This document shows, piece after piece, positions 1 to 64,000 of a DNA stretch of 64,000 nt. The stretch is from Puniceicoccaceae bacterium 5H (GTDB taxonomy: Bacteria; Verrucomicrobiota; Verrucomicrobiia; Opitutales; Oceanipulchritudinaceae): the NCBI GenBank assembly GCA_009772895.1, contig WOUP01000003.1, positions 62,001-126,000 of the forward strand, written 5' to 3'. The translations under genes and the position numbers were made by a program. Each line of letters starts with the position of its first letter. Within the stretch, counting starts at the first letter, position 1. The notes below the pieces were generated by a model. The model saw only the letters and a list, made by a program, of their open reading frames with translations. It was not told the DNA's origin and searched no databases.

Positions 1-1
1 G

Positions 2-607
2 ACCCCCGGCGAATTCAAGCGGGGCGGGTTGCTCCTGCGCTGGGGCGTGCATGGGTCGATTTTCGGCCCCTACCTGCTGGCGCTCTCGCCCCGAGGGATT
101 TCGGCGCTTTATTTCTACCCGACGGCGGCGGAAGCGGCGGAAAAGGGCCGGCTGGATCTGCTGCGCCAGTATCCGGGGGCCGTGCTGGAACACGACCTGA
201 AGGCGACCACGCCGGTGGCCGAGCGCCTCTTTCAGCGCAACGACTGGGCGACCGACGCCAACCTGAACCTCTACGTGCGTGGCACCAACTTTCAGGTGCA
301 GGTCTGGCGGGCGCTGCTACGCATCCCCGGCGGCACTTGTGTGACCTACCAACAGGTGGCCGATGCGATCGAGCGCCCGACCGCAGCCCGTGCGGTGGGG
401 CAGGCGGTGGGCACCAATCCTGTCTCGTGGCTCATCCCCTGCCACCGGGTGCTGCGCTCGGACGGGGGTCTCAGTGGTTACCGTTGGGGTTCGGACCGGA
501 AGCAGCGTTTGCTCGCCTGGGAATTGGCCCAAAACAAAAGTGCCAGCCCCACGGAGGAGGCTGGCACGGACGAACCATTCGCAAAGGAAAGTGTCTTGCG
601 GCGCTAG
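2..607 (+). CDS. Ada-like regulator / O6-alkylguanine-DNA alkyltransferase, C-terminal part
   Basis: Repairs O6-alkylated guanine by transferring the alkyl group to its own cysteine. The acceptor motif IPCHRV is present, with the Cys codon at 440-442, followed by the usual LRSDGGLSGYRWG stretch. The reading frame is open to the left window edge and reads TPGEFKRGG before the first possible TTG start at 29. This linker is typical of Ada-type fusions of an AraC helix-turn-helix domain to the alkyltransferase, so the visible part is probably the C-terminal two thirds of a larger protein. The C-terminal tail after about codon 180 is poorly conserved and overlaps the terminator of the convergent gene; the two stop codons abut with no spacer. 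Confidence 0.85.
   Translation, partial: TPGEFKRGGLLLRWGVHGSIFGPYLLALSPRGISALYFYPTAAEAAEKGRLDLLRQYPGAVLEHDLKATTPVAERLFQRNDWATDANLNLYVRGTNFQVQVWRALLRIPGGTCVTYQQVADAIERPTAARAVGQAVGTNPVSWLIPCHRVLRSDGGLSGYRWGSDRKQRLLAWELAQNKSASPTEEAGTDEPFAKESVLRR
531..567 (-). terminator. Rho-independent terminator of the Sel1 gene, inside the convergent alkyltransferase gene
   Basis: Stem GTGCCAGCC (540-548) pairs with GGCTGGCAC (559-567) around a 10-base loop. On the minus strand it is followed by TTTTGTTTT. It lies 41 bases past the Sel1 stop codon and inside the last codons of the alkyltransferase. Confidence 0.8.
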
Positions 608-1639
608 TCAGTTCAGTGCGGCGGCGTCGAGCTGCTGGAGCCGATGCTGTGCGTGCATCGAGCCCTGCAGCGAGGCTTGGCGATACCAGTCGCGGGCATC
701 GGCGAGGCTGCGGTCGACGCCCTGACCCATCTCGTAGAGACGGCCGAGGCAATACATGGCGCCTTCGTGGCCCTGATCCGCGGCCTGGCGGTAGTATTTC
801 GCCGCGCGCTTCACGTCTTTTTCCACGCCCTGACCGTTTTCGTAGCGGTAGGCGAGGTTGAACTGGCTGGTCGCGTGGCCGAGCTTGGCCGCCTGCTTGT
901 AGTATTTGACCGCGAGGGCGTCGTCCTTTTCCACGCCGAAACCGGTCGCGTAGACGTAACCGAGGTTGTTCAGCGCGTTGATCTGCTTTTGCTCCGCGGC
1001 CTGCTGATACCAGAACACGGCCTTTTCGGGCTGCACGTCCACGCCTTCGCCCATCTGGTACATCACGCCCAGATTGTATTGGGCATCCGCGTTGCCCTGG
1101 TCGGCGGCCTGAGTGAACCAGCGGAAGGCCTTCTCAAAGTCGGGCAGCACATCGCCCATGCCATAGTAGTAGATCTCGCCCGCACGGTTTTGGGCAAAGG
1201 CATCGCCCTCGCGCCCCTTTTCGCTGCTGGCGGAGAGGCCCAGGAGCGGTTCGGCGATGCGGTAGTCGAAGTCGCCGGTGCCGTCGGGTCGGAAGTAGAC
1301 GATCTTTTCGATCCGCTCGGCGTCGCGGTAGGAGTCCGCCACCTTGTCGCGGAATTGGGAGACGGCCTGTGCCGCCGAGTCCGTCAGGTCGAGGTTGGAC
1401 GTCTTGAGCACGCGCATCTGGTCGATCTCGCCGCTGTCGTCGAGCGTGTAGTCGATCAGCACAAAGTCCTGACCTTCGGCGGGGGCGGCATAGCCCAGTG
1501 CTTCAAAAGTCTCGTCGGTCCAGATTTCCTGGGTGCTGGCCTCCGCAGTGGGGGCTTCGACCGGGGGTTGGGTGGGGGCGGCGGTGACCGTGGCAAGCGC
1601 GAGTGCCAACGTGCTGAAGGTGGTGAAAAGTAGCTTCAT
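608..1639 (-). CDS. Secreted Sel1-repeat protein with TonB-C-like N-terminal domain
   Basis: 343-residue exported protein. Residues 1-22 form a signal peptide ending near TVTAAP. Residues of about 40-125 look like the beta-alpha-beta domain found at the C-terminus of TonB (DFVLIDYTLDDSGEI, then AVSQFRD). From about 145 to the end there are five Sel1-like repeats (for example DAQYNLGVMYQMGEGV, NALNNLGYVYATGFGV and SQFNLAYRYENGQGV), which build an alpha-helical solenoid for protein contacts. An ATG at 1639 is preferred over a TTG two codons upstream because it starts the signal peptide directly. The partner and exact role are unknown; placement in the periplasm is inferred. Confidence 0.8.
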   Translation of the reverse strand: MKLLFTTFSTLALALATVTAAPTQPPVEAPTAEASTQEIWTDETFEALGYAAPAEGQDFVLIDYTLDDSGEIDQMRVLKTSNLDLTDSAAQAVSQFRDKVADSYRDAERIEKIVYFRPDGTGDFDYRIAEPLLGLSASSEKGREGDAFAQNRAGEIYYYGMGDVLPDFEKAFRWFTQAADQGNADAQYNLGVMYQMGEGVDVQPEKAVFWYQQAAEQKQINALNNLGYVYATGFGVEKDDALAVKYYKQAAKLGHATSQFNLAYRYENGQGVEKDVKRAAKYYRQAADQGHEGAMYCLGRLYEMGQGVDRSLADARDWYRQASLQGSMHAQHRLQQLDAAALN

Positions 1640-2056
1640 GAACAAGGTAAGGGATCAAGGGCTTTTGGCAGGGCCAAACGGGCGGCAATAGTCGATTGGA
1701 GGGAGGTGGCTCCGTGGCGTGCAGGATGCCTTGGGGCGCTTCCCCTGTGGTAATCAGGTGTAATTGTCCTTATCGGAGCAGCAGGGGGGTGTTTAACCCG
1801 GACGCGAGACTTTTTCCAATCGTCGGTAAAACGCTTGTAAACGCTCGGTGAGCGGCCTGCGGATCTGTGGACGGCCCTTTACCGACCGGGGCCATTGCGT
1901 TCTGAACGTCAGGAGTTGCACCTCGCAAAGCCCCCTTCAGGCAGCGTGCCCGACGGATTGAGGCAACTGCCCTTTTCTTCATGCTGCTGCTCTTGAATTT
2001 CCCCTATTTTGTGCCTGTCAGCATTTTTGGGAACGGGACCTGCGAACCCACGTGCA
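1640..2056. other. Divergent intergenic region
   Basis: This gap of about 420 bases separates the Sel1 gene and the large secreted protein, which are transcribed outward, so it should hold both promoters. A 70-codon minus-strand frame at 1770-1982 has no convincing ribosome binding site or family resemblance and is not called. No other feature was recognised. Confidence 0.6.
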
Positions 2057-3985
2057 ATGCGCTTTATCCTTGTCCTGTTATCCTTCGCTTGGGCGAGTTA
2101 TCTATCCGTCGCTCTGCAGGCCGCGCCTCCGTCTCAGGCGCCTATCCTGCCTGCCGTGTCCGACGACTCTCCGCTGAGTCTGGATTTTTCCGCGGCCCCC
2201 GCCGTGGATGGCCGCCGCTCCCTCTGGTACGAAGCCGACCAGATCCTCGGGGCCTATCGTTTTACGGGCGATTTTCTCAATACCGGGTCCGTGCCGGTGG
2301 AGATCGCCCTCTTTCGCTTTAACCCGGAAGGCATGGGCGAACGCGTCTGGAGTGCCGAGCTCGACGCCGCCGACCCGCTGACCGACATCGAATCCGACGA
2401 CGTGCTGCCCACCGGCACGTATTACCTGCGGTTCTCCGTGGCCGAAGACGCCGCTGCCGATCCGGTGCAGCTGTTTTACGACTTCTGGTACCCGTGGCAG
2501 GGCCAGCAGTGGCAGACGCTGGAGATCCACCGCTTCCTCACCGGCAGTATCGATCAAATCGAGCAAAGCTCGACCGATGGTCCTTACAACACCATCTGGC
2601 AGGCCCCGATGGACGGATACCTCGCGTTTCGCCTTGAGGAACTGACGTACCCGGGCGAAAGCATCAGTCTGGTCGAGCTTTCCTACGACAGCGCCACGAA
2701 GGAGATCGTGGAGGAAGACGTGATCGCCACCGCCGAGACTTACCGCTGTTACTACGAGGAGTGGACCGCCCTGAACGACCGCGCCCAGGTCGAGGAGGGC
2801 AAGTGGTATGCCGTGCGCCTCGAACACGAGCGCGACGAAAACGATCCGGTGACCATTGGCGCTTTGCTCGAATGGACTTCGGCGCCGCCTTCCAATATCT
2901 CCCCCACCGATGCGCTGCCGTTGACCAATGGCGAGCTGGAGGAGCAATTCAGCGATGTGGCCAACGAAGCCCGCTATTACCGCTGGGAAGTCAGCCAGGA
3001 CGGCCGCGTGTATGTCGAGGGCAATGTGGCCTCGGCCAACCAGGAGGTGGAATATGGCAACATTACCTTTCGCCTGCTCGAGGGCGATGCGGAGAGCACG
3101 GGCGTGGCGCTCGTGCCCGCCTACGGTGACGAAGTGCTGACGGTGCATCAGGGCGACGTCTATCAGATCGAGGTCGAGCCCCCGCACTACGATCGTTGCC
3201 GCGAAACCGAAAACGTGGTCGGCGCGACGACCCTGTTCCTGAAAGAACCGGCCAATGTCAGCCAGAACGAGGCGGAGACCATCGTTATGCCGGTGGGCGT
3301 GCTCGATGTTTACGACTATTTTCAGGACGAAGACCAGGACCTCTGGTATCGCTACGAAGCCCCGGAGGACGGCATCCTCGAGATCAAGGGCGTGGACGTG
3401 CAACTGGTGGCGGTGGCGACCGACCAGCCGTTGACGCCGCTCTCGGCCGAACTCATCGTCGGGGACCCCAGCGAGCGCACGCTCTACCGCTTCAAGGTCG
3501 TAATGGGGGAGGCCTATCTGTTTTCGCTCAACCCCGTGCCGGCTTCCACGGAGCGCAATCATTACTATCAGGCAGACTTTGCTTTTGAATTTGAAGATTC
3601 CGACGCGGACGGCCTCGCCGATAGCTGGGAAGCCCGCAATTTCATGATCCTGAGCGCGACTGACGGCAGCCGCGACGGCGATAACGACGGGCTCAGCGAT
3701 ACGGCGGAGTTCATGCTCGCTTCCGATCCGCACGACCCCAACCGAAACGAAGTCCTGCAGGTCGTCGTGGTGGAGGGTGAACTGCAGCTGATCGCTGTGG
3801 TCAACCGCAGCGTAAGCCATCAGGTGCAGTGGCAAAGCTATAACCCAACCTCCCGCCAATGGGAAGAGATCGCGGTGGACCAGACGGTGGAAGCGACCGT
3901 CGATCCCAGCAGCTTGCGCCTGATCGCGAAAGGGGGTGCCCTCCGGAACTCGTCCGGAGGGATGTTTCGCCTGAGCTACGAATAG
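2057..3985 (+). CDS. Large secreted protein with calcium-binding Asp-rich repeats near C-terminus
   Basis: 642 residues. The start at 2057 is chosen because it directly begins a signal peptide (MRFILVLLSFAWASY, cleavage near LQAAPP). The middle is beta-rich with no recognised enzyme motif and contains two or three similar segments of about 100 residues (YYRWEVSQDGRVYV and LWYRYEAPEDGILEI), suggesting tandem beta-sandwich domains of the pre-peptidase C-terminal type. Near residue 510-560 are EF-hand-like, thrombospondin type 3-like loops (DSDADGLADSWE and DGDNDGLSDTAEF) that bind calcium in the family. A final beta domain follows. It is probably extracellular or surface attached; the substrate is unknown. 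No PEP-CTERM-like tail is visible. It ends just before a stem-loop. Confidence 0.75.
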   Translation: MRFILVLLSFAWASYLSVALQAAPPSQAPILPAVSDDSPLSLDFSAAPAVDGRRSLWYEADQILGAYRFTGDFLNTGSVPVEIALFRFNPEGMGERVWSAELDAADPLTDIESDDVLPTGTYYLRFSVAEDAAADPVQLFYDFWYPWQGQQWQTLEIHRFLTGSIDQIEQSSTDGPYNTIWQAPMDGYLAFRLEELTYPGESISLVELSYDSATKEIVEEDVIATAETYRCYYEEWTALNDRAQVEEGKWYAVRLEHERDENDPVTIGALLEWTSAPPSNISPTDALPLTNGELEEQFSDVANEARYYRWEVSQDGRVYVEGNVASANQEVEYGNITFRLLEGDAESTGVALVPAYGDEVLTVHQGDVYQIEVEPPHYDRCRETENVVGATTLFLKEPANVSQNEAETIVMPVGVLDVYDYFQDEDQDLWYRYEAPEDGILEIKGVDVQLVAVATDQPLTPLSAELIVGDPSERTLYRFKVVMGEAYLFSLNPVPASTERNHYYQADFAFEFEDSDADGLADSWEARNFMILSATDGSRDGDNDGLSDTAEFMLASDPHDPNRNEVLQVVVVEGELQLIAVVNRSVSHQVQWQSYNPTSRQWEEIAVDQTVEATVDPSSLRLIAKGGALRNSSGGMFRLSYE

Positions 3986-4000
3986 GCCGTCGCGCCACGC

Positions 4001-4058
4001 ACGTCTCCCTTCCGGTTTGACAGGCTCCGGGCCTGTGCCCGTAGTAGGGAGACGTTTT
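4001..4058 (+). promoter_or_regulatory. Stem-loop between secreted protein and ketoacyl synthase; terminator that also covers the synthase leader
   Basis: Outer stem ACGTCTCCCT (4001-4010) pairs perfectly with AGGGAGACGT (4046-4055) and is followed by TTT. An inner hairpin pairs ACAGGC (4020-4025) with GCCTGT (4031-4036). It has terminator form for the upstream gene, but the ATG of the synthase lies only 7 bases after the T run. The only purine-rich candidate Shine-Dalgarno, AGGGAG (4046-4051), is part of the stem. Confidence 0.65.
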
Positions 4059-4065
4059 ACCCGAG

Positions 4066-5310
4066 ATGCAGAACACGCGGATTGTCATTACCGGGGTGGG
4101 CCTGACCTCGCCCATCGGCAACACCTTGGCGGAAATGCGGACCAACCTGCTGGCCGGCCGCTCCAACATCGTCAACATCGACATGCGCTACATGGGCACC
4201 GTCCATGCCGGCGTGTGCGACTATGACGCCCGCAAATACCAGTCGCGGCGCGAATTGCGGCACAGCACCCGCGCGGGCAGTGTCGCGATCTACTGCAGCC
4301 ATGAGGCGGTGCAGGATTGCGGCATCGACTGGGATGGCCTCGACAAGGCCCGCGTCGGCGTCTACCTCGGCACCACCGAGCATGGTAACGTCGAGACGGA
4401 AAACGAGGTCTACAACATCTCGAAGTTCGACTACGACGTGCGCTACTGGAGCCACCACCACAACCCGCGCACCGTGGCCAACAACCCGGCGGGCGAGGTG
4501 ACGATGAACCTCGGCATCACCGGCCCGCACTACACCATCGGTGCGGCTTGCGCCGCCGGTAATGCGGGGCTGATCCAGGCCGTGCAAATGTTGCGCCTCG
4601 GTGAGGTGGACTTTGCGCTGGCGGGCGGTGTCAGCGAGTCGATCCACACCTTTGGCATCTTCGCTGGCTTCAAGAGCCAGGGCGCGCTGGCCCACCACGA
4701 GGACTCCAACCGCGCCAGTCGTCCCTTCGACCAGGCCCGCAACGGCATCGTCGTAAGCGAGGGCGGGGCTATCTACACGCTCGAACGCCTCGAAGACGCC
4801 CAGGCCCGCGGCGCGAAGATTTACGGCGAGATCGTCGGCTATCACATCAATTCCGACGCGACCGACGCCGTGCTGCCCAACGCCGAGCGGCAGGTCGAGT
4901 GCATGAACGCCGCCCTGAAAAAGGCCGGTCTCCAGGCCAAAGACATCGACATCGTCAGCACGCACGCGACCAGCACCCCGGCGGGTGACCTGCAGGAGTG
5001 CCAGGCCGTGCGCAGCGTCTTCCCCGTCGAGCAATGCCCGACCACGCGCGTCAACAACGCCAAGAGCTACATCGGCCACGCCATGGGCGCCGCCGGTGCG
5101 CTGGAGTTGGCTGCGAATCTACCCTCCTTTGAGGACAGCCAGATCCACCCGACGATCAACGTCGAGAACCTCGACCCCGGCTGCGACACCGGCAACCTCG
5201 TGCTCAACGAGCCCGAGACCCGCGCCGAAGGCATCCGCACGATCCTCAACAACTCCTTCGGCATGCTCGGCATCAACTCCTGCCTGATCGTGCAGAAATG
5301 GCAGGGCTAA
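4066..5310 (+). CDS. Secondary beta-ketoacyl-ACP synthase (FabF/KAS II-like)
   Basis: 414-residue thiolase-fold condensing enzyme that would join an acyl thioester to malonyl-ACP. The N-terminus RIVITGVGLTSPIGN is typical. Catalytic Cys162 lies in GAACAAGNAG, the first His in THATSTPAGD and the second in NAKSYIGHAMGAAGALEL, giving the full Cys-His-His triad. The usual AHGTSTPLND of housekeeping FabF is altered here, which suggests a specialised pathway rather than bulk fatty acid synthesis. An ACP gene (8.7 kb) and a CrtI-like FAD enzyme (6.5 kb) lie nearby on the other strand and are candidate partners. The start is fixed by the family N-terminus, although its leader is unusually structured. 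Confidence 0.88.
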   Translation: MQNTRIVITGVGLTSPIGNTLAEMRTNLLAGRSNIVNIDMRYMGTVHAGVCDYDARKYQSRRELRHSTRAGSVAIYCSHEAVQDCGIDWDGLDKARVGVYLGTTEHGNVETENEVYNISKFDYDVRYWSHHHNPRTVANNPAGEVTMNLGITGPHYTIGAACAAGNAGLIQAVQMLRLGEVDFALAGGVSESIHTFGIFAGFKSQGALAHHEDSNRASRPFDQARNGIVVSEGGAIYTLERLEDAQARGAKIYGEIVGYHINSDATDAVLPNAERQVECMNAALKKAGLQAKDIDIVSTHATSTPAGDLQECQAVRSVFPVEQCPTTRVNNAKSYIGHAMGAAGALELAANLPSFEDSQIHPTINVENLDPGCDTGNLVLNEPETRAEGIRTILNNSFGMLGINSCLIVQKWQG

Positions 5311-5438
5311 GCCTCGGGGCCATCAGGTGATCATTTGGTGCGAGGGCGGAAATCTTGCTGTTGGTAATGGGTTGTAGGGACATGTCTTACCCATTTCATT
5401 GACCTTGAGCTTAGAAAAGGGTATCTCGGTACCTTCCT

Positions 5439-5684
5439 ATGAAATCGCTCCAAGTAAGAGTTCCGGATGATCTGCGAGAACAGGCCGATGCTGTTCTGGA
5501 TGAAATCGGCTTGGACATGTCGACTGCGATCAGGGTCTATTTGAAGAAGATCGTGCAGAGTCGGAGCATACCTTTCTCCCTGGAAGCCTCTGGCTACGGG
5601 GTTGCGGAGGAAGTGCCCGTCGATGATGCAACTCAGTCGAAGATGGATGCGGTGGCGGCGGCATGGAAGCGCGTGCGGGACTAG
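5439..5684 (+). CDS. RelB/DinJ-family antitoxin
   Basis: 81-residue antitoxin. The N-terminal 45 residues have ribbon-helix-helix form (SLQVRVPDDLREQADAVLDE, then MSTAIRVYLKKIV), which binds operator DNA as a dimer. The acidic C-terminal part would wrap the toxin. Its stop codon TAG is followed at once by the ATG of the toxin, so translation is probably coupled. A short inverted pair GGTA/TACC (5420-5433) sits just before the start codon and could be an operator. Base composition around the pair is less GC-rich than in the neighbours, consistent with mobility. Confidence 0.85.
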   Translation: MKSLQVRVPDDLREQADAVLDEIGLDMSTAIRVYLKKIVQSRSIPFSLEASGYGVAEEVPVDDATQSKMDAVAAAWKRVRD

Positions 5685-6059
5685 ATGAGACTGGTGCTTG
5701 CAGCTTCAATCGTGGCTAAAGAGTTTGGCGGAGGCATTTCTGCGCAAGATGCCGCAGTCTTGAAGCGATCGACTCGCATTGAACTGGCCAAGGTTATCCG
5801 GGGGCAGGGATTGCCGAAAGGAACTCGCCTCCTGAAAGTCTATGCGACCTCTTCATCTGGGGCCCGTCGCGTGGTGCATCTGCTCGCGGTTGAGGACGAA
5901 ACCTTGTTTCTGCTCTTCTATCGGAACAAACAAGATGCGGTGGGCAAGAATATCAGCATGAGCAACCCAGCTTTTCGCAAGCAGCTGCACCGGCATTTGG
6001 ATCAACTAAACGCAGACCTTGAGGCGGGACGCTTCGAGGTGTGGACAGATTCGCTTTAG
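5685..6059 (+). CDS. RelE-like toxin partner of the upstream antitoxin
   Basis: 124 residues. The partner assignment rests mainly on position: the ATG follows the antitoxin stop with no gap. The middle and C-terminal parts resemble RelE/HigB-like ribonuclease toxins (ARRVVHLLAVEDETLFLLFY, then RNKQDAVGKNIS), which cleave mRNA on the ribosome. It is longer than usual RelE proteins (about 90 residues), with an extra N-terminal helical segment and a C-terminal helix (HRHLDQLNADLEAG). Catalytic residues cannot be assigned by eye. It could be another small toxin family. Confidence 0.7.
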   Translation: MRLVLAASIVAKEFGGGISAQDAAVLKRSTRIELAKVIRGQGLPKGTRLLKVYATSSSGARRVVHLLAVEDETLFLLFYRNKQDAVGKNISMSNPAFRKQLHRHLDQLNADLEAGRFEVWTDSL

Positions 6060-6213
6060 TCCGTCGACTTGGCTCGGCAACGCTTGCTTATTCCTGCGGC
6101 GGCAGGGACGTTTTGTAGTGGCCTTATCGCTGCGTGGTGCGACGGGTGCTGCGTGCTATCAGGTCCCGGTGCTGCTTAAATCCGGGCACGAACGCACAAA
6201 TTCTTCCAGTACC

Positions 6214-6435
6214 ATGTCGAAAGAAAACGTGGAAAAGCTCCTTTTTGCGGGGGGCTCTGACAAAAAACTGCGCGCGAAGTACAATGCCATCGAGACGATG
6301 GACACTTTTGTCGCCACCGCCAACGGGGACGGCTTCGAGTTCAACGAAGACGAGTTGAAAGAGACGCTGAAGGAAGAGGGCCTGTCCTTCGAGTCCTCGG
6401 GCAACCCGCGCGCCCGCGATATTTGGCTCCGCTAG
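6214..6435 (+). CDS. Nif11-like leader-peptide family protein (orphan)
   Basis: 73 residues. The pattern of the Nif11 domain is visible: SKENVEKLLFAGGSDKKLR, then a hydrophobic helix with VATANGDGFEFNEDELKE. Nif11-type leaders guide modifying enzymes to ribosomal peptide precursors, but many family members are stand-alone proteins of unknown role. Here the part after the domain is short (ESSGNPRARDIWLR) and has no double-Gly cleavage site and no Cys/Ser/Thr-rich core. The start at 6214 fits the family N-terminus; a longer frame upstream (from 6019) overlaps the toxin gene and is not believed. No modification enzyme was seen in the window. Confidence 0.7.
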   Translation: MSKENVEKLLFAGGSDKKLRAKYNAIETMDTFVATANGDGFEFNEDELKETLKEEGLSFESSGNPRARDIWLR

Positions 6436-6457
6436 CATCATCGGGAGCCAGCTCTCC

Positions 6458-6511
6458 ACGACCCGCGTCGTTTCAATGGGTGCGACCAACCCGGCGAAGG
6501 ACGCGGGTCGT
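6458..6511. terminator. Hairpin between convergent genes
   Basis: ACGACCCGCGTC (6458-6469) pairs perfectly with GACGCGGGTCGT (6500-6511) around a 30-base loop, between the convergent Nif11-like and FAD-enzyme genes. No long T run follows on either strand, so its strength as an intrinsic terminator is uncertain. Confidence 0.5.
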
Positions 6512-6522
6512 CTGTCTATGGC

Positions 6523-7959
6523 TCATTTGAGCCCGTGCAGGTTGGCCATCGAGATGCCGCTGAGCATGGCGCCGACGATGCCGAGGAAGCCCTGGTCGGT
6601 GCCGGCGATCACGAGGTTGTCGAGGTGGGTGCGGCCATCCTTTTGCTTTTGCGGTGCGCCGTAGATCGCACCGCCCAGGTGACCGGTAAACTTCTTCACC
6701 GTGCGCGGCGTGAACATGTCGACCGCCTTGGTGTGAGCGGGCAGGGAGGTGCCAGCGGGTAACTCCGGCATGAAGCGCAGGGCGCTGCGCTGGAGTTGGG
6801 CATACCAATACTGCTTGCGCGCGCGGTAGTCCCCTTCGTCCAGTCCCGCCCAGCGCTGGAAATTGGCCAGGGCCGTGACGCGGAAGAGGCCTTCCGGCAA
6901 CTCCTGACCTGCGTCGTAGCGGTAGTTGCTGGGCAGGCAAATAACCCCGCTGCGCAAGTCCACGTCGTCGACGGCGGCCTCGTAGTGAAAGCGCTCGCTG
7001 TCGTTGAAAAACACGATGGTCTCGTCCCAGCCCAGTTCACGCGGCTGGCAATCCAGCACCGTGATCGTCTCACAAAAGCTGAGCGCGCCCACGTTGTCCC
7101 GTCCCGCTTCGGGGGGCATGTCGCTGCACAGGCGCTGCGTTTCCACCAGTCCGGCGGTGGAGATGACCAGATCTGCGGTGTAGACCGAGCCATCGTCCAG
7201 TTCCACCCCGGTCACGCGCTGGCCGTCGCTGTGCAGCCAACGCACGCCGCACTTCATCTTGCGCTGCCCGCCGACTTCGCGGAAGCGCTGCAACAGGGCC
7301 CGGATGATCACCCGCACGCCCTCGTAGGGGCGAGCAAAGCCCTCCTCGAAGAGCGCCTTCCACATGATGACAAACTGGTCCCAGTCCATGTCGTTCTGCC
7401 GAGCGCTGCCGTAATAGCAGAGCGGACACATCAACATGTCGGTCAACAGCGGGCTCAGGCCGTGCCGGGCGAGCATGTCTCGGGCGGAACCGGCTGGCGC
7501 CGTGTAGTCGAACTCATTGTGATCGAGCACGGCCTGCCGCAGCGCCCGAAACCGGTCGATTTCCTGCGGGAAGGCGGCGGCGACCTCCGCCTCCAGCACC
7601 GAAAAGTCGTTGGTGAAGCGCAGGTTGTGCTCGGGAAAGGCGATGCGGCTGCCGATCTGCTCACGCAGCTCCAGCGACTCACGTGGGATGCGCAGCTGGC
7701 GGCAGAGCTTGGCCAGGGGCGTGCCCTTGCGCGTGGGCGGCACGAAGTTGGTGACGGCGTGCAGGCCCACATCATACTTGCGCCCTTCGAGCGAATAAAA
7801 GCTGTTCAGGCCGCCTGGGGCGTTGTGGCGCTCGATAATGAGCACCTTGCGGTCGTACATCGCGAGGCGGATGCCGGCGGCGAGGCCGGCCATGCCGCAG
7901 CCGATGATAATCGTGTCGTAGTGCGGGTCGGAAGGATCGGTAGCGGGTGCAGAAGCCAA
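6523..7959 (-). CDS. FAD-dependent phytoene desaturase/carotenoid isomerase-like oxidoreductase
   Basis: About 478 residues. The N-terminus has the dinucleotide-binding Rossmann motif IIIGCGMAGLAAG followed by the Glu of KVLIIERHNAPGG. The C-terminus has the second FAD signature (LVIAGTDQGFLGIVGAMLSG). This architecture is shared by CrtI phytoene desaturases, carotenoid isomerases and the CrtI-like enzymes found in some lipid clusters. No carotenoid genes (crtB, crtE, crtY) are in the window, so a carotenoid role is not supported; a role with the nearby ketoacyl synthase and ACP is possible. The start shown is a TTG with no clear alternative ATG before the FAD motif, so the exact N-terminus is uncertain. 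Confidence 0.82.
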   Translation of the reverse strand: MASAPATDPSDPHYDTIIIGCGMAGLAAGIRLAMYDRKVLIIERHNAPGGLNSFYSLEGRKYDVGLHAVTNFVPPTRKGTPLAKLCRQLRIPRESLELREQIGSRIAFPEHNLRFTNDFSVLEAEVAAAFPQEIDRFRALRQAVLDHNEFDYTAPAGSARDMLARHGLSPLLTDMLMCPLCYYGSARQNDMDWDQFVIMWKALFEEGFARPYEGVRVIIRALLQRFREVGGQRKMKCGVRWLHSDGQRVTGVELDDGSVYTADLVISTAGLVETQRLCSDMPPEAGRDNVGALSFCETITVLDCQPRELGWDETIVFFNDSERFHYEAAVDDVDLRSGVICLPSNYRYDAGQELPEGLFRVTALANFQRWAGLDEGDYRARKQYWYAQLQRSALRFMPELPAGTSLPAHTKAVDMFTPRTVKKFTGHLGGAIYGAPQKQKDGRTHLDNLVIAGTDQGFLGIVGAMLSGISMANLHGLK

Positions 7960-8050
7960 AGCAAATGCCTGGAAAGGGTTGGAAAACCTTCCAGTTTCCG
8001 CCTTCCGGCGTGCTGGGCAAGCCGGAATCCCGTTTCCCTCGTCTGCGGCG

Positions 8051-8437
8051 CTAGTTCATGACGCGATCCAGCACGAGATCGCTGCCGCCGGCTTTCCTCA
8101 GCTCCTTGTCGAGCAGTTCCTCGACTTCGGTCAGGGTTTGCCCCTTTTCGCTCCCCGTTTGGTGCACGAGCGAGAGCATGGCGACGGTGCCGCCCTGCGG
8201 TAGGGCCAGGGAAACGCGTACGGGGCCTTCGTCGGCCGTTTTCTCCCAGATCAGCGTCGGTGGGCGCGAGGCAATTCGCTTGAACCCTTCCTCCTTCATC
8301 ACGTGTTCGAACGACTGGAGAATCTCTTCGCTCGTCAGCTCGTCGTTGATTTTGAGTGGCTTGTATACGCCAAACCAGGATGCCGAGACTTGCGTGGCAA
8401 AGAGGGCCAGCAAGACAAACAGCGATAAAGGCTTCAT
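8051..8437 (-). CDS. Small exported protein of unknown function
   Basis: 128 residues. The start at 8437 is chosen because it opens a clear signal peptide (MKPLSLFVLLALFATQVSAS); an in-frame extension upstream adds 27 residues that look non-coding. The mature protein is mixed alpha/beta (LTSEEILQSFEHVMKEEGFK, then PVRVSLALPQGGTVAMLSL) and ends in a charged helix. Family not recognised. It lies 91 bases upstream of the FAD enzyme on the same strand and might be co-transcribed. Confidence 0.7.
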   Translation of the reverse strand: MKPLSLFVLLALFATQVSASWFGVYKPLKINDELTSEEILQSFEHVMKEEGFKRIASRPPTLIWEKTADEGPVRVSLALPQGGTVAMLSLVHQTGSEKGQTLTEVEELLDKELRKAGGSDLVLDRVMN

Positions 8438-8661
8438 GATCGTGGTGCTAGTGCTTGATTTGGAGATAATAGGGCAGCTTAACCTGCCTGCAATATCGGT
8501 CGAAAACGTCATCTCCAAAGGGGGAATTCACCTCCCAGGCTAAAACGATCGGCCTGTTCTCGCAAGCAACGGGGTCGTATTCCCTTGTAACGCCGCGATA
8601 ACGCATTTCAAGGGCTAAGGACCGTGGGCAGGCAAAAAAGACGCCCGCTACTATCGGGACG

Positions 8662-8688
8662 AAAAAAAGCTCAGGCGGACCTGAGCTT
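8662..8688 (-). terminator. Rho-independent terminator of the ACP gene
   Basis: AAGCTCAGG (8667-8675) and CCTGAGCTT (8680-8688) form a 9-bp stem with a CGGA loop. On the minus strand the stem is followed by a run of seven T, about 30 bases past the ACP stop. Confidence 0.88.
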
Positions 8689-8717
8689 GGAAAAATGGGG
8701 GTAAACTGGGGATAGGG

Positions 8718-8984
8718 CTAGGCGCCTGCCGCTTCTTTGGCGTTGAATTTGGGCGTGAGGTATTCCGCGCAGCTGTCCAAAGTCGCCAGTTGGGGGTAAT
8801 CCTCTTCCGGGACTTCGATACCGTGCTGCTTGCGCAGTTCCATCACGATGTCCAGAAAATCCATGGAGTCGAGATCGAGCTGGTCGCGCAGGCGCACCTC
8901 AGGCTTCACCTCGCTCAGGTCCTCATCGGGAGCGATTTCGGCAATGATGTCGAGGACCACCTGTTTGCACTCTTCTTTGGTCAT
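8718..8984 (-). CDS. Acyl carrier protein
   Basis: 88-residue acidic four-helix carrier. Ser40 in LDLDSMDFLDI is the 4'-phosphopantetheine attachment site. The sequence departs from housekeeping AcpP (normally DSLD with a following TVELVM), which fits a pathway-specific carrier. It forms its own transcription unit with a strong terminator. The nearby ketoacyl synthase (4.07 kb) and CrtI-like FAD enzyme (6.5 kb) are candidate partners, though they are not in one operon. The C-terminal tail FNAKEAAGA is probably disordered. Confidence 0.9.
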   Translation of the reverse strand: MTKEECKQVVLDIIAEIAPDEDLSEVKPEVRLRDQLDLDSMDFLDIVMELRKQHGIEVPEEDYPQLATLDSCAEYLTPKFNAKEAAGA

Positions 8985-9175
8985 AATCCGGTCAACGATT
9001 ATGGATCACCCCAGCTCGTGCAACCTTTTTCGGGCTCGCGCCCCTGCCCTTCGAATGCTACCTTTTGGTCAAGGCTTTTGCGGCCGAAAATCTGTTTTGG
9101 TACTCAACTACAGAAGTTTTATTCCGATTTTGGCAGAATCACCTATAGAAGTCGTATCTTTACGACCTCCATCTC

Positions 9176-9466
9176 ATGGATTCGGTCTCTCACAACGCAT
9201 ACAATCTCGAGGAGCCGCGCGAGCGCTACGCAGTGGATTCCCTCATCAAGATTTTCGGGCCGCGCAAGGGAAGAGATGTGTGGCGTCAGGTTTGTGAGTC
9301 GTGCGGTTTTCATGAACCGCGACAGGAGTTGAGTGCTGCTCAGCTTTCAACGGTGGCAGACCGTATGTGCCGGGAGAGCGGCTTGTTAAACGTCGTAGGT
9401 CAATCACTACGGATACGTTTGATGGTTTACACGCACGTCACTTCAGACTACACCTCCAAACCGTAA
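9176..9466 (+). CDS. Small protein of unknown function, coupled to GAF-domain gene
   Basis: 96 residues with no recognised domain. It is mostly helical, with a CESCGFHEP segment that could bind metal or be incidental. Support for coding comes from its junction: its TAA overlaps the ATG of the GAF gene (TAATG at 9464-9468), typical of translational coupling. Two near-identical decamers, CTACAGAAGT and CTATAGAAGT, lie in the roughly 70 bases upstream. Confidence 0.6.
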   Translation: MDSVSHNAYNLEEPRERYAVDSLIKIFGPRKGRDVWRQVCESCGFHEPRQELSAAQLSTVADRMCRESGLLNVVGQSLRIRLMVYTHVTSDYTSKP

Positions 9467-9969
9467 TGAGTCCCGATCCTCTGCATGATGATGCCCGCCT
9501 CGAAGCTATTGCGCGCCTTCGACTCTTTGAGCCTGAAGTGCGTGGAATGCTCGAACGCTATGCCAGGGATGCCGCCGAAAGGCTCGAGCTGCCCTTGGGG
9601 CTGGTGTCGATCGTCTTGGACGAGGCGCAATATTTTGCGGCGAGTCACGGTCTGCCCGAAGGCTGGCTGCGGGAGGTGCAAGGCACGCCGGTCGAGTGGT
9701 CCTTCTGCCGCTATGAGGTGGAAGACGACGCGCCTTTTGTGGTGGCAGATGCCACGCAGCACCCGCGGACGAAGGACAATCCGCTCGTGCGCCTCGACGG
9801 GATCCGTTGCTATGCGGGCTATCCTCTGCGCACTTCGGACGGGTATGTCATCGGCAGTTTTTGCGTGATCGGCCCTGATCCCCACGAATTCGGGGAAGAG
9901 GACATCGAATTGCTGCGCGGGATGGCCGCAGAAGTCATGCAAGTCCTCGAAAAGCGCGCGGGCTACTGA
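9466..9969 (+). CDS. GAF-domain protein
   Basis: 167 residues, essentially one GAF domain (about 25-160): LPLGLVSIVLDEAQYFAASH, a conserved PVEWSFCRYEV segment, FVVADATQHPRTKDNPLV and GYVIGSFCVIGPDPHEF. This is the stand-alone GAF type often found with sensor kinases or cyclic-nucleotide enzymes and likely binds a small ligand or responds to redox state. The start at 9466 is set by overlap with the upstream stop; a longer in-frame extension lies inside the upstream gene. It overlaps the end of the convergent RES gene by 7 bases. Confidence 0.83.
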   Translation: MSPDPLHDDARLEAIARLRLFEPEVRGMLERYARDAAERLELPLGLVSIVLDEAQYFAASHGLPEGWLREVQGTPVEWSFCRYEVEDDAPFVVADATQHPRTKDNPLVRLDGIRCYAGYPLRTSDGYVIGSFCVIGPDPHEFGEEDIELLRGMAAEVMQVLEKRAGY

Positions 9970-10682
9970 TCCTGCCCCAGATCGATCGGCTCCACCTGAT
10001 CGATGCTCTGGCTCTCTGGATTCCAGTGAAAGGCCAGGGCCGGACCCAGCGTGGGCAGCGTCAGAGCGTCGGGCCGAAAGACGGCGACGCATTCACCCCA
10101 TTCGCGCCGTACGCTGCGGTAGAGCACACCGGCGGCGCCCCCTTCGCGCAGCAGCCGCGCGTAGGCCTGCGCTGGCTGGTAGCGTTGCGGATTGGAGTCA
10201 AACAGGGGGGCGAATTCCGGTGGGCGCAAGTCGTGCAGGGGCGCGCGGATCTGGTTGACGATGACGCGCATCTGCAGGTCTGTCGCACTGGCGGGCGTCC
10301 GCCGCAGCCAGCGCTCAAAGCGGAAACGTGCCTCGGCCAGCGCGGTTTCCATCGATTCCGCCGCGTAGTAGACCCCGTAGCTGCCATCGCTGAAGCGGCT
10401 GGGGCAGAGGGGCGAAAGGTGGGTAAACGCCTGCATCGCGGGCTCCGCTTCAGGGCCGATCAGGCGTTGTCCGCGCGGCACGCGCTGCAGGTCGCCCGCC
10501 TCTTCCAGCCGCGAGGGATGCGTCAAGCTGTCGATCGCGGCCGCCATTTCGATCTCGGCCGCGCCATGGTGATAGCCGTCGGAGAGGTTCTGGGTGGGGA
10601 TGCGCGCCGGCACCACCCAATAGGCCCGGCGCCACATCACGCTCACGGTCTCGGGGGTAGGAAAGGTGGGGGCGGCGTCCAT
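9963..10682 (-). CDS. RES-domain toxin (NAD+-consuming)
   Basis: 239 residues. RES toxins degrade NAD+ or ADP-ribosylate targets. The domain signatures are visible: the Arg of MWRRAYWVV near the N-terminus, the Glu in SRFSDGSYGVYYAAESMETA followed by LAEARFRFE, and the Ser of GVLYRSVR. It follows its antitoxin gene by 24 bases on the same strand, the normal order for this family (Xre/MbcA antitoxin first). It is somewhat longer than typical members (150-230 residues). Confidence 0.88.
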   Translation of the reverse strand: MDAAPTFPTPETVSVMWRRAYWVVPARIPTQNLSDGYHHGAAEIEMAAAIDSLTHPSRLEEAGDLQRVPRGQRLIGPEAEPAMQAFTHLSPLCPSRFSDGSYGVYYAAESMETALAEARFRFERWLRRTPASATDLQMRVIVNQIRAPLHDLRPPEFAPLFDSNPQRYQPAQAYARLLREGGAAGVLYRSVRREWGECVAVFRPDALTLPTLGPALAFHWNPESQSIDQVEPIDLGQDQ

Positions 10683-10706
10683 GGGAGAGGGCGAGAAAGG
10701 ACAGGC

Positions 10707-11114
10707 TCAGGCGCTCCGCCAGGCATCGAGGTAGGCGCGCACTTCGGCCAATCGCACGAGACTGCCCGTCAGCATGTAGTCCAGCACGCTGCGTTCGTGG
10801 AAGGGGCCGCCGCGCTGGACCTCCCGCAGCCAGGAGCCCGCACGTTCGGCGCTGCCGAGCAGCAGCAGCAGGTTTTGGTGGATGCCGATGATGAAGGAGA
10901 TGCGCTCCATCAGGTCGCGGTTCAGTTTGAGGGCCGGCACCTGACGGTATTTGGTCAGTGTATTGCGCGCGATGCCGCCCAGCAGGACGCGTTGTTCATG
11001 GGCGTTGAGCTGCCAATCGCTGGCGATGCCGAAGAACCCCTGCAGGGCCACCCGCCCCGCCTCCGGAGTCGAGAGGTTCAGGGGTGCATGCGTGCGTTCG
11101 AGCAGGCTGGCCAT
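10707..11114 (-). CDS. Xre/MbcA/ParS-family antitoxin
   Basis: 135 residues. It has the helical Xre-like N-terminal part and the C-terminal toxin-binding domain of this antitoxin family (RISFIIGIHQNLLLLLGSAE, then SVLDYMLTGSLVRLAEVRAYLD). In known pairs it neutralises the RES toxin by covering its NAD+ pocket and represses its own promoter. Promoter and operator should lie in 11115-11188. Confidence 0.87.
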   Translation of the reverse strand: MASLLERTHAPLNLSTPEAGRVALQGFFGIASDWQLNAHEQRVLLGGIARNTLTKYRQVPALKLNRDLMERISFIIGIHQNLLLLLGSAERAGSWLREVQRGGPFHERSVLDYMLTGSLVRLAEVRAYLDAWRSA

Positions 11115-11188
11115 GAGTCCGCAATCTTGAAATGCCCGCCGCGCGGGGCAAGCTCAATGCGGTGTGGAGCGACCTGGGTGGTTAAGCG

Positions 11189-11216
11189 AAAAAGGCCGGC
11201 CACCCGGGCCGACCTT
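11189..11216 (-). terminator. Rho-independent terminator of the amylase gene
   Basis: AAGGCCGGCC (11192-11201) pairs with GGCCGACCTT (11207-11216), with one G-U pair. On the minus strand it is followed by a short T run. Confidence 0.7.
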
Positions 11217-11242
11217 AAGCGCTCATGCGTTGGAGGGGATCT

Positions 11243-12463
11243 TTACTGTCCCCAGACGGCGTAGTTGTTGCCGCTGGTGAGCAAGGTCCAGCCGCTGCCC
11301 GGAGACCAGCTGCCGGTGCCGATCTTCACCGCGACGTGTCCGTCGATAATCGCCGCATACACGTCGGCTGTCGCCTGTTGCACACTGATGGTGCTGGTGC
11401 TGCTGATCCCGTATTGTTTGCGGATCGAGACCAGGCTCTTGATCTCGTTCTTGAGACCCCAGTCGAAGTAGTGGTCCCAAAAGACGCAGGGAATGCCTGG
11501 ATGAGTGAGAATATAGGCGTAGCCTTCCATCACGCGCCCGCTGGGAAAGGGCCAATGGGCCTGAGTGCTGCCCGTATCGTGATTGTCGATGAAGGTGACG
11601 GAGCGTGCCGGCCACCAGCCGATGGCGCCGGGCACGCTGCCCATCCGCCAGAGCTCGTTACGCTCCAGCGCCAACTGCAGTTGCCACTTTGTGGTGAAGT
11701 CAAACACGCAGCTGGTGCCGTTGGTTGCGTCGATCCAGTCCATCAGGATCTGGCGATGGTAGTTCGTATCCGGGTAGCTCGCGTAGTAGTCGCCCGTGAT
11801 GTCGGGCCAGTATTCGCCGACCGAGAAGTAGGGGCTGGTGGCGTTGTTGTATTGCAGGTTGTAATAACCGTCGTAACCTTTGACGTAATCGTAGCGCCAG
11901 CCGTCGAAGCCGATAGAATTCTTGAGCCAGTTCATCCACGCTTTGAGGTCGTTCTGGACGGTTCCATTGGTGTGGTCGAGGTCGCGGCCCGCGCCGTAGC
12001 CGTCTCCGGTGTCGTAGCTGCCGGTGGCACCGCTCCACTCGTCGTTGCTGGCCACCGACCATGAGCCCCAGGAGGGGTTGGTGAAGTCGGCCCAGTCCGT
12101 CGTGCCGACCCGGTGGTTGATCACGATGTCGGCGATCACTTCGATGCCGCGGCTGTTCAGGGCGTTGATGGTGCTGATGAGTTCGGACTGGGAGCCATAG
12201 CTGCTGTCGAGGTCGTAGAGCTCACGCGGAAGATAGCCGTTGGCCGAGGCCGAGTCGCTGGGAGGCGGCAGCCAGATCATGTCAAACTGGGCGCTCTGCA
12301 GCTCGTTGGCGTTGTTCTGGACGATCTGGTACCAATCATAGTTCTGGGATTCCCAGTTGAATCCCTGGATGAGAACATCCGTGTCCTGCCAGGCCGAGAC
12401 AAGGCTGGCAAAGGAGAGCAAGGGCAGGGCAAGCATCTGCCCGAGACGTGCGATACACTTCAT
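11243..12463 (-). CDS. Secreted alpha-amylase, GH13, plant/archaeal-like subfamily
   Basis: 406 residues; hydrolyses internal alpha-1,4 bonds of starch or glycogen. A signal peptide covers about 1-24 ([12 protein letters not shown]). The TIM barrel carries region I DIVINHR, nucleophile Asp192 in [10 protein letters not shown], acid/base Glu217 in SVGEYWPD and the third Asp296 in [10 protein letters not shown]. The compact size, DYVKGY motif and small C-terminal beta domain ([16 protein letters not shown]) match the plant and hyperthermophile type (GH13_6/7-like). It is a single-gene unit with its own terminator. It may supply maltodextrins that feed the glucan pathway encoded at 36-39 kb (inference). 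Confidence 0.92.
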
Positions 12464-12759
12464 ATTAGGGGTGTTTCAGGTTCTACAGTTATAGGGAGAG
12501 CGGGGTGCATACGTTCACCTGTTTCCAATGCGTGGAGCATGGGTAAATGAGGGACGCGCAGAGCGGGGAGTCTCCGCCAGGGGTGCAGGGCCTCCGACCT
12601 GCTGGATCAGGGGTGGGGAGGGAGGCGACTCAGTCGTGAACGTTGCGTATGGTTGAAGCTTAACCAGAGGATGCAGCGTGGGTCAACCGGTCGAATGCCA
12701 CATCAAAGAAGCGTCACAGGATTCCAGGTTTCTCGACGGGTGCGCAGGCGCCTGAGCGC

Positions 12760-13950
12760 TTACGACTTCAGCGCCAGGTCTTCGGCGTCGGTCGTTTCGT
12801 GGCCGTGCTCGAGGTATTTGCGCTTCACCAGGCGCCAGGCCACGACGAAGAAAGCCGTGAGCGGGATCGCGAGGATCATGCCCAGCAAGCCGTTGAGTGC
12901 CACGCCCCAGAAGAAGATCGCGATGATGATCGTCAGCGGGTGCAGCCCCGTGCTTTCGCCCATGATGCGCGGGGTCAGCACGTAGCCCTCGAGCATCTGC
13001 ACCGCGACGAAGATGCCGAGCGAGATGCCCATCAGTGCCAGGCCGCCATCGGGCTGGAAAAAGGCGGTCGGCAGCACCGTGCCGAGGCCGATGATGGTGC
13101 CGAAGTAGGGGATGATGTTGAGCAGGCCGCTGAGCAGCCCCAGCACGAGACCGAATTTTACCCCCGCCACGGAAAAGCCGATCCCCATCAGGATCCCCAT
13201 GATCAGGCCGATCAGCAGCTGCCCGCGGAAAAAAGCGACCATGCTGTTGGCGAACTCGCGCAGCAGAAAGATCGCGTCCTCCCGCCAGTCCTGCCGGATG
13301 AAGCTTAGCTGATTGTTGAGGTCGGCGCCGGGATCGCGGTCGGTCTTGAGAAAAAAGAAGAGGTAGACGGGAATGATCGCCACGCCCGCCATCAGGCTGA
13401 AGAACGAACCGGTCCAGCTGCCGAGTTGATTGACGGCCGGCAGGGTGAGCCGCGCCAGTTGCGCCGCGTAGTCCCCGAGAGTCGAGCCGAGTTTGGTCGC
13501 CAGCTCGCGGTCCACGTTTTCCTGCAGAAAGGCCACCACGCTCGGGTAATGCCGGGCGAGGAAGCTGCGGGCGTTTTCGACCATTTGCGGCAGGTAGTCC
13601 GCAAACGCCAGCGTCTGGCGGATCATCTCGGGCAAGACGAGGGCCACCACCGCGAGCGTCGTCACCAGCACCAGCACGTAGATGAGCACAATGGCCGTCA
13701 GTCGCGACAGGCTGAGCCGTCGTTGCAGCCAGAGCGCGAGCGGGCGCAGCATCAGCGCGAGAATGCCGGCGGCGGCCAACGGCCAGAGCACGCTGGAAAA
13801 GGTCTGCACGAAGGCTCGCAGCAAGAGGAAGATGCCGGTGAAAAAGGCCCCGATCATCGCCACCGCCAGCAGGGCCAGCGCAATCCCTACCAGTCGACGT
13901 TGCCAGGACGAGAGCAGGGGTGGGCGAGGGATCGCGGGTTCAGACGACAT
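12760..13950 (-). CDS. AI-2E family transporter (PerM-like membrane protein)
   Basis: 396 residues. The first two transmembrane segments lie at about 20-75, then a soluble stretch with LPQMVENARSFLARHYPSVV, and five or so further segments including GILMGIGFSVAGVKFGLVLG and GLLNIIPYFGTIIGLGTVLP, the family signature. The C-terminus WGVALNGLLGMILAIPLTAF also fits. Members export autoinducer-2 or act as ion antiporters, and the substrate cannot be told from sequence. The start at 13950 is preferred to one 14 codons upstream because the added residues lack conservation. The C-terminal tail is charged. Confidence 0.88.
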   Translation of the reverse strand: MSSEPAIPRPPLLSSWQRRLVGIALALLAVAMIGAFFTGIFLLLRAFVQTFSSVLWPLAAAGILALMLRPLALWLQRRLSLSRLTAIVLIYVLVLVTTLAVVALVLPEMIRQTLAFADYLPQMVENARSFLARHYPSVVAFLQENVDRELATKLGSTLGDYAAQLARLTLPAVNQLGSWTGSFFSLMAGVAIIPVYLFFFLKTDRDPGADLNNQLSFIRQDWREDAIFLLREFANSMVAFFRGQLLIGLIMGILMGIGFSVAGVKFGLVLGLLSGLLNIIPYFGTIIGLGTVLPTAFFQPDGGLALMGISLGIFVAVQMLEGYVLTPRIMGESTGLHPLTIIIAIFFWGVALNGLLGMILAIPLTAFFVVAWRLVKRKYLEHGHETTDAEDLALKS

Positions 13951-14104
13951 ACTGTCCCAAGATGGTGATGGCGTGCGCTTTGTCGACACCAAGCGGAGGC
14001 GCAGGAGTATAAAAGAAGACGTCGATTGGAAGCGCAGCCAGGCGTTGGTGAAATTTGAGCGTTGAATCCGCCTTCGTTATCTTTGTTTCCTTCTGTTTTC
14101 AGAC

Positions 14105-15460
14105 ATGTCTCTCTCCTCCCAACCCCGCGCCACGGTGCACACGCTCGGCTGCCGCCTCAATCAGGCGGAGAGCCAGCTGCTGCGCGACCGCCTGGAGCGC
14201 GAGGGCTATACGGTCGTGCCATGGGGGCAGCCGGCGGACCTCGGCATCATCAATACCTGCACCGTTACGCGAGAGGCCGATGCCAAGTGCCGCAAGACGA
14301 TCCGCCAGTTCATCCAGCGCAACCCCCACGCGTTCACCGCGGTGATCGGCTGCTATTCGCAGATGGGGGCCAAGGCCATCGCAGAGATCGAGGGCGTCGA
14401 TCTCATCGTGGGCAATCAGGACAAGCTGAGCGTGATCGAGCACGCGCGGCTGGGCAAGAGCGAGCGCCCGGTCATCCTGCGTGAGCGCATCAGCGCGGCG
14501 GATTTTGCCATCACCTTCGTCGGCGACCTGCCTTCGACCCTGCGCGCCAACCTCAAGATCCAGGACGGCTGCGACTTCTATTGCAGCTTCTGCATCATCC
14601 CTACCGCCCGGGGGCGGGCGCGTTCGCGGGACTGGGAAAACACGTTGGCCGAAGCGCGTGAGCTGGCGGCCAACGGCGTGCGTGAGGTCGTGCTGACCGG
14701 CGTGAACATCGGCACCTATCATTCGCAGGGCCACGATCTGGTCGCTCTCGTGGACGCATTGGACACGATCGAGGGGCTGGACCGCGTCCGTATTTCCAGT
14801 ATCGAACCCACCACGGTCGAGCTGGCGTTGCTCGATCGCATGGCCGATCCGGCCCACGCCCTGGTGCCCTACCTGCACCTGCCCTTGCAGAGCGGTAGCG
14901 ACCCCGTGCTGCAGCGGATGCGCCGCAAATACTCCGTGGCCGAATATGCCGCCTTTGTGGCCGAGGCGCGGCGCCGGGTGCCCGACTTGTGCCTGGGCAC
15001 GGACATTCTGGTGGGTTCGGATGGCGAGACCGCGGCGCATTTCCAGGAAACCTGCGACTTTTTCTGGCAGCAGCCCTTTGCCTACTGCCACGTCTTTCCC
15101 TACTCGGAGCGGGAGGGCACGCTGGCGGTGAAGCGTCAGCGAAACGACCCCGCCTGTGTGGTGCCGGTGGAGGAACGTCAGCAGCGCGTAGCTCGCCTGC
15201 GTCGCCTCAGTGCGGCCAAGCGGCACGACTACGATGCGGGCTACCTTGGCGAGACGGTCGAGATCCTGGTGGAGCAACCGCGTGATGGCCTCTGGCCCGG
15301 TTATACGGCCAACTACGTGCGCGTGTTGGCGCAGGCGGATGCTTCCTTCGGCGATCTGCGCAACCAGCTGGTGCGAGTCCGCCTCGAGCGTCTGAGCGCA
15401 GACTTTGCGGAGGGCACCGTGGTGGAAGTGGTCGGGCGTCCGGTCGCGGCGGCGGTGTAG
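14105..15460 (+). CDS. mtaB: tRNA t6A37 methylthiotransferase MtaB
   Basis: 451-residue radical SAM enzyme that adds a methylthio group to N6-threonylcarbamoyladenosine-37 of tRNA. The N-terminal UPF0004 domain has three cluster Cys residues (Cys16 in HTLGCRLNQAE, NTCTVT and IGCYSQ). The radical SAM cluster is CDFYCSFC, with Cys156, Cys160 and Cys163. Further family motifs are HLPLQSGSDPVLQRMRR and the DILVGSDGE segment; a C-terminal TRAM-like domain ends the protein. HTLGCRLNQ distinguishes MtaB from MiaB and RimO. It functionally complements the Sua5-type gene at 40.9 kb, which makes the t6A precursor. Confidence 0.95.
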   Translation: MSLSSQPRATVHTLGCRLNQAESQLLRDRLEREGYTVVPWGQPADLGIINTCTVTREADAKCRKTIRQFIQRNPHAFTAVIGCYSQMGAKAIAEIEGVDLIVGNQDKLSVIEHARLGKSERPVILRERISAADFAITFVGDLPSTLRANLKIQDGCDFYCSFCIIPTARGRARSRDWENTLAEARELAANGVREVVLTGVNIGTYHSQGHDLVALVDALDTIEGLDRVRISSIEPTTVELALLDRMADPAHALVPYLHLPLQSGSDPVLQRMRRKYSVAEYAAFVAEARRRVPDLCLGTDILVGSDGETAAHFQETCDFFWQQPFAYCHVFPYSEREGTLAVKRQRNDPACVVPVEERQQRVARLRRLSAAKRHDYDAGYLGETVEILVEQPRDGLWPGYTANYVRVLAQADASFGDLRNQLVRVRLERLSADFAEGTVVEVVGRPVAAAV

Positions 15461-15510
15461 GCAGGCGCTTCGCCATTGCGTATGCCGGTGCGAGCCACTA
15501 GACCCGCATT

Positions 15511-16224
15511 ATGAAACGCTTGCTGCCGCTTATCGCCCTGCTGGTGACGCCCTTGATTTTTGCCCAGGGGGTGAAGATGCGTCCGGACCGGATTCAGCTG
15601 AAAATGGAGCCGTATATCAGCACGGAAGGGCCCACCCTCGACGTTGGCACCTACAGCGATGGCCTCGAGCAGAAGGACGAGCAGGCGTTTCTCGGGACGA
15701 TCGGCGAGATGAAGGCGCACTGGGACGAGCTCTCGGCCATCCAGATCTATGCGGCGGCTGTGCGGCTCTACAATGAGGGCTACCGGGACGCGAGCGTGGA
15801 GTGGTTTTATGCAGGCCAGCTGCGCTCCCGCCTGCTGAACGCCATGATCGACACCGAAGCTCTGCCGGAAAAGAGCCTCGGCGATGAAACCTTTCAGATG
15901 CTCAAGGCTCACCGCGCCTTTTACGAGGTGGTGGGGCCGTTTATCAACGGCTATGCGTTTGGTGACATCGACCAGTTGATCGAGACGCTGAAGCAGGTCA
16001 AGACCAGCGCGCCGGACGCCGCGGCGGTCGCCAAAATCTACAGCGACTTGCCCCTCATCCCCGAGGAGGAGCGCGCACAGCGCATTCAGGACGTGCTCGA
16101 TGGCATGGACGCCTTCATCCAGCAGGTCGATCAAAACCGCGAGGTCATCCGCCAGCAGCGCGAGAAGACGGGGGAGGACAAGAAGTTCGACTTGTCGAGC
16201 AAAGCTTTGCCTGACGGAATTTAG
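15511..16224 (+). CDS. Exported protein of unknown function
   Basis: 237 residues. A signal peptide covers about 1-19 (MKRLLPLIALLVTPLIFAQG). The mature part is helical, with YNEGYRDASVEWFYAGQLR, a pattern seen in small exported proteins of unknown function, and a charged coiled C-terminal helix (QQVDQNREVIRQQREKTGED). It starts 50 bases after mtaB on the same strand and may share its transcript. No enzyme motif is visible. Confidence 0.75.
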   Translation: MKRLLPLIALLVTPLIFAQGVKMRPDRIQLKMEPYISTEGPTLDVGTYSDGLEQKDEQAFLGTIGEMKAHWDELSAIQIYAAAVRLYNEGYRDASVEWFYAGQLRSRLLNAMIDTEALPEKSLGDETFQMLKAHRAFYEVVGPFINGYAFGDIDQLIETLKQVKTSAPDAAAVAKIYSDLPLIPEEERAQRIQDVLDGMDAFIQQVDQNREVIRQQREKTGEDKKFDLSSKALPDGI

Positions 16225-16237
16225 ACAGTCTTCCGAA

Positions 16238-16267
16238 ATGCCGGCGTTAGGTATCAGGAATCCTGAT
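16238..16267. repeat. Copy 1 of a short palindromic repeat
   Basis: Contains ATCAGG-AAT-CCTGAT (16253-16267), a perfect 15-base palindrome with a 3-base centre. The preceding bases ATGCCGGCGTTAGGTATCAGG resemble copy 3 at 24999-25028. It lies 48 bases before the sodium symporter start and could act as an operator or a mobile palindrome. Confidence 0.5.
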
Positions 16268-16314
16268 TTTGAACTGGTATTCGCGTTGCGGCGCCCTACG
16301 CTGACGCGGCAAGC

Positions 16315-18099
16315 ATGGCTGCGAAGGAATCTTGGAATTCAAAACTCGGCGTCATCCTCGCGGTGGCGGGTAGCGCGGTCGGCATTGGCAACTTTCTCCG
16401 TTTCCCCGGTAACGTGGCACAATACGGAGGCGGTGCGTTCATGCTGGCGTACGTGATCTCATTTCTCATCATCGGCCTGCCCATCTCATGGGCGGAGTGG
16501 ACGATGTCCCGCTATGGCGGTCAACGCGGCTTTCACTCGCCGGTCGGTGTCTTTCACGCCGTCACGCGCAAGCCTTGGGGCAAGTTCGTGGGCATCATCG
16601 GGATCATCATCCCCGTGTGCATTTACATGTATTACGTGGTGGTGGAGGCCTGGTGTCTCGGCTACGCCTGTAACTTCATCGCCGACCCGAGCGTCTTCCA
16701 CACGCAGGAGAGTGTCGGTAGCTTCTTCACCGCCTTTACCGGGATCGGCGCGGATGGCACGGCCTGGGGCATGGGGCTCGATCATCTGGGCACGTTCCTG
16801 ATCATCTGCTTCGCGCTGAATTTCTTCCTCATCTACCGGGGCATTTCCAAGGGCATCGAGATGTTCTGCAATTACGCGATGCCGGCCCTGCTGGTGCTCG
16901 CGCTAATCGTGCTCGTGCGCGTGCTGACTCTTGGCGCGCCCGATCCCAACATCCCGAGTCAGAACATCAACAACGGCCTCGGTTTCATGTGGAATCCGAA
17001 CAAGACCGTGCTGGTCGAGACAACGATGAACGACGCGGGCGAGCCGCAGGAAAATCGCATCCAGCTCTTCGGTCGCCAAATTCAGATTGCCAAGCAGCAC
17101 TTTGGGCTCGAGGGCGCCAACGAGACGGAGCTGCCCGATTCGAGCGCCTGGCTGGAGGAAACCGGCATCGCCAACCCCGCGCCTGGCACGTCCTACCGCG
17201 TCGAAGAGGTCAGCGCGTTGAGCCAGCTGAAGAAGCCGGACTTGTGGCTGGCGGCGGCAGGGCAGATCTTTTTCTCCCTCTCGGTCGGCTTTGGCGTGAT
17301 CCTGACTTATGCTTCTTACCTGAAAAAAGACGACGACGTGATTCTGAGCGGCCTGACCGCTGTTTCGGCCAACGAGTTCGCGGAAGTCGGCATCGGCGGC
17401 CTGATCACCGTGCCGGCGGCCTTCGCCTTCTTCGGGGTGACCGCCAGTGTCGGCAGCACCTTCGGGTTGGGCTTTCAGACGCTGCCCAATGTGTTCGGCA
17501 TGATGCCCGCGGGCAATTTCTTCGGCTTTCTCTTTTTCTTCCTGCTCTTCCTTGCAGCGGTAACGAGTTCGCTTTCGATGCTGCAACCGGGCATCGCCTT
17601 CCTCGAAGGCGCGATGGACATCAGCCGCAAGCAGTCGGTGGCCATCCTCGGCCTCATTACCGCGATCGGCGCAGGGGCCGTGGTCTACTTCAGCGGCGGC
17701 GTGAAGATGCTCGACCACCTCGATTTCTGGGGCGGCAATTTCCTGATCTTCATCTTTGCGACGATCCAGATCATCACCTTCTCCTGGCTCTTTGGCGTCA
17801 AGAAAGGCATGCAGGAAGCGCATGTGGGCTCGGCCATCCGCATCCCCAGGGTCTTCCAGTTCCTGATGTTCCTGGTCACGCCGCTCTTCCTCATCTCCAT
17901 TTTCATCATGTGGCTCTGGGACAAGTTTGCGGGTGCCGGCGAGACGACTTACTATGTGACGGATCTCTTCGGCAAAAACCCCGAGACCGGGGCCTGGGCG
18001 GCCGTGGCGGCAATCCTGCTGTTCGGTCTCTTCGTTCTGGTCGTCACCCTTAACAGCTCCCGCTACAAGAGCTACGACCACGGCCCGGAACAGGGCTGA
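16315..18099 (+). CDS. Sodium-dependent neurotransmitter:sodium symporter (NSS/SNF family)
   Basis: 594 residues, about 12 transmembrane helices; imports an amino acid with Na+. TM1 carries the unwound substrate and sodium motif GSAVGIGNFLRFP. TM6 has AAAGQIFFSLSVGFGVILTYASY. GLPISWAEWTMSRYGG also fits the family. Between FMWNP and LKKPDLW, where LeuT-type proteins have only a few residues, there are about 75 hydrophilic residues (codons from about 16999 to 17226), an apparent extracytoplasmic insertion. The next gene encodes a 57-residue membrane peptide like MetS, the small subunit of the methionine/alanine transporter MetPS, so this is probably the large subunit of such a two-part system. 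Confidence 0.92.
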   Translation: MAAKESWNSKLGVILAVAGSAVGIGNFLRFPGNVAQYGGGAFMLAYVISFLIIGLPISWAEWTMSRYGGQRGFHSPVGVFHAVTRKPWGKFVGIIGIIIPVCIYMYYVVVEAWCLGYACNFIADPSVFHTQESVGSFFTAFTGIGADGTAWGMGLDHLGTFLIICFALNFFLIYRGISKGIEMFCNYAMPALLVLALIVLVRVLTLGAPDPNIPSQNINNGLGFMWNPNKTVLVETTMNDAGEPQENRIQLFGRQIQIAKQHFGLEGANETELPDSSAWLEETGIANPAPGTSYRVEEVSALSQLKKPDLWLAAAGQIFFSLSVGFGVILTYASYLKKDDDVILSGLTAVSANEFAEVGIGGLITVPAAFAFFGVTASVGSTFGLGFQTLPNVFGMMPAGNFFGFLFFFLLFLAAVTSSLSMLQPGIAFLEGAMDISRKQSVAILGLITAIGAGAVVYFSGGVKMLDHLDFWGGNFLIFIFATIQIITFSWLFGVKKGMQEAHVGSAIRIPRVFQFLMFLVTPLFLISIFIMWLWDKFAGAGETTYYVTDLFGKNPETGAWAAVAAILLFGLFVLVVTLNSSRYKSYDHGPEQG

Positions 18100-18124
18100 G
18101 GTGCAACCCTAATCATCATTTAAC

Positions 18125-18298
18125 ATGGATACAGGTGGCTGGATCATCATGATTTGCTCGGTTAGCGCCGTGGTGCTGTTGTTCATCTGGTGCCTGGTCA
18201 AAGTGTTGACCACACCGGGCGAATCGGAACACATGCACGGCTTTGAGCAGGAACCGCCGGATGTTGCGGCACAGCGTAGCCGGGATGCGCATCAGTAG
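18125..18298 (+). CDS. Small membrane subunit of NSS transporter (MetS-like)
   Basis: 57 codons. One transmembrane helix (GGWIIMICSVSAVVLLFIWC) is followed by a short polar tail rich in His, Gln and Pro. Its position 25 bases after the symporter and its form match MetS, the small protein needed for activity of MetP-type symporters. The tail here (to DVAAQRSRDAHQ) is longer than usual. The end of the gene overlaps the start of the following lipoprotein gene by 14 bases in another frame. Confidence 0.75.
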   Translation: MDTGGWIIMICSVSAVVLLFIWCLVKVLTTPGESEHMHGFEQEPPDVAAQRSRDAHQ

Positions 18299-18773
18299 CC
18301 TCGCTCTGCTCGCGCTGGCCTTTGCGGGCTGCGTCAACGTGCAGCAGCACCGTGCGCGGCACCAGATCGATGCGTTCGACGCCTACGGCGCGGACAAGCA
18401 GACGCGGCTGCTCGCGGGCACGATTGCGCAAGGTGACGAGCCCGAAGCGGTCTACATTGCGTTGGGGCCGCCGGAGGCGCGTTTCCCCACGCCCAAGGGA
18501 GACGAGGGCTGGATCTATGTCGGCACCGCCGGCGAGGAGACGGCCGAGACGGTTACCTTTGAGTCACGCGCCTCGAACGGGTGGGGTGGCGATCGTGAGG
18601 AACTGGTCGTGGTGCTGACCGACGGGCATGTGACCTCCTGGGAACTGCGACCCCTCGGGCCGGTCGGCATCGGCGTAACCGGCGAGACCGAGCGTCAGCG
18701 CGAACGGGGCGAGCTGGTCGACTGGCGCGGCCCGCGGCTGCGCCACGATCCCTATGCTTCGTCCGCGCGCTGA
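18285..18773 (+). CDS. Lipoprotein of unknown function
   Basis: 162 residues. The start at 18285 gives a lipoprotein signal (MRISSLALLALAFAGCVNV), with the lipid-attached Cys in the box AFAGC. An in-frame start 14 codons upstream would bury this signal. Residues 30-90 (TRLLAGTIAQGDEPEAVYIALGPP split around Ala) resemble small outer-membrane lipoproteins of the SmpA/BamE type, in which a beta-alpha unit carries a GxP turn. It overlaps the small subunit gene upstream, so is probably part of the same transcript. Its 3' end overlaps the convergent fur-family gene by 22 bases. Confidence 0.75.
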   Translation: MRISSLALLALAFAGCVNVQQHRARHQIDAFDAYGADKQTRLLAGTIAQGDEPEAVYIALGPPEARFPTPKGDEGWIYVGTAGEETAETVTFESRASNGWGGDREELVVVLTDGHVTSWELRPLGPVGIGVTGETERQRERGELVDWRGPRLRHDPYASSAR

Positions 18774-19138
18774 GCGCAGTTGGGGCAGATGCCGTAAAAG
18801 ATCGTTTCCTGCCCGGTGATCTTGAAGCCTTCGGGTGCTTCGATATGGACCTCCGGCACCTCCACCGGCAGGTAATAGACGCGGTCGCACTCCCGGCAAA
18901 TGAAGTGGCCGAGGTGGCCGCCCTGGGCGAGTTCGTACCGTACTGGCTGGCCCGGGTAATCGACGCCGAGCAGCAGGTGGGCTTCGCTCAGGTCCTTGAT
19001 CTGGCGGTAGACGGTGCGCAGCCCCAGCCCGGGCAGGATCTTGACCGCCAGCTCGTGAATCTCGTTGGGCGAGAGGGGGCGGCCCGCTTCCCGCAGGACT
19101 TCTTCAATGGCGGCTCGCTGTCGCGTCTGTCGGATCAT
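18752..19138 (-). CDS. Fur-family transcriptional regulator
   Basis: 128-residue metal-responsive repressor. A winged helix covers about 1-80 (TRQRAAIEEVLREAGRPLSP, then LGLRTVYRQIKDLSEAHLL). The dimer and metal domain has GHLGHFICRECDRVYYLP and a C-terminal CPNC pair, giving the structural zinc CxxC sites. Fur, Zur and PerR cannot be separated by eye; the short form and ISxxTVYR-like helix leave Zur or PerR as options. It shares an ATGA stop-start overlap with the peptide deformylase gene upstream, so the two are co-translated. No Fur box was identified with confidence. Confidence 0.87.
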   Translation of the reverse strand: MIRQTRQRAAIEEVLREAGRPLSPNEIHELAVKILPGLGLRTVYRQIKDLSEAHLLLGVDYPGQPVRYELAQGGHLGHFICRECDRVYYLPVEVPEVHIEAPEGFKITGQETIFYGICPNCAQRADEA

Positions 19139-19737
19139 GCGCCTTGCTCGGAGGAGTTTTCGGGGGTTTCTTCTTTCTGGCGCTGACGCGCCGCACGCTT
19201 CAATTGCTTCAGCTTAGTCTCAGCGTTGCGCAGTTGGCGACTCGAAAAGTGATCGATAAAGAGCACGCCTTGGGTGTGGTCGAACTCGTGCTGCAGCACG
19301 CGGGCAAACCAGCCCGAAGCCCGCAAATGGTGGGGGGCGCCATCGAGGTCCTGATACGAGACCTCCACGGACAGGGGGCGGGTTACGTCGCCACGCACGC
19401 CGGGGAAGGACAGGCAGCCCTCTTCGCCCGTAGCGGTGCGCCCCGGCAGGATCTTGACCTGGGCGTTGACGAGGGCCATGGGCATGATCAGCTCGATGGG
19501 CGGGCGTTTGCCGTCCAGATCGTAGTCCAGGTCTTCGGGCGGGAGCATGCTCACATCGACGACGAAAAGCAGCAGGGCACGACCGATTTGCTGCGCTGCC
19601 AGGCCCACGCCATCCTCGGCTCGCATCGTCTCGATCATATCGGCTGCCAATTGCTTCAGCTCATCATCAAAGCGCTCGATGCGCTTGCCGGTCTGCCGCA
19701 GCACTGGTTCGCCGTATCGCGTGACGCGTAAAGTCAT
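19135..19737 (-). CDS. def: Peptide deformylase
   Basis: 200-residue metalloenzyme that removes the formyl group from nascent protein N-termini. Motif 1 GVGLAAQQIG, motif 2 EEGCLSFPGV (metal Cys) and motif 3 VLQHEFDHTQGVLFID (two metal His plus catalytic Glu) are all intact. The start at 19737 (MTLRVTRYGEPVLRQ) is typical of the family; upstream in-frame codons to 19968 run into the divergent membrane gene's leader and are rejected. A charged C-terminal tail of about 30 residues (KLKQLKRAARQRQKEE) is longer than usual. Operon with the fur-family gene. Confidence 0.95.
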   Translation of the reverse strand: MTLRVTRYGEPVLRQTGKRIERFDDELKQLAADMIETMRAEDGVGLAAQQIGRALLLFVVDVSMLPPEDLDYDLDGKRPPIELIMPMALVNAQVKILPGRTATGEEGCLSFPGVRGDVTRPLSVEVSYQDLDGAPHHLRASGWFARVLQHEFDHTQGVLFIDHFSSRQLRNAETKLKQLKRAARQRQKEETPENSSEQGA

Positions 19738-19822
19738 GGTTGAATGGTTAAAGGGGGTGTAGGGATGACAAGCTAAATCCGTTGCGAAAATCCGCTGCGC
19801 GTGTTTGTTAGGCCATACAGGC

Positions 19823-21514
19823 ATGAAGTCGCGCACCATCATACTGAGCATCGGGAGCCTGTTACTGGCGTTGCTGTTGCTCTGGGTGGGCATGAGCATC
19901 CCCCGGCATTTCCGTGCCGTGTCACCGCTCGTGCTCGCCGAAGCCGGGGAGGATACCATGAGCCTCACCGCGCTGGCCGACGATGCCCTCGCCCGGGGGC
20001 AGGTGGGGTTGGTGCAGCTCTATTGGCGGGCCCGTCCCGACGACATCCGCGAGGGCGCCCGGGAACGCTATCAGCGCCTCACCCGCGAACATCCGCTCTA
20101 CAACCTCACCGGCGGGCCGTCGCCCTATCTGGAGCAGCTCTGGGCCGGTGAAAATCTGGCCGATTGGCGTGATCAGCCCATTTTGCCGCTGCTGCTGCCT
20201 CAGGCTCGTCGCGACGATCTGCGCGCCTTTTTGCAGGAGTCCACCAACCAGACCGTCGAGGGCTTCCTCGAGACGGGCGAGCTGTCTGGCTGGCAGATGT
20301 TCATGCCGGTCTACAGCGCAGGCGGTCAGCCGCTCGACGCCACGATCCTGCTCGCCGGCCTGCTCGAACAGGCTCAGGTGTGGAATCCCGAGCTTTCCAC
20401 CGAATTGCGCGAAGTCACGCAAATGGCGTTGATGGAAGACCCGCAGGCGCTGGCCGAGCTGGAGGAGACCTACTTTGCGCTGCTCACCCTCGGGATGCGT
20501 CTGAAGTGGGTGCCGCTGCAGCAACTGGTGGAGCGCGCGCCCGATCTCGAAACCTTGCAACGCCTGGCGGTGTTATTGCACCAGGAAGAGATCGACGTGG
20601 CGGTGCTGACTTCGGCGGTGCTGCTGGCTGACGACTTGCCCGGTGTGGTGGACTACCTCGAGGAAAACCCGCAGGAGGGGCCGCAGGCCCTGGCGACCAC
20701 GCTCGAATGGGGCCGGGGCGCCACGCAATTGCTCCTGCGCTTCGACAAGGGCCTCTATCAGCCGCCCGCCTGGGTCGACCGCTTTTCCGCGCTGGGCGAG
20801 GGCGCGCGCAAGTTCAAGGGCTTTACCGAGGCCCGCCCCTCGCTCGCCTTGTTCGCCAAACTCTGCGCGCTGTTTGGCGGCGGCTATCTGCTCGCCATGT
20901 TGCTCCTGCGCCCGATCGAAGGTAGCGTAGGCAAGCGCCGCACCACCTTTGGGCGCATCCTGCTCGAGGGCGGCCACTTTACGATCGCGCTGGTTGTCGC
21001 CGTGTTGCTGGCCGTGGCCGCCGAGCCTGCCCTCATGAATTTTCAGGCCAACGAAAACGCCCGGCTGACCCTTAACCTGAATAAGATTGCTCCACAACTC
21101 GCGAACGTCACTCCTACCGACAACGGATTCATCATGTTCGACCAAGTCACCCTTATCATCCTGCTGCTCTTCTTCGTGCTTCAGCTGGCCACCTTTATCT
21201 ACTGCGTGCTGAAGATACGGGAGATCAAGGGACGCAACGTGCCGCCGGAGACCAAGATCCGTCTGCTGGACAACGAAGAGACGCTCTTCGACCTCGGTCT
21301 CTACATCGGGATCGCCGGCACGGTTTCGTCTCTCATCCTGGTGGTGCTCAAGCTCGTGGACGCCTCCCTCATGGCCGCCTACGCCTCTACGCTGTTCGGC
21401 ATCATCTTTGTCGCCCTGCTCAAGGTCTTCTTCCTGCGCCCCTTCCGCCGCGGCCTGATCCTGGAGTCCCAGAAGATCGGCCACGCGATTTCGACCCCGG
21501 TGGAGACGGTCTAG
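19823..21514 (+). CDS. Multi-pass membrane protein with ExbB/MotA-like C-terminal segment
   Basis: 563 residues. TM1 lies at about 4-26 (ILSIGSLLLALLLLWVGMSI). A long extracytoplasmic helical region follows (about 30-335). Further TMs lie at about 345-365, 385-405 and 430-458 (LIILLLFFVLQLATFIYCVL), then a cytoplasmic stretch with RLLDNEETLFDLG and two helices, LYIGIAGTVSSLILVVLKL and LMAAYASTLFGIIFVALLKV. The GxxGTV helix followed by an Ala/Ser/Thr-rich helix resembles the channel-forming TMs of ExbB, TolQ and MotA. The next gene, 24 bases downstream, starts with a TM helix carrying an Asp, as MotB, ExbD and TolR do. A proton- or sodium-driven complex is inferred; no close named relative is recognised. 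ATG 19823 directly opens TM1. Confidence 0.7.
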   Translation: MKSRTIILSIGSLLLALLLLWVGMSIPRHFRAVSPLVLAEAGEDTMSLTALADDALARGQVGLVQLYWRARPDDIREGARERYQRLTREHPLYNLTGGPSPYLEQLWAGENLADWRDQPILPLLLPQARRDDLRAFLQESTNQTVEGFLETGELSGWQMFMPVYSAGGQPLDATILLAGLLEQAQVWNPELSTELREVTQMALMEDPQALAELEETYFALLTLGMRLKWVPLQQLVERAPDLETLQRLAVLLHQEEIDVAVLTSAVLLADDLPGVVDYLEENPQEGPQALATTLEWGRGATQLLLRFDKGLYQPPAWVDRFSALGEGARKFKGFTEARPSLALFAKLCALFGGGYLLAMLLLRPIEGSVGKRRTTFGRILLEGGHFTIALVVAVLLAVAAEPALMNFQANENARLTLNLNKIAPQLANVTPTDNGFIMFDQVTLIILLLFFVLQLATFIYCVLKIREIKGRNVPPETKIRLLDNEETLFDLGLYIGIAGTVSSLILVVLKLVDASLMAAYASTLFGIIFVALLKVFFLRPFRRGLILESQKIGHAISTPVETV

Positions 21515-21538
21515 GCCCCACAACCCCTTTGATTTGCC

Positions 21539-22996
21539 ATGAATAAGAGCCTGCTTGTGATGATCTGCGACTTCCTGCTCATCAGCATACTCGCGCTGGT
21601 GGAGTTCGATGTGCCGGAAGATGAGCCGACGCCGCAGCAACAGGCCGAAGTGGCGGCGGCCGAAGGCCAGGAGCAGGACATGGTGGAAGTGCTGCGCCTT
21701 TCGCTGGAGGAAGAGGAAGCGCGTCGCCAGGAGCTGAGCCAGAACCTCGAGCAGCGCGAAGCCGAGCTGCAGGAGCGTGAGCAGGCGCTGGCTCAGACCT
21801 CCGAAGAATTGCAAATGACGCGTGAGGAGCGCGAACAGCTGGCCCAGCAGCGCGAGCAACTGGAGCAGGAACGCGCCCGCCTCGAACAGGAGCGCTCGCA
21901 GTTGAGTTCCACCGTGCAGGAAACGCAGAGCCAGTTGGAGCAAACGCGCGCCCAGAGCGAGGAAGAGTTGCGCAAGCAGCGTGCGCAGGCCCGCCAGTTG
22001 CAGGAGGAGTTGCAGCGGCGACAAGAGGAACTGGCCCAGGCCAAGCAGCAGGCCGAAGAGCTGGCGCGCGCACGGGAAGAGGCGGAAAAACGCGCCTCGA
22101 GCCTCGAGACGAACCTGCAGGTGGCCCAGACCGAGGGCAAGATCCTGCGCGAAAACCTGGAGGCCGCCAAGACCGAGGTCGAGACGGCCCGCGTGCAGGC
22201 CGAGCAGGCCGCCCAGCGCGCCGAACGCCTCTCCAGCAACGTCGCACAGCTCGCGCAGACGCAGCAGCAGTCCTCCGAAGAGATCCAGCGCCGGATCGAA
22301 GAGGCGCAGCCGATCACGCAAAACGAGATTTTCCGCCGCTTTGAATCCAACCGCGTGCGCCTGAGCTTCAACTTCCAGCGCCCGCAGTTGCTCGGTGGCT
22401 GGAGCAACGAGAGCAGCAGCGCCCCGGCCGTGCTGGTGCAGGATGGTAACGGCCAGACCTTCGCGCTGGTCGAGGCCTCCATGACGCCCTTCGACCCGGC
22501 CACGCTGGACGGCTTGCGCGGCGCGCGGGCCCAGATTCGCATCGGTGACCGCACGCTCGAGATCGTGGAGGTGGGCTTCCTGCGCGAAGATCCGCGCGTG
22601 GTGGCGGTGGCGATCCCCGATCGCTACGTGCAAGCGGCGGAGAAGACGCCTTTCAAGCTTTCCCGGGATCCCCTGCGCTTCCCGGATGCCGTGTTGGTGG
22701 GGCAGCAGCAGGACCGCTACGGCGAGGTCGGTTTCCGCGTCTCGTCCAACGCCGAAGAATACATCTCGACCAACAGCCAGGTGCTGAGCCGCCTGTTCGG
22801 CAACTTTGCGCCCGTGCGCGGTGACTTTGTCTTTGCCAAGACGGGCAACCTGATGGGCGTGATGGTCAGCAATGGGCGGGGCGTGGTCCTGCAGAATCTG
22901 GACAGCCAGGCCTACCTGCAGCTGGGGCAAGACTTCAGCATCGACCGCGCTCGCGAACTGCACAGCCAGCTCGCCCGCGATATTCCGGCCGAATAA
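21539..22996 (+). CDS. Membrane-anchored coiled-coil protein with degenerate trypsin-like C-terminal domain
   Basis: 485 residues. The N-terminus MNKSLLVMICDFLLISILAL is one TM helix with an Asp inside, followed by EFDVPEDEP. A long Glu/Gln/Arg coiled coil follows from about 35 to 260 (repeats of REQLAQQREQLEQERARLE type), then a globular beta domain (about 270-480). In it PAVLVQDGNGQTFALVEA and RGDFVFAKTGNLMGVMVS recall the two barrels of trypsin-like proteases, with RGDFVF where the active Ser motif GDSGGP would be, so no catalysis is expected. It follows the ExbB/MotA-like gene by 24 bases. The two most likely form one complex anchored in the inner membrane, with the coiled coil in the periplasm. 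Confidence 0.72.
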   Translation: MNKSLLVMICDFLLISILALVEFDVPEDEPTPQQQAEVAAAEGQEQDMVEVLRLSLEEEEARRQELSQNLEQREAELQEREQALAQTSEELQMTREEREQLAQQREQLEQERARLEQERSQLSSTVQETQSQLEQTRAQSEEELRKQRAQARQLQEELQRRQEELAQAKQQAEELARAREEAEKRASSLETNLQVAQTEGKILRENLEAAKTEVETARVQAEQAAQRAERLSSNVAQLAQTQQQSSEEIQRRIEEAQPITQNEIFRRFESNRVRLSFNFQRPQLLGGWSNESSSAPAVLVQDGNGQTFALVEASMTPFDPATLDGLRGARAQIRIGDRTLEIVEVGFLREDPRVVAVAIPDRYVQAAEKTPFKLSRDPLRFPDAVLVGQQQDRYGEVGFRVSSNAEEYISTNSQVLSRLFGNFAPVRGDFVFAKTGNLMGVMVSNGRGVVLQNLDSQAYLQLGQDFSIDRARELHSQLARDIPAE

Positions 22997-23029
22997 GAGT
23001 TTTGCTTCCTTTCGAATAGGCTTTTACAA

Positions 23030-23665
23030 ATGGCTGAAACGATGCCCTTACGCCTTAAAGTTGATCGCGAGATCACGTTACGTCTGCTCAATCCGGACGA
23101 AGCGGCGGTGGTGTTTGCGGAGGTAAACCGCTCGCGCGAGCACCTGCGCGAATGGATGCCGTGGCTCGATCGCACGCAGCAGGCGGACGACAGCCGCCCG
23201 TTTCTCGAGCAGTGCTGGCGCAGTTATCACAACGGCGGCGGCTTCTCGCTCGGCATCTTTTATCAGGGCGAGTTTGCGGGCATGGCCGGGTTTCACGCCT
23301 TCGACGTCACCAACCGCATCACCAGTCTCGGTTACTGGCTGGGGCGAGACTACGTGGGGCGAGGCGTGATGCACCGCAGCGTGGAGCGCCTGCTCCAATA
23401 CGCCTACCAGGCGCGGCAGATGAACCGCATTTACGTGCGCTGCGCGACGGAGAACCGCCGCAGCCGCGCCATCCCGGAGCGGCTGGGCTTTGTTCACGAG
23501 GGCACGCAGCGCGAAGCCGAATGGCTCTACGACCACTACGTGGACCTCGAGATATACAGCCAGTTGCGCCGCGAATGGGAGGCGCAACTGGCGGAAAAGG
23601 CGGCTAAGCAGGGATCTCCTGAAAAGTCGCCTCGGTGGCGTTGGCCGGCGCTGCACTCAGGGTGA
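23030..23665 (+). CDS. GNAT N-acetyltransferase, RimJ/RimL type
   Basis: 211 residues. It acetylates an amino group with acetyl-CoA; RimL-type members modify protein N-termini or small molecules. Motifs: ITLRLLNPDEA at the N-terminus, MPWLDRTQ, SLGYWLGRDYVGRGVMHRSV (the acetyl-CoA loop, usually QxxGxG) and NRRSRAIPERLGFVHEGT. The C-terminal 30 residues (EKAAKQGSPEKSPRWRW) are unconserved and lie in the 62-base overlap with the convergent LysR gene. It is 33 bases after the coiled-coil gene and may be read from the same transcript. Confidence 0.87.
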   Translation: MAETMPLRLKVDREITLRLLNPDEAAVVFAEVNRSREHLREWMPWLDRTQQADDSRPFLEQCWRSYHNGGGFSLGIFYQGEFAGMAGFHAFDVTNRITSLGYWLGRDYVGRGVMHRSVERLLQYAYQARQMNRIYVRCATENRRSRAIPERLGFVHEGTQREAEWLYDHYVDLEIYSQLRREWEAQLAEKAAKQGSPEKSPRWRWPALHSG

Positions 23666-24548
23666 GCGTGCGCTCCCAGGCACGGCTGGCCGCCTCCATG
23701 AAGGCGTTGATCGCCGGCTCGTCCTTGCGGCTGCGCAGCACCCCGATGCTCAGCGGCATCGAGAAGCGGAAGTGCGGCCACACGAAGAGCTTGTCGCGCA
23801 GGTGCGAGCGTTCGATTACCTGGCGCGGGACCAAGCTCAGCGCCATCTGCGAGGCCACGAAGAAGCTGACGGACACATCGTTTTCGTCGAGCTCGTAACG
23901 CCGCTGCAGCTTGAGCCCCTTCACCTGCGTGATGTGCTCCATCAGGCGGTAGTAAGAGCAGTTGGGCGAGGTGAAGACCCACGGGTAGCGGGATAGTACC
24001 TCCCAGTCCGGGCGCGCCAATTCTTCCTCCCAGGCACGGGGGCCGACGACGCAGATCTCGAGGTTGGTCAAGTGAGCCCCCAGAATGTCCGGGTGCTCGA
24101 TCGAGCCCTCGTAGAAGACCACGTCCAGCTCACGGGCCAGCAGGCGGTCGCGCAAGACGCCGCTACTGCCGTAGCGGACTTGAAAGCCCAGCTCCGGGTA
24201 GGCCTCGGACAGGTTGCGCACGATCTTGTCGGCCCGCACGATATCGGCCTCGTTGTTGATGCCGATGTGCAGGCGACCGTTGAGCTGCCCCTTCAGCGAG
24301 CCCGCCTTCAAGTGCAGGTCGAGGCAGGCCTTGAGCACGCGCTCCGCCTGGTCCCACATCTCCTGGCCCGCCGGGGTCAGGTTCATGCCGCGGGAGCTGC
24401 GGGCAAAGAGCTTCAAGCCCAGTTCCTCTTCCAGCGTCTTGATGTGGCTGCTGACGGCCGGCTGACTCATGGACAGGCGTTCGGCGGCGCGAGTGAGGTT
24501 TTCCTCTTCCGCCACAGCCACAAACGTCTTCAAGTGGTAGAGTTCCAT
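23604..24548 (-). CDS. LysR-family transcriptional regulator
   Basis: 314 residues. A winged helix-turn-helix covers 1-60 (MELYHLKTFVAVAEEENLTR, then RLSMSQPAVSSHIKTLEEEL), followed by the two-lobed effector domain. The start at 24548 is supported by the family N-terminus and a GGGAGG Shine-Dalgarno 6 bases ahead. The effector is unknown. The upstream 91-codon frame overlaps its start by 19 bases, suggesting coupling. The 3' end overlaps the convergent GNAT gene by 62 bases, long enough for transcriptional interference. Confidence 0.92.
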   Translation of the reverse strand: MELYHLKTFVAVAEEENLTRAAERLSMSQPAVSSHIKTLEEELGLKLFARSSRGMNLTPAGQEMWDQAERVLKACLDLHLKAGSLKGQLNGRLHIGINNEADIVRADKIVRNLSEAYPELGFQVRYGSSGVLRDRLLARELDVVFYEGSIEHPDILGAHLTNLEICVVGPRAWEEELARPDWEVLSRYPWVFTSPNCSYYRLMEHITQVKGLKLQRRYELDENDVSVSFFVASQMALSLVPRQVIERSHLRDKLFVWPHFRFSMPLSIGVLRSRKDEPAINAFMEAASRAWERTLTLSAAPANATEATFQEIPA

Positions 24549-24805
24549 GAGTCGCCTCCCTTGGGTCGCTGGCTCTTGCCAATGGTGATGAGTTTGCCAT
24601 TGATGTAGAGGCGAGGCGAGGCGTTTTTGCCCGATTCTCGCTCGACTCCACCTCCGTTCCATACACGCACGACGACCGGGTTGGCTGCATGGTTGTAGAT
24701 GCGGACCAGGGCGGCGCGAAACAGAGCCCACCAGGACGGAGCCTGGGCCGGGCGCTTCGCGGTAGCGACTTGCGTGAGGGTGATGGATGATTCGAGCGTT
24801 TTCAT
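24530..24805 (-). CDS. Possible small protein upstream of the LysR regulator
   Basis: 91 codons. The sequence contains WWALFRAALVRIYNHAANPV followed by VVRVWNGGGVERESGKNASP and a basic end. No family is recognised and no strong Shine-Dalgarno precedes the ATG. Support is its position: it ends 19 bases inside the LysR gene, as translationally coupled small genes do. It may be non-coding leader. Confidence 0.4.
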   Translation of the reverse strand: MKTLESSITLTQVATAKRPAQAPSWWALFRAALVRIYNHAANPVVVRVWNGGGVERESGKNASPRLYINGKLITIGKSQRPKGGDSWNSTT

Positions 24806-24913
24806 GGGAAAGGCCGGTTTCGGGTGGATGAGACGAAAATCATTCTAGCGCATGTTACCGCCGTAACCCACCCGTATTGTGCGCCTGTTGCGCGATTGAA
24901 ACACCATACCAGA

Positions 24914-24970
24914 AATGCCGCCTATTGGGTATTTTGACTTCCTGATGTTGCCTTCAGGAATCCTGATGCC
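24914..24970. repeat. Copy 2 of the short palindromic repeat (compound)
   Basis: Contains TCAGG-AAT-CCTGA (24954-24966), identical to the core at 16254-16266, and a second arm TCCTGA (24940-24945) that pairs with TCAGGA (24954-24959). The leading AAATGCCG matches copy 1. It is about 110 bases upstream of the possible small gene before LysR. Confidence 0.5.
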
Positions 24971-24989
24971 TAACTGCGGAAGCCGCGGA

Positions 24990-25030
24990 AAACAAGAACT
25001 CCTGATGCCGGGGTTGGGCACCAGGAGTCT
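24990..25030 (-). terminator. Rho-independent terminator; also copy 3 of the palindromic repeat
   Basis: ACTCCTGATGCC (24998-25009) pairs with GGCACCAGGAGT (25017-25028), with one G-U pair. On the minus strand it is followed by TCTTGTTTTCC. It lies about 60 bases past the stop of the 25.1 kb gene. The sequence matches copy 1 in about 20 of 25 positions, so a repeat copy seems to serve as the terminator. Confidence 0.7.
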
Positions 25031-25089
25031 TACATGAATGGAACAGAGAAGCGATCTGTTCCGTCAATACACACCTGAATCTAAAGACG

Positions 25090-25692
25090 CTAGGCGAGGT
25101 CCAGCCGGTAGTGGACGGGCACATCGGGGAAGGCGAGGGCGATGCCGCCGGCGTGGCGGTCTACCTCGTTGCGGGCTCCCAGCACCGACCGCCAGGTGTC
25201 TCCGTCGAGAGAGTAGAGCAGCTTTTCTCCCACCGTGGCGCCATCCTCCAGCCGCAGATCGGTATCCAGCAGGTGAATGACGCAATTTTCCTGATAGTAG
25301 CTCAACAGATGGGAGTCGGCGAAGTGGAAGAAGTCTTCCGAGAAGTGGTCTTCAGGGGAGATCAATTCGAGCGACAACGGCCGAGCGGCCTTGGGGAGCT
25401 GCAGGCTCATCACCACGCGACGCAACTGCGCCTGAAACATTTCGTCGTTGTTGATCGCCCGCCCGAGCTCGTCGTCCGGATACCATTTGGAGAGGTTGGT
25501 GGAGCGCAGCCCGGGGGCCAGAAAGTCGGCATGGCCGTTCGTATCCGCCGTTACCTGCAACTGCAGTTGGCGCGAGCCGCAGGGCACCTCCGGAAAGGGG
25601 ACGAGTTCCGCCGTCGCCGTTATCTCCCCGCCCGGTTGAGGCGTTAGGAAAGGGGAGTCAGAGAGATAGTCGAGGTCATTGGGTGAAGCCAT
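25090..25692 (-). CDS. Protein of unknown function
   Basis: 200 residues, no signal peptide, no recognised family. It is rich in beta segments (RQLQLQVTADTNGHADFLAP, then CVIHLLDTDLRLEDGATVGE) and in acidic residues, and ends with VHYRLDLA. It is a monocistronic unit with its own terminator and an AT-rich upstream region, so regulation from 25693-26012 is likely. The coding call rests on length, ATG start and normal third-position GC. Confidence 0.7.
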   Translation of the reverse strand: MASPNDLDYLSDSPFLTPQPGGEITATAELVPFPEVPCGSRQLQLQVTADTNGHADFLAPGLRSTNLSKWYPDDELGRAINNDEMFQAQLRRVVMSLQLPKAARPLSLELISPEDHFSEDFFHFADSHLLSYYQENCVIHLLDTDLRLEDGATVGEKLLYSLDGDTWRSVLGARNEVDRHAGGIALAFPDVPVHYRLDLA

Positions 25693-26012
25693 GATTGATG
25701 TGGTTGATTGTGCTTAGGAGCGGGTTGGGTGATCGTCTTTAATATTGCTCGGTGTTACAGCTCATTACAGGCGAGTGTTATCATTCGTATCGTTTTGTAA
25801 CCAACTATGAGACAGAAGCTTAGTTTCTATGTGTCCTGCACGGAACAATCGGATTCGCAGCGGAAATAACTTTTGTTAAATGTGCAAATACAAGGGCTGG
25901 AGGCAATGATCTTTTCGACAAATAATGTTAAAAATACGTATTATATCTTGATAAATACGCTTACTCGTGAAAGTGCACCAGCGGTAACGTTAGATCCGGT
26001 GCGTGCCCCTGA
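25693..26012. other. AT-rich divergent intergenic region
   Basis: This gap of 320 bases lies between divergent genes. The stretch 25860-25975 is strongly AT-rich against the GC-rich background (AATAATGTTAAAAATACGTA near 25921 and TATATCTTGATAAATACGC after it). It likely holds both promoters and may be a site for a nucleoid protein. No gene or RNA was recognised. Confidence 0.6.
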
Positions 26013-26492
26013 ATGATGAGTCAAGATATCCCCTGCCACATGACGTCGTTTTGCGGCAAGGATCTAAACGGGCAGGCCGTCACGCTGCCCCAGGGGGCGC
26101 CAGGTTCGCCTTGTCTGCTCTTCTTCGCTTTTTGGCGATCGCAACAAGCTCAAGTGGACGCCTGGCTGGAGGCTTGCAGCCCGCAGATCCAAGCCCAGGC
26201 GGACCTGAGCTATTATGAAGTGCCGGTGATCCGCCGCGGCACCGCACTCTTCCGCTGGTGGGTGCAGCTGGGGATGAAGTCCGGCGTGCGCGACTTTGAG
26301 CGTCGGCGGCATAGCGTCACCCACCATACCGACCCGGAGGCTTTTCGCCGTCTCTATGGCATGCCGACGGCAGGACAGGTCTACGTGCTCCTGGTCACGC
26401 GGGAAGGCCGTATTCTATGGCGCGCCGAAGGGCAACCGACGAATGAGGCGATCCGCGAATTGGCAGCTGCGCTCGAGACGCCCCCGCGCTAG
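26013..26492 (+). CDS. Thioredoxin-fold (redoxin/ATP10-like) protein without CxxC
   Basis: 159 residues. The order of elements is that of a thioredoxin-like fold: DLNGQAVTLPQGAPGSPCLL (strand), FFAFWRSQQAQVDAWLEAC (helix), LSYYEVPVI (strand), HHTDPEAFRRLYGMPTAGQV then YVLLVTREGRILWRAEGQPT. The last part, with a Tyr-Val strand and a Gly-rich ILWR turn, resembles ATP10-type and AhpC/TSA-like proteins. The redox pair is absent: FWRSQQ stands where WCxxC would be, so a non-redox or chaperone role is more likely. Either of two adjacent ATG codons could be the start. Confidence 0.65.
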   Translation: MMSQDIPCHMTSFCGKDLNGQAVTLPQGAPGSPCLLFFAFWRSQQAQVDAWLEACSPQIQAQADLSYYEVPVIRRGTALFRWWVQLGMKSGVRDFERRRHSVTHHTDPEAFRRLYGMPTAGQVYVLLVTREGRILWRAEGQPTNEAIRELAAALETPPR

Positions 26493-26497
26493 AGACA

Positions 26498-26523
26498 TAA
26501 AAAAGCGCCCGCGAATCGGCGCT
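26498..26523 (-). terminator. Terminator after tRNA-Leu
   Basis: AGCGCC (26504-26509) pairs with GGCGCT (26518-26523). On the minus strand the stem is followed by T-rich sequence, 6 bases after the tRNA 3' end. Confidence 0.75.
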
Positions 26524-26529
26524 CAAAAG

Positions 26530-26613
26530 TGGTAGCGGAGGTGGGACTCGAACCCACACGCCTCTCGGCGTCCGATTTTGAGTCGGATGCGTCTACCATT
26601 CCGCCACTCCGCC
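26530..26613 (-). tRNA. tRNA-Leu (anticodon CAA)
   Basis: 84 bases including an encoded CCA. The acceptor stem pairs GGCGGAG with CTCCGCT (first pair G-U). The anticodon arm is TCCGA / CTCAAAA / TCGGA with anticodon CAA, reading UUG. A variable arm with GCCGAGAGGC and the T arm GTGGG-TTCGAGT-CCCAC complete the class II form. Confidence 0.96.
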
Positions 26614-26627
26614 ATCGAAAACACAGG

Positions 26628-26656
26628 AATAAAGCGCATTGCCTCAGGCCGGGCAA
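26628..26656 (-). promoter_or_regulatory. Candidate sigma-70 promoter of tRNA-Leu
   Basis: On the minus strand TTGCCC (26656-26651) and TTTATT (26633-26628) are separated by 17 bases and lie 14 bases before the tRNA 5' end. The match to consensus is moderate. Confidence 0.4.
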
Positions 26657-26698
26657 GGGAAAAGCGCTGCCCTTGGGCAACGTTTGCCCATGCGGACA

Positions 26699-26729
26699 CA
26701 AAAAAGGCGCTTCCGGGTGGGAAGCGCCT
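26699..26729 (-). terminator. Rho-independent terminator of argG
   Basis: AGGCGCTTCC (26705-26714) and GGAAGCGCCT (26720-26729) form a perfect 10-bp stem. On the minus strand it is followed by T-rich sequence, about 25 bases past the argG stop. Confidence 0.9.
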
Positions 26730-26753
26730 GAAAATGCCGTCTGGGCGTGGGCT

Positions 26754-28007
<1,254 letters not shown>

Positions 28008-28149
28008 AAGACTATATGGAAAACGGTTTGATAGGAACAGAAGTGCACCAGGAGCACGAGGTGGATTGTCCAGAGTAGTGTAAGCGGGCGATCACCCTCA
28101 ATACCCTCTTTGCGTCCTTGGCGTTCTTCTGCGAAAGAATTTTACGTTC

Positions 28150-29094
28150 CTAGGCTTCGGCGAGCTTGCTCAGGATGGCCTTCTGCACGTGCAGGCGGTT
28201 CTCGGCCTCGTCGTAGACGATGGATTGCGTGCTGCGGTAGACCTCGGCGGCGACTTCCTCGCCTTCGTGCGCGGGCAGGCAGTGCATGAAGTAGGCTTCC
28301 GGGCGGGCGGCTGCCATGAGGGTGCCGTCGACCTGATAGGGCGCCAGTTCCTGCAGGCGTGCATCCTTTTCGGCCTCGTCGCCCATGCTCACCCACACGT
28401 CGGTGTAGACGACGTCGGCGTTTTCGGCCGCGGCCTTGGGGTCGGTCGTGAAGGTGTAGGTTGGTTCCAATCCCGCTTCGCGCAGCAGCTTGTCGACCAC
28501 CGGTTGCGGACGATACTTCTCCGGCCCGGTCAAGCTGATCGGCATGCCAAAGAGGGCGGCGCCCAGAATCCAGCTGTGGGCCATGTTGCTCGCGCAGTCG
28601 CCGACGAAGGTCAGCTTGCGCCCGGCCAGTGCGTCGATGAGCGGCTTGCCCGGCTCGGCCCAGCGCTCGGCCAGCGTAAACAGGTCGCTGTAGATCTGGC
28701 AGGGGTGCAGCAGGTCCGTCAGGGCGTTGACGACCGGAACGGTGCCTTCGCGGGCCAGCTCTTCCACGGTCGCGTGGTCGAAGGTGCGGATGACGATTCC
28801 GTGCACGTAGCGGCTGAGCACACGCGCGGTGTCGGCCACCGTCTCACCCCGGCCCATCTGCGTCTTGCTCTGGTCGAGATACATCGGATGACCGCCCAAC
28901 TCGTGGATGCCCACCTCGAACGATACCCGCGTGCGGGTGCTGCTCTTGTGGAAGATCATCGCCCAGGTCTGGCCCTCGAGGGGTTTGGGCTGGTTCGCCC
29001 GACCGCGGCCCTCCTTCAGGGCTTTGGCCAGTTGAAAGATTTCTTCCGCCTCGTCGCGGGTAAAGTCGGTGTCTTGCAGGAAGCTTCGCGCCAT
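28150..29094 (-). CDS. argF: Ornithine carbamoyltransferase
   Basis: 314 residues; makes citrulline from ornithine and carbamoyl phosphate. The carbamoyl phosphate motif KSSTRTRVSFE, the HPCQIYSD motif and the ornithine loop MHCLPAHEGEEV are all present. The start at 29094 (MARSFLQDTDFT) is the family N-terminus; an extension of 14 codons overlaps argD and is rejected. It follows argD by 13 bases. Confidence 0.96.
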   Translation of the reverse strand: MARSFLQDTDFTRDEAEEIFQLAKALKEGRGRANQPKPLEGQTWAMIFHKSSTRTRVSFEVGIHELGGHPMYLDQSKTQMGRGETVADTARVLSRYVHGIVIRTFDHATVEELAREGTVPVVNALTDLLHPCQIYSDLFTLAERWAEPGKPLIDALAGRKLTFVGDCASNMAHSWILGAALFGMPISLTGPEKYRPQPVVDKLLREAGLEPTYTFTTDPKAAAENADVVYTDVWVSMGDEAEKDARLQELAPYQVDGTLMAAARPEAYFMHCLPAHEGEEVAAEVYRSTQSIVYDEAENRLHVQKAILSKLAEA

Positions 29095-29107
29095 GATGGG
29101 CAATGGG

Positions 29108-30343
29108 TTAGGCGGTGGGAGTGGTTCCGAACACAAAATCGAGGATCTCGATACCGTTTTCGAGGTCCCGCATGGAAGCGGTGAGCGGCGGCAGCAAGCG
29201 GATGCCGTCGGCCCCGCCGCGCACGGTCAGCAACCCCTGTTCGCGCAGGCGGGCGATCCAGAAGAGCGGATCCCCCTGCACGACGAGGGCGAGGTGATAG
29301 CCGCGGCCGCGGATGCCGGTCAGTTGCTCCGGATGGCGCGCCACCATGTCGTTGAGCTGCTGGATGAAAGCGGCGGACTGGCTCTGCACCTTGTCCAGCA
29401 GGTCTTCCTGCTCGATGGCGTCGATCACGGCGTTGGCGGCCGCACAGGCGAGCGGGTTGCCGCCAAAGGTCGAGCCGTGGCTGCCCGGGGTAAAGAGCTC
29501 GTCGTAGCCCTTGCGCGCCCAGATCGCACCGATGGGGAAGCCCCCACCGAGGCCCTTGGCCATGCCGATCGCGTCGGGCGTGATGCCCGCTTCCTCATAG
29601 GCGAAGAAGTGGCCGCTGCGACCGATGCCGCACTGGACTTCGTCGATCAGCAGCATCACGCCGCGTTCGTCGCAGAGCTGGCGCAAGCCTTGCAGAAATT
29701 CGACCGACGCGGGCAGCACGCCGCTTTCGCCCTGGATCGTCTCGATCATCACGGCGCAGGTGCGGTCGTCGATCTTGTCGGCAAACGCCTCGACGTTGTT
29801 GAATTCCGCGTGCTCGAAGCCCGGCAGCATCGGCTCGAAGCCGTGCTGGATCTTCGCCTGCGGGGTCGCGGCCATGCCGCCGAAGGTGCGGCCGTGGAAG
29901 GCCTTCTCCGCCGTCACGATCTTGTAGATCTGACCGCTTTCGCCGCCCGCGCGCTGGCGCCCCCAGAGGCGGGCCAGCTTGATCAGGGCTTCGTTGGCCT
30001 CGGTGCCGCTGTTGCAGAAAAACGCGCGGCCTTCACCGGCACGCTCGCACAGGCGCTGGGCGAGGCGAGCCTGGGGCTCGTTGTAAAAGAGATTGCTCAT
30101 GTGGGCCAGTTGCCCGGCCTGTTGCTGGACCGCCTGCACCCAGTGGGCGTGGGCATGGCCGAGCGTGTTGGTGGCAATCCCGGAGCAAAAATCGAGGTAG
30201 CGTCGCCCTTCGGCATCCCACACGTAGCTGCCCTGGCCGCGGACGGCGGCAAAGGGCGCGGGGCCGTAGTTCTTCATCACGTGCGCCTCGTAGAGGCCCG
30301 ACACGCGTTCGGTGGTGACTTTGCTGGCAGTTACGGAGGCCAT
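29108..30343 (-). CDS. argD: Acetylornithine aminotransferase
   Basis: 411 residues, PLP enzyme of fold type I. The PLP Lys lies in IGMAKGLGGGFPIGA. CNSGTEANEALIKLAR (phosphate-binding) and LLIDEVQCGIGRSG (PLP Asp) are also present. The ATG at 30343 overlaps the argB stop by one base (TGATG), so translation is coupled; a TTG one codon earlier is the only alternative. In the operon it transaminates acetylglutamate semialdehyde. Confidence 0.95.
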   Translation of the reverse strand: MASVTASKVTTERVSGLYEAHVMKNYGPAPFAAVRGQGSYVWDAEGRRYLDFCSGIATNTLGHAHAHWVQAVQQQAGQLAHMSNLFYNEPQARLAQRLCERAGEGRAFFCNSGTEANEALIKLARLWGRQRAGGESGQIYKIVTAEKAFHGRTFGGMAATPQAKIQHGFEPMLPGFEHAEFNNVEAFADKIDDRTCAVMIETIQGESGVLPASVEFLQGLRQLCDERGVMLLIDEVQCGIGRSGHFFAYEEAGITPDAIGMAKGLGGGFPIGAIWARKGYDELFTPGSHGSTFGGNPLACAAANAVIDAIEQEDLLDKVQSQSAAFIQQLNDMVARHPEQLTGIRGRGYHLALVVQGDPLFWIARLREQGLLTVRGGADGIRLLPPLTASMRDLENGIEILDFVFGTTPTA

Positions 30344-31227
30344 CAATCTTCCTGGGTCTTGACGATTTCAGTGCCGACGCCCTTGTCGGTGAAGATTTCG
30401 AGCAGCAGGCTGTGGGGCAGCCGGCCGTCGACGAAGTGCACGCGGTGCACGCCTTGGTGCAGCGCGTTCACGGCACTCTCGACCTTGGGCAGCATGCCCT
30501 TGCCGATGGTGCCGTCGGCCTTCAATTCCTTCACGTCTTCCACCTGCAGGGTGGAGATCAGGCTGTCGGGGTTTTTCGGATCACGGAGCAGGCCGGGAAC
30601 GTCGCAGAGGTAGACGAGGCGGCGCGCGCCGAGGGAGCCCGCCACGGCAGCGGCGGCCACATCGGCATTCACGTTGTAGAGGGCGCCGTCCTTGTCCTTG
30701 GCGACGGGTGAGATCACGGGCAGGTTGCCCTGGGCCAGCACCCGTTCGATCTGGTCGGCGTCCACGGCTTTGACCTGGCCCACGTAGCCGATGTCGATCG
30801 GCAGCCCTTCGCTGTCGGTGCTCAGGCGTTCGCAGGTCAGCACGTCCTGGCCCCGCACGCCGGCGGGCAGGGCGCCTTTCGCGCGCAGGTTGTCGCAGAT
30901 GCCGGGATTGATCTTCCCGTTGAGGACCTGCTCGACGATTTTGACCGTCGCGGCGTCGGTGACGCGCAGGCCGTTGACAAAAGTGGGTTCGAGCTTGGCT
31001 TCGGCCATGGCCTGGTTGATGGCCGGGCCACCCCCGTGCACGACGACGACGCGCAGGCCGACGGTGGCGAGGAAGGCGAGGTCGATCGAGACGCCATGCT
31101 GCGCCTGCTCGGTGTCCATGAACGAGCCGCCAAACTTGACGACGAAGATGGACTCACGAAAGCGCTGGATGTAGGGCAGAGCCTCGAGCAGCACCTCGGT
31201 TTTGGTCTGGATGTCGATATCGATCAC
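30343..31227 (-). CDS. argB: Acetylglutamate kinase
   Basis: 294 residues, amino acid kinase fold. It phosphorylates N-acetylglutamate. The ATP and substrate motifs VVKFGGSFM, VVVHGGGPAINQAM and the C-terminal GMLPKVESAVNALHQGV are typical. The start codon is GTG. It is 11 bases downstream of argJ. The N-terminal helix (about 20 residues before the first strand) is the type seen in arginine-sensitive hexameric kinases, so feedback inhibition by arginine is plausible. Confidence 0.96.
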   Translation of the reverse strand: MIDIDIQTKTEVLLEALPYIQRFRESIFVVKFGGSFMDTEQAQHGVSIDLAFLATVGLRVVVVHGGGPAINQAMAEAKLEPTFVNGLRVTDAATVKIVEQVLNGKINPGICDNLRAKGALPAGVRGQDVLTCERLSTDSEGLPIDIGYVGQVKAVDADQIERVLAQGNLPVISPVAKDKDGALYNVNADVAAAAVAGSLGARRLVYLCDVPGLLRDPKNPDSLISTLQVEDVKELKADGTIGKGMLPKVESAVNALHQGVHRVHFVDGRLPHSLLLEIFTDKGVGTEIVKTQED

Positions 31228-31238
31228 GTCGGGAAAAG

Positions 31239-32480
31239 CTATTCGGATTTATTGTAGTCCACGTAGCCCTCGGTCAGGTCGGTCGAGAAGAAGCGTTGGC
31301 TCGCCTCGCCCTGGTTGAGGTGTAGCTCGATGGTGAAGGTGGGCAGACTCACGATCTGCTTCCACGTGGGCTTGAGCTCCGGGTAGAGCCGGGCCTTGAC
31401 GAAGGCGGGGATGGCGGGCGTCTTGCCGCTGGCGCGGTAGTAGAGCTCGATCTGGTCTTCGCGCATGGGCACACCGGCATAACCGGCGGCGTCGAGCACA
31501 CGGCCCCAGTTGGGATCGTTGCCATACCAGGAGCTCTTGACCAGCAGGCTGTTGCCGATCGCGCGCGCGACCTTGGTGGCGTCTTCCTGGCGGGCCGCGC
31601 CGAGCACCTTGATCTCGACTACCTTGCTGATGCGCTCGCCGTCGCCCACGATCATGCGGGCCAGGCGCTGGCAGACGTGTTGCAGCGCGGCGGTAAAGGC
31701 GGTGGCGGCCTCCGAGTCGCGCTCGACGGCGACGCCGCTCTGGCCGTTGGCCAGCACGAGCACCGTGTCATTGGTGCTCATATCGCCGTCCACGCTGATG
31801 GCGTTGAAGGTGTCGACGACGGAGGCGGACAGCAATTCCTGCAGGAAGGGCTGCTCGATCTGGGCATCGGTCGCGATAAAGGCGAGCATCGTGGCCATAT
31901 TGGGCTCGATCATGCCCGCGCCTTTGGCCATGGCCGAGAGCGTGACTTCGCGGTCGCCGACGGGCACCTTGACGCTCACCACCTTGCGGCGGGTATCGGA
32001 GGTCAGGATGGCGTCGGCGGCGTTCAGGCCGTGGTGGAAGGTCGCGCCCAGCTTGCCGGCGGCATCCTTGATACCCGGCAGAATGGCGTCCATCGGCAAC
32101 GGTTGCCCGATACGGCCGGTCGAGGAGACGAAAAATGCGTCGCCGTCCGCCCCGAGGGCCTGGGCGAGGGTGCGTTGCATCGCGGTGGCATCCTTCAAGC
32201 CCTCTTCGCCGGTGCAGGCGTTGGCGTTGCCGCTGTTGGCGACGAAGCCATGCAGGGGCTTGCCCGTCTGGAGTGCCTGGCGGCATTGCACGACCGGCGC
32301 GGCCGGCAGCGCATGCTGCGTAAAGACGCCGGCGGCGGTGCAGGGCGCTTCGGAATAGACGACCGTGAGATCCAATCGGTCCGTGCCCTTGCGTCGGATG
32401 TCCGCCGCGACGGCGGCGGCCTGAAATCCAGGCGTGTCAGTCAGTCCTGAAGGAGAGAGGATTTCGTAGAACAAGGGCAT
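31239..32480 (-). CDS. argJ: Ornithine/glutamate N-acetyltransferase
   Basis: 413-residue self-cleaving N-terminal-nucleophile enzyme that recycles the acetyl group from acetylornithine to glutamate. The autoproteolysis site KGAGMIEPNMATMLAFIATD has the nucleophilic Thr after Ala-Met. FVANSGNANACTGEEG is the oxyanion region. No argA was seen in the window, so ArgJ may also supply acetylglutamate from acetyl-CoA if it is bifunctional; this cannot be read from sequence. It lies between argC and argB. Confidence 0.96.
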   Translation of the reverse strand: MPLFYEILSPSGLTDTPGFQAAAVAADIRRKGTDRLDLTVVYSEAPCTAAGVFTQHALPAAPVVQCRQALQTGKPLHGFVANSGNANACTGEEGLKDATAMQRTLAQALGADGDAFFVSSTGRIGQPLPMDAILPGIKDAAGKLGATFHHGLNAADAILTSDTRRKVVSVKVPVGDREVTLSAMAKGAGMIEPNMATMLAFIATDAQIEQPFLQELLSASVVDTFNAISVDGDMSTNDTVLVLANGQSGVAVERDSEAATAFTAALQHVCQRLARMIVGDGERISKVVEIKVLGAARQEDATKVARAIGNSLLVKSSWYGNDPNWGRVLDAAGYAGVPMREDQIELYYRASGKTPAIPAFVKARLYPELKPTWKQIVSLPTFTIELHLNQGEASQRFFSTDLTEGYVDYNKSE

Positions 32481-32508
32481 TGTCGTGGGACGATGGTGAA
32501 AGGAAGAC

Positions 32509-33534
32509 TCAGAGCAGGCCGGCGGCTTCAGGCAGGCCCAGGCACATGTTCATGATCTGGACGGCCTGGCCACTGGCGCCCTTGACCAGGTTGTCGATCA
32601 CGCTGTTGAAGATCAGGTTACCCGTCCGTGGGTCGTAGGTGGCCGACATGTCGCACCGGTTGGTGCCGTAGACGTGCTTGGTCTCGGGGGGCTGACCGGC
32701 GGGCTTGCTGATGACGAAGGGCCGGCCACCATACGCCTTTTTCCACGAGGCATAGACGTCTTCGACCGAGCCCTTGGCCTTGGCGATGATGGTGCTTTCG
32801 ATGCCCCGCTTCATCGGCACGAGGTGGGGGATGAACTGCACCGCGACATCCCGGCCGGCGGCGAGGCCCAGCTGTTGCTCGATCTCGCCCGCGTGCCGGT
32901 GGTGGGGCAGTCCGTAGGCAACCACGCTCTCCCACCGCTCGGAAAAGCCGTAAAACTCGGTGGCCTTCTTGCCGGCGCCGCTGACGCCGCTCACGCTGCT
33001 GATGATGATGTTGTCGGCTTCGACCACCCCGTCCTTGAGCAACGGCACGAGCGGCAGCTGCACACTGGTGGGGTAGCAGCCGGGGCTGGCGATCAACCGG
33101 GCGTCCTGCCACGTCTCCTGCGGCAGCAGCTCGGGGATCACGTAGGGCACCTTGGCCAGCCAATCGGGGGCCGGGTGCGGGTGGCCGTAATTGGCCTGAT
33201 ACCGTTCCGGCGTATCCAGCCGGAAGTCCGCGCTCAGATCGATTACCCGCTTGCCGGCCTCCACCAGAGGCAGGGCAAACTCCGCAGCCACACCGTGCGG
33301 CAAGGCCAGAAAGTAAACGTCCACCGGCTGTTGGGCCAGCAACTCCACCTCCGAGCTGATAAAGCTGAGGTTGCCCACCGTGCCGCGCAGTTGCGGCATG
33401 GCCTCGTCCACGCGCTTGCCCGCCAGGCTGCGCGAGCCGACGACGGCCAGCTCGACTTGCGGGTGCCGGGCCAGCAGATCGATCAGGACTTCTCCGGAAT
33501 AGCCGGAGGCTCCGACGATACCTACTTGGATCAT
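32509..33534 (-). CDS. argC: N-acetyl-gamma-glutamyl-phosphate reductase
   Basis: 341 residues; reduces acetylglutamyl phosphate with NADPH. The NADP loop VGIVGASGYSGEVLIDLL and the active-site Cys in ASPGCYPTSVQLPL are clear. The start at 33534 (MIQVGIVGASGYSG) matches the family. First gene of the operon argC-J-B-D-F. Its leader contains the terminator of the upstream ribosomal operon, so its promoter must lie between about 33535 and 33590 or transcription depends on read-through. Confidence 0.96.
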   Translation of the reverse strand: MIQVGIVGASGYSGEVLIDLLARHPQVELAVVGSRSLAGKRVDEAMPQLRGTVGNLSFISSEVELLAQQPVDVYFLALPHGVAAEFALPLVEAGKRVIDLSADFRLDTPERYQANYGHPHPAPDWLAKVPYVIPELLPQETWQDARLIASPGCYPTSVQLPLVPLLKDGVVEADNIIISSVSGVSGAGKKATEFYGFSERWESVVAYGLPHHRHAGEIEQQLGLAAGRDVAVQFIPHLVPMKRGIESTIIAKAKGSVEDVYASWKKAYGGRPFVISKPAGQPPETKHVYGTNRCDMSATYDPRTGNLIFNSVIDNLVKGASGQAVQIMNMCLGLPEAAGLL

Positions 33535-33590
33535 AAGCGGGGATGGTGGGGGTGAAGAGGGAACGTTAAGCAGGATTGATGAGACCTGAA

Positions 33591-33640
33591 AAGCAAAAAG
33601 CCTGTGCTCGCGGGGCGGAATGCCCACAAGCACAGGCCTG
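33591..33640 (-). terminator. Rho-independent terminator of rplM-rpsI, in the argC leader
   Basis: GCCTGTGCT (33600-33608) pairs with AGCACAGGC (33629-33637). On the minus strand it is followed by TTTTTGCTTTT. It lies about 35 bases past rpsI and 57 bases before the argC start. Confidence 0.85.
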
Positions 33641-33672
33641 CAAAAAAGCGGCTTGGTAGAGAGGCAGTTCGC

Positions 33673-34080
33673 CTAGCGCTTGGAGAATTGGAAGCGCTTA
33701 CGGGCGCCCGGTTGACCGGCCTTCTTACGTTCGCGACGACGCGGGTCGCGCTTGAGGTGACCGGCCTTCTTCAGGGCGGGGCGCAGCTCGGGATTGTAGC
33801 GCTCGAGCGCACGGGCCAGGGCGTGGGCGATCGCTTCAGCCTGGCCGTTGGGGCCACCACCGACTACCTTGACCACGAGGTCCACGGATTCGCGCATATC
33901 GGCGGTCGTCAGCGGGGCGCTGGAGATGCGCTGCAGATTTTCGTCGTAGCAATAGTCTTCGAAGGCGCGGCCGTTGACGGTGATCTTGCCGGTGCCTTCG
34001 GTGGTCAGGCGCACGCGGGCAGAGGCCGTCTTGCGGCGGCCGGTGCCGAGGTAAACGTTAGCGGTGGTGATGCTGCTCAT
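33673..34080 (-). CDS. rpsI: 30S ribosomal protein uS9
   Basis: 135 residues. Binds the 3' domain of 16S rRNA, with its C-terminal tail at the P-site tRNA. YLGTGRRKTASARVRL at the N-terminus, VVGGGPNGQAEAIAHALARA and the basic C-terminus ending QFSKR are diagnostic. It follows rplM by 25 bases, the classic order. Confidence 0.98.
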   Translation of the reverse strand: MSSITTANVYLGTGRRKTASARVRLTTEGTGKITVNGRAFEDYCYDENLQRISSAPLTTADMRESVDLVVKVVGGGPNGQAEAIAHALARALERYNPELRPALKKAGHLKRDPRRRERKKAGQPGARKRFQFSKR

Positions 34081-34105
34081 CTGGTCTGCAGAAATTCAAA
34101 AAGGT

Positions 34106-34534
34106 TTAGACTTCCAGCTTCTGGGGCTGTTGGGCTTCGTGCGGGTGTTCGCTGCCAGCGTAGATGCGGAGCTTCTTCATTTGGGCGCGGGCCAGCTTGT
34201 TGCGCGGCAGCATGCCCTTGACGGCGTTCTCGATGATGAACTCCGGACGGCGAGCGCGGAAATCGGCCAGGCTCACATACTTCTCATTACCCAACCAGCC
34301 CGAGTAGAACATGTACTTCTTGCCGAGTTCCTTGTTACCGGTCACGGCAACCTTGTCGGCGTTGATCACGACCACGTAATCACCGGTATCGGTGTGGGGC
34401 GTATAGGTCGGGCGGTGACGGCCGCGAAGGATGTTCGCGATCTTGACCGCAAGGCGACCGAGGACTTGGTCAGTCGCATCGACCACATACCATTGCGGTT
34501 TTACGTCGGTCTGTTTGGCGAGAAAGCTCTTCAT
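34106..34534 (-). CDS. rplM: 50S ribosomal protein uL13
   Basis: 142 residues; early 50S assembly protein. QWYVVDATDQVLGRLA, DYVVVINADKVAVTGNK and GMLPRNKLARAQMKKLRIYA are typical. First gene of the rplM-rpsI operon. The leader (34535-34602) is short, and the stop of the porin-like unit's terminator lies just upstream. Confidence 0.98.
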   Translation of the reverse strand: MKSFLAKQTDVKPQWYVVDATDQVLGRLAVKIANILRGRHRPTYTPHTDTGDYVVVINADKVAVTGNKELGKKYMFYSGWLGNEKYVSLADFRARRPEFIIENAVKGMLPRNKLARAQMKKLRIYAGSEHPHEAQQPQKLEV

Positions 34535-34602
34535 TGCTGGAAAAAACGTGTAGAAAGTCGCAGATGGGCCCCAATGTCAACCTATAAAGCCCAAGACGGG
34601 GT

Positions 34603-34640
34603 AGGAAAAAAGAAGCGCACCCGAACATAGCCGGGTGCGC
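34603..34640 (-). terminator. Rho-independent terminator of the porin-like gene
   Basis: GCGCACCCG (34615-34623) pairs with CGGGTGCGC (34632-34640). On the minus strand it is followed by TTCTTTTTTCC, about 32 bases past the stop. Confidence 0.88.
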
Positions 34641-34672
34641 AAGGAAAAAAGGTCCGATTGGGCCGCGAGGGC

Positions 34673-35398
34673 TTAGAAACCGGTGGTCACGGCCAGGCCG
34701 TACCAGATCGTGTTCTTGTCGCCGTATTCGAAGACTTGCTCTTCGGTGGAACCCGCGAAGTTGCCGTAGACCGACACGCTGGCATTTTCAGCCAGGGCGT
34801 AGCTCAGGGCGAGGTTCACGCCGTAGTAGAAGTAGTCGTCGAAGTTTTCGGTGCCGGCGGTGTTCCAGCCTTCTTCGTCGAGGGAGACCCAGCCCACGTA
34901 GCCCGTGGCATCGAGGGAGGCGGCGTCGCTCAGCGGGTAGCTGTAGCCGGCGGAGCCTTCCACGGTGAGGTTTTCCAGGTCGAAGTCGTAGAAGACGTAA
35001 ACGGCCGGGTTGAACATGACGTCGAACGACGCACCACCGTAGATTTCGAAGGTGTTGTCGTTATCGAAGTCTTCGCTGGTCGGGTAGCTGTAGTAGGTGC
35101 CGCCCACATCGAGGGAGACGAGTTCGCTCACCTCAAAGCCATAGCCGCCGTAGAGGTCGAGCTCGTCGCCGTAGTTGCCGGTCGGCAGGGCACCCCAGGC
35201 ACCGAAGTAGGCACCCTTGGAGCTGATGTCGATGGCCGGCATGAAGGTTTCTTCGGCGCGCTGGACGCCGCGGAAGACATAGGCGGACTCGAACGCGAAG
35301 GTCGTGCTGACGGAGAGATCGTCCTGCACGGAAGTTTGAGCACTCAGAGCGGACACGCTACCAGCGGCAGCGGCCAAGATAGCCAGATGCTTTTTCAT
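34673..35398 (-). CDS. Outer-membrane beta-barrel protein, TorF-like putative porin
   Basis: 241 residues. The start at 35398 gives a signal peptide (MKKHLAILAAAAGSVSALSA). The mature protein is made of alternating amphipathic strands rich in Tyr, Gly and Asp (STTFAFESAYVFRGVQRAEE, then DLYGGYGFEVSELVSLDVGG) and ends with Phe, the outer-membrane targeting residue (YGLAVTTGF). The strand pattern with YVFRG is that of the TorF-type putative porin family. Acidic composition fits a marine or saline organism (inference). It has its own terminator and a long upstream region. Confidence 0.85.
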   Translation of the reverse strand: MKKHLAILAAAAGSVSALSAQTSVQDDLSVSTTFAFESAYVFRGVQRAEETFMPAIDISSKGAYFGAWGALPTGNYGDELDLYGGYGFEVSELVSLDVGGTYYSYPTSEDFDNDNTFEIYGGASFDVMFNPAVYVFYDFDLENLTVEGSAGYSYPLSDAASLDATGYVGWVSLDEEGWNTAGTENFDDYFYYGVNLALSYALAENASVSVYGNFAGSTEEQVFEYGDKNTIWYGLAVTTGF

Positions 35399-35724
35399 CG
35401 TTGTAGTTGGTTTGGTTGGTCTAGCGAATTGAGAACTTGAGAGACCGCAACGTATGTATCGGCCCTCTCGTTCTGTCAAATCAATAGGGTTGCAAGAGAG
35501 GTTTGAGCAAGGGGTGCGCCAGAAAAATCCGCCCATGAAGATCAACAGTTTAGTTTAATAACTATGTTTGAATTCTTTTTGGCTTTGGGTGAATATGGCC
35601 ACTGGCGCCCCAGTTGGGGTCTGAGTGGCACCCCCTGTCAGAACCTTTTTAAACAGGGCTGAGCGGAGAAGGTTGCAGCGGGTTTTTACTGGCGGCTCGT
35701 CGATTCCCGGCCTAGCAGTACCGT
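35399..35724. other. Divergent intergenic region
   Basis: A gap of 326 bases between the porin-like gene and the Dabb gene, less GC-rich than average near 35490-35590. It should hold both promoters. No gene or RNA was recognised. Confidence 0.6.
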
Positions 35725-36027
35725 ATGTTCAAGCACGTCGTATTCTTTCGCTTTCACGAAAATGCCCTCGATGGGGATGCCGCCACCAACGCGCGCAAGC
35801 TGAAGGAGCAGCTCGAGCTGTTGCCCTCGCAGATCAAGGAAATCCAGAGCTTCGAAATCGGTCTCGATGTGATGCGCAGCGAGCGTTCCTGGGATCTGGC
35901 ACTCGTCAGTGGCTTTGACGACCGGGAGGCGATGCAGCGCTACCAGGTGCACCCGGCCCATCAGGAGGTGATCGCCTTTGTGAAGCAGGTCTGCTCCGAG
36001 GTCGCAGCAGTGGACTACGAGCTGTAG
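35725..36027 (+). CDS. Dabb (stress-responsive alpha/beta-barrel) domain protein
   Basis: 100 residues, one Dabb domain: FKHVVFFRFHENA at the N-terminus, LPSQIKEIQSFEIGLDV, WDLALVSGFDDREAMQRYQV and HPAHQEVIAFVKQ. The fold forms dimers of ferredoxin-like units; members are linked to stress response or small-molecule binding with no common reaction. It is a single gene with tandem terminators. Confidence 0.93.
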   Translation: MFKHVVFFRFHENALDGDAATNARKLKEQLELLPSQIKEIQSFEIGLDVMRSERSWDLALVSGFDDREAMQRYQVHPAHQEVIAFVKQVCSEVAAVDYEL

Positions 36028-36044
36028 CGCCTCCAAAAGAAAAA

Positions 36045-36107
36045 CGCCCGGCTGAGACCGGGCGCGAAAAAGGGAAGGCCCGGCGAAGCGCGTCGGGCTT
36101 TTGTTTT
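36045..36107 (+). terminator. Tandem terminators after the Dabb gene
   Basis: Hairpin 1 pairs CGCCCGG (36045-36051) with CCGGGCG (36058-36064), flanked by A runs. Hairpin 2 pairs GCCCGGC (36078-36084) with GTCGGGC (36092-36098) and is followed by TTTTGTTTT. The first could also serve the convergent glgE gene on the minus strand. Confidence 0.82.
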
Positions 36108-36113
36108 CAGGCT

Positions 36114-38084
36114 TTAGATGAGCACCTCGAAGATGTGCGCGGGACTCTTCTGCGGGTCGAGCTTGATGAAGGCGTGGGTCCCTTGCCAGCGGTAGACCGG
36201 TTGGGTGGGGTCGTTGAGGTCGCGCACGCCGAATTCGCGGCCCGCGTCGATCCCCAGCGCCTCGAGCGGCAACGTGAGGTGGCCCATCTGCGTCCAGTGC
36301 CAGTCCATGTTGACGACGACGAGGATGCGGCTGGAGCGGTCGAAGTTTTGCTTCAGGTAGGCGATGAAGTGCGTGTTGTCGACATCGACGAAGGTGATGT
36401 TGTGCGTCCGCCGCAGCGCGGCGTGTTCGCGGCGCAGGAAGTTCACGCGCTTGATCTCTTCCTTCAGGTTGCCGGGCTGGTCCCAGTCCCAATCCTTCAG
36501 CTGGTATTTCTCGTTGTGGTTGTACTCTTCCTTGCCGGGGAAGGGCTCCTTGTCCATCAGCTCAAACGCCGGGCCGTAGATGCCGTGGTTGGAGCTGAGG
36601 GTGGCGGCAAGGATGTAGCGGCCGAGGAAGGTGGCGCGGTTGCCCAGTTGCAGGTCTTCGTGCAGGATGTCGGGGGTGTTGGGCCAGAAGTTGGGCCAGA
36701 AGAAATCGCGTACCGGCGTCTGCGTCAGCTCTTCGACGTAGGCGCGCAGCTCCTGCGGGCTGTTGCGCCAGGTAAAGTAGGTGTAGCCGTGCGTGTAGCC
36801 CGCCTTGGCCAGCCAATACTTGCGCTTGGGCCGGGTGAAGGCCTCGGCGAGGAAGATGAGCTCCGGGTGTTTCGCCTTCAGCTCCGTGATGCACCAGTTC
36901 CAGAAGGGGAAGGACTTGGTGTGCGGGTTGTCGACGCGGAAGACCTTTACGCCGCGCTCGATCCAGAACTCGAAGACGCTCTTCAGCTCTTCCCACAGGT
37001 TTTCCCAGTCGTCCGTCTCGAAGTTGAAGGGCAGGATGTCCTGATACTTCTTCGGCGGGTTTTCTGCATATTGGACGGTGCCGTCCGGTCGCCACTTGAA
37101 CCACTGTGGGTGCTCCTTGACGTAAGGGTGGTCGGGCGCGCACTGGAATGCGATGTCCAGCGCGACTTCGAGGCCGTGATGCTCGGCCTGCTGACGGAAA
37201 TACTCAAAGTCGTCGAAGTCGCCCAGCTCCGGGTGGATGGCCTTGTGGCCGCCCTCGGTGGAGCCGATGGCCCACGGGCTGCCGACGTCTTCGGCTGCGG
37301 GTGTGAGGCTGTTGTTGCGCCCTTTGCGGAAGATGCGCCCGATGGGGTGGATCGGGGGGAGGTAGGCGATGTCGAAGCCCAGGCGCGCGATCTCGGGCAG
37401 CAGGCGGGCGGCGTCGCGAAACGTGCCGTGGGTCTCGCCGTCGTGGCGCGCCGAGCGCGGGAAAAATTCATACCACGCACTGCAGGCGGCCAGCTCGCGC
37501 TCGACCAGCAGGCGCATCGGCTCGGGCAGCGCGGTTTCGAGCGAGCGGTCCGGGTAGCGCTCCATCAGGCCGTGCAGCTCGTCACTGCGGGCCAGGTTGA
37601 GGCGCTGCTGCAGGTCGCGCTCGTTGTCGGCCAGGAAGGTGCCCCAGCCCTGGAGGCGCTCCTTGTCTTCGCCCACCGCGCGCAGGGCGGCCGCGATCAG
37701 GAGCTCGCCCCCGATCTGCAGCTCCACGTCCAGCTTCTGGCCCGACTCGGCCTTCTTAATAAAGCCTTCGCGCCAGCTGCCCCAATGGTCGACCAGCCCG
37801 GCCACGGTGTACTCGTAGGCGCCGGTCTCCGCGGGGGTAAACTGAGTATCCCACTCGTCGTTGCCGAGCGGGCGCATGCGCTGCTCCTGCCAATCCGCGC
37901 TGCCGAGCTGGCGGTAGCGCAGGTAGACGATCAGCAGGTCGTGGCTGTCGGCAAAGACGTTGGCGCGCACCTGGATGGCGTCTCCCAGCACGCGCTTGAT
38001 GAAAAATTGACCGCCGGGGATCCCCGGAGAGACTGCGTCGACGATGACGCGGCGGCGGGCGGGGTTCTTAAGCTGTAGCGCCAT
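36114..38084 (-). CDS. glgE: Alpha-1,4-glucan:maltose-1-phosphate maltosyltransferase
   Basis: 656 residues; extends alpha-1,4-glucan with maltosyl units from alpha-maltose 1-phosphate. An N-terminal beta-sandwich and helical insert (about 1-200) precede the GH13 barrel. SAWYEFFPRSAR and YLPPIHPIG are family signatures. Nucleophile Asp385 lies in VFRVDNPHTKSFPFW and acid/base Glu414 in FLAEAFTRPKRKYW. The C-terminal beta domain ends FEVLI. The start at 38084 ([12 protein letters not shown]) is preferred; it overlaps the stop of the glycosyltransferase gene by 17 bases, so the two are coupled. That gene should supply maltose 1-phosphate. Confidence 0.95.
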   Translation of the reverse strand: MALQLKNPARRRVIVDAVSPGIPGGQFFIKRVLGDAIQVRANVFADSHDLLIVYLRYRQLGSADWQEQRMRPLGNDEWDTQFTPAETGAYEYTVAGLVDHWGSWREGFIKKAESGQKLDVELQIGGELLIAAALRAVGEDKERLQGWGTFLADNERDLQQRLNLARSDELHGLMERYPDRSLETALPEPMRLLVERELAACSAWYEFFPRSARHDGETHGTFRDAARLLPEIARLGFDIAYLPPIHPIGRIFRKGRNNSLTPAAEDVGSPWAIGSTEGGHKAIHPELGDFDDFEYFRQQAEHHGLEVALDIAFQCAPDHPYVKEHPQWFKWRPDGTVQYAENPPKKYQDILPFNFETDDWENLWEELKSVFEFWIERGVKVFRVDNPHTKSFPFWNWCITELKAKHPELIFLAEAFTRPKRKYWLAKAGYTHGYTYFTWRNSPQELRAYVEELTQTPVRDFFWPNFWPNTPDILHEDLQLGNRATFLGRYILAATLSSNHGIYGPAFELMDKEPFPGKEEYNHNEKYQLKDWDWDQPGNLKEEIKRVNFLRREHAALRRTHNITFVDVDNTHFIAYLKQNFDRSSRILVVVNMDWHWTQMGHLTLPLEALGIDAGREFGVRDLNDPTQPVYRWQGTHAFIKLDPQKSPAHIFEVLI

Positions 38085-39288
38085 GTTGGGCGATGATTTG
38101 GGCGTAGAGGTCGTGGGTTTGGCGGGCAATGGCCTGCCAGCTGAAAGTGTCGACGGCCCGGATGCGGCCGGCCTTGGCGAAGTTGGCGCGCAAGGTCGTA
38201 TCCTTCATCAGGCGGTTGATCTGGTGGGCCAGGTCTTTGGAAAAATCTTCGGGGTGGAAGGGCGTGAAGGGGCTCTCCTGGTGCTGCGCCACCGGCACGA
38301 GGAAGCCCGTCTCGTCGTGCACCACCACTTCGGGGATGCCGCCGACGCAGGAGGCGACCACGGGGGTCTCGCAGGCCATGGCCTCGAGGTTGATGATGCC
38401 GAAGGGCTCGTAAATCGAGGGGCAGCAGAAGACGTCGGCGCCGGAATAAAGCTGGATGAGCGTCGGCTTGTCCACCTTCTCCGCGATCCAGTGGATGCCG
38501 TGGCGGTCCTTGGAGGCTTCGGCCACCGCGCGCTTCATCTCTTCCGCGATCTCCGGCGTATCGGGCGCGCCGGCGCACAAGACCACCTGGAAGTTGGGGT
38601 CCATATGCTTGATGGCGTCCACGAGGTAGATGATGCCCTTTTGCCGGGTGATGCGGCCCACGAAGAGCAGGTAGGGCTGCTGCGGGTCGATGCCGTAGCG
38701 TGCGAGGGCCGGGGCGGCGTCGACCGGCTTGTATTCTTCCGGATCGATGCCGTTGTAAATGATGTGGATGCGGGCAGGGTCGACGTCGAAGAGCTTGAGC
38801 ACGTCGTTCTTGGTGCCCTGCGAGACCGCGATTACGGCGTCCGCCATTTCCAGTGCCATCTTTTCGACCCAGCAGCTGAAGTCGTAGCCACCGCCGAGCT
38901 GCTCCCGTTTCCAGGGGCGCAAGGGCTCGAGCGAGTGCACGGTGACGACGAGCGGGATGCCGTAGCAGAGCTTGGCGATGATGCCGCCCAAGTGGGTGTA
39001 CCAGGTGTGGCAGTGCACGATATCGGCGTCCACCAGGCTGGTATTGAAGTCGAGGTCGCGCTGCACCGCCCCGAGCAGGCCTTGCAGGTTGGGCGGGCAG
39101 GTGTAGCCCTGCTTGTCGACGTCGAAGCCGCGCACCCGGAGGTTGCCGTCCTTGAGGTCCTGATCGCCGAAGGCACGCACATCGACTTCCATCAGCCGCG
39201 CAAGCTGCTGCGAGAGGTATTCCACGTGCACTCCGGCTCCTCCATAGGTGTAGGGCGGATATTCGTTCGTGAGGAGCAGGGTCTTCAT
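38068..39288 (-). CDS. glgM: GT4 glycosyltransferase: GlgM-type maltose-1-phosphate synthase / glycogen synthase
   Basis: 406 residues. In actinobacteria this family (also annotated as corynebacterial-type GlgA) uses ADP-glucose and glucose 1-phosphate to make alpha-maltose 1-phosphate. Motifs: [20 protein letters not shown] (acceptor loop), [22 protein letters not shown] and [20 protein letters not shown] (nucleotide-sugar E-x7-E). The start at 39288 ([12 protein letters not shown]) is fixed by the family. Its overlap with glgE supports the GlgM function over plain glycogen synthase. Glycogen branching enzyme and GlgC were not seen in the window. Confidence 0.92.
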
Positions 39289-39412
39289 CAGGAGAAAAGC
39301 TGAGACGGATTCAGGGATTAAAAGTGATGGTAGGGAGAGAGTTACCGCAGCCGAAGCTCTATCTGGCGGTTTAGGCGGACGGGGGAGGAATGTCGAGCCT
39401 TCATCCCGTTGG

Positions 39413-40492
39413 TCAGGTGGCCGGATGGGCTTCCGAAGACGGCGGCGTGCCATCGTCTTCGTCGAACTCGAGCTGGATACTGAAAATCATGGCCAGAATC
39501 AGCAAACCCGCAACCGTGAGGACCAGGACGAGGTTGCCCGCCAGGTCGTGCACGTTCCCCAGGTCGAGGCCGAAGAGGCGCACGGGGTCGTGCAGGGCGT
39601 CGGGGGTGTGGTCGTAGGCCCAGATGGTGAGAAAGAGGCTGCGCAACAGGTTGTTGAAAAACGCCAGCGCCATCGCCGACGCCACCAGCGCAATTTTCTT
39701 CCACAGCTGGTCGAAAAATACAGCCGAGATGAAGGACCCCGCAAAGAGGCAAGCCATCAGCGAACGAATACCGGAGCAGGCCTCCGCCACGCCCACGTCG
39801 CCGGAGGGGAGGGACAGCACGCTGTGTTTCTGCTCGATCGCGTAACCCAGTCCGTCCATGACGTGAAACACGACCGTGGCCACCTTGAGCATGAGAAAGG
39901 TCGAGATCGTGTGGTCGAGCGAGCCGAACATCGGCACCGACAGCAGCCAGATGAGCGCGGGGAAAATGAACAGGCTAGCAAAGGTGAAGCGCAATTTGCC
40001 GCTTAGGGGTTCACCGGCTTCATTTCGGCTCGAGAGCAGAAAGGCGCCGCAGAGCAGCATGGAGGCGAACCCGAGCGAATAAAAGTTGGAGGTGACGAGG
40101 TTGCGGCCCTCGAGCGCGTGATAAAACGCCCCCCAGACAAACAGGAACGCGCCCGCTGCCAGCCCGGCCCAGGCGATGGCGGTGGCGAGAGGCAGCCATG
40201 CCTCGCGGTCGCCGGCTCGTTGCTCAAGTCGCTCCAGAAACCGCCCGTGCTGCTTTTTCTGCTGCCGCGAGAGCTGGGAGGGCCGCTGGGGTGAGAAAAG
40301 CCATTGTATGCGCGGATAGCGCTCGTAGAGCACATAAAGCACGAACAGCGGCACCAGGTAGCCGAACAGGTATTCCTCGTCGTGGTCCCACCACACTTGC
40401 TGGTCGAGGATCATTACGATCAACAGGCCGGCTAGGATGAGTGCGGCATAGCGCACAGGCGCGGGGAGCGAAGGCAGAAACTTGGCGAGCAT
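39413..40492 (-). CDS. Exosortase/archaeosortase-family membrane protease
   Basis: 359 residues, about eight transmembrane helices. Exosortases are thought to cut PEP-CTERM tails and transfer the protein to the surface. The catalytic Cys239 lies in AEACSGIRSL, the Arg in FFNNLLRSLF and the His in NVHDLAGN, the family triad. The start at 40492 avoids 94 unconserved codons that run into the bS18 leader. A Gln/Arg-rich cytoplasmic loop (SQLSRQQKKQHGRFLERLEQ) is unusual. The polysaccharide export locus at 42-48 kb lies close, as in other exosortase systems, but no PEP-CTERM protein was found in the window. Confidence 0.92.
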   Translation of the reverse strand: MLAKFLPSLPAPVRYAALILAGLLIVMILDQQVWWDHDEEYLFGYLVPLFVLYVLYERYPRIQWLFSPQRPSQLSRQQKKQHGRFLERLEQRAGDREAWLPLATAIAWAGLAAGAFLFVWGAFYHALEGRNLVTSNFYSLGFASMLLCGAFLLSSRNEAGEPLSGKLRFTFASLFIFPALIWLLSVPMFGSLDHTISTFLMLKVATVVFHVMDGLGYAIEQKHSVLSLPSGDVGVAEACSGIRSLMACLFAGSFISAVFFDQLWKKIALVASAMALAFFNNLLRSLFLTIWAYDHTPDALHDPVRLFGLDLGNVHDLAGNLVLVLTVAGLLILAMIFSIQLEFDEDDGTPPSSEAHPAT

Positions 40493-40621
40493 GAGAGTTT
40501 TCAGCTTGGAAGAGGGAGGGCATCGACACAAGCCGAAGCGGTGGGAAATAGCGGAGGCGAGTTTACGGCGCTTTTTTGCTTGCAGGCCAGAGCGTCTTCT
40601 CCTTTTATGCCGGTTTTTCCC

Positions 40622-40822
40622 ATGAGCAACGAGCCCAGCGAAGAACGGCAAAATTTCAAGAACCCGCAAGATCTCACCATGTTCGACGTGGAGCAACTCC
40701 AGCGCTACGTCACCGATACTGGCAAGATCCTGCCGCGCAAGTTCACGGGCCTCAACGCCCAGCAGCAACGTCACGTCACGAAGATCATCAAGCGTGCGCG
40801 TAACATGCTGCTGATGAAGTAG
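40622..40822 (+). CDS. rpsR: 30S ribosomal protein bS18
   Basis: 66 residues. GKILPRKFTGLNAQQQRHVT followed by IIKRARNMLLM is the S18 signature; it binds S6 and 16S rRNA in the platform. The start at 40622 is preferred to earlier in-frame codons, which lack family similarity. It is separated from rpsF, rplI and ssb, its usual partners, none of which is in the window. Confidence 0.95.
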   Translation: MSNEPSEERQNFKNPQDLTMFDVEQLQRYVTDTGKILPRKFTGLNAQQQRHVTKIIKRARNMLLMK

Positions 40823-40848
40823 TGCCGACAGTAGACTTTTTTTAATGG

Positions 40849-40881
40849 AGCGCGGAAGCCCGATGGGCCCGCGCTTTTTTC
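40849..40881 (+). terminator. Rho-independent terminator of rpsR
   Basis: AGCGCGG (40849-40855) pairs with CCGCGCT (40869-40875), with an inner GCCC/GGGC pair, followed by a run of six T. Confidence 0.88.
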
Positions 40882-40923
40882 GTGGCGACCCATCGTGACG
40901 CCGCGCAATGTGATTCTCCTACC

Positions 40924-41907
40924 ATGCAGCGTTTCACCGGCACGAATGAAGCCCTGGAGTTTTTGGCCTGGCAGTTGAAAGCGGGCCAGCTGGTCGCTAT
41001 CCCGACCGAGACCGTTTACGGTTTGGCGGCCGATGCCCTGAACGAGCAGGCTTGCCGCGAGATCTTTGCGGTCAAGGGCCGCCCTCTAATCGATCCGCTG
41101 ATCGTGCACGTTGGCTCCGTGGCGGCGGCGCACCGGCTGGCGCACTGGTCGCCCATCGCGATCGAGCTGGCCAACCGATTCTGGCCGGGGCCGCTGACCC
41201 TCGTGCTGCCGAAGCAGGAGATCGTGCCGGATCTGGTGACCGCTGGCCGCCCGACCGTTGCGCTGCGCATGCCGCGCCACTCGCTGACGCTTAGGCTGCT
41301 GTCGGGCTACGGCCTGAATCTGGCCGCGCCGAGCGCCAACCCCTTCGGCTACGTTTCGCCGACGACACTCGATCACGTCAAAGTATCGCTCGGGGATCGA
41401 CTGGCGTGGGGGCTGGACGGCGGCCCGTGCGAGGTCGGGGTCGAGTCGACCATCGTGGCGGTCTCGGAAACGGGGGGCGTCGGCCTCTTGCGCCCCGGCG
41501 GCGTCCCCACGGAAGCCCTCGAAGCCGTCGTGGGGGCGCCCATCGAAGATTTGCGTGAATCTGCGGCCGAGGCTTCGACGGAAGGCCTGGTCGCTCCGGG
41601 CATGCTGGCGCGTCACTACAGCCCGCGGACGCCCATCGCCTTGTTCGTTGCTGGCGAGCAACCCAAGGTGGAGACGGGCGAGGCCGTTGTCTGGCAACAG
41701 CGCCCCCGGGAGGCGCCAGCAGAAGGCGTATCCGCTTTTTGGCTGAGTGAAGACGGTGATCTCGCGACGGTGGCGCGCGCGTTGTTTGGCATGTTGCGAC
41801 AGATGGACAGCTTGCCCAGCTCCCGCGTGTGGTTTGAGCTGGCGCCCGAGCAGGGCCTGGGACGCGCCATCAACGACCGCCTGCGCCGAGCGGCAGCCAA
41901 GCGCTGA
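40924..41907 (+). CDS. L-threonylcarbamoyladenylate synthase, Sua5 type
   Basis: 327 residues; makes threonylcarbamoyl-AMP from Thr, bicarbonate and ATP for t6A37 in tRNA. The YrdC domain (1-200) has IPTETVYGLAADALN, AVKGRPLIDPLIVHV and LAAPSANPFGYVSPT. The Sua5 C-terminal domain (about 210-327) is joined by the linker APGMLARHYSPRTPI, as in long Sua5 proteins. The start at 40924 is the ATG just before MQRFTGTNEAL. The product is the precursor for the MtaB substrate. Confidence 0.95.
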   Translation: MQRFTGTNEALEFLAWQLKAGQLVAIPTETVYGLAADALNEQACREIFAVKGRPLIDPLIVHVGSVAAAHRLAHWSPIAIELANRFWPGPLTLVLPKQEIVPDLVTAGRPTVALRMPRHSLTLRLLSGYGLNLAAPSANPFGYVSPTTLDHVKVSLGDRLAWGLDGGPCEVGVESTIVAVSETGGVGLLRPGGVPTEALEAVVGAPIEDLRESAAEASTEGLVAPGMLARHYSPRTPIALFVAGEQPKVETGEAVVWQQRPREAPAEGVSAFWLSEDGDLATVARALFGMLRQMDSLPSSRVWFELAPEQGLGRAINDRLRRAAAKR

Positions 41908-41930
41908 CAAATCATCTTTGTCGGTGCGAG

Positions 41931-41956
41931 GGCGGTCTTTCCAGGCCGCCTTTTTT
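41931..41956 (+). terminator. Rho-independent terminator of the Sua5 gene
   Basis: GGCGG (41931-41935) pairs with CCGCC (41946-41950), followed by six T. Confidence 0.72.
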
Positions 41957-41962
41957 GCGTAC

Positions 41963-41992
41963 ACAAAAAAGCCCGGCCGTTACGGGCCGGGC
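41963..41992 (-). terminator. Rho-independent terminator of the tyrosine kinase gene
   Basis: GCCCGGCC (41971-41978) and GGCCGGGC (41985-41992) form a perfect stem. On the minus strand it is followed by six T. Confidence 0.88.
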
Positions 41993-42007
41993 GAAAAGGG
42001 TAGGGCG

Positions 42008-44269
42008 CTAAACGTGCATCTCTTCGGAGGGCGGCGTCTTGCGGTGGGTATTTTCGACTTCGCGCGTGCCTTCCTCGTTCCCCGACATGTAGTAGTTCTT
42101 GTAACTCTTGTCGTAGTAGTAGTGGGAGTAGTAGTAGCCCGCTACGTTGGTATTGATGTTGTTCAGGATGGCACCGAATACCGGCACATTGGATTCGCGC
42201 AGGCGGCGAATGTTGATGCTGGCGGTCTTGCGCTTCACCATCTTGAAGCGGATCACGTAGAGCACGCCGTCGGCTTGCGGCACCACGTTCAAGGCGTCGG
42301 AGACCGGCGCGAGCGGCGGGCAGTCGATGATCACCTTGTCGTAGCGCATGCGCAGTTCGTGCATCAGGTTCTCGAAGCGCTGGCTGCTCAGGGCTTGCGT
42401 CGGGCTCTTGCTGCGACCGCCGGAGACCAGCACGTCGAGGCCAGGCATGTAATCGTGGATGATCAGGCCATCGAGGTCGTCGTTGCCGTTGATATAGTCG
42501 ATCACGCCCTTGTGCTCGGAAAGGTCGAGGGACTTGGCCACGTTCGGCATCCGCAAGTCGCAGTCGACCACGAGGGTGCGTTCGCCGTGGATGGCGAAAG
42601 TGATCGCGAGGTTGGTCGAGGCAAAGGACTTACCTTCGGAGGAGACCGTGGAGGTCGTGACGATGACCTTCGCGTTTTTGCTCTCTTCGTGCAGCTTGAG
42701 CGTCGAATGGATGGAGCGGAAGGCTTCCACCGTCGGGCGGTCGAGATTGTCCGCCACGATGCGCGCCTTTTCGAGGGCATCGATGCGGGAAATGCGGGGA
42801 ATGAGGCCGATCAACGGCAGGCCGAGCGAGCTTTCGATGTCGTAGGCCGTCTTCACCTTGTCGTCCATCACCGCGAGCAATACCACCAGACCGACACCGA
42901 GCACGCCACCGAGCACGAGGCCGAGCAGCATGTTGAACGGCACATTGGGGCTGACGGGGCGACGCGGCAGACCGGCACGCTCAAGGATGCGCGCATTGGG
43001 CGTTTCGACGCGATTGGCGACGGTCGCCTGCTGCAGACGACTTTGATACACGTCGTACATCTGCTTGCTGATCTGTAAGTCGTTGACCAACGCGTTGTAT
43101 TCTGGGCGCAGGCGGTCGAGCTCGATGATCTCCTGCTCCATTGTGGCCAGGCGCTGCTTGGCGCTCTCCAGGTTGTCTTTCGCGTTTTCGTAATCTTTCT
43201 TCAGGCGTCCGGCGGCTTCGGTGGCCGCTTTCTGGAGTTCCTGCTGGGTCTCCTGCAGCGTCTGGCGGGCCGCGATCATCTTCGGGTGCTTGTCGCGGAA
43301 GCGTTCCTGCAGGCCGGCGAGCCCGATTTTGGCTTCTGACAGGCGCTGAAGCAGGGACGGAATGTTGGAGCTGGTCGCGATGAAATTGAGGTCGAGCAAC
43401 GAACCCCCACTCTCCTGCACCTGCTGAACCTGATTCCAGCGGGTGGAGAGGCGATCAAAGATCTGTTGGGCTTCGATCTTCTGGTTGTTGAGGCTCGTCA
43501 GTTGCTCTCGTGCAATGTTCTGGCGCTCGTCGACGGAGATCGTGCCGTTCTTCTGTTTGAAATCGGCCAGGCGGCGTTCGATGTCCTTGATGCGTTCCGA
43601 CTGCTTGGCCGCTTCGTCGCGCAGGCCTTCCGTGGCACGCAGGTTGCCCTCGATCGCCTTGGTGCGGTTAAAGTCGATGAACTCTTCGGCAAAGAGGTTG
43701 GAGACTTCCTGTGCGACCTGCGGGTTGGGGTGCGTGAAGGCCACGTTGACGATGCGGGAGCTGCGCTCCGGGACGACCGAGCGGTTGCGGGCCAGGATGC
43801 TCGGGACTTCGGGCGCGCCGCTCAGGGTCGACTCCAACTCGTCTTCGTAGGGTTGGATCAAGCGCTGCTTGGTCGGGCCCTTGATGCGGTCGGCCACGCG
43901 GTTGATGATCTCGGAGGACTGCAGGACCTTGACCTGGGTGTTGTAGTCTTCGCTGGAGCGCATGTCGAGGTCGACGACGTCCTTGAATGGCAACACTTCG
44001 TCCGGCGAGCGCAGGAGCTCGATGGCGGCCATGGCCCGGTATTGCCGCGGGGAGCTGAAAGTGAATACGGCCATCGCGATGAACACGACGATGACGCTGA
44101 TGATCAGCCACCAGATGCGCTCACGCAGCATCAGGAAGTAATCCTTGAGTGTGCGGGAAGGGGATACGGCTGCTTCCGCATAGCCACCGTAGCCATCACC
44201 GTAGTAATAGCCGCCGTAGTAGCCGCCTCCGCCATAACCGTAGCCGTAGCCTTTGCCTTCTTTACTCAT
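42008..44269 (-). CDS. Polysaccharide co-polymerase with bacterial tyrosine kinase domain (Wzc-like)
   Basis: 753 residues. It controls chain length and export of exopolysaccharide and phosphorylates its own tyrosines. TM1 lies at about 50-70 (WWLIISVIVVFIAMAVFTF), a long periplasmic coiled-coil domain follows, TM2 at about 450-475 (NMLLGLVLGGVLGVGLVVLL), then the BY-kinase with Walker A TSTVSSEGKSFASTNLA, Walker A' TLVVDCDLRMPNV and Walker B VIIDCPPLAPVSD. The C-terminus carries a Tyr cluster (VAGYYYSHYYYDKSYKNYY), the usual autophosphorylation site. The N-terminus is odd: a Gly/Tyr-rich stretch (GYGYGYGGGGYYGGYYYGDG) before TM1. It lies downstream of the export gene on the same strand. Confidence 0.95.
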   Translation of the reverse strand: MSKEGKGYGYGYGGGGYYGGYYYGDGYGGYAEAAVSPSRTLKDYFLMLRERIWWLIISVIVVFIAMAVFTFSSPRQYRAMAAIELLRSPDEVLPFKDVVDLDMRSSEDYNTQVKVLQSSEIINRVADRIKGPTKQRLIQPYEDELESTLSGAPEVPSILARNRSVVPERSSRIVNVAFTHPNPQVAQEVSNLFAEEFIDFNRTKAIEGNLRATEGLRDEAAKQSERIKDIERRLADFKQKNGTISVDERQNIAREQLTSLNNQKIEAQQIFDRLSTRWNQVQQVQESGGSLLDLNFIATSSNIPSLLQRLSEAKIGLAGLQERFRDKHPKMIAARQTLQETQQELQKAATEAAGRLKKDYENAKDNLESAKQRLATMEQEIIELDRLRPEYNALVNDLQISKQMYDVYQSRLQQATVANRVETPNARILERAGLPRRPVSPNVPFNMLLGLVLGGVLGVGLVVLLAVMDDKVKTAYDIESSLGLPLIGLIPRISRIDALEKARIVADNLDRPTVEAFRSIHSTLKLHEESKNAKVIVTTSTVSSEGKSFASTNLAITFAIHGERTLVVDCDLRMPNVAKSLDLSEHKGVIDYINGNDDLDGLIIHDYMPGLDVLVSGGRSKSPTQALSSQRFENLMHELRMRYDKVIIDCPPLAPVSDALNVVPQADGVLYVIRFKMVKRKTASINIRRLRESNVPVFGAILNNINTNVAGYYYSHYYYDKSYKNYYMSGNEEGTREVENTHRKTPPSEEMHV

Positions 44270-44316
44270 GAGATAAAGCCTGTGAGAGAGTTGGAATCAG
44301 GTGATCTGGCAGTGTC

Positions 44317-45000
44317 TTACCAGACTTTCTCCGGGACTTCCACGACATCCCCATCCTTTAGGGGATAATCCCGAGCGGTGAGCTGCCGGGCGTCGACGAC
44401 GATCTCCGTCGTATTACCGTTGTCGTCCTTCCGATAGATGGTCACGTTCTTCTGGTCTGCCATGCGGTCGTTGCTCCAGCCACCCGCCTGCGCGATGGCC
44501 TCGATCAGATACATGGGCTCTTCCGACGGGAAGGGCACCTTGCCCTGCCGGTTGACCTTGCCGATGACGGTGACCACACGCGACGCATAGGAGACGACCT
44601 TGAGGTCGATCTGCGGGTTCACGTAGTAGTCTTCATTGTAAGGCTTGTAGATGTGCTGGCGGATCTCGTCGATCGTCATGCCTTCGACGTCGACCTGACC
44701 GAGGTAGGGGAGGGAGACGGTGCCGTCTCCGCCTACGCGCACCTGGTGGGCGAACTGGAGATCGTCCGCGACGAACAGGCGGACCGTCAATTCGTCCAGG
44801 GGCTTGATCTTGTAAGTGCTGGAAACTACGAAACCGCCGCTTTGGCCGGAGTTGCCGCCACCGGTATCACCGTAGTTGCCGGGATTGGACGGTGATACGG
44901 AGTTTGAAAAGCCGCCGCTGTCTTGAGCGAAAAGAACAGTGGGCGATACGATCGCAAGGATCGCAGCCAAGGCGACTAACGTAAGTTTAGAGAACATCAT
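44317..45000 (-). CDS. Polysaccharide export protein, Wza/KpsD type
   Basis: 227 residues. A signal peptide covers about 1-26 (LVALAAILAIVSPTVLFAQ). The polysaccharide export domain YKIKPLDELTVRLFVADDLQ is followed by SLPYLGQVDVEGMTIDEIRQ. A SLBB domain comes next (YASRVVTVIGKVNRQGKVPF, ending KDGDVVEVPEKVW). Gly/Ser/Asn-rich linker residues follow the signal. There is no Cys lipobox at the cleavage site, so it may lack the lipid anchor of Wza. It is 47 bases upstream of the kinase gene and forms one unit with it. Confidence 0.92.
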   Translation of the reverse strand: MMFSKLTLVALAAILAIVSPTVLFAQDSGGFSNSVSPSNPGNYGDTGGGNSGQSGGFVVSSTYKIKPLDELTVRLFVADDLQFAHQVRVGGDGTVSLPYLGQVDVEGMTIDEIRQHIYKPYNEDYYVNPQIDLKVVSYASRVVTVIGKVNRQGKVPFPSEEPMYLIEAIAQAGGWSNDRMADQKNVTIYRKDDNGNTTEIVVDARQLTARDYPLKDGDVVEVPEKVW

Positions 45001-45040
45001 GAGCCAATAGGTGCTTAAGCTCGTATTTTTCTGGCGAGCA

Positions 45041-45075
45041 AAAAAGAAGGTCAACACCCAAAGTGTGACCTTCTT
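45041..45075 (-). terminator. Rho-independent terminator of the outer-membrane barrel gene
   Basis: AAGAAGGTCA (45044-45053) pairs with TGACCTTCTT (45066-45075). On the minus strand it is followed by T-rich sequence. It separates the barrel gene from the export gene. Confidence 0.85.
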
Positions 45076-45106
45076 TTAAGAGAAATGTGAAATTTGTGCA
45101 GCGCTT

Positions 45107-46339
45107 CTAGTAACGAAGCGTAGCCGAGACCGAGATCTGGTTGGAATCGTAATCGCGCGAGTAAAGACCCTTACCGTCGGTCAGGTCGAAGTTGTAATTC
45201 GCGCCGAAAGTCCAGAAGTCGTTCGGGTTGTAACGATAGCCGATGTTGGCGTAGACGTTTTCCTGCTCGCGATCGTAGTCCTCGTAGTCGCTCCACACGT
45301 AGGTAGCGCCACCGATGAGGCGGTGCATCGTGTTGATGCGGTAGCTACCGGCGAGGCCGACGCGGGTGTCGGTGATGGTGGAGCTCGAGATCCGCTCACC
45401 GTCCACGATCACCGGGCTGGAGGCGTTGCGGAAGTCGCGGGAGGCGTTGAGTGATACCGAAGCCTGCGGGCTGACCTCGTAGGAGAGGCCGGCGTTGAGG
45501 GAGACGTTGTCCACATCGTCGCTGTTGTCCGCGTTGCGGAACTGGTAACCGATGTCGGCCGTGCCGCTCAGCTTGGGGGAAAAGAGTTCACCTTCGACAC
45601 CCACATTGAAGTAGTGGTCGTCGTAGCTGTTGTCCGCGCTGCCCAAGGTCTCCGTATTACGGAAGCGATAACCGGCGGTGAGGTTGGTCAGCGGGCGCAG
45701 CTGGTAGAGGAACGTCAGGGGAACGGAAACACTGTTCGACCCGTTGAGGTAGTTGCTGCGGCCGGTGAAAATACGGCGGTTCCACTGGGCGCCACCGCGG
45801 AAGGACGTCCGCGTACTGTACTTGTACGTGCCGATGGCGCGGGCCTGGGTGCGCTCCTGTTGGACGAGCCGGCCGCGGTAGGCGAGGTCCACGAGGTCGC
45901 TTGGGTTGACGTCGACCAGCTCGGTGCTGTTCGAGGCCACTTCGCGCCAGCTGGCGGACATGACGACGTTGGTCACGCCGGAGTTGTATTTGCCGTTAAA
46001 GGCAAAATTGGCCAACTCGTTGTCCAGACCGTCGTTTTCTTCCTTGCCGTAGCGGAAGATGTCGACGCCGGCGGTCACCTGGCTGGTGAGCGAACCGGTG
46101 TCGGTCAGCTGCAGCTCGAGGCCCGGGGAGAAAACAAAAGCGTAGTCTTCGTTGGCTTCGTCGTCGAAGGCGACATTGTCGTCCAGACGGTAGATGTTAT
46201 CCTGCCACATCACGCGGGCACGGCCGGTCACGAAGAGGGCGGCATCGTCGCCCAGCGAAGCGAGGGGCGCGGCTTGCGCGCTGGCCAGGATTCCCAAAAG
46301 AGAAAGGCAGATAAACGAATTTTGGTTGAGCGACTTCAT
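45107..46339 (-). CDS. Outer-membrane beta-barrel protein of the exopolysaccharide locus
   Basis: 410 residues. Signal peptide MKSLNQNSFICLSLLGILAS, cleaved near AQAAP. The rest is a series of amphipathic strands with alternating aromatic and polar residues (ARVMWQDNIYRLDDNVAFDD, NLTAGYRFRNTETLG, DFWTFGANYNFDL), ending with VSATLRY, an outer-membrane targeting end. Barrels of this kind accompany Wza-like proteins in exosortase-linked polysaccharide loci. It lies directly upstream of the export and kinase genes but has its own terminator. It may take part in polysaccharide passage across the outer membrane (inference). Confidence 0.85.
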   Translation of the reverse strand: MKSLNQNSFICLSLLGILASAQAAPLASLGDDAALFVTGRARVMWQDNIYRLDDNVAFDDEANEDYAFVFSPGLELQLTDTGSLTSQVTAGVDIFRYGKEENDGLDNELANFAFNGKYNSGVTNVVMSASWREVASNSTELVDVNPSDLVDLAYRGRLVQQERTQARAIGTYKYSTRTSFRGGAQWNRRIFTGRSNYLNGSNSVSVPLTFLYQLRPLTNLTAGYRFRNTETLGSADNSYDDHYFNVGVEGELFSPKLSGTADIGYQFRNADNSDDVDNVSLNAGLSYEVSPQASVSLNASRDFRNASSPVIVDGERISSSTITDTRVGLAGSYRINTMHRLIGGATYVWSDYEDYDREQENVYANIGYRYNPNDFWTFGANYNFDLTDGKGLYSRDYDSNQISVSATLRY

Positions 46340-46577
46340 TTAACCTGAGGATTGTAGTTTGTAAGATGCAAGAGAGGTTCACCGAAGTGACTGGCCTACA
46401 ACAAAGTGATCCTGGGTTTTTTGGCAATTACTTTTTTAAGATAGCCATAGCGGGGGTGGCCCCTCTTTATCTCCATTTTACCGCTGTTTTACAAGCCATG
46501 CCCGTGGGCGTCTCCAATTCCGTTGACTTTGCACCGGGTCGGCGCAGCTTCATGGGGCGATTAGGTCTACTCTCGCT

Positions 46578-48320
46578 ATGAACTCCGAAAAATCACAAAA
46601 AATCTGGCTGGGCTTCGCTGAAAAGCGGCCTGTAGGCAACGGCCGGGTGAAGATCAACCTTTTCTGGGGCCGCATCCTCATCGTATCGTTTGTCTTGATG
46701 ATCATCGGGTATCTCGCTCTCACCGGAGGCATTTACCTGTTGCTGAAGGAGAAGCGGGGCTATGCGCGCGTGACGTACGCCGACACGTTGCTCCTGCCGA
46801 TCAAACAGAAGGAGATCAAGCGCGAGCAGGGCCTGTATCAAATCGAACGCGGGCAGGAGATCGCCGAGTCTGCGAAGGATTCGCAGGACCTGCTGCAGGC
46901 CGAACGGTGGATCCGGCAGGGGCTGTCGCGTGCACCCGACCAGATCGAAGGGCGGCCTTTCCTCGCCCGGATGTTCATGCTGCGCCAGCAGCCCAATTAC
47001 GCGCTGCAGACTTATGAGGACGGGCTGCCGTATGCGGGGCGCGACCTCGACTTTTTGCGCGGCTACCTGCAAGTCCTTTTCGTCACGAAGCACGAGGCGA
47101 GGGCGCTGGAAGTGGTGCAGGAGTATTTGCCGGCCCAACCGGACAAGTCGGACAAGCTGAACACCCTGCTGGCGGTCGCCGGCATGCGCGCGGCGGTCGA
47201 GGTCGGGGAGTTTCAGCAGGCGCACCAATGGTACCGGGATTACGGTCTGGACGCCAACCCGGAGGCCGTCCTGCTCGCCGCGACCGCGCTCGAGCGGGTG
47301 GGGCGGACGGATGACGCGATCGATTTGCTCAAGAGCTTTGTCGACCGCTATGATCGACCCCAGTTTGCAGAGGTCATGGATGCTGCGCGCAAGATGCTGA
47401 TGACGCTCTACCAGCGCCAGGAGCGCTATGGTGATGCGGCCGAGGTGGGTTTCAAGCGCTCGATCGTCTTATCCGAAGATCCGCAGCCGAGCATCGATTT
47501 GCTCAAGGTGTATGATGCCCAGGGGCGTGAACAGGATGTGCAGCGGGTGGTGGAAAACCTGCTGCGCCAGTTCGGCGACGATGCAAAGGCCGTGGCGGCC
47601 CTCTGCAATTTTGCGACGGATACGGGGCGTCTGGATCTGGTGCGCCGTATCTATGAGACGGCGATCGAAAAGAACCTGGAGCTGGCGTCGTTCAGCCTGA
47701 TGTTTATCGAGGCACACGTGACGTCCGGTCAGTTTGCCAGCGGCCTGGCCTACATCGACGACCTGGTGCGCGAAAATCCCGACTGGCTGGAGCGTCAGGA
47801 GTCGGTCATCAGTGGCCTGCGGGCGATCGCTCACTACGGCCTCAACGATGAGAAAATGGGCGATCTCTACCTCACCGAATTCCTTTCCTCGGCTCGGGTG
47901 CGGGCCGGCTTGCTGCGCAACGTCGCCGCCCGCTTCGAAGACGTCGGTCGGCCGGACCTGGCGCGCCGGGTGTTGCTCGACGCCCTGGAGCGGGAGCCGC
48001 GCGACGAGCAGATCCTGACCAAGCTGGTCGACCTCGAGCTCGAGTTGGGAGAGTCCCGCACGATCACCGAGCACGTGGGCAGCCTGATGGACCTCGTGCG
48101 CCCGCGCCTGGAAAAGCTCGAGACGTTTTACCACGGCCTGAACAGCGACCGTTTCATCTTCGCCCCGGATCGCGAGCAGCGGCTCGAAGCGCTGGCCTCC
48201 GCCATCGAACAGGCCGAGACGGGCAATCTGGATTACTCGCTGCGGCCTTTGGACGTGATTCAGCAGGAGCGGCAGATGCAGGCAGCGGCCCCGCAGTCCG
48301 AGCCGGTAGCCGCCAACTAG
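46578..48320 (+). CDS. Membrane-anchored TPR protein of the exopolysaccharide locus
   Basis: 580 residues. A short cytoplasmic N-terminus, one TM at about 33-57 (ILIVSFVLMIIGYLALTGGI), then a periplasmic domain of TPR-like helical repeats from about 95 to 530 (DLLQAERWIRQGLSRAPDQI, then MFMLRQQPNYALQTYEDGLP and many more). No catalytic motif. It is divergent from the barrel gene across 238 bases, so the two probably share a control region. A scaffold role in polysaccharide assembly or secretion is inferred from position only. Confidence 0.8.
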   Translation: MNSEKSQKIWLGFAEKRPVGNGRVKINLFWGRILIVSFVLMIIGYLALTGGIYLLLKEKRGYARVTYADTLLLPIKQKEIKREQGLYQIERGQEIAESAKDSQDLLQAERWIRQGLSRAPDQIEGRPFLARMFMLRQQPNYALQTYEDGLPYAGRDLDFLRGYLQVLFVTKHEARALEVVQEYLPAQPDKSDKLNTLLAVAGMRAAVEVGEFQQAHQWYRDYGLDANPEAVLLAATALERVGRTDDAIDLLKSFVDRYDRPQFAEVMDAARKMLMTLYQRQERYGDAAEVGFKRSIVLSEDPQPSIDLLKVYDAQGREQDVQRVVENLLRQFGDDAKAVAALCNFATDTGRLDLVRRIYETAIEKNLELASFSLMFIEAHVTSGQFASGLAYIDDLVRENPDWLERQESVISGLRAIAHYGLNDEKMGDLYLTEFLSSARVRAGLLRNVAARFEDVGRPDLARRVLLDALEREPRDEQILTKLVDLELELGESRTITEHVGSLMDLVRPRLEKLETFYHGLNSDRFIFAPDREQRLEALASAIEQAETGNLDYSLRPLDVIQQERQMQAAAPQSEPVAAN

Positions 48321-48331
48321 CCCCCCGGGGC

Positions 48332-49684
48332 TTAAGCGTCGCGACCGTCTTTTTCGACGTCTTCTTCAGTGTCCGGAGAAGGCGTTTCTTTTTCCTCCTC
48401 CAGCTCGTCTTCGGGGATGGCGCGGACTTCGGCTTCGATCACGCGCTTGTCGTCGACCGCCGTGACGCGCACCGCCAAGCCTTCCACGACCAGCTCCTCG
48501 CCCTCTTCCGGGATGCGGCCCAGCTCACTGGTAATCAGGCCGCCGAGCGTCGAGACCTCGTCGTTTTCCACGTCCACGCCCAGGCGTTCGGAAAGCTCGT
48601 GCAAGGGCGTGAGGCCCGAGACGACGGCTTCCCCTTCCTGGGTGTCGCGGATCAGGAGTTCCTCTTCGGTGTCGAATTCGTCGCGGATATCACCCACCAG
48701 CTGTTCGAGCACGCGTTCGAGCGTCAGGACGCCCTCCGTGCCGCGAAACTCGTCGATCACGAGCGCCATGTGCACGTTGTGGCTCAGCAGCTGGGTCAGC
48801 GCCTCCTCCAGCGGCGTGTCGGCGTCGATGCGGATGATCTCACGCTTGATCTTGCGCAGATCCACCCGGTTCATTTCGCCCTCGTAGCGGAAGATATCCT
48901 TGATGTGGATGAGGCCGATGCAGCGATCGAGATCGCCCTCGCAGAGCGGGAAGCGGGTATGGCCGCTCTCGCGGGCCATTTGGAGGTTTTCCTGCAGGCT
49001 GAGGTAGGAGTCGAAATACTTCACCTGGTGGCGCGGCAGCAACACGTCGCTCACCTCCAGCTCGCGCATCTGCAGCGCGTTCTTGAGGATCGTCTGGGCC
49101 ACGACGGACATGTCGGGCGCTTCCTTGCCCAGCAGCTCGATCTGCTCCTCGTAGTCAAGGGCTTCGAGTTCTCCGACTTCGCGGCCCCCCCCGATCCCGT
49201 TGACCGCCCGGCTGATGGGGGCGAGCAGGGACAGAAACGGCTTGCACAGAATGGTGAGCAGGCGGACCAGCAGGGAGGTCCAGCGCAGGGTGTTCGCGGG
49301 AGACTGCAGGCCCAGGGAGCGCGGGAAGTGCTCGATCGCGACGAATTGTACGCCCAGCAGGAGTAGCGCGCAGACCACCATGAGCATGCCCGGCAGCGGG
49401 GCCGGCGCCTCGACGGCGTTGCGGATCGCGAACAGCACGCCCCACAAGAGCAGCCAGTAGCCGATCCAGCAGAGCCCGCCGGTGAGGCGGATCACGCGCA
49501 GCGTGCGCGTCGGGTGATCCAGCAACCAGGCAACCGCCTTGCGCTCGCGCAGATAATCGAGCAGGTCGGGGTTGAAGTGGCTGAAGCGCACTTTGACGAG
49601 GGCAGCCTCGCAGGCGACCACGGCCCCGTGCAGGGCCACGACCGCCAGTGCGCCTAGCGCTTGAAACAAAAGCAGGATGCTCAC
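48332..49684 (-). CDS. CNNM/CBS-domain transporter-associated protein (hemolysin C-like)
   Basis: 450 residues. An N-terminal CNNM (DUF21) membrane domain with about four TMs (1-150), then two CBS domains (about 205-335: VSDVLLPRHQVKYFDSYLSL and IHIKDIFRYEG) and a CorC/HlyC C-terminal domain (about 345-430: VSGLTPLHELSERLG, TLGGLITSELGRIPEEGEEL). Members are linked to magnesium or cobalt transport and to cell envelope integrity. The start is GTG. A long acidic tail (EDELEEEKETPSPDTEEDVE) is unusual. It ends 12 bases from the convergent TPR gene. Confidence 0.9.
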   Translation of the reverse strand: MSILLLFQALGALAVVALHGAVVACEAALVKVRFSHFNPDLLDYLRERKAVAWLLDHPTRTLRVIRLTGGLCWIGYWLLLWGVLFAIRNAVEAPAPLPGMLMVVCALLLLGVQFVAIEHFPRSLGLQSPANTLRWTSLLVRLLTILCKPFLSLLAPISRAVNGIGGGREVGELEALDYEEQIELLGKEAPDMSVVAQTILKNALQMRELEVSDVLLPRHQVKYFDSYLSLQENLQMARESGHTRFPLCEGDLDRCIGLIHIKDIFRYEGEMNRVDLRKIKREIIRIDADTPLEEALTQLLSHNVHMALVIDEFRGTEGVLTLERVLEQLVGDIRDEFDTEEELLIRDTQEGEAVVSGLTPLHELSERLGVDVENDEVSTLGGLITSELGRIPEEGEELVVEGLAVRVTAVDDKRVIEAEVRAIPEDELEEEKETPSPDTEEDVEKDGRDA

Positions 49685-49720
49685 GCGTGATTTCGGTCCG
49701 GCCTCGGGACGTCTTCCTCC

Positions 49721-50815
49721 TTAGCGGTTCAAGAACGCGTCCAGGCTCTGGAGCAGGCGTGCGTTTTGCGGCTCCGTGCCCACGGAAACCCGTAGGTGCT
49801 GCGGAAGGCCATAGCCGGCAACGGGACGCACGATGACCCCTTGACGCTGCAACGCGTCGTAGGCTTCTTCAGCCTGGGGCACCTGGACGAGGATGAAGTT
49901 GGCTGCGCTGGGCACGGCTTCGAGGCCCAGCTTGGCAAAGCCTGCTCCGAGCTGTTGCAGCCCGGCGGCGTTGGTGGCGCGACTCTTGGCCACCCACTCG
50001 GTATCGGCCAGGGCGGCGCGTGCCGCCTGCTGGGCCAGAGTGCTGGTGTTGAAAGGCGGGCGCACGCTGTTGAGCTGGGCCGCCAGTTCCGGATCGCTGT
50101 AGCCGTAGCCGATGCGCAGGCCGGCCAGGCCGTAGATCTTGGAGAACGTGCGGGTGCAGATGACCTTGCGACCCTCGTGGATCAGCGGGCGCAGGTCCGG
50201 CGCCGGATCCTGGTACTCGGCGTAGGCCTCGTCATATACAAAGATCACGTGGTCGGGCAGCGAGCGGGCAAACGCCAACACCTCGGCTTCGGGCAAGATC
50301 GTGCCGGTGGGATTGTTGGGGTTGGGCAGGTAGACGAGGCGCGTGCGCTCCGTCACCGCCGCCCGCATGGCATCGAGGTCGTGCTTGTAATCCGGCATGG
50401 GCACGCGCACGGGCGTACCGCCGGCCCGGATGGTGGAGATCAGGTAGCTGACGAAGGCCTGTTCGCCCATCACCGCCTCGGTCTCCGGGCCCATGAACAG
50501 GCTGGCGAGCAGGTAGAAAATCTCGTTGGAACCCGCGCCGATGGTGAAGCATTCCTCGGGCAGGCCCAAGCGCTCCGACAGGTCGCCACAGAGAAAATGG
50601 GCGCTGTTCTCGGGATAGAGCCAGGCCTCCTTCAGGCTGTTGCGGGCAGCATCCAGGGCGCGGGGGGATGCGCCCAACGGGTTTTCGTTGGAGGCCAGCT
50701 TGATGACCGCTTCGGGTTGCAGCCCAAATTCCTGGGCCACCAACTCGATCGGCCGGCCAGGCTGGTAGATGGGTAGGCGCTGAATCTGCGGCTGCAGCAA
50801 CGCAGTGTAGCTCAT
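49721..50815 (-). CDS. hisC: Histidinol-phosphate aminotransferase
   Basis: 364 residues, PLP enzyme of fold type I. It transaminates imidazole acetol phosphate in histidine synthesis. IKLASNENPLGASPRAL at the N-terminus, YLPNPNNPTGTILPEAEV and the PLP Lys in TRTFSKIYGLAGLRIGYG fit HisC. The start at 50815 (MSYTALLQPQIQRL) is chosen; 151 further in-frame codons upstream overlap the divergent ligase gene and are rejected. No other his gene is nearby. Some HisC-like enzymes act on tyrosine or phenylalanine precursors instead. Confidence 0.92.
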   Translation of the reverse strand: MSYTALLQPQIQRLPIYQPGRPIELVAQEFGLQPEAVIKLASNENPLGASPRALDAARNSLKEAWLYPENSAHFLCGDLSERLGLPEECFTIGAGSNEIFYLLASLFMGPETEAVMGEQAFVSYLISTIRAGGTPVRVPMPDYKHDLDAMRAAVTERTRLVYLPNPNNPTGTILPEAEVLAFARSLPDHVIFVYDEAYAEYQDPAPDLRPLIHEGRKVICTRTFSKIYGLAGLRIGYGYSDPELAAQLNSVRPPFNTSTLAQQAARAALADTEWVAKSRATNAAGLQQLGAGFAKLGLEAVPSAANFILVQVPQAEEAYDALQRQGVIVRPVAGYGLPQHLRVSVGTEPQNARLLQSLDAFLNR

Positions 50816-51025
50816 AGGCTGCCGATGCTTCAGATTACGCCGCACGCTGCAACGGCAAAGCGTACGCAACGTAAAATCTCTTCGGCCCGGATGCGCAAGT
50901 CGCACCGATAATGGCGCAATGAGGGTGTACTGGCCTGACGGTTGCTGTTCACCGCGGCCGCTCTCGGCGAGGATTCCCCTTGCGGAGCTACGGCATCTTC
51001 CTAGACCATTTGGTGTAACGCGTGC

Positions 51026-51742
51026 ATGAACACAGCATTTTTTGTCAGTCCCTATAGCGAAGCCGGTATCGTGGAAAACATGGCTTACGATGCGGTGTTG
51101 CTGCACGACTACCCCCGCCCGATCAACGCCCGCATCCGCTGCTACGGATGGACGGAGCACGGCGCGACGTTTGGCTACAGCCAGCGCTGGGGAGACGTGC
51201 GGCAGCTGACCTCGCTGGAGGGCGGTCCACTGGTGCGGCGTTTGACTGGCGGCGGAGTGGTGCCTCACGGAGAGGATTTTACTTACGCCCTGGTGCTACC
51301 GCCGGCTCATCCCTTTTATCGGGAAAAGGCGGTGGATCTCTACCGCTTGATTCACGATGCCGTGGCGACCTGCCTGCACGCCTTCGGGCAGCCGGCAGAG
51401 TTGGAGCCTTGCCCCTGCGACTTCGGGCAAAAGCGCGAGCGGCTCGGTCTGGCGGGCGCGTGCTTTGTGCGTGCGGAGCCCTACGATGTGGTGGAGCCCA
51501 AGAGTCGCCGCAAGCTGGCGGGGGCCGCGATGAAGCGTGACCGTGACGGTCTGCTGGTGCAGGGCTCGCTTGAGCTGCCGGACGGGGTGGCGCTGTCGCT
51601 TTTCGAGCGTTCGCTGATCGAGTTGATCGCCGCGCGGCTCGATTTGCCGTTTCCCAAGCCTACGCCGGGGCAGGTGGATGCCGCGGCGCTGCAACGCTGG
51701 ACAGCGCACTTTGCCGACGCGGCCTGGAATCAGCGTCGCTAG
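51026..51742 (+). CDS. Lipoate-protein ligase A / octanoyltransferase (LipM-like) family protein
   Basis: 238 residues, biotin/lipoate ligase catalytic fold. It transfers a lipoyl or octanoyl group to carrier domains. Motif LVRRLTGGGVVPHGEDFTYA is the ligand loop. RRKLAGAAMKRDRDGLLVQG holds the conserved Lys. AGACFVRAEPYDVV places a Cys where LipM octanoyltransferases have their nucleophile, which favours octanoyl transfer from ACP over ATP-dependent ligation. The shortened C-terminal region fits this too. Divergent from hisC. Confidence 0.8.
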   Translation: MNTAFFVSPYSEAGIVENMAYDAVLLHDYPRPINARIRCYGWTEHGATFGYSQRWGDVRQLTSLEGGPLVRRLTGGGVVPHGEDFTYALVLPPAHPFYREKAVDLYRLIHDAVATCLHAFGQPAELEPCPCDFGQKRERLGLAGACFVRAEPYDVVEPKSRRKLAGAAMKRDRDGLLVQGSLELPDGVALSLFERSLIELIAARLDLPFPKPTPGQVDAAALQRWTAHFADAAWNQRR

Positions 51743-51757
51743 CGAGCGGCGCGGTCC

Positions 51758-53044
51758 CTAGTCCGCCTTTTCCAACGTGATGACGTTCTCGATGTGGCGC
51801 GTCTGCGGGAAGAGGTCGAAGGGCTGCACGCGGGTGGGGATGTAGCCCTGGCGCACGAAGATCTCGAGGTCGCGCGCCTGGGTGTCCGGGCCGCAGCTGA
51901 CATAGACCACGCGGGCGGGGCCGTAGCGGAAGAGCTGGCGCAGGAAGGCCTGGTCGCAGCCCTTGCGCGGCGGATCGATCAACATCACGGTGTCTTCCGC
52001 CGGGGTGTTCAGGTTGGTGAAGATACGCTGGGATTCGCCGGAGAAAAAGGAGGCGTTGCGCACGTGATTGAGCGCGGCGTTGGCCCGCGCCAGCTTGATG
52101 GCCGTCTCGCTCACTTCGACGCCGAACACCAGCTCGAAGCGTTCCGCACCGCAGAGCGCAAACACGCCGACGCCGCAGTAGGTGTCGCACAGGTAGCGCG
52201 GTGTGCGCCCGTTTTCCAGCGGAGCGACGGCCTGATCCAGCGCGTAGTTGACCATGTCCGGCAGGATGTGCGGGTTGTTCTGGAAGAACTCGCCCGCGAT
52301 GAACTGGAAACGCTTGCCCAGCACCTCTTCCGTCACGACGGCCTTGTTGTCCGTGATCACGCCCTCATTGGCATCGCGCATGAGCAAGGTGCCGCCCTGC
52401 TTCTTCTTGCCCAACGGACGCTCCTCCCACACCCGCGCGCGTTCGGCGGGCAGGGCGGCGTTGATTGCCTCGCTGGCGATTGGGCACTGCGGCACATCGA
52501 TGATGGCGCGGCTGCTGGCGTATTGGAAGCCGATGGGAAAGCGCTCCTTGCCCTGGTCGGGCTTCGGGTAGTGCGGCGTGATCTTGGAGCGGTAGCCGTA
52601 CTGCAGGGGCGAGCCGTGGCAGCGCTCCACGCCCAGCGCCCGGGCGTTGGGCGCCTCGACCCCTTCGATCTTGGGGTAGGTGGGCAACTTGCCGATCCGG
52701 CGGATCAGCTCGGAAATCTGGCGTGTCTTCCAGTCCAGCTGCCGATCATAGCTGTAGTGCTGGTATTGGCAGCCGCCGCACTGGCCGAAGAGCGGGCAGG
52801 GGGCCTCGACGCGGTCCGGCGAGGGCTCGAGCACCTCCACGAGATCCGCATCGGAGTAGTTCTTCTTGTTGCGCCACACCCGGGCCTTCACGCACTCGCC
52901 GGGCAGGGCAAAGGGCACCATGACCACCCAGTTGTCGATCCGGCCGACCCCTTCGCCGAGGTTGGTCAGATCGTTGATCGTCAGCTCGATCTCCTGATGA
53001 TATTCAAAGGGCGTCGGGACGAAGTTCTTGGGCGGCTTTTGCAT
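51758..53044 (-). CDS. 23S rRNA (uracil-5-)-methyltransferase, RlmD/RumA family
   Basis: 428 residues. An N-terminal TRAM domain (NDLTNLGEGVGRIDNWVVMV), a [4Fe-4S] site (CPLFGQCGGCQYQHY) and a Rossmann methyltransferase domain: DTYCGVGVFALCGAERFELV (SAM loop), then DPPRKGCDQAFLRQLFRYGP and the catalytic Cys in VYVSCGPDTQARDLEI. The start at 53044 (MQKPPKNFVP) is preferred over a start 28 codons upstream. The family modifies U747 or U1939 of 23S rRNA or U54 of tRNA; the exact site cannot be told from sequence. Confidence 0.92.
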   Translation of the reverse strand: MQKPPKNFVPTPFEYHQEIELTINDLTNLGEGVGRIDNWVVMVPFALPGECVKARVWRNKKNYSDADLVEVLEPSPDRVEAPCPLFGQCGGCQYQHYSYDRQLDWKTRQISELIRRIGKLPTYPKIEGVEAPNARALGVERCHGSPLQYGYRSKITPHYPKPDQGKERFPIGFQYASSRAIIDVPQCPIASEAINAALPAERARVWEERPLGKKKQGGTLLMRDANEGVITDNKAVVTEEVLGKRFQFIAGEFFQNNPHILPDMVNYALDQAVAPLENGRTPRYLCDTYCGVGVFALCGAERFELVFGVEVSETAIKLARANAALNHVRNASFFSGESQRIFTNLNTPAEDTVMLIDPPRKGCDQAFLRQLFRYGPARVVYVSCGPDTQARDLEIFVRQGYIPTRVQPFDLFPQTRHIENVITLEKAD

Positions 53045-53158
53045 GGGAAACCCGATAAAATGGGGCACGCCCGCCGTTTTGGGAACTACAAAAGCCACAA
53101 ATCCCCGAGAAATTTCGCGAGTGCGCACTCGGTGCCGATCCAGGGCGAGAATCGAGTG

Positions 53159-54229
53159 CTACGTCCGCTGCATCTCTTGGGCTGGGGGCTCAGACTTACG
53201 CGAAGCTAGGTGTGAAAGGAATTTATACAATGGTTTCCTCAGGTTTTCGACGTAGCGACCGAAGGCCAGACAGGCCACACCAGTTGCGAGGGGAAAAGCA
53301 TAAGGGAACGGTTCGGTAGTAACCTGACTCAGTAGTAGCATTATTGGCATGTGAACCAAATAAAGGAAAAACGAACCATCAGCCAGGAAGCGTATAAAAT
53401 GCCGGCTTGGTGCGGTTGGCTTCTCCTCATACCCAGAGAGTAGTGTAAGGCCGCAGACGAGGGCTACAGAAAAACATACGCCCAGCAGCCAGAAGTATGG
53501 TGCGTAGTTTGCATGAGAAAGTTCAACTGGGAAGTAACCTCGTAGATCGAAGATGGTATAACGCCAATTGCTCGCCCACAACATGAAGGCGGCTCCCGAT
53601 GAGATCGCGATTCCAAAAATGGCAGTGGTCGACGTTATTTTTCTCTTGTTTAATGTGCGGTAAGCGAACCAACCCATCAGCCAGATAGGTGCAAGCATTA
53701 CAGTGGGCAATCCAACGATCAGGCAGCAGGTTAGGATTGCGATTATGCTGACCTTTCGGTTGGGGATGAAGACCCAAAGTGCAAACATGATGTAGTACCA
53801 CCATTCGCAAGTTAGGCTCCAAAAGACGGATGCGGAGGGCAAAAAGAGAGAATGCCATCCGTTCCAGTTAAGGAACGTGAACGTCGCTAGCAGTTTCGCG
53901 AGTATTGCATGGTGTCCTTGTGTCGGCAGATCGGCCAGTCGCTGTATCACATAAACCGAAAGAATAAACAGCACTGCAATGGGAACAACTGAGTAGAAGC
54001 GGGAGACCCGCTTTAAGGCAAATACGGAGAAGGTATTCTCCTTTGCTTGAGACACCATCGAGATCACAAATCCCGACAAAATAAAGAAAACGATTACAGC
54101 TTCTTGGCCTAAGTTCGGAAAGATGCGATGTGCTGCAATATGACCGCTGTAGTGATGCAACAAGACGACCAAAGCAGAGATTCCACGAACCAGATCAAGC
54201 GACAGAGACTGCTGTGAGTTCAACTTCAC
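53159..54229 (-). CDS. Acyltransferase 3 family membrane protein
   Basis: About 356 residues, ten TM segments. It O-acylates sugars of polysaccharide or lipid. Conserved start LSLDLVRGISALVVLLHHYS with the catalytic His, then VIVFFILSGFVISMV and RVSRFYSVVPIAV, the family blocks. The base composition is clearly less GC-rich than the flanking genes, with more AT-ending codons, which suggests acquisition by transfer. No ATG sits near the family N-terminus; GTG at 54229 is the likely start. An ATG at 54427 would add 66 unconserved residues and overlap the divergent methyltransferase gene. Confidence 0.83.
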   Translation of the reverse strand: MKLNSQQSLSLDLVRGISALVVLLHHYSGHIAAHRIFPNLGQEAVIVFFILSGFVISMVSQAKENTFSVFALKRVSRFYSVVPIAVLFILSVYVIQRLADLPTQGHHAILAKLLATFTFLNWNGWHSLFLPSASVFWSLTCEWWYYIMFALWVFIPNRKVSIIAILTCCLIVGLPTVMLAPIWLMGWFAYRTLNKRKITSTTAIFGIAISSGAAFMLWASNWRYTIFDLRGYFPVELSHANYAPYFWLLGVCFSVALVCGLTLLSGYEEKPTAPSRHFIRFLADGSFFLYLVHMPIMLLLSQVTTEPFPYAFPLATGVACLAFGRYVENLRKPLYKFLSHLASRKSEPPAQEMQRT

Positions 54230-54383
54230 GGGGTGGCATGCAAACGAATCAAGACTGGATGGCGAGAAAATACACCTGTGGGGGCGCGTTGCAGGACGCA
54301 GCGGGAAGCCGTGTCGCCTCCTGCTCAGCCTTTTCGCTTCCCACGGGCGGGCAAGTGTGTTTTTGATCCGTGACAGCAACGCT

Positions 54384-55217
54384 ATGTCCTTTGCCAACAT
54401 CCAGAGTGTGCAGAATCCACGGGTCAAGAGCCTCGTGCGGCTACGCGAAGCGCGCCACCGGCGGCGTCTGGAGCGCTTCCTGATCGAGGGGCGCCGTGAG
54501 TTGACCCGGGCTCTGGCCTGTCATTGGCCGCTGGAGACGGTGTATTTCTGCCCCGAGCGCTTCAAGGCGCCCGCGCAGGATGAGCCGGATGCGCTCAGCG
54601 TGGTGGAGCAGGCCGAAGATGCGGGAGCGGAGATCGTGCAGCTTTCGCCGGAAGCGTTCGACAAAGTATGTTACCGCGAGGGCCCGGACGGCCTGCTGGC
54701 GGTGGCGGAGATCCGGGAACGTGACCTGGCGGAACTGGCGGAGCGGTTGGCGGCCCTCGACCACCCGGCGCTGTTGCTGGTGGTGGAAGCGGTGGAAAAG
54801 CCGGGCAACCTGGGCGCGTTGTTGCGCACGGCCGATGCGGCGGGGGTTGACGCGGTGGTCGTCTGCGATCATCGGACCGACCTCTTCAACCCCAACGCGA
54901 TCCGGGCCTCGCAGGGGGCCTTTTTCTCGGTCCCGACCTACCTGAGCGAGACGCGCGAACTCCGGCCCTTGCTTCGGCAGGCGGGGGTGACGCCGGTCGC
55001 CACCACGCCGCGGGCGGAAAAGACCATCTGGCAGCAGGACCTGCGCGGGCCGATTGCGCTGGTGCTGGGGGCGGAGTCCATCGGGCTCTCCGAAGACTGG
55101 CTCGATGGCGATACCCTGACCGCTCACCTGCCGATGCAGGGCGTTACCGACAGCCTCAATGTGTCCGTGGCGGCGGCGCTCGTGATTTTCGAAGCCGTGC
55201 GGCAGCGGGTGGGATAG
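54384..55217 (+). CDS. SpoU/TrmH-family RNA 2'-O-methyltransferase
   Basis: 277 residues. The substrate-binding N-terminal domain is IQSVQNPRVKSLVRLREARH followed by RFLIEGRRELTRAL. The knotted SPOUT domain has VVEAVEKPGNLGALLRTADA (motif 1), LVLGAESIGLSEDWL (motif 2) and PMQGVTDSLNVSVAAALVIF (motif 3), all intact. It methylates a ribose in rRNA or tRNA with SAM; the target is unknown. The start at 54384 (MSFANIQSVQ) is preferred over nine more codons upstream. Confidence 0.95.
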   Translation: MSFANIQSVQNPRVKSLVRLREARHRRRLERFLIEGRRELTRALACHWPLETVYFCPERFKAPAQDEPDALSVVEQAEDAGAEIVQLSPEAFDKVCYREGPDGLLAVAEIRERDLAELAERLAALDHPALLLVVEAVEKPGNLGALLRTADAAGVDAVVVCDHRTDLFNPNAIRASQGAFFSVPTYLSETRELRPLLRQAGVTPVATTPRAEKTIWQQDLRGPIALVLGAESIGLSEDWLDGDTLTAHLPMQGVTDSLNVSVAAALVIFEAVRQRVG

Positions 55218-55346
55218 GCATCCTGCGGAAGACTTTTTGAGACCGAGTCGCTTTTTGCTGGCATCTTCGTGGAACCGGCATTAGGCCTGTTTGTCTGAGA
55301 CTGACTGCTTCATAAGTTAACCTTTATATAAAGGAATGGTGAGCTT

Positions 55347-56726
55347 ATGTCGCAACCCGCGCATCCGACGAGCGTGCCGAGCCTGGAACAGAGCTTTGCG
55401 CGCCACAACGTAGACCCTTTTCTCGACGCCTTCGAGCCAGCGTCCACGCCGCTGGCTCCGCACGGTCATGGCCGCATGATGGGCGCCGCAGCCGATGTCG
55501 AAGCCCCCTTCGATGAATGGGCGCCCCACGTGTTTCGGGAGCGTTCCACCGTGCCGCTTTGCCTGTATTTGCATGTGCCGTTTTGCCGGCACCGTTGCGC
55601 CTTCTGCCCGTTTTACCGCAACGCCAGCCGCGAGGGATTCAGCGCAGAATACGTGCAGCTGTTGCAGCGAGACCTCGACTTGACGGCCGACACCCTGCGC
55701 GGGATTACGCAGTCCCGGCGGGTGGAGGCGGTCTATTTCGGGGGCGGCACGCCGAGCGATCTGGATCAGGCGGACCTCGAGACGGTGTTGCACGAGCTGA
55801 AGGCCGTCTACGCGATCGACGCACAGACGGAGGTGACGGTCGAAGGGCGGATCCGAGGCTTTACGCCGGCGAAGGCCGAGGCCTGGGTGCAAGCGGGGGC
55901 GACGCGATTCTCTCTGGGCCTGCAAAGCACCGAGACGACGTTGCGGCGTCGCCTGGGGCGTCTGGCCGACCGGCGGGAGATGCGGGAAACGCTGGCCACG
56001 CTCAAGGCGACCGGTGCGCTGGTCATCGTGGACTTGATTTTCGGTCTGCCGGGCCAGACTGCCGCTTCGCTCGAGGACGACATCCGCTTTTTGGCCGAAG
56101 AAACGGAGGTGGACGGCCTTGACCTCTACGAGTTGAAGCAGTTCCCCGGCAGCCCGATGGCCAAGATGATCCAGAGCGGACGGCTGCCGGCCCCGGCCGG
56201 GGTGCGCGAACGCGGGCGACTCTACCGGGCGGCGGTTGAGGCGCTCGATGCGCAGGGCTTCGAGCACTTCACGCTCCAGCACTGGCGGCGCAACTCGCGC
56301 GAACGCTCGCTTTACAACCGGCTGGCCAAGACCGAGGCCGACATGCTGCCTTTCGGCTCCGGGGCGGGCGGACGCCTCGGGCGCATTTCCATCACGCGCG
56401 AAGGCCTGCTCGAGGTCTACCGCTCCAGCCTGATAGCCGGCAAAGTGCCTGCCCGGTTCACCGAGAGCCGCGGACCGGTCACGCTCTTTGCCTCCGTGCT
56501 CACCAACGCACTCGAGCTGCGGTGCCTGCCGCCGCTCGAGGACTGGCCGCGGGCGTCTTTTGCCTGGCGCGACCGGCTGCTTGCAAACTGGCAGGAGGCG
56601 GACCTGCTGACACTGCCCGCAGACGCCGTCACCCCGATCGCGTTGACTCCCGCCGGCTGCTTCTGGGCCACCCACCTCCAGCGGCAGCTCCTGCGGCTCT
56701 GCGCCCACAGCCGGGAGGCGGCTTAA
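55347..56726 (+). CDS. HutW/ChuW-family radical SAM protein (anaerobic heme use)
   Basis: 459 residues, HemN-like radical SAM enzyme. Cluster Cys80, Cys84 and Cys87 lie in PFCRHRCAFCPF. AVYFGGGTPSDLDQADL, TVEGRIRGFTPAKAEAWVQA, RFSLGLQS and the late RNSRERSLYNRLAKTEADML followed by PFGSGAGG are the marks of the ChuW/HutW heme-degrading methyltransferase family rather than coproporphyrinogen oxidase. In known systems it opens heme without oxygen and sits with hutX, hutZ and a TonB heme receptor; none is near here. The stop codon shares a TTAA with the stop of the convergent channel gene. A SAM-binding GGGTP is present. Confidence 0.88.
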   Translation: MSQPAHPTSVPSLEQSFARHNVDPFLDAFEPASTPLAPHGHGRMMGAAADVEAPFDEWAPHVFRERSTVPLCLYLHVPFCRHRCAFCPFYRNASREGFSAEYVQLLQRDLDLTADTLRGITQSRRVEAVYFGGGTPSDLDQADLETVLHELKAVYAIDAQTEVTVEGRIRGFTPAKAEAWVQAGATRFSLGLQSTETTLRRRLGRLADRREMRETLATLKATGALVIVDLIFGLPGQTAASLEDDIRFLAEETEVDGLDLYELKQFPGSPMAKMIQSGRLPAPAGVRERGRLYRAAVEALDAQGFEHFTLQHWRRNSRERSLYNRLAKTEADMLPFGSGAGGRLGRISITREGLLEVYRSSLIAGKVPARFTESRGPVTLFASVLTNALELRCLPPLEDWPRASFAWRDRLLANWQEADLLTLPADAVTPIALTPAGCFWATHLQRQLLRLCAHSREAA

Positions 56727-57424
56727 GTGGAGACCTTATCGGAATCATGCTCCCGAGCCTTGGAGAGGGCCGCCGCAAAAAGCCCGGTCGGCACGGAGAT
56801 AAAGCCCAGACCGATCATCAGAATGAAGAAGGTAAAGATACGTCCGCCGACCGTGATAGGGTAGACGTCGCCGTAACCCACGGTAGTCAAGGTCGCGACG
56901 GACCACCAAAGACACTCGAAGACGGAGGAGAACTTTTAGGGCTGAGCAGCGTGCTCAAAGTAGTATATGCCGACCGAGGAAAGGTAGAGCATGAGACACG
57001 CCGTCGTACCGAAGAGCACCAGCTCCTCTCGGACCATCACGAAGGCGCGGTGATAGCGTTGGACGGCGGCATTGTAGCGCACGAGCTTGAACAGGCGAAA
57101 AAGGCGCAGAAGCCGGAGCCCCCGCAATGAACGTAGATCGATGCCGAGCGAAAGGTAGAAAGGCAGAATGGCCAGCAGGTCGATCAGGCCGAGAAACGAG
57201 AGCAGGTAGCTGCGGCGGGGCCGGCTCAGCGTTGCCCGGACCAGATATTCGATCGTGAAGATGATGACGGAGAAGGCCTCAAAATTGCCCAGCGCCTGGC
57301 GCCACTGCGGGCTGAGGTTCGGCTGGGTTTCCGCTGCAAAGGCAAGCAGGCTCAGCACGATAAGGGTCTGAATGGGGAGTTCCCATTTACCCAAGCTGAT
57401 GCGGCCTTGCGCGTCTCGTTTCAT
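56723..57424 (-). pseudogene. Voltage-gated potassium channel with in-frame TAA between sensor and pore
   Basis: The frame from 57424 gives four TM segments (S1-S4) in 162 residues: WELPIQTLIVLSLLAFAAE, SVIIFTIEYLVRATLS, SYLLSFLGLIDLLAILPF and the arginine-rich S4 SLRGLRLLRLFRLFKLVR, then S5. Codon 163 is TAA (56936-56938), directly after HAAQP. The same frame then continues without further stops: KFSSVFECLWWSVATLTTVG and YGDVYP (pore helix and K+ filter TVGYGD), then S6 (FILMIGLGFISVPTGLFAAA) and a TAA at 56723-56725. In homologues a Glu (GAA/GAG) usually stands at the stop position, so one base change explains it. Read as one gene it would be 233 residues, the normal length. Confidence 0.85.
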
Positions 57425-57529
57425 TTAGTGATGATAACGTGTTGTCGATTTGGTATGCAATGCCTTTGTGCAAGGGGGTGAGGGTTGTCTGCCCTTGCCA
57501 TGGGCGGGGTGGGGCGTTGCAGTCGCGGC

Positions 57530-57964
57530 ATGCTACCGGATTCCCCGCCCGCCTACACCTTCCGGGCTGAAGTGTATTACGACCAGTTCGACCCGCAGAT
57601 GATCCTGCACCACCCGCAATACCTCATCCTGGTGGAGCGTGCGTTGCAGGCGTGGATGGAGCATGTGTTGGCAGCGCCGCGCTTCGACTGGCAGAACTTC
57701 CCGGACATGTATCTGGTGGCGCGCAAGATCGAGATCGACTTCCTCGGCAGCGTAACCAAGCCCTCGACGGTGCTCGTGCAGCTGTGGTGTCTGCAACTGC
57801 GGGCTGCCAAGTGGTCCGTGGGCTTTCGATTGGTAAGTGAAGACGGCCAGACCACTTATGCGGAGGGGCGCCGGCTCAGCTGCAAGGTCGCGCCTGAGAC
57901 GCACCAGCCCCGGCTCTGGTCGGACTTGTTCCTGGAGCGCATGGGTGCGCTGGTGACGCGTTGA
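57530..57964 (+). CDS. Acyl-CoA thioesterase (4HBT hotdog fold)
   Basis: 144 residues. The pattern is that of the YbgC/FadM-like thioesterases: FRAEVYYDQFDPQMILHHPQ (the usual Asp is at the DQFD position), then VERALQAWMEH, VARKIEIDFLGSVTKPSTVL and a C-terminal strand region. It hydrolyses acyl thioesters in the family. ATG 57530 begins just before the first strand; an ATG at 57500 and a TTG further upstream are alternatives. The next gene lies about 100 bases downstream. Confidence 0.82.
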   Translation: MLPDSPPAYTFRAEVYYDQFDPQMILHHPQYLILVERALQAWMEHVLAAPRFDWQNFPDMYLVARKIEIDFLGSVTKPSTVLVQLWCLQLRAAKWSVGFRLVSEDGQTTYAEGRRLSCKVAPETHQPRLWSDLFLERMGALVTR

Positions 57965-58063
57965 GTCTGGCGTGTTGCGCAAGCTTATTGGCGCCTCTTG
58001 CAAGGCTGCAGGCGCCCTCCAGAAGCTATGATGGGGCTTTCGTAAACCAGAAAGCTTATCATC

Positions 58064-58891
58064 ATGCAAAAAACGATTCTGATTACGGGGTGCTCTTCGG
58101 GTTTGGGCCGTGCCACCGCCCTGTATTTTCTCGAGCAAGGCTGGAATGTCGTGGCAACCATGCGACAGCCACAGGCGCTGACCGAGGCCGTTGCGGAACG
58201 CCTATTGATCGCGCGGCTGGATGTCGAAGAACCTGATTCGATTGCCGAAGCGATTGCAGCAGGCATCGCGCGCTTTGGACGGATCGATGTGGTGGTCAAC
58301 AACGCTGGCTTCGGCCTTTTCGGAATCTTCGAGGCCACTCCGGTGGAAAAGGTCGCACAGCAATTCGCGGTCAACGTCTTTGGGGTCATGAACGTCGTGC
58401 GCGCGATTCTGCCCCACTTTCGGCAGCGCCAGAGCGGCACGATCGTCAATGTTGGCTCCGGTGCAGGGGTCTTCGCCTTGCCGATGCTCTCCCTGTATTG
58501 CGCCAGCAAGTTCGCGCTCGAAGGTTTTTCCGAGGCGCTGTCCTACGAGCTGGCATCGCAGCATATCCGAGTAAAGATGATCGAGCCGGGGGGCGTTACC
58601 AGCACGCGTTTCGGTGAACGCAATGCGCAAGAGGCTGCTCAAAACGCGAATATCGCCGATTACGATCACTTCGCCGCTGCTGCGCTGGCGCTGTTTGGAC
58701 AGCTGCGCGGTGAGCGGCATGGCACCGAAGAAGAGGTCGCCCAATGCATTTACGAAGCTGTGACCGACGACACGGATCGATTGCGTTACGTGGCGACGAA
58801 GGACATTCAGCCGCTCGTGCAGGCGCGCCGGGAGACTTCGGAAAAAGCATACATGCGATTCATGCGCGAGCGTTTCTCGCCCGTGCTGTGA
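58064..58891 (+). CDS. Short-chain dehydrogenase/reductase
   Basis: 275 residues, classical SDR. The coenzyme loop is ITGCSSGLGRATALYFL, VVVNNAGFG is the NNAG motif, the catalytic Ser lies in VNVGSGAGVF and Tyr-Lys in YCASKFALEGFSEAL. PGGVTSTRF follows. The substrate is unknown. An AraC-type regulator starts 46 bases downstream on the same strand, so the pair is likely one operon with its own regulator. Confidence 0.93.
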   Translation: MQKTILITGCSSGLGRATALYFLEQGWNVVATMRQPQALTEAVAERLLIARLDVEEPDSIAEAIAAGIARFGRIDVVVNNAGFGLFGIFEATPVEKVAQQFAVNVFGVMNVVRAILPHFRQRQSGTIVNVGSGAGVFALPMLSLYCASKFALEGFSEALSYELASQHIRVKMIEPGGVTSTRFGERNAQEAAQNANIADYDHFAAAALALFGQLRGERHGTEEEVAQCIYEAVTDDTDRLRYVATKDIQPLVQARRETSEKAYMRFMRERFSPVL

Positions 58892-58937
58892 GCGCCTGTT
58901 TGCCAATGGTCCTCGGATCGCGATCTTTAAAGCTGGC

Positions 58938-59951
58938 ATGACTGCGCCCGCATACCCCGTTCCGGACTATCGATCGACCCTGCAGGAAATGGGGGTTGAG
59001 ATGGGGCAGGTGTTGCGGGCCGCCGATTTGCCTCTTGCCCTGGCTTCGAGCAGCCCCGGTGGAATGACGGTAGCGCAAGTGTTCGCCTTTTGGCGCGGCC
59101 TGGCCCAGGTTTGCGCCGACCCGCTCGTGGGGGTGAAGATTGCGCTCAATCTGCCTCGTGAGCAGTATCACCCGGCCAGTATTGCGGCCCAGCATGCCCG
59201 GACCTTTCGCGACGGTCTACAGCGGCTTGCCCGTTACAAATCCCTCTGCTGTGCGGAAGAGATGCGGCTGATCGAGCAGGGCGATACGTGTGCGGTCGAG
59301 ATACACTGGGTCGGGACGGACCTGCCGGTGCCGCCCCGCTTCATCGATGCGATCTTTGCCGCGCAAACCGAACTGGGGCGCCGGGGAACGGCGTGTGTGC
59401 TGCATCCAAGAAGAGTGGAACTGTCCCGCGAGCCGGAGGCGGTGGAGGTTTTTGAGCGGTTTTACGGCTGCCGGGTCCATTTCCGGGCGCCCCAGAACCG
59501 GCTGATCTTCAACCGGTCTGATCTGGAGCTGCCGTTTGTCACGTATAATGCGGCGCTGCTCGAGATGCTCGAGCCTTCGCTGGACCGGGCCGTATCGGAT
59601 CGGCGCGCCAAAAGTTCGGTCTCGCAGCAAGTCAAGTGGGTGGCGCAGCGCCTGTTGAGTTCGTGTCTGCCGCAACTGGCGGACGTGGCTCGCGAACTCG
59701 GCATGAGCGCTCGTTCTCTGCAGCGCCGGATTGCGGAGGAGGGGATGAGCTACCGGCAGCTGTTGACGGAGGCCCGTCGCGAACTCGCCCACCAATACCT
59801 CGAGGGCGGCGCGCTCAACCTGGTGGAGGTCGCGTGCCTACTGGGGTTTGAAGATCCCAATTCCTTCTACCGCGCTTTCCGCGATTGGGAGGGCATGACT
59901 CCGCGGGAGTGGCAGCGCCGCCGATCTCTAGGGCGAGGGGCGCTCGCATGA
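58938..59951 (+). CDS. AraC-family transcriptional regulator, OruR/ArgR-like
   Basis: 337 residues. An N-terminal effector domain of the arabinose-binding-like type in which PREQYHPASIAAQHARTFRD and RFYGCRVHFRAPQNRLIFNR are characteristic; the C-terminal 100 residues have two helix-turn-helix motifs (LADVARELGMSARSLQRRIA, then NLVEVACLLGFEDPNSFYRA) ending GMTPREWQRR. It probably controls the SDR gene just upstream. The effector is unknown; regulators of this subtype respond to fatty acids, amino acids or quaternary amines. Confidence 0.9.
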   Translation: MTAPAYPVPDYRSTLQEMGVEMGQVLRAADLPLALASSSPGGMTVAQVFAFWRGLAQVCADPLVGVKIALNLPREQYHPASIAAQHARTFRDGLQRLARYKSLCCAEEMRLIEQGDTCAVEIHWVGTDLPVPPRFIDAIFAAQTELGRRGTACVLHPRRVELSREPEAVEVFERFYGCRVHFRAPQNRLIFNRSDLELPFVTYNAALLEMLEPSLDRAVSDRRAKSSVSQQVKWVAQRLLSSCLPQLADVARELGMSARSLQRRIAEEGMSYRQLLTEARRELAHQYLEGGALNLVEVACLLGFEDPNSFYRAFRDWEGMTPREWQRRRSLGRGALA

Positions 59952-59969
59952 GGCGTGCCGCGCGGCCCG

Positions 59970-60950
59970 CTACATCATGTTCTGGATTTGCTGGAGGTAG
60001 TGGCCGTAGGCACGCATGAGCTCGCCGGCGAGGGAGGCGGCCACCAGCATGAAGACCGCCTGCGGGTAAAAGAAAGCGGCGGCGGCGAGCCAGCGCGTGG
60101 CCGAGCTGCGGTAGTGCTTGGCCTGCTCGCGCAGGGTGCTCTCGAGCTGCCCCGTTTTTTCGCCCGTCTGGTAGACCGCCACGAAATCCGCCGGCCAGAC
60201 GCGTTGGCTGCCCATCAAGCCGCCGGGCGGGCGGCCCATGCCGACGGCTTCCGCGAGTTGGCGGCTCGCCTGTTGCATCCGGGGATCCCCGCTCGCTTCG
60301 CCCGAAAGGGTCAGCGACTTGCGCAGGGAGACGCCCGACTCCAGCAGATCGCCCAACAGGCGGGTGAAGCGTTCCATGGCGTTGGCGCGCAGGTATTGGC
60401 CGATCAGGGGCAGGTGGCGCAATACGGCCAGCAGGCTGGCAGGGTGCGCCTGCCGCCAGAAGTTGAGCAGAAAGAGCGGCCCCCAGATCAGGGCGAGCCC
60501 CGCGATGGCTCCCTGGGAAAAGCTCGTGACGTTAAAGCAGAAGGCGCTGCTGGTCGATTCGAGGTCGAGCGAGCCGAGCGTCTGGTGGATCAGGGGCAGC
60601 GCAAACACCGCCACGTGCAGCACAAACATGGGGTAGAGCAGGGCCATGAGCACCTTGCCGCGCGTGCGCCCCAGCTCCCGGTAGTGTTCGGCCAGGGAGG
60701 AGGCGGCCTCGGGAAAGCGACCGCTTTGCAGGGCCGCAACCCAGATCGGGCGGTCCAGATCGCCCAGCCAGGGCGTGTGTGCCTTCAGGGCCTGCGCGAC
60801 GTCGGTGGTCTGCAGGGCTGCGATCAGGGCTCGCCGCTGTTCCGGCTTCGGGCCGCGGGTTTGTTCGATGGCGTCTACCAGCGTCAGGCCTACCGCCGTT
60901 TGCTGGGAGAGCTGGGCATACCAGTTCGCTCGGGCCCGGTTACTGAACAC
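59970..60950 (-). CDS. Type II secretion/type IV pilus inner-membrane protein, GspF/PilC-like (orphan)
   Basis: 326 residues. Two T2SSF domains are recognisable: the first (about 5-105) with ANWYAQLSQQTAVGLTLVDA and AASSLAEHYRELGRTRGKVL, the second (about 190-290) with RANAMERFTRLLGDLLESGV, then SLRKSLTL and DFVAVYQTGEKTGQLESTL; three TMs. It is shorter than GspF (about 400). GTG 60950 with a GGTGGA ribosome site just upstream is preferred; an ATG at 61046 adds 32 unconserved residues and crosses the divergent gene's start. No other secretion or pilus genes are near. Confidence 0.83.
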   Translation of the reverse strand: MFSNRARANWYAQLSQQTAVGLTLVDAIEQTRGPKPEQRRALIAALQTTDVAQALKAHTPWLGDLDRPIWVAALQSGRFPEAASSLAEHYRELGRTRGKVLMALLYPMFVLHVAVFALPLIHQTLGSLDLESTSSAFCFNVTSFSQGAIAGLALIWGPLFLLNFWRQAHPASLLAVLRHLPLIGQYLRANAMERFTRLLGDLLESGVSLRKSLTLSGEASGDPRMQQASRQLAEAVGMGRPPGGLMGSQRVWPADFVAVYQTGEKTGQLESTLREQAKHYRSSATRWLAAAAFFYPQAVFMLVAASLAGELMRAYGHYLQQIQNMM

Positions 60951-61035
60951 TCCACCATGCTGCCGGGTGGTGCCCAAAGGCGCAAGCGCATAGCCGCTTG
61001 ACCTGAGGCCCGAGTTGGGCCACCTCATTGGCACC

Positions 61036-61284
61036 ATGGATGCCAAAGCACAAGAGGCCGCCTTCGAGGCCTACAAGCGCGTGGAGGAACAGGCGATGCG
61101 GATCGTCGCCGAGATGAAGTCGCAGTCCCCCAAGAAGGTGGACATCGAGCTGGCGCTGCTGACGGCGCTGTTCGAGCTGCACAAAAACACGCTGCCGCCG
61201 CGCACCATCGGCAAGATCGTGCAGGGGCACCTCGACACCCTGGTGCCGTTTTACGAGCAGGCGCAGGAGCAGGAAGGTTCCTGA
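61036..61284 (+). CDS. Small helical protein of unknown function
   Basis: 82 residues, all helical and charged (AAFEAYKRVEEQAMRIVAEM, then KVDIELALLTALFELHKNTL and a Gln/Glu-rich end). No known family. Divergent from the GspF-like gene, followed 56 bases later by a small membrane protein on the same strand. The start at 61036 is the first ATG with a regular helix behind it. Confidence 0.65.
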   Translation: MDAKAQEAAFEAYKRVEEQAMRIVAEMKSQSPKKVDIELALLTALFELHKNTLPPRTIGKIVQGHLDTLVPFYEQAQEQEGS

Positions 61285-61340
61285 CGCCCGCCTTTTGAGG
61301 CTGCCGCTGGCGTTTGGCGTCAAGCGGATTACATTGCGGC

Positions 61341-61595
61341 ATGGAACAGGGACCGACCAGAAAGAACTACGTGGGCCTTGGACGCGCCATCGTCGTCATT
61401 GGTCTGCTCGCCCTTTCGCTCTTGCTGGTCTGGCTCCTCTATAACGCGCGCTTCCGGGCCGAAATCGAAGCGCCGATGGAGTCGGACAGCCTGCCCGGCG
61501 CCCCTGCGGATACGCAAGCGGAGCAAGAGGAAATGCCGCCGGCCAGCCAGGAGGCGCCCGAGGGCGAAGTGATGCACCAACGCACGCAGGACTAG
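61341..61595 (+). CDS. Small single-pass membrane protein of unknown function
   Basis: 84 residues. One TM at about 14-37 (AIVVIGLLALSLLLVWLLYN) followed by an acidic, Pro/Glu/Gln-rich tail (APADTQAEQEEMPPASQEAP) likely disordered in the periplasm. Family not recognised. It probably forms a unit with the preceding 82-residue gene. Confidence 0.65.
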   Translation: MEQGPTRKNYVGLGRAIVVIGLLALSLLLVWLLYNARFRAEIEAPMESDSLPGAPADTQAEQEEMPPASQEAPEGEVMHQRTQD

Positions 61596-61616
61596 TGCCG
61601 CCGGCGTTGTGGCCGT

Positions 61617-61648
61617 TTAAAACAAGCGACCCCACCGAAAGGGTGGGG
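61617..61648 (-). terminator. Terminator of pyruvate kinase
   Basis: CCCCACC (61630-61636) pairs with GGTGGGG (61642-61648). On the minus strand it is followed by GTCGCTTGTTTT, about 30 bases past the pyk stop. It may also serve the convergent small membrane gene. Confidence 0.7.
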
Positions 61649-61677
61649 CCGTGGTAAAGGCGGTTGTGTGCGCCGGT

Positions 61678-63174
61678 CTACTCGACCGTGCGCAGCTGGA
61701 TGGTCTCGATCACGCGTTCGCCGAGCAGAGCGTTGGCGATCACGACGAGGCGCGTGCCCGCCTGGGCGCGCCCGTGCTGCTTCAGCGCATTCATCGCCTT
61801 CAGGATCGTCTCTTCCGGATCTTCCGTAAACTGGAGGAAGAAGGGATCGACGCCCCAGTTGAGGCACATGCGCTTGAGGGCGCGCGCATCGTCCGTAAAG
61901 GCGAAGATGGGGGAGCGACGCGGGCGCAGGGAGCTGAGGATGTTGGCGAGATAGCCACTGCGGGTGAAGCAGACGATCGCGGCTCCTTCCAGCTCCTGAC
62001 AGAGGATCACGGCCGAGCGTAGCAGCAGCCCCTTGGCGCTCTTGAGCTCGATGCGATCGTTCCAGCCGGGGCCCTCCTGCTTTTCGACGGCGGTGATGAT
62101 GCGGTTGAGCGTGTCCACGCATTCGAGCGGGAACTTGCCCACGCTGGTCTCACCGCTGAGCATCACGCAGTCGGCCTGCTGGGTCACGGCGTGAGCCACG
62201 TCGGTGATTTCCGCGCGGGTGGGCATCGGGTTCTGGATCATACTCTCGAGCATGTGCGTCGCCACGATCACACTCTTGCCCTGGCGCAGGCACTCCTTGA
62301 TCGCGCGATCCTGGGCGATGGGCAGCGTCTCGTAGGGGATCTCGATGCCGAGGTCGCCGCGGGCCACCATCACGGCATCGGCTGCCTGGACGATCTCGGC
62401 CAGGTTTTCGATCGCGCTCTGGTCTTCCAGCTTGGCGATGATGCGCACATCTTGTTGGCCCTGTTCGCGGCAATAGGAGCGCATGAGGTCCAGGTCGTCG
62501 GCTTCACGTACAAAGGACAGCGCGTAGAGGTCCATGTCCAGTGAGATCCCCAGCTTGATGTCCTCGCGGTCCTTTTCCGTCAGGCAAGGCAGGCGCACCT
62601 TCACCCCGGGCAGGTTCACGTGCCGGCGGCTGGTCAAGGGGCCGCCAACGGTGACCTTGGTGCGCACGCGGCAGGGCTGGATGTCCATCACCTCGAGGCG
62701 CAGCAGGCCGCTGTCCACGAGCATGGTATCGCCCACCTTCACGTCTTCCCAGAAGTTCGGGTAATTGATGCTGACGCCACGCACACCCTCTTCCTGCAGC
62801 TCGTCGATGCGGTCCAGGTCGCAGTAAAAGTCGAATTGCTCGCCTTCCTCCAGCTGCCATTCACCGTCAATCTTGCCGGTGCGGATTTCGGGCCCCTTGA
62901 TGTCCATCATGAGGGCGATTTCCCGGTCGACCCGGGCGGCGACAGCACGCACGCGGCGGCAGATGTCGCGCGTCCACTGGTGGTCGGCGTGGGCCATGTT
63001 GATGCGGCAGATATCCACGCCCTGTCGGAACAGGCGTTCCAGCGTGTCTGAATCCTCCACTGCCGGGCCAATGGTAAAGACTACCTTGGTTTGGCGGTAA
63101 TGGGGTTGCTGCGTCGCAGCAACACGTCTCTGGTCCAATGGGATATCTTGCCTTAGTTGGTCCTGCCAGATCAT
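61678..63174 (-). CDS. pyk: Pyruvate kinase
   Basis: 498 residues; converts phosphoenolpyruvate and ADP to pyruvate and ATP. The A domain has TKVVFTIGPAVEDSDTLERL, INMAHAD, and MMDIKGPEIRTGK; the active-site signature is DQSAIENLAEIVQAADAVMV and ARGDLGIEI, then ATHMLESMIQNPMPTRAEIT. In CRINMAHAD the usual Asn-Phe-Ser-His is replaced. The B domain holds PGVKVRLPCLTEKD. The C domain is compact. The start at 63174 (MIWQDQLRQDI) has a polar N-terminal arm; a start 43 codons upstream lacks support. Confidence 0.95.
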   Translation of the reverse strand: MIWQDQLRQDIPLDQRRVAATQQPHYRQTKVVFTIGPAVEDSDTLERLFRQGVDICRINMAHADHQWTRDICRRVRAVAARVDREIALMMDIKGPEIRTGKIDGEWQLEEGEQFDFYCDLDRIDELQEEGVRGVSINYPNFWEDVKVGDTMLVDSGLLRLEVMDIQPCRVRTKVTVGGPLTSRRHVNLPGVKVRLPCLTEKDREDIKLGISLDMDLYALSFVREADDLDLMRSYCREQGQQDVRIIAKLEDQSAIENLAEIVQAADAVMVARGDLGIEIPYETLPIAQDRAIKECLRQGKSVIVATHMLESMIQNPMPTRAEITDVAHAVTQQADCVMLSGETSVGKFPLECVDTLNRIITAVEKQEGPGWNDRIELKSAKGLLLRSAVILCQELEGAAIVCFTRSGYLANILSSLRPRRSPIFAFTDDARALKRMCLNWGVDPFFLQFTEDPEETILKAMNALKQHGRAQAGTRLVVIANALLGERVIETIQLRTVE

Positions 63175-63339
63175 AGCAGTACCGTTTCTAATACCGTAAA
63201 CCTCGAAGGGAAGAAAATTGCAGTCGATTTTGGGAGAATCGTTTTTTGGCTTATACGGATAATCCCTGCCGATTTGTGTAAGGCGTTGGCGTGGAGCTAC
63301 CAATTAACATTTCTGCTGCTGTCCGTTGAACCCAAAAGA

Positions 63340-63356
63340 TTGGCTTATAACGCCAA
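63340..63356 (-). terminator. Weak hairpin at the end of the hydrolase gene
   Basis: TTGGC (63340-63344) pairs with GCCAA (63352-63356) around the stop codon. On the minus strand it is followed by TCTTTT. It is short, so pyk may receive read-through. Confidence 0.35.
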
Positions 63357-64000
63357 AAGGTCCAACGGCTCCTGGGCTGGGGCGGTCGGATCGACCACGG
63401 TATGGGCGCAACGGCAGCCAGCGCCTCGGATGCTGTGGTCGACGCGATCGGGCTCGTTGCAGTCCTTGCTGAGGTGGGCCAGGTAGAGGTGACGCCAGCG
63501 CGGGCGATGGAAGGATTGCAGGAAGCTGGCGGCGGCCTCGTTGCTCAAGTGGCCGTGCTGACCGCTGATGCGCGCCTTGACGGAGTAGGGGCGAAAGGGG
63601 TCGTTGGCCAGCAGGTCTGGATCGTGGTTGCTTTCGAGCACCAGCACATCGGCGTCTGCCGCCAGCTCGCGCACGTGGTCGGTCGTGTGCCCGAGGTCGG
63701 TGATCCAGGCCAGCTTGCGGTAGGGGTTGAAGAGGTCGTGCCCGCCGGTGGCAAAGGTGTAGGCCACCGGTTCGTAAGCGTCGTGGGGAATCAGGCAGCT
63801 CGTGATCTCGAGGTCGCGGAACTTGAACTGTTTGTGCGTCTCGAACAACACCCAGCGCACATCGCGTTTCAGGGGACGCTGCACCGCCTGAGCCGTGTCG
63901 TAGTTGGCGAAAAAGGGCAGGTCGGGGCGCTGCTGGGAGAGGCCCTTCACGCCGGTGGCGTGGTCGCCGTGTTCGTGGGTGATGAAGACGCCGTGCAGGT
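63345..64000 (-). CDS. Metallo-beta-lactamase-fold hydrolase (YycJ/WalJ-like), cut by window edge
   Basis: About 218 codons are visible; the gene continues past the right edge. The metal-binding motif THEHGDHATGVKG sits at the very edge (codons within 63939-63983), preceded by LHGVFI, so the start must lie outside. Later family elements are visible: YTFATGGHDLFNPYRKLAWI, TDLGHTTD, DVLVLESNHDPDLL (metal-bridging Asp region) and GQHGHLSNEAAASFL. Relatives act on DNA or nucleotides as 5'-3' exonucleases or phosphodiesterases. An internal GTG at 63950 is not the true start. It lies 170 bases upstream of pyk on the same strand. Confidence 0.88.
   Translation of the reverse strand, partial: LHGVFITHEHGDHATGVKGLSQQRPDLPFFANYDTAQAVQRPLKRDVRWVLFETHKQFKFRDLEITSCLIPHDAYEPVAYTFATGGHDLFNPYRKLAWITDLGHTTDHVRELAADADVLVLESNHDPDLLANDPFRPYSVKARISGQHGHLSNEAAASFLQSFHRPRWRHLYLAHLSKDCNEPDRVDHSIRGAGCRCAHTVVDPTAPAQEPLDLLAL

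Follow-up and report, generated by a model that had tools for sequence, protein, structure and literature searches.

An in-frame stop codon in the S5-to-pore-helix loop of a putative voltage-gated-type potassium channel gene of Puniceicoccaceae bacterium 5H, probably a young nonsense mutation

Some six-helix potassium channels of the KCNH type still work when their chain has been broken by engineering at certain places. Engineered KCNH channels with a break in the S4-S5 linker are functional (PMC4389246), and hERG tolerates a split in the S2-S3, S3-S4, or S4-S5 linker (PMC6013512 and PMC4389246). No functional expression of human hERG is reported when the split lies between S5 and the pore loop, at residue 573 (PMC6013512). 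Here, we describe a gene of Puniceicoccaceae bacterium 5H whose reading frame is broken in that last loop by a single stop codon. It is an ordinary bacterial potassium channel gene with a stop in it. The window analyzed was a stretch of 64,000 nucleotides from contig WOUP01000003.1, and all positions for the 5H gene refer to that stretch.

The gene lies on the minus strand at 56723 to 57424, as judged from its translation and from Pfam and phmmer matches. Read from 57424 down to 56723, the frame opens with ATG and runs for 162 codons to the residues HAAQP, a part that holds S1 to S5 and the basic residues of S4 (56939 to 57424, minus strand; translation and PF00520). A TAA then follows as codon 163 (56936 to 56938, minus strand), placed by the translation and an ortholog model in the loop that leads from S5 to the pore helix. 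Beyond it, 70 further open codons encode the pore helix, the TVGYGD filter, and S6 (56726 to 56935, minus strand; translation and Pfam), and the frame closes at a normal terminal stop, likewise TAA (56723 to 56725, minus strand). At its 3' end (56723 to 56726), the gene overlaps by 4 bases the 3' end of a convergent radical SAM gene on the plus strand (55347 to 56726). Between 56400 and 57800, we found no promoter-like sites where 0.4 were expected and two terminator-like sites where 1.0 was expected; one of the two lies within the gene (57126 to 57105, minus strand).

Both sides of the stop were matched by Pfam ion channel families, which marks the parts as pieces of a single real gene and not as frames open by chance. 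The part before the stop matched PF00520 (Ion_trans; E = 1.4e-20), while the part after it matched PF07885 (Ion_trans_2; E = 1.4e-16) and also PF00520 (E = 1.7e-11). In S4, basic residues recur at every third position (R98, R101, R104, R107, R110, K113, and R116). When the stop was read through, phmmer matched the protein to solved chains of Kv4.2 and Kv1.3 (E of about 1e-23) and to the "potassium channel" 1orq (E = 3.1e-16), which we take to be KvAP. The frame thus holds a GYG selectivity filter (TVGYGD, 3' of the stop) but, as assembled, no uninterrupted S1-S6 chain, the TAA standing at codon 163. On sequence grounds, the family name of six-helix voltage-gated potassium channel is the gene's, and its product is putative. 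Counting this one, three genes of the 5H genome have a pore match to PF07885, and the other two contain no stop.

Comparison within the genus was with one other genome (G001), which carries an uninterrupted ortholog that is 66% identical to the 5H gene. This ortholog is flanked by counterparts of the same neighbors, namely, genes for a radical SAM protein, a thioesterase, a short-chain dehydrogenase, and an AraC-type regulator. It is colinear with the 5H gene over residues 1 to 225, and its structure was modeled from 20 sequences (mean pLDDT, 78.8; pTM, 0.64). In the model, a helix at residues 115 to 157 spans the end of the sensor region together with S5, a loop occupies residues 158 to 167, and the pore helix follows at residues 168 to 179, so that codon 163 of the 5H gene falls within the loop. 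In the 5H genome, moreover, the PF07885 match already sets in some 20 residues ahead of the stop. By this modeled placement, the stop follows S5 and cuts the pore domain itself. A preliminary description of the locus had recognized a channel frame split by a single TAA at 56938 to 56936, which the translation bears out. Its further statement that the stop falls exactly between voltage sensor and pore was mistaken, since both the start of the PF07885 match and the loop of the G001 model put S5 ahead of the stop.

To place the interrupted codon among homologs, we drew on a genome scan, which gave 38 homologous loci, and on a search of 88 relatives besides the 5H genome, 23 of which had a match at E ≤ 1e-20 with paralogs included. 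All 64 distinct stretches from the scan and the relatives search were aligned. Paralogs were kept; the gene itself (L001, L041, and L068), duplicates of L066 (L002 and L069), and the third channel (L070, C20) were left out. No stop occurs at the site in any of the 64 aligned stretches. The alignment, a check of the kind proposed in the preliminary description, gave a sense codon in 64 of 64, most often Glu (39), with Asp and Asn in 6 each, His in 3, Ser, Ala, and Pro in 2 each, and Lys, Gly, Thr, and Gln in 1 each, some distant stretches being loosely aligned at this point. A class-wide search of 384 genomes at E ≤ 1e-45 found matches in 20, the 5H genome among them, and added 16 new loci. Fourteen of these were read directly at the site, where all 14 have Glu and none has a stop; for the other pair, L122 and L123, no internal stop is listed. 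Three genomes (G054, G027, and G303) had been flagged for a stop inside the match, as if the stop were shared, but on reading, each proved to be the normal end of the gene.

The homologs also included loci that are unusual in other respects. One from a metagenome-assembled genome of Planctomycetaceae (L020:4001-4678) is interrupted by a lone in-frame stop, which follows YLLRL and does not coincide with the 5H stop. Another three (L030:4001-4699, L032:4001-4699, and L029:4001-4555; two from records titled Elusimicrobium or Elusimicrobiales and one from an uncultured bacterium) keep S1 to S6 and the AQP-xF loop and lack the GYG filter, the filter region reading TFCQAGADIS in two and TFSTGGAGIE in one. 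Their match to PF00520 is good and that to PF07885 weak. Given the missing GYG and the weak PF07885 match, the ion selectivity of these predicted channels may differ. In L059, an altered filter (SKVGYGGAF) closes an open frame of 735 codons, the first part of which is not channel-like.

We looked for decay beyond the lesion using 29 of the 64 stretches, omitting 34 more distant ones and L004, which is close to L003. No decay was seen in conserved columns or branch lengths relative to these 29 homologs. Where a column was at least 90% conserved among them, the 5H gene kept the conserved residue in all 34 columns before the stop and in all 26 after it; with none of these 60 columns changed, free drift can have reached no more than about 5% per site. 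On a fixed tree, ranked from the longest down among 30, the terminal branch of the 5H gene came 22nd for the part before the stop (0.247) and 27th for the part after it (0.051). Composition told the same story: GC3 was 0.76 before the stop and 0.74 after it, compared with 0.76 in long frames, and codon scores were 0.28 and 0.18, compared with a mean of 0.22 (standard deviation, 0.13). Because the part after the stop has not decayed, the stop must be very young, not real, or bypassed. With decay absent, the stop itself is the only sign of a dead gene.

We consider it probable that the stop is real, a recent nonsense codon in an otherwise ordinary channel gene. An error in a base or in the consensus, with an intact and ordinary channel in the organism, fits the sequence equally well: nothing beyond a single codon is at fault, and all strongly conserved columns on either side are kept. 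The stop in L020 is a second isolated one in a draft genome; such stops thus occur in drafts and may be errors. Against this explanation, the assembly figures are good (40 contigs, 98.64% complete, and 0.03% contamination). A codon-model scan over 184 kb of the same contig produced 42 candidates including this gene, and the other 41 resembled, by eye, gene junctions or antisense shadow frames. That scan argues weakly against a high error rate; requiring 45 open codons on both sides, it is insensitive, and one error could escape it. We therefore hold an error to be a real but lesser possibility, with the balance between it and mutation set by the general rates of pseudogenes and of consensus errors. 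Mutation and error together very probably cover what happened here.

Two further explanations would make the stop part of a working gene. In one, read-through of the TAA or local recoding would yield some full-length channel. A read-through gene would likewise show no decay after the stop, and the site tolerates many residues among the homologs. However, none of the 64 homologous stretches shares the stop, TAA also ends the gene itself, and the RNA downstream (103 bases from the stop on) folds in an ordinary way (z = -0.73; matched by 46 of 200 shuffled sequences). No suppressor tRNA (anticodon TTA, CTA, or TCA) was present among the 41 tRNAs found, which are an incomplete set. The release-factor genes prfA and prfB are present and free of stops; since they are intact and the gene ends in TAA, a changed genetic code is also out. 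We regard read-through or recoding as very unlikely, and its more specific form, in which regulated decoding of the TAA at a low rate would let translational read-through set the amount of working channel, as more improbable still. Missing from the same 41 tRNAs are a tRNA-Ile with its own anticodon and tRNA-Ala(TGC), both of which may sit in unassembled rRNA operons. In the other explanation, the two parts would be separate proteins that together form a split channel; alternatively, the first part would act as a lone voltage sensor. Voltage-sensor-only proteins are not known to carry S5, yet the first part retains it. After the stop, the first standard in-frame start is a TTG (codon 179), which lies two codons ahead of TVGYGD, where the pore helix ends; a GTG (codon 182) follows within the filter, and the first ATG comes at codon 203, in S6. 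No standard start therefore comes early enough to include the pore helix, and no second protein containing it can begin there. None of the homologs examined is split at this site. The engineered KCNH channels that work when split at the S4-S5 linker, S2-S3, or S3-S4 speak for a split channel in general (PMC4389246 and PMC6013512). But the hERG split at residue 573, which is at the place equivalent to the 5H stop, was not functionally expressed (PMC6013512). Of all the explanations, we give this one the least credence. Thus, of the four options left by the preliminary description, a young nonsense mutation and a base or assembly error survive; read-through finds no support in the unshared stop, the tRNAs found, or the ordinary RNA fold, and two separate proteins are contradicted by the S5 in the first half and by the lack of a start that would give a pore helix.

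If the stop is a real, young mutation, as we infer, then a stop has recently taken the place of a single sense codon in a tolerant loop, and the cell would make at most a 162-residue S1-S5 fragment that would be unable to conduct. Loss of the channel would presumably be tolerated and the gene dispensable, because most related genomes lack a close relative of the gene and the 5H genome has two other channel genes left. Matches with an E value of <1e-60, the likely orthologs, were found in 6 of the 88 other relatives; with any match at E ≤ 1e-20, paralogs included, in just 23, the gene is often absent. For annotation, the matter is a small one and comes down to marking a single gene of one assembly as interrupted. 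Were the stop real, the locus would present a freshly lost channel, a snapshot of gene loss ahead of decay. Were it read through, it would encode a regulated channel of an unusual kind.

Set beside known systems, the gene resembles six-helix channels of the Kv and KvAP type in its PF00520 and PF07885 domains, its basic S4, its TVGYGD motif, and its matches to Kv4.2, Kv1.3, and 1orq. It differs from them in having one stop in the S5-pore loop, and its channel activity is only predicted. As in a nonsense pseudogene or young null allele, there is a single stop, and an uninterrupted ortholog sits at the same place in G001; unlike a typical one, the 5H gene has no further decay, and a base error also fits. 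With the engineered split KCNH channels (hERG and Kv10.1), it shares a chain that is broken between helices. In those channels, however, the working splits lie in other loops, and no functional expression was seen with a split in the S5-pore loop (PMC6013512).
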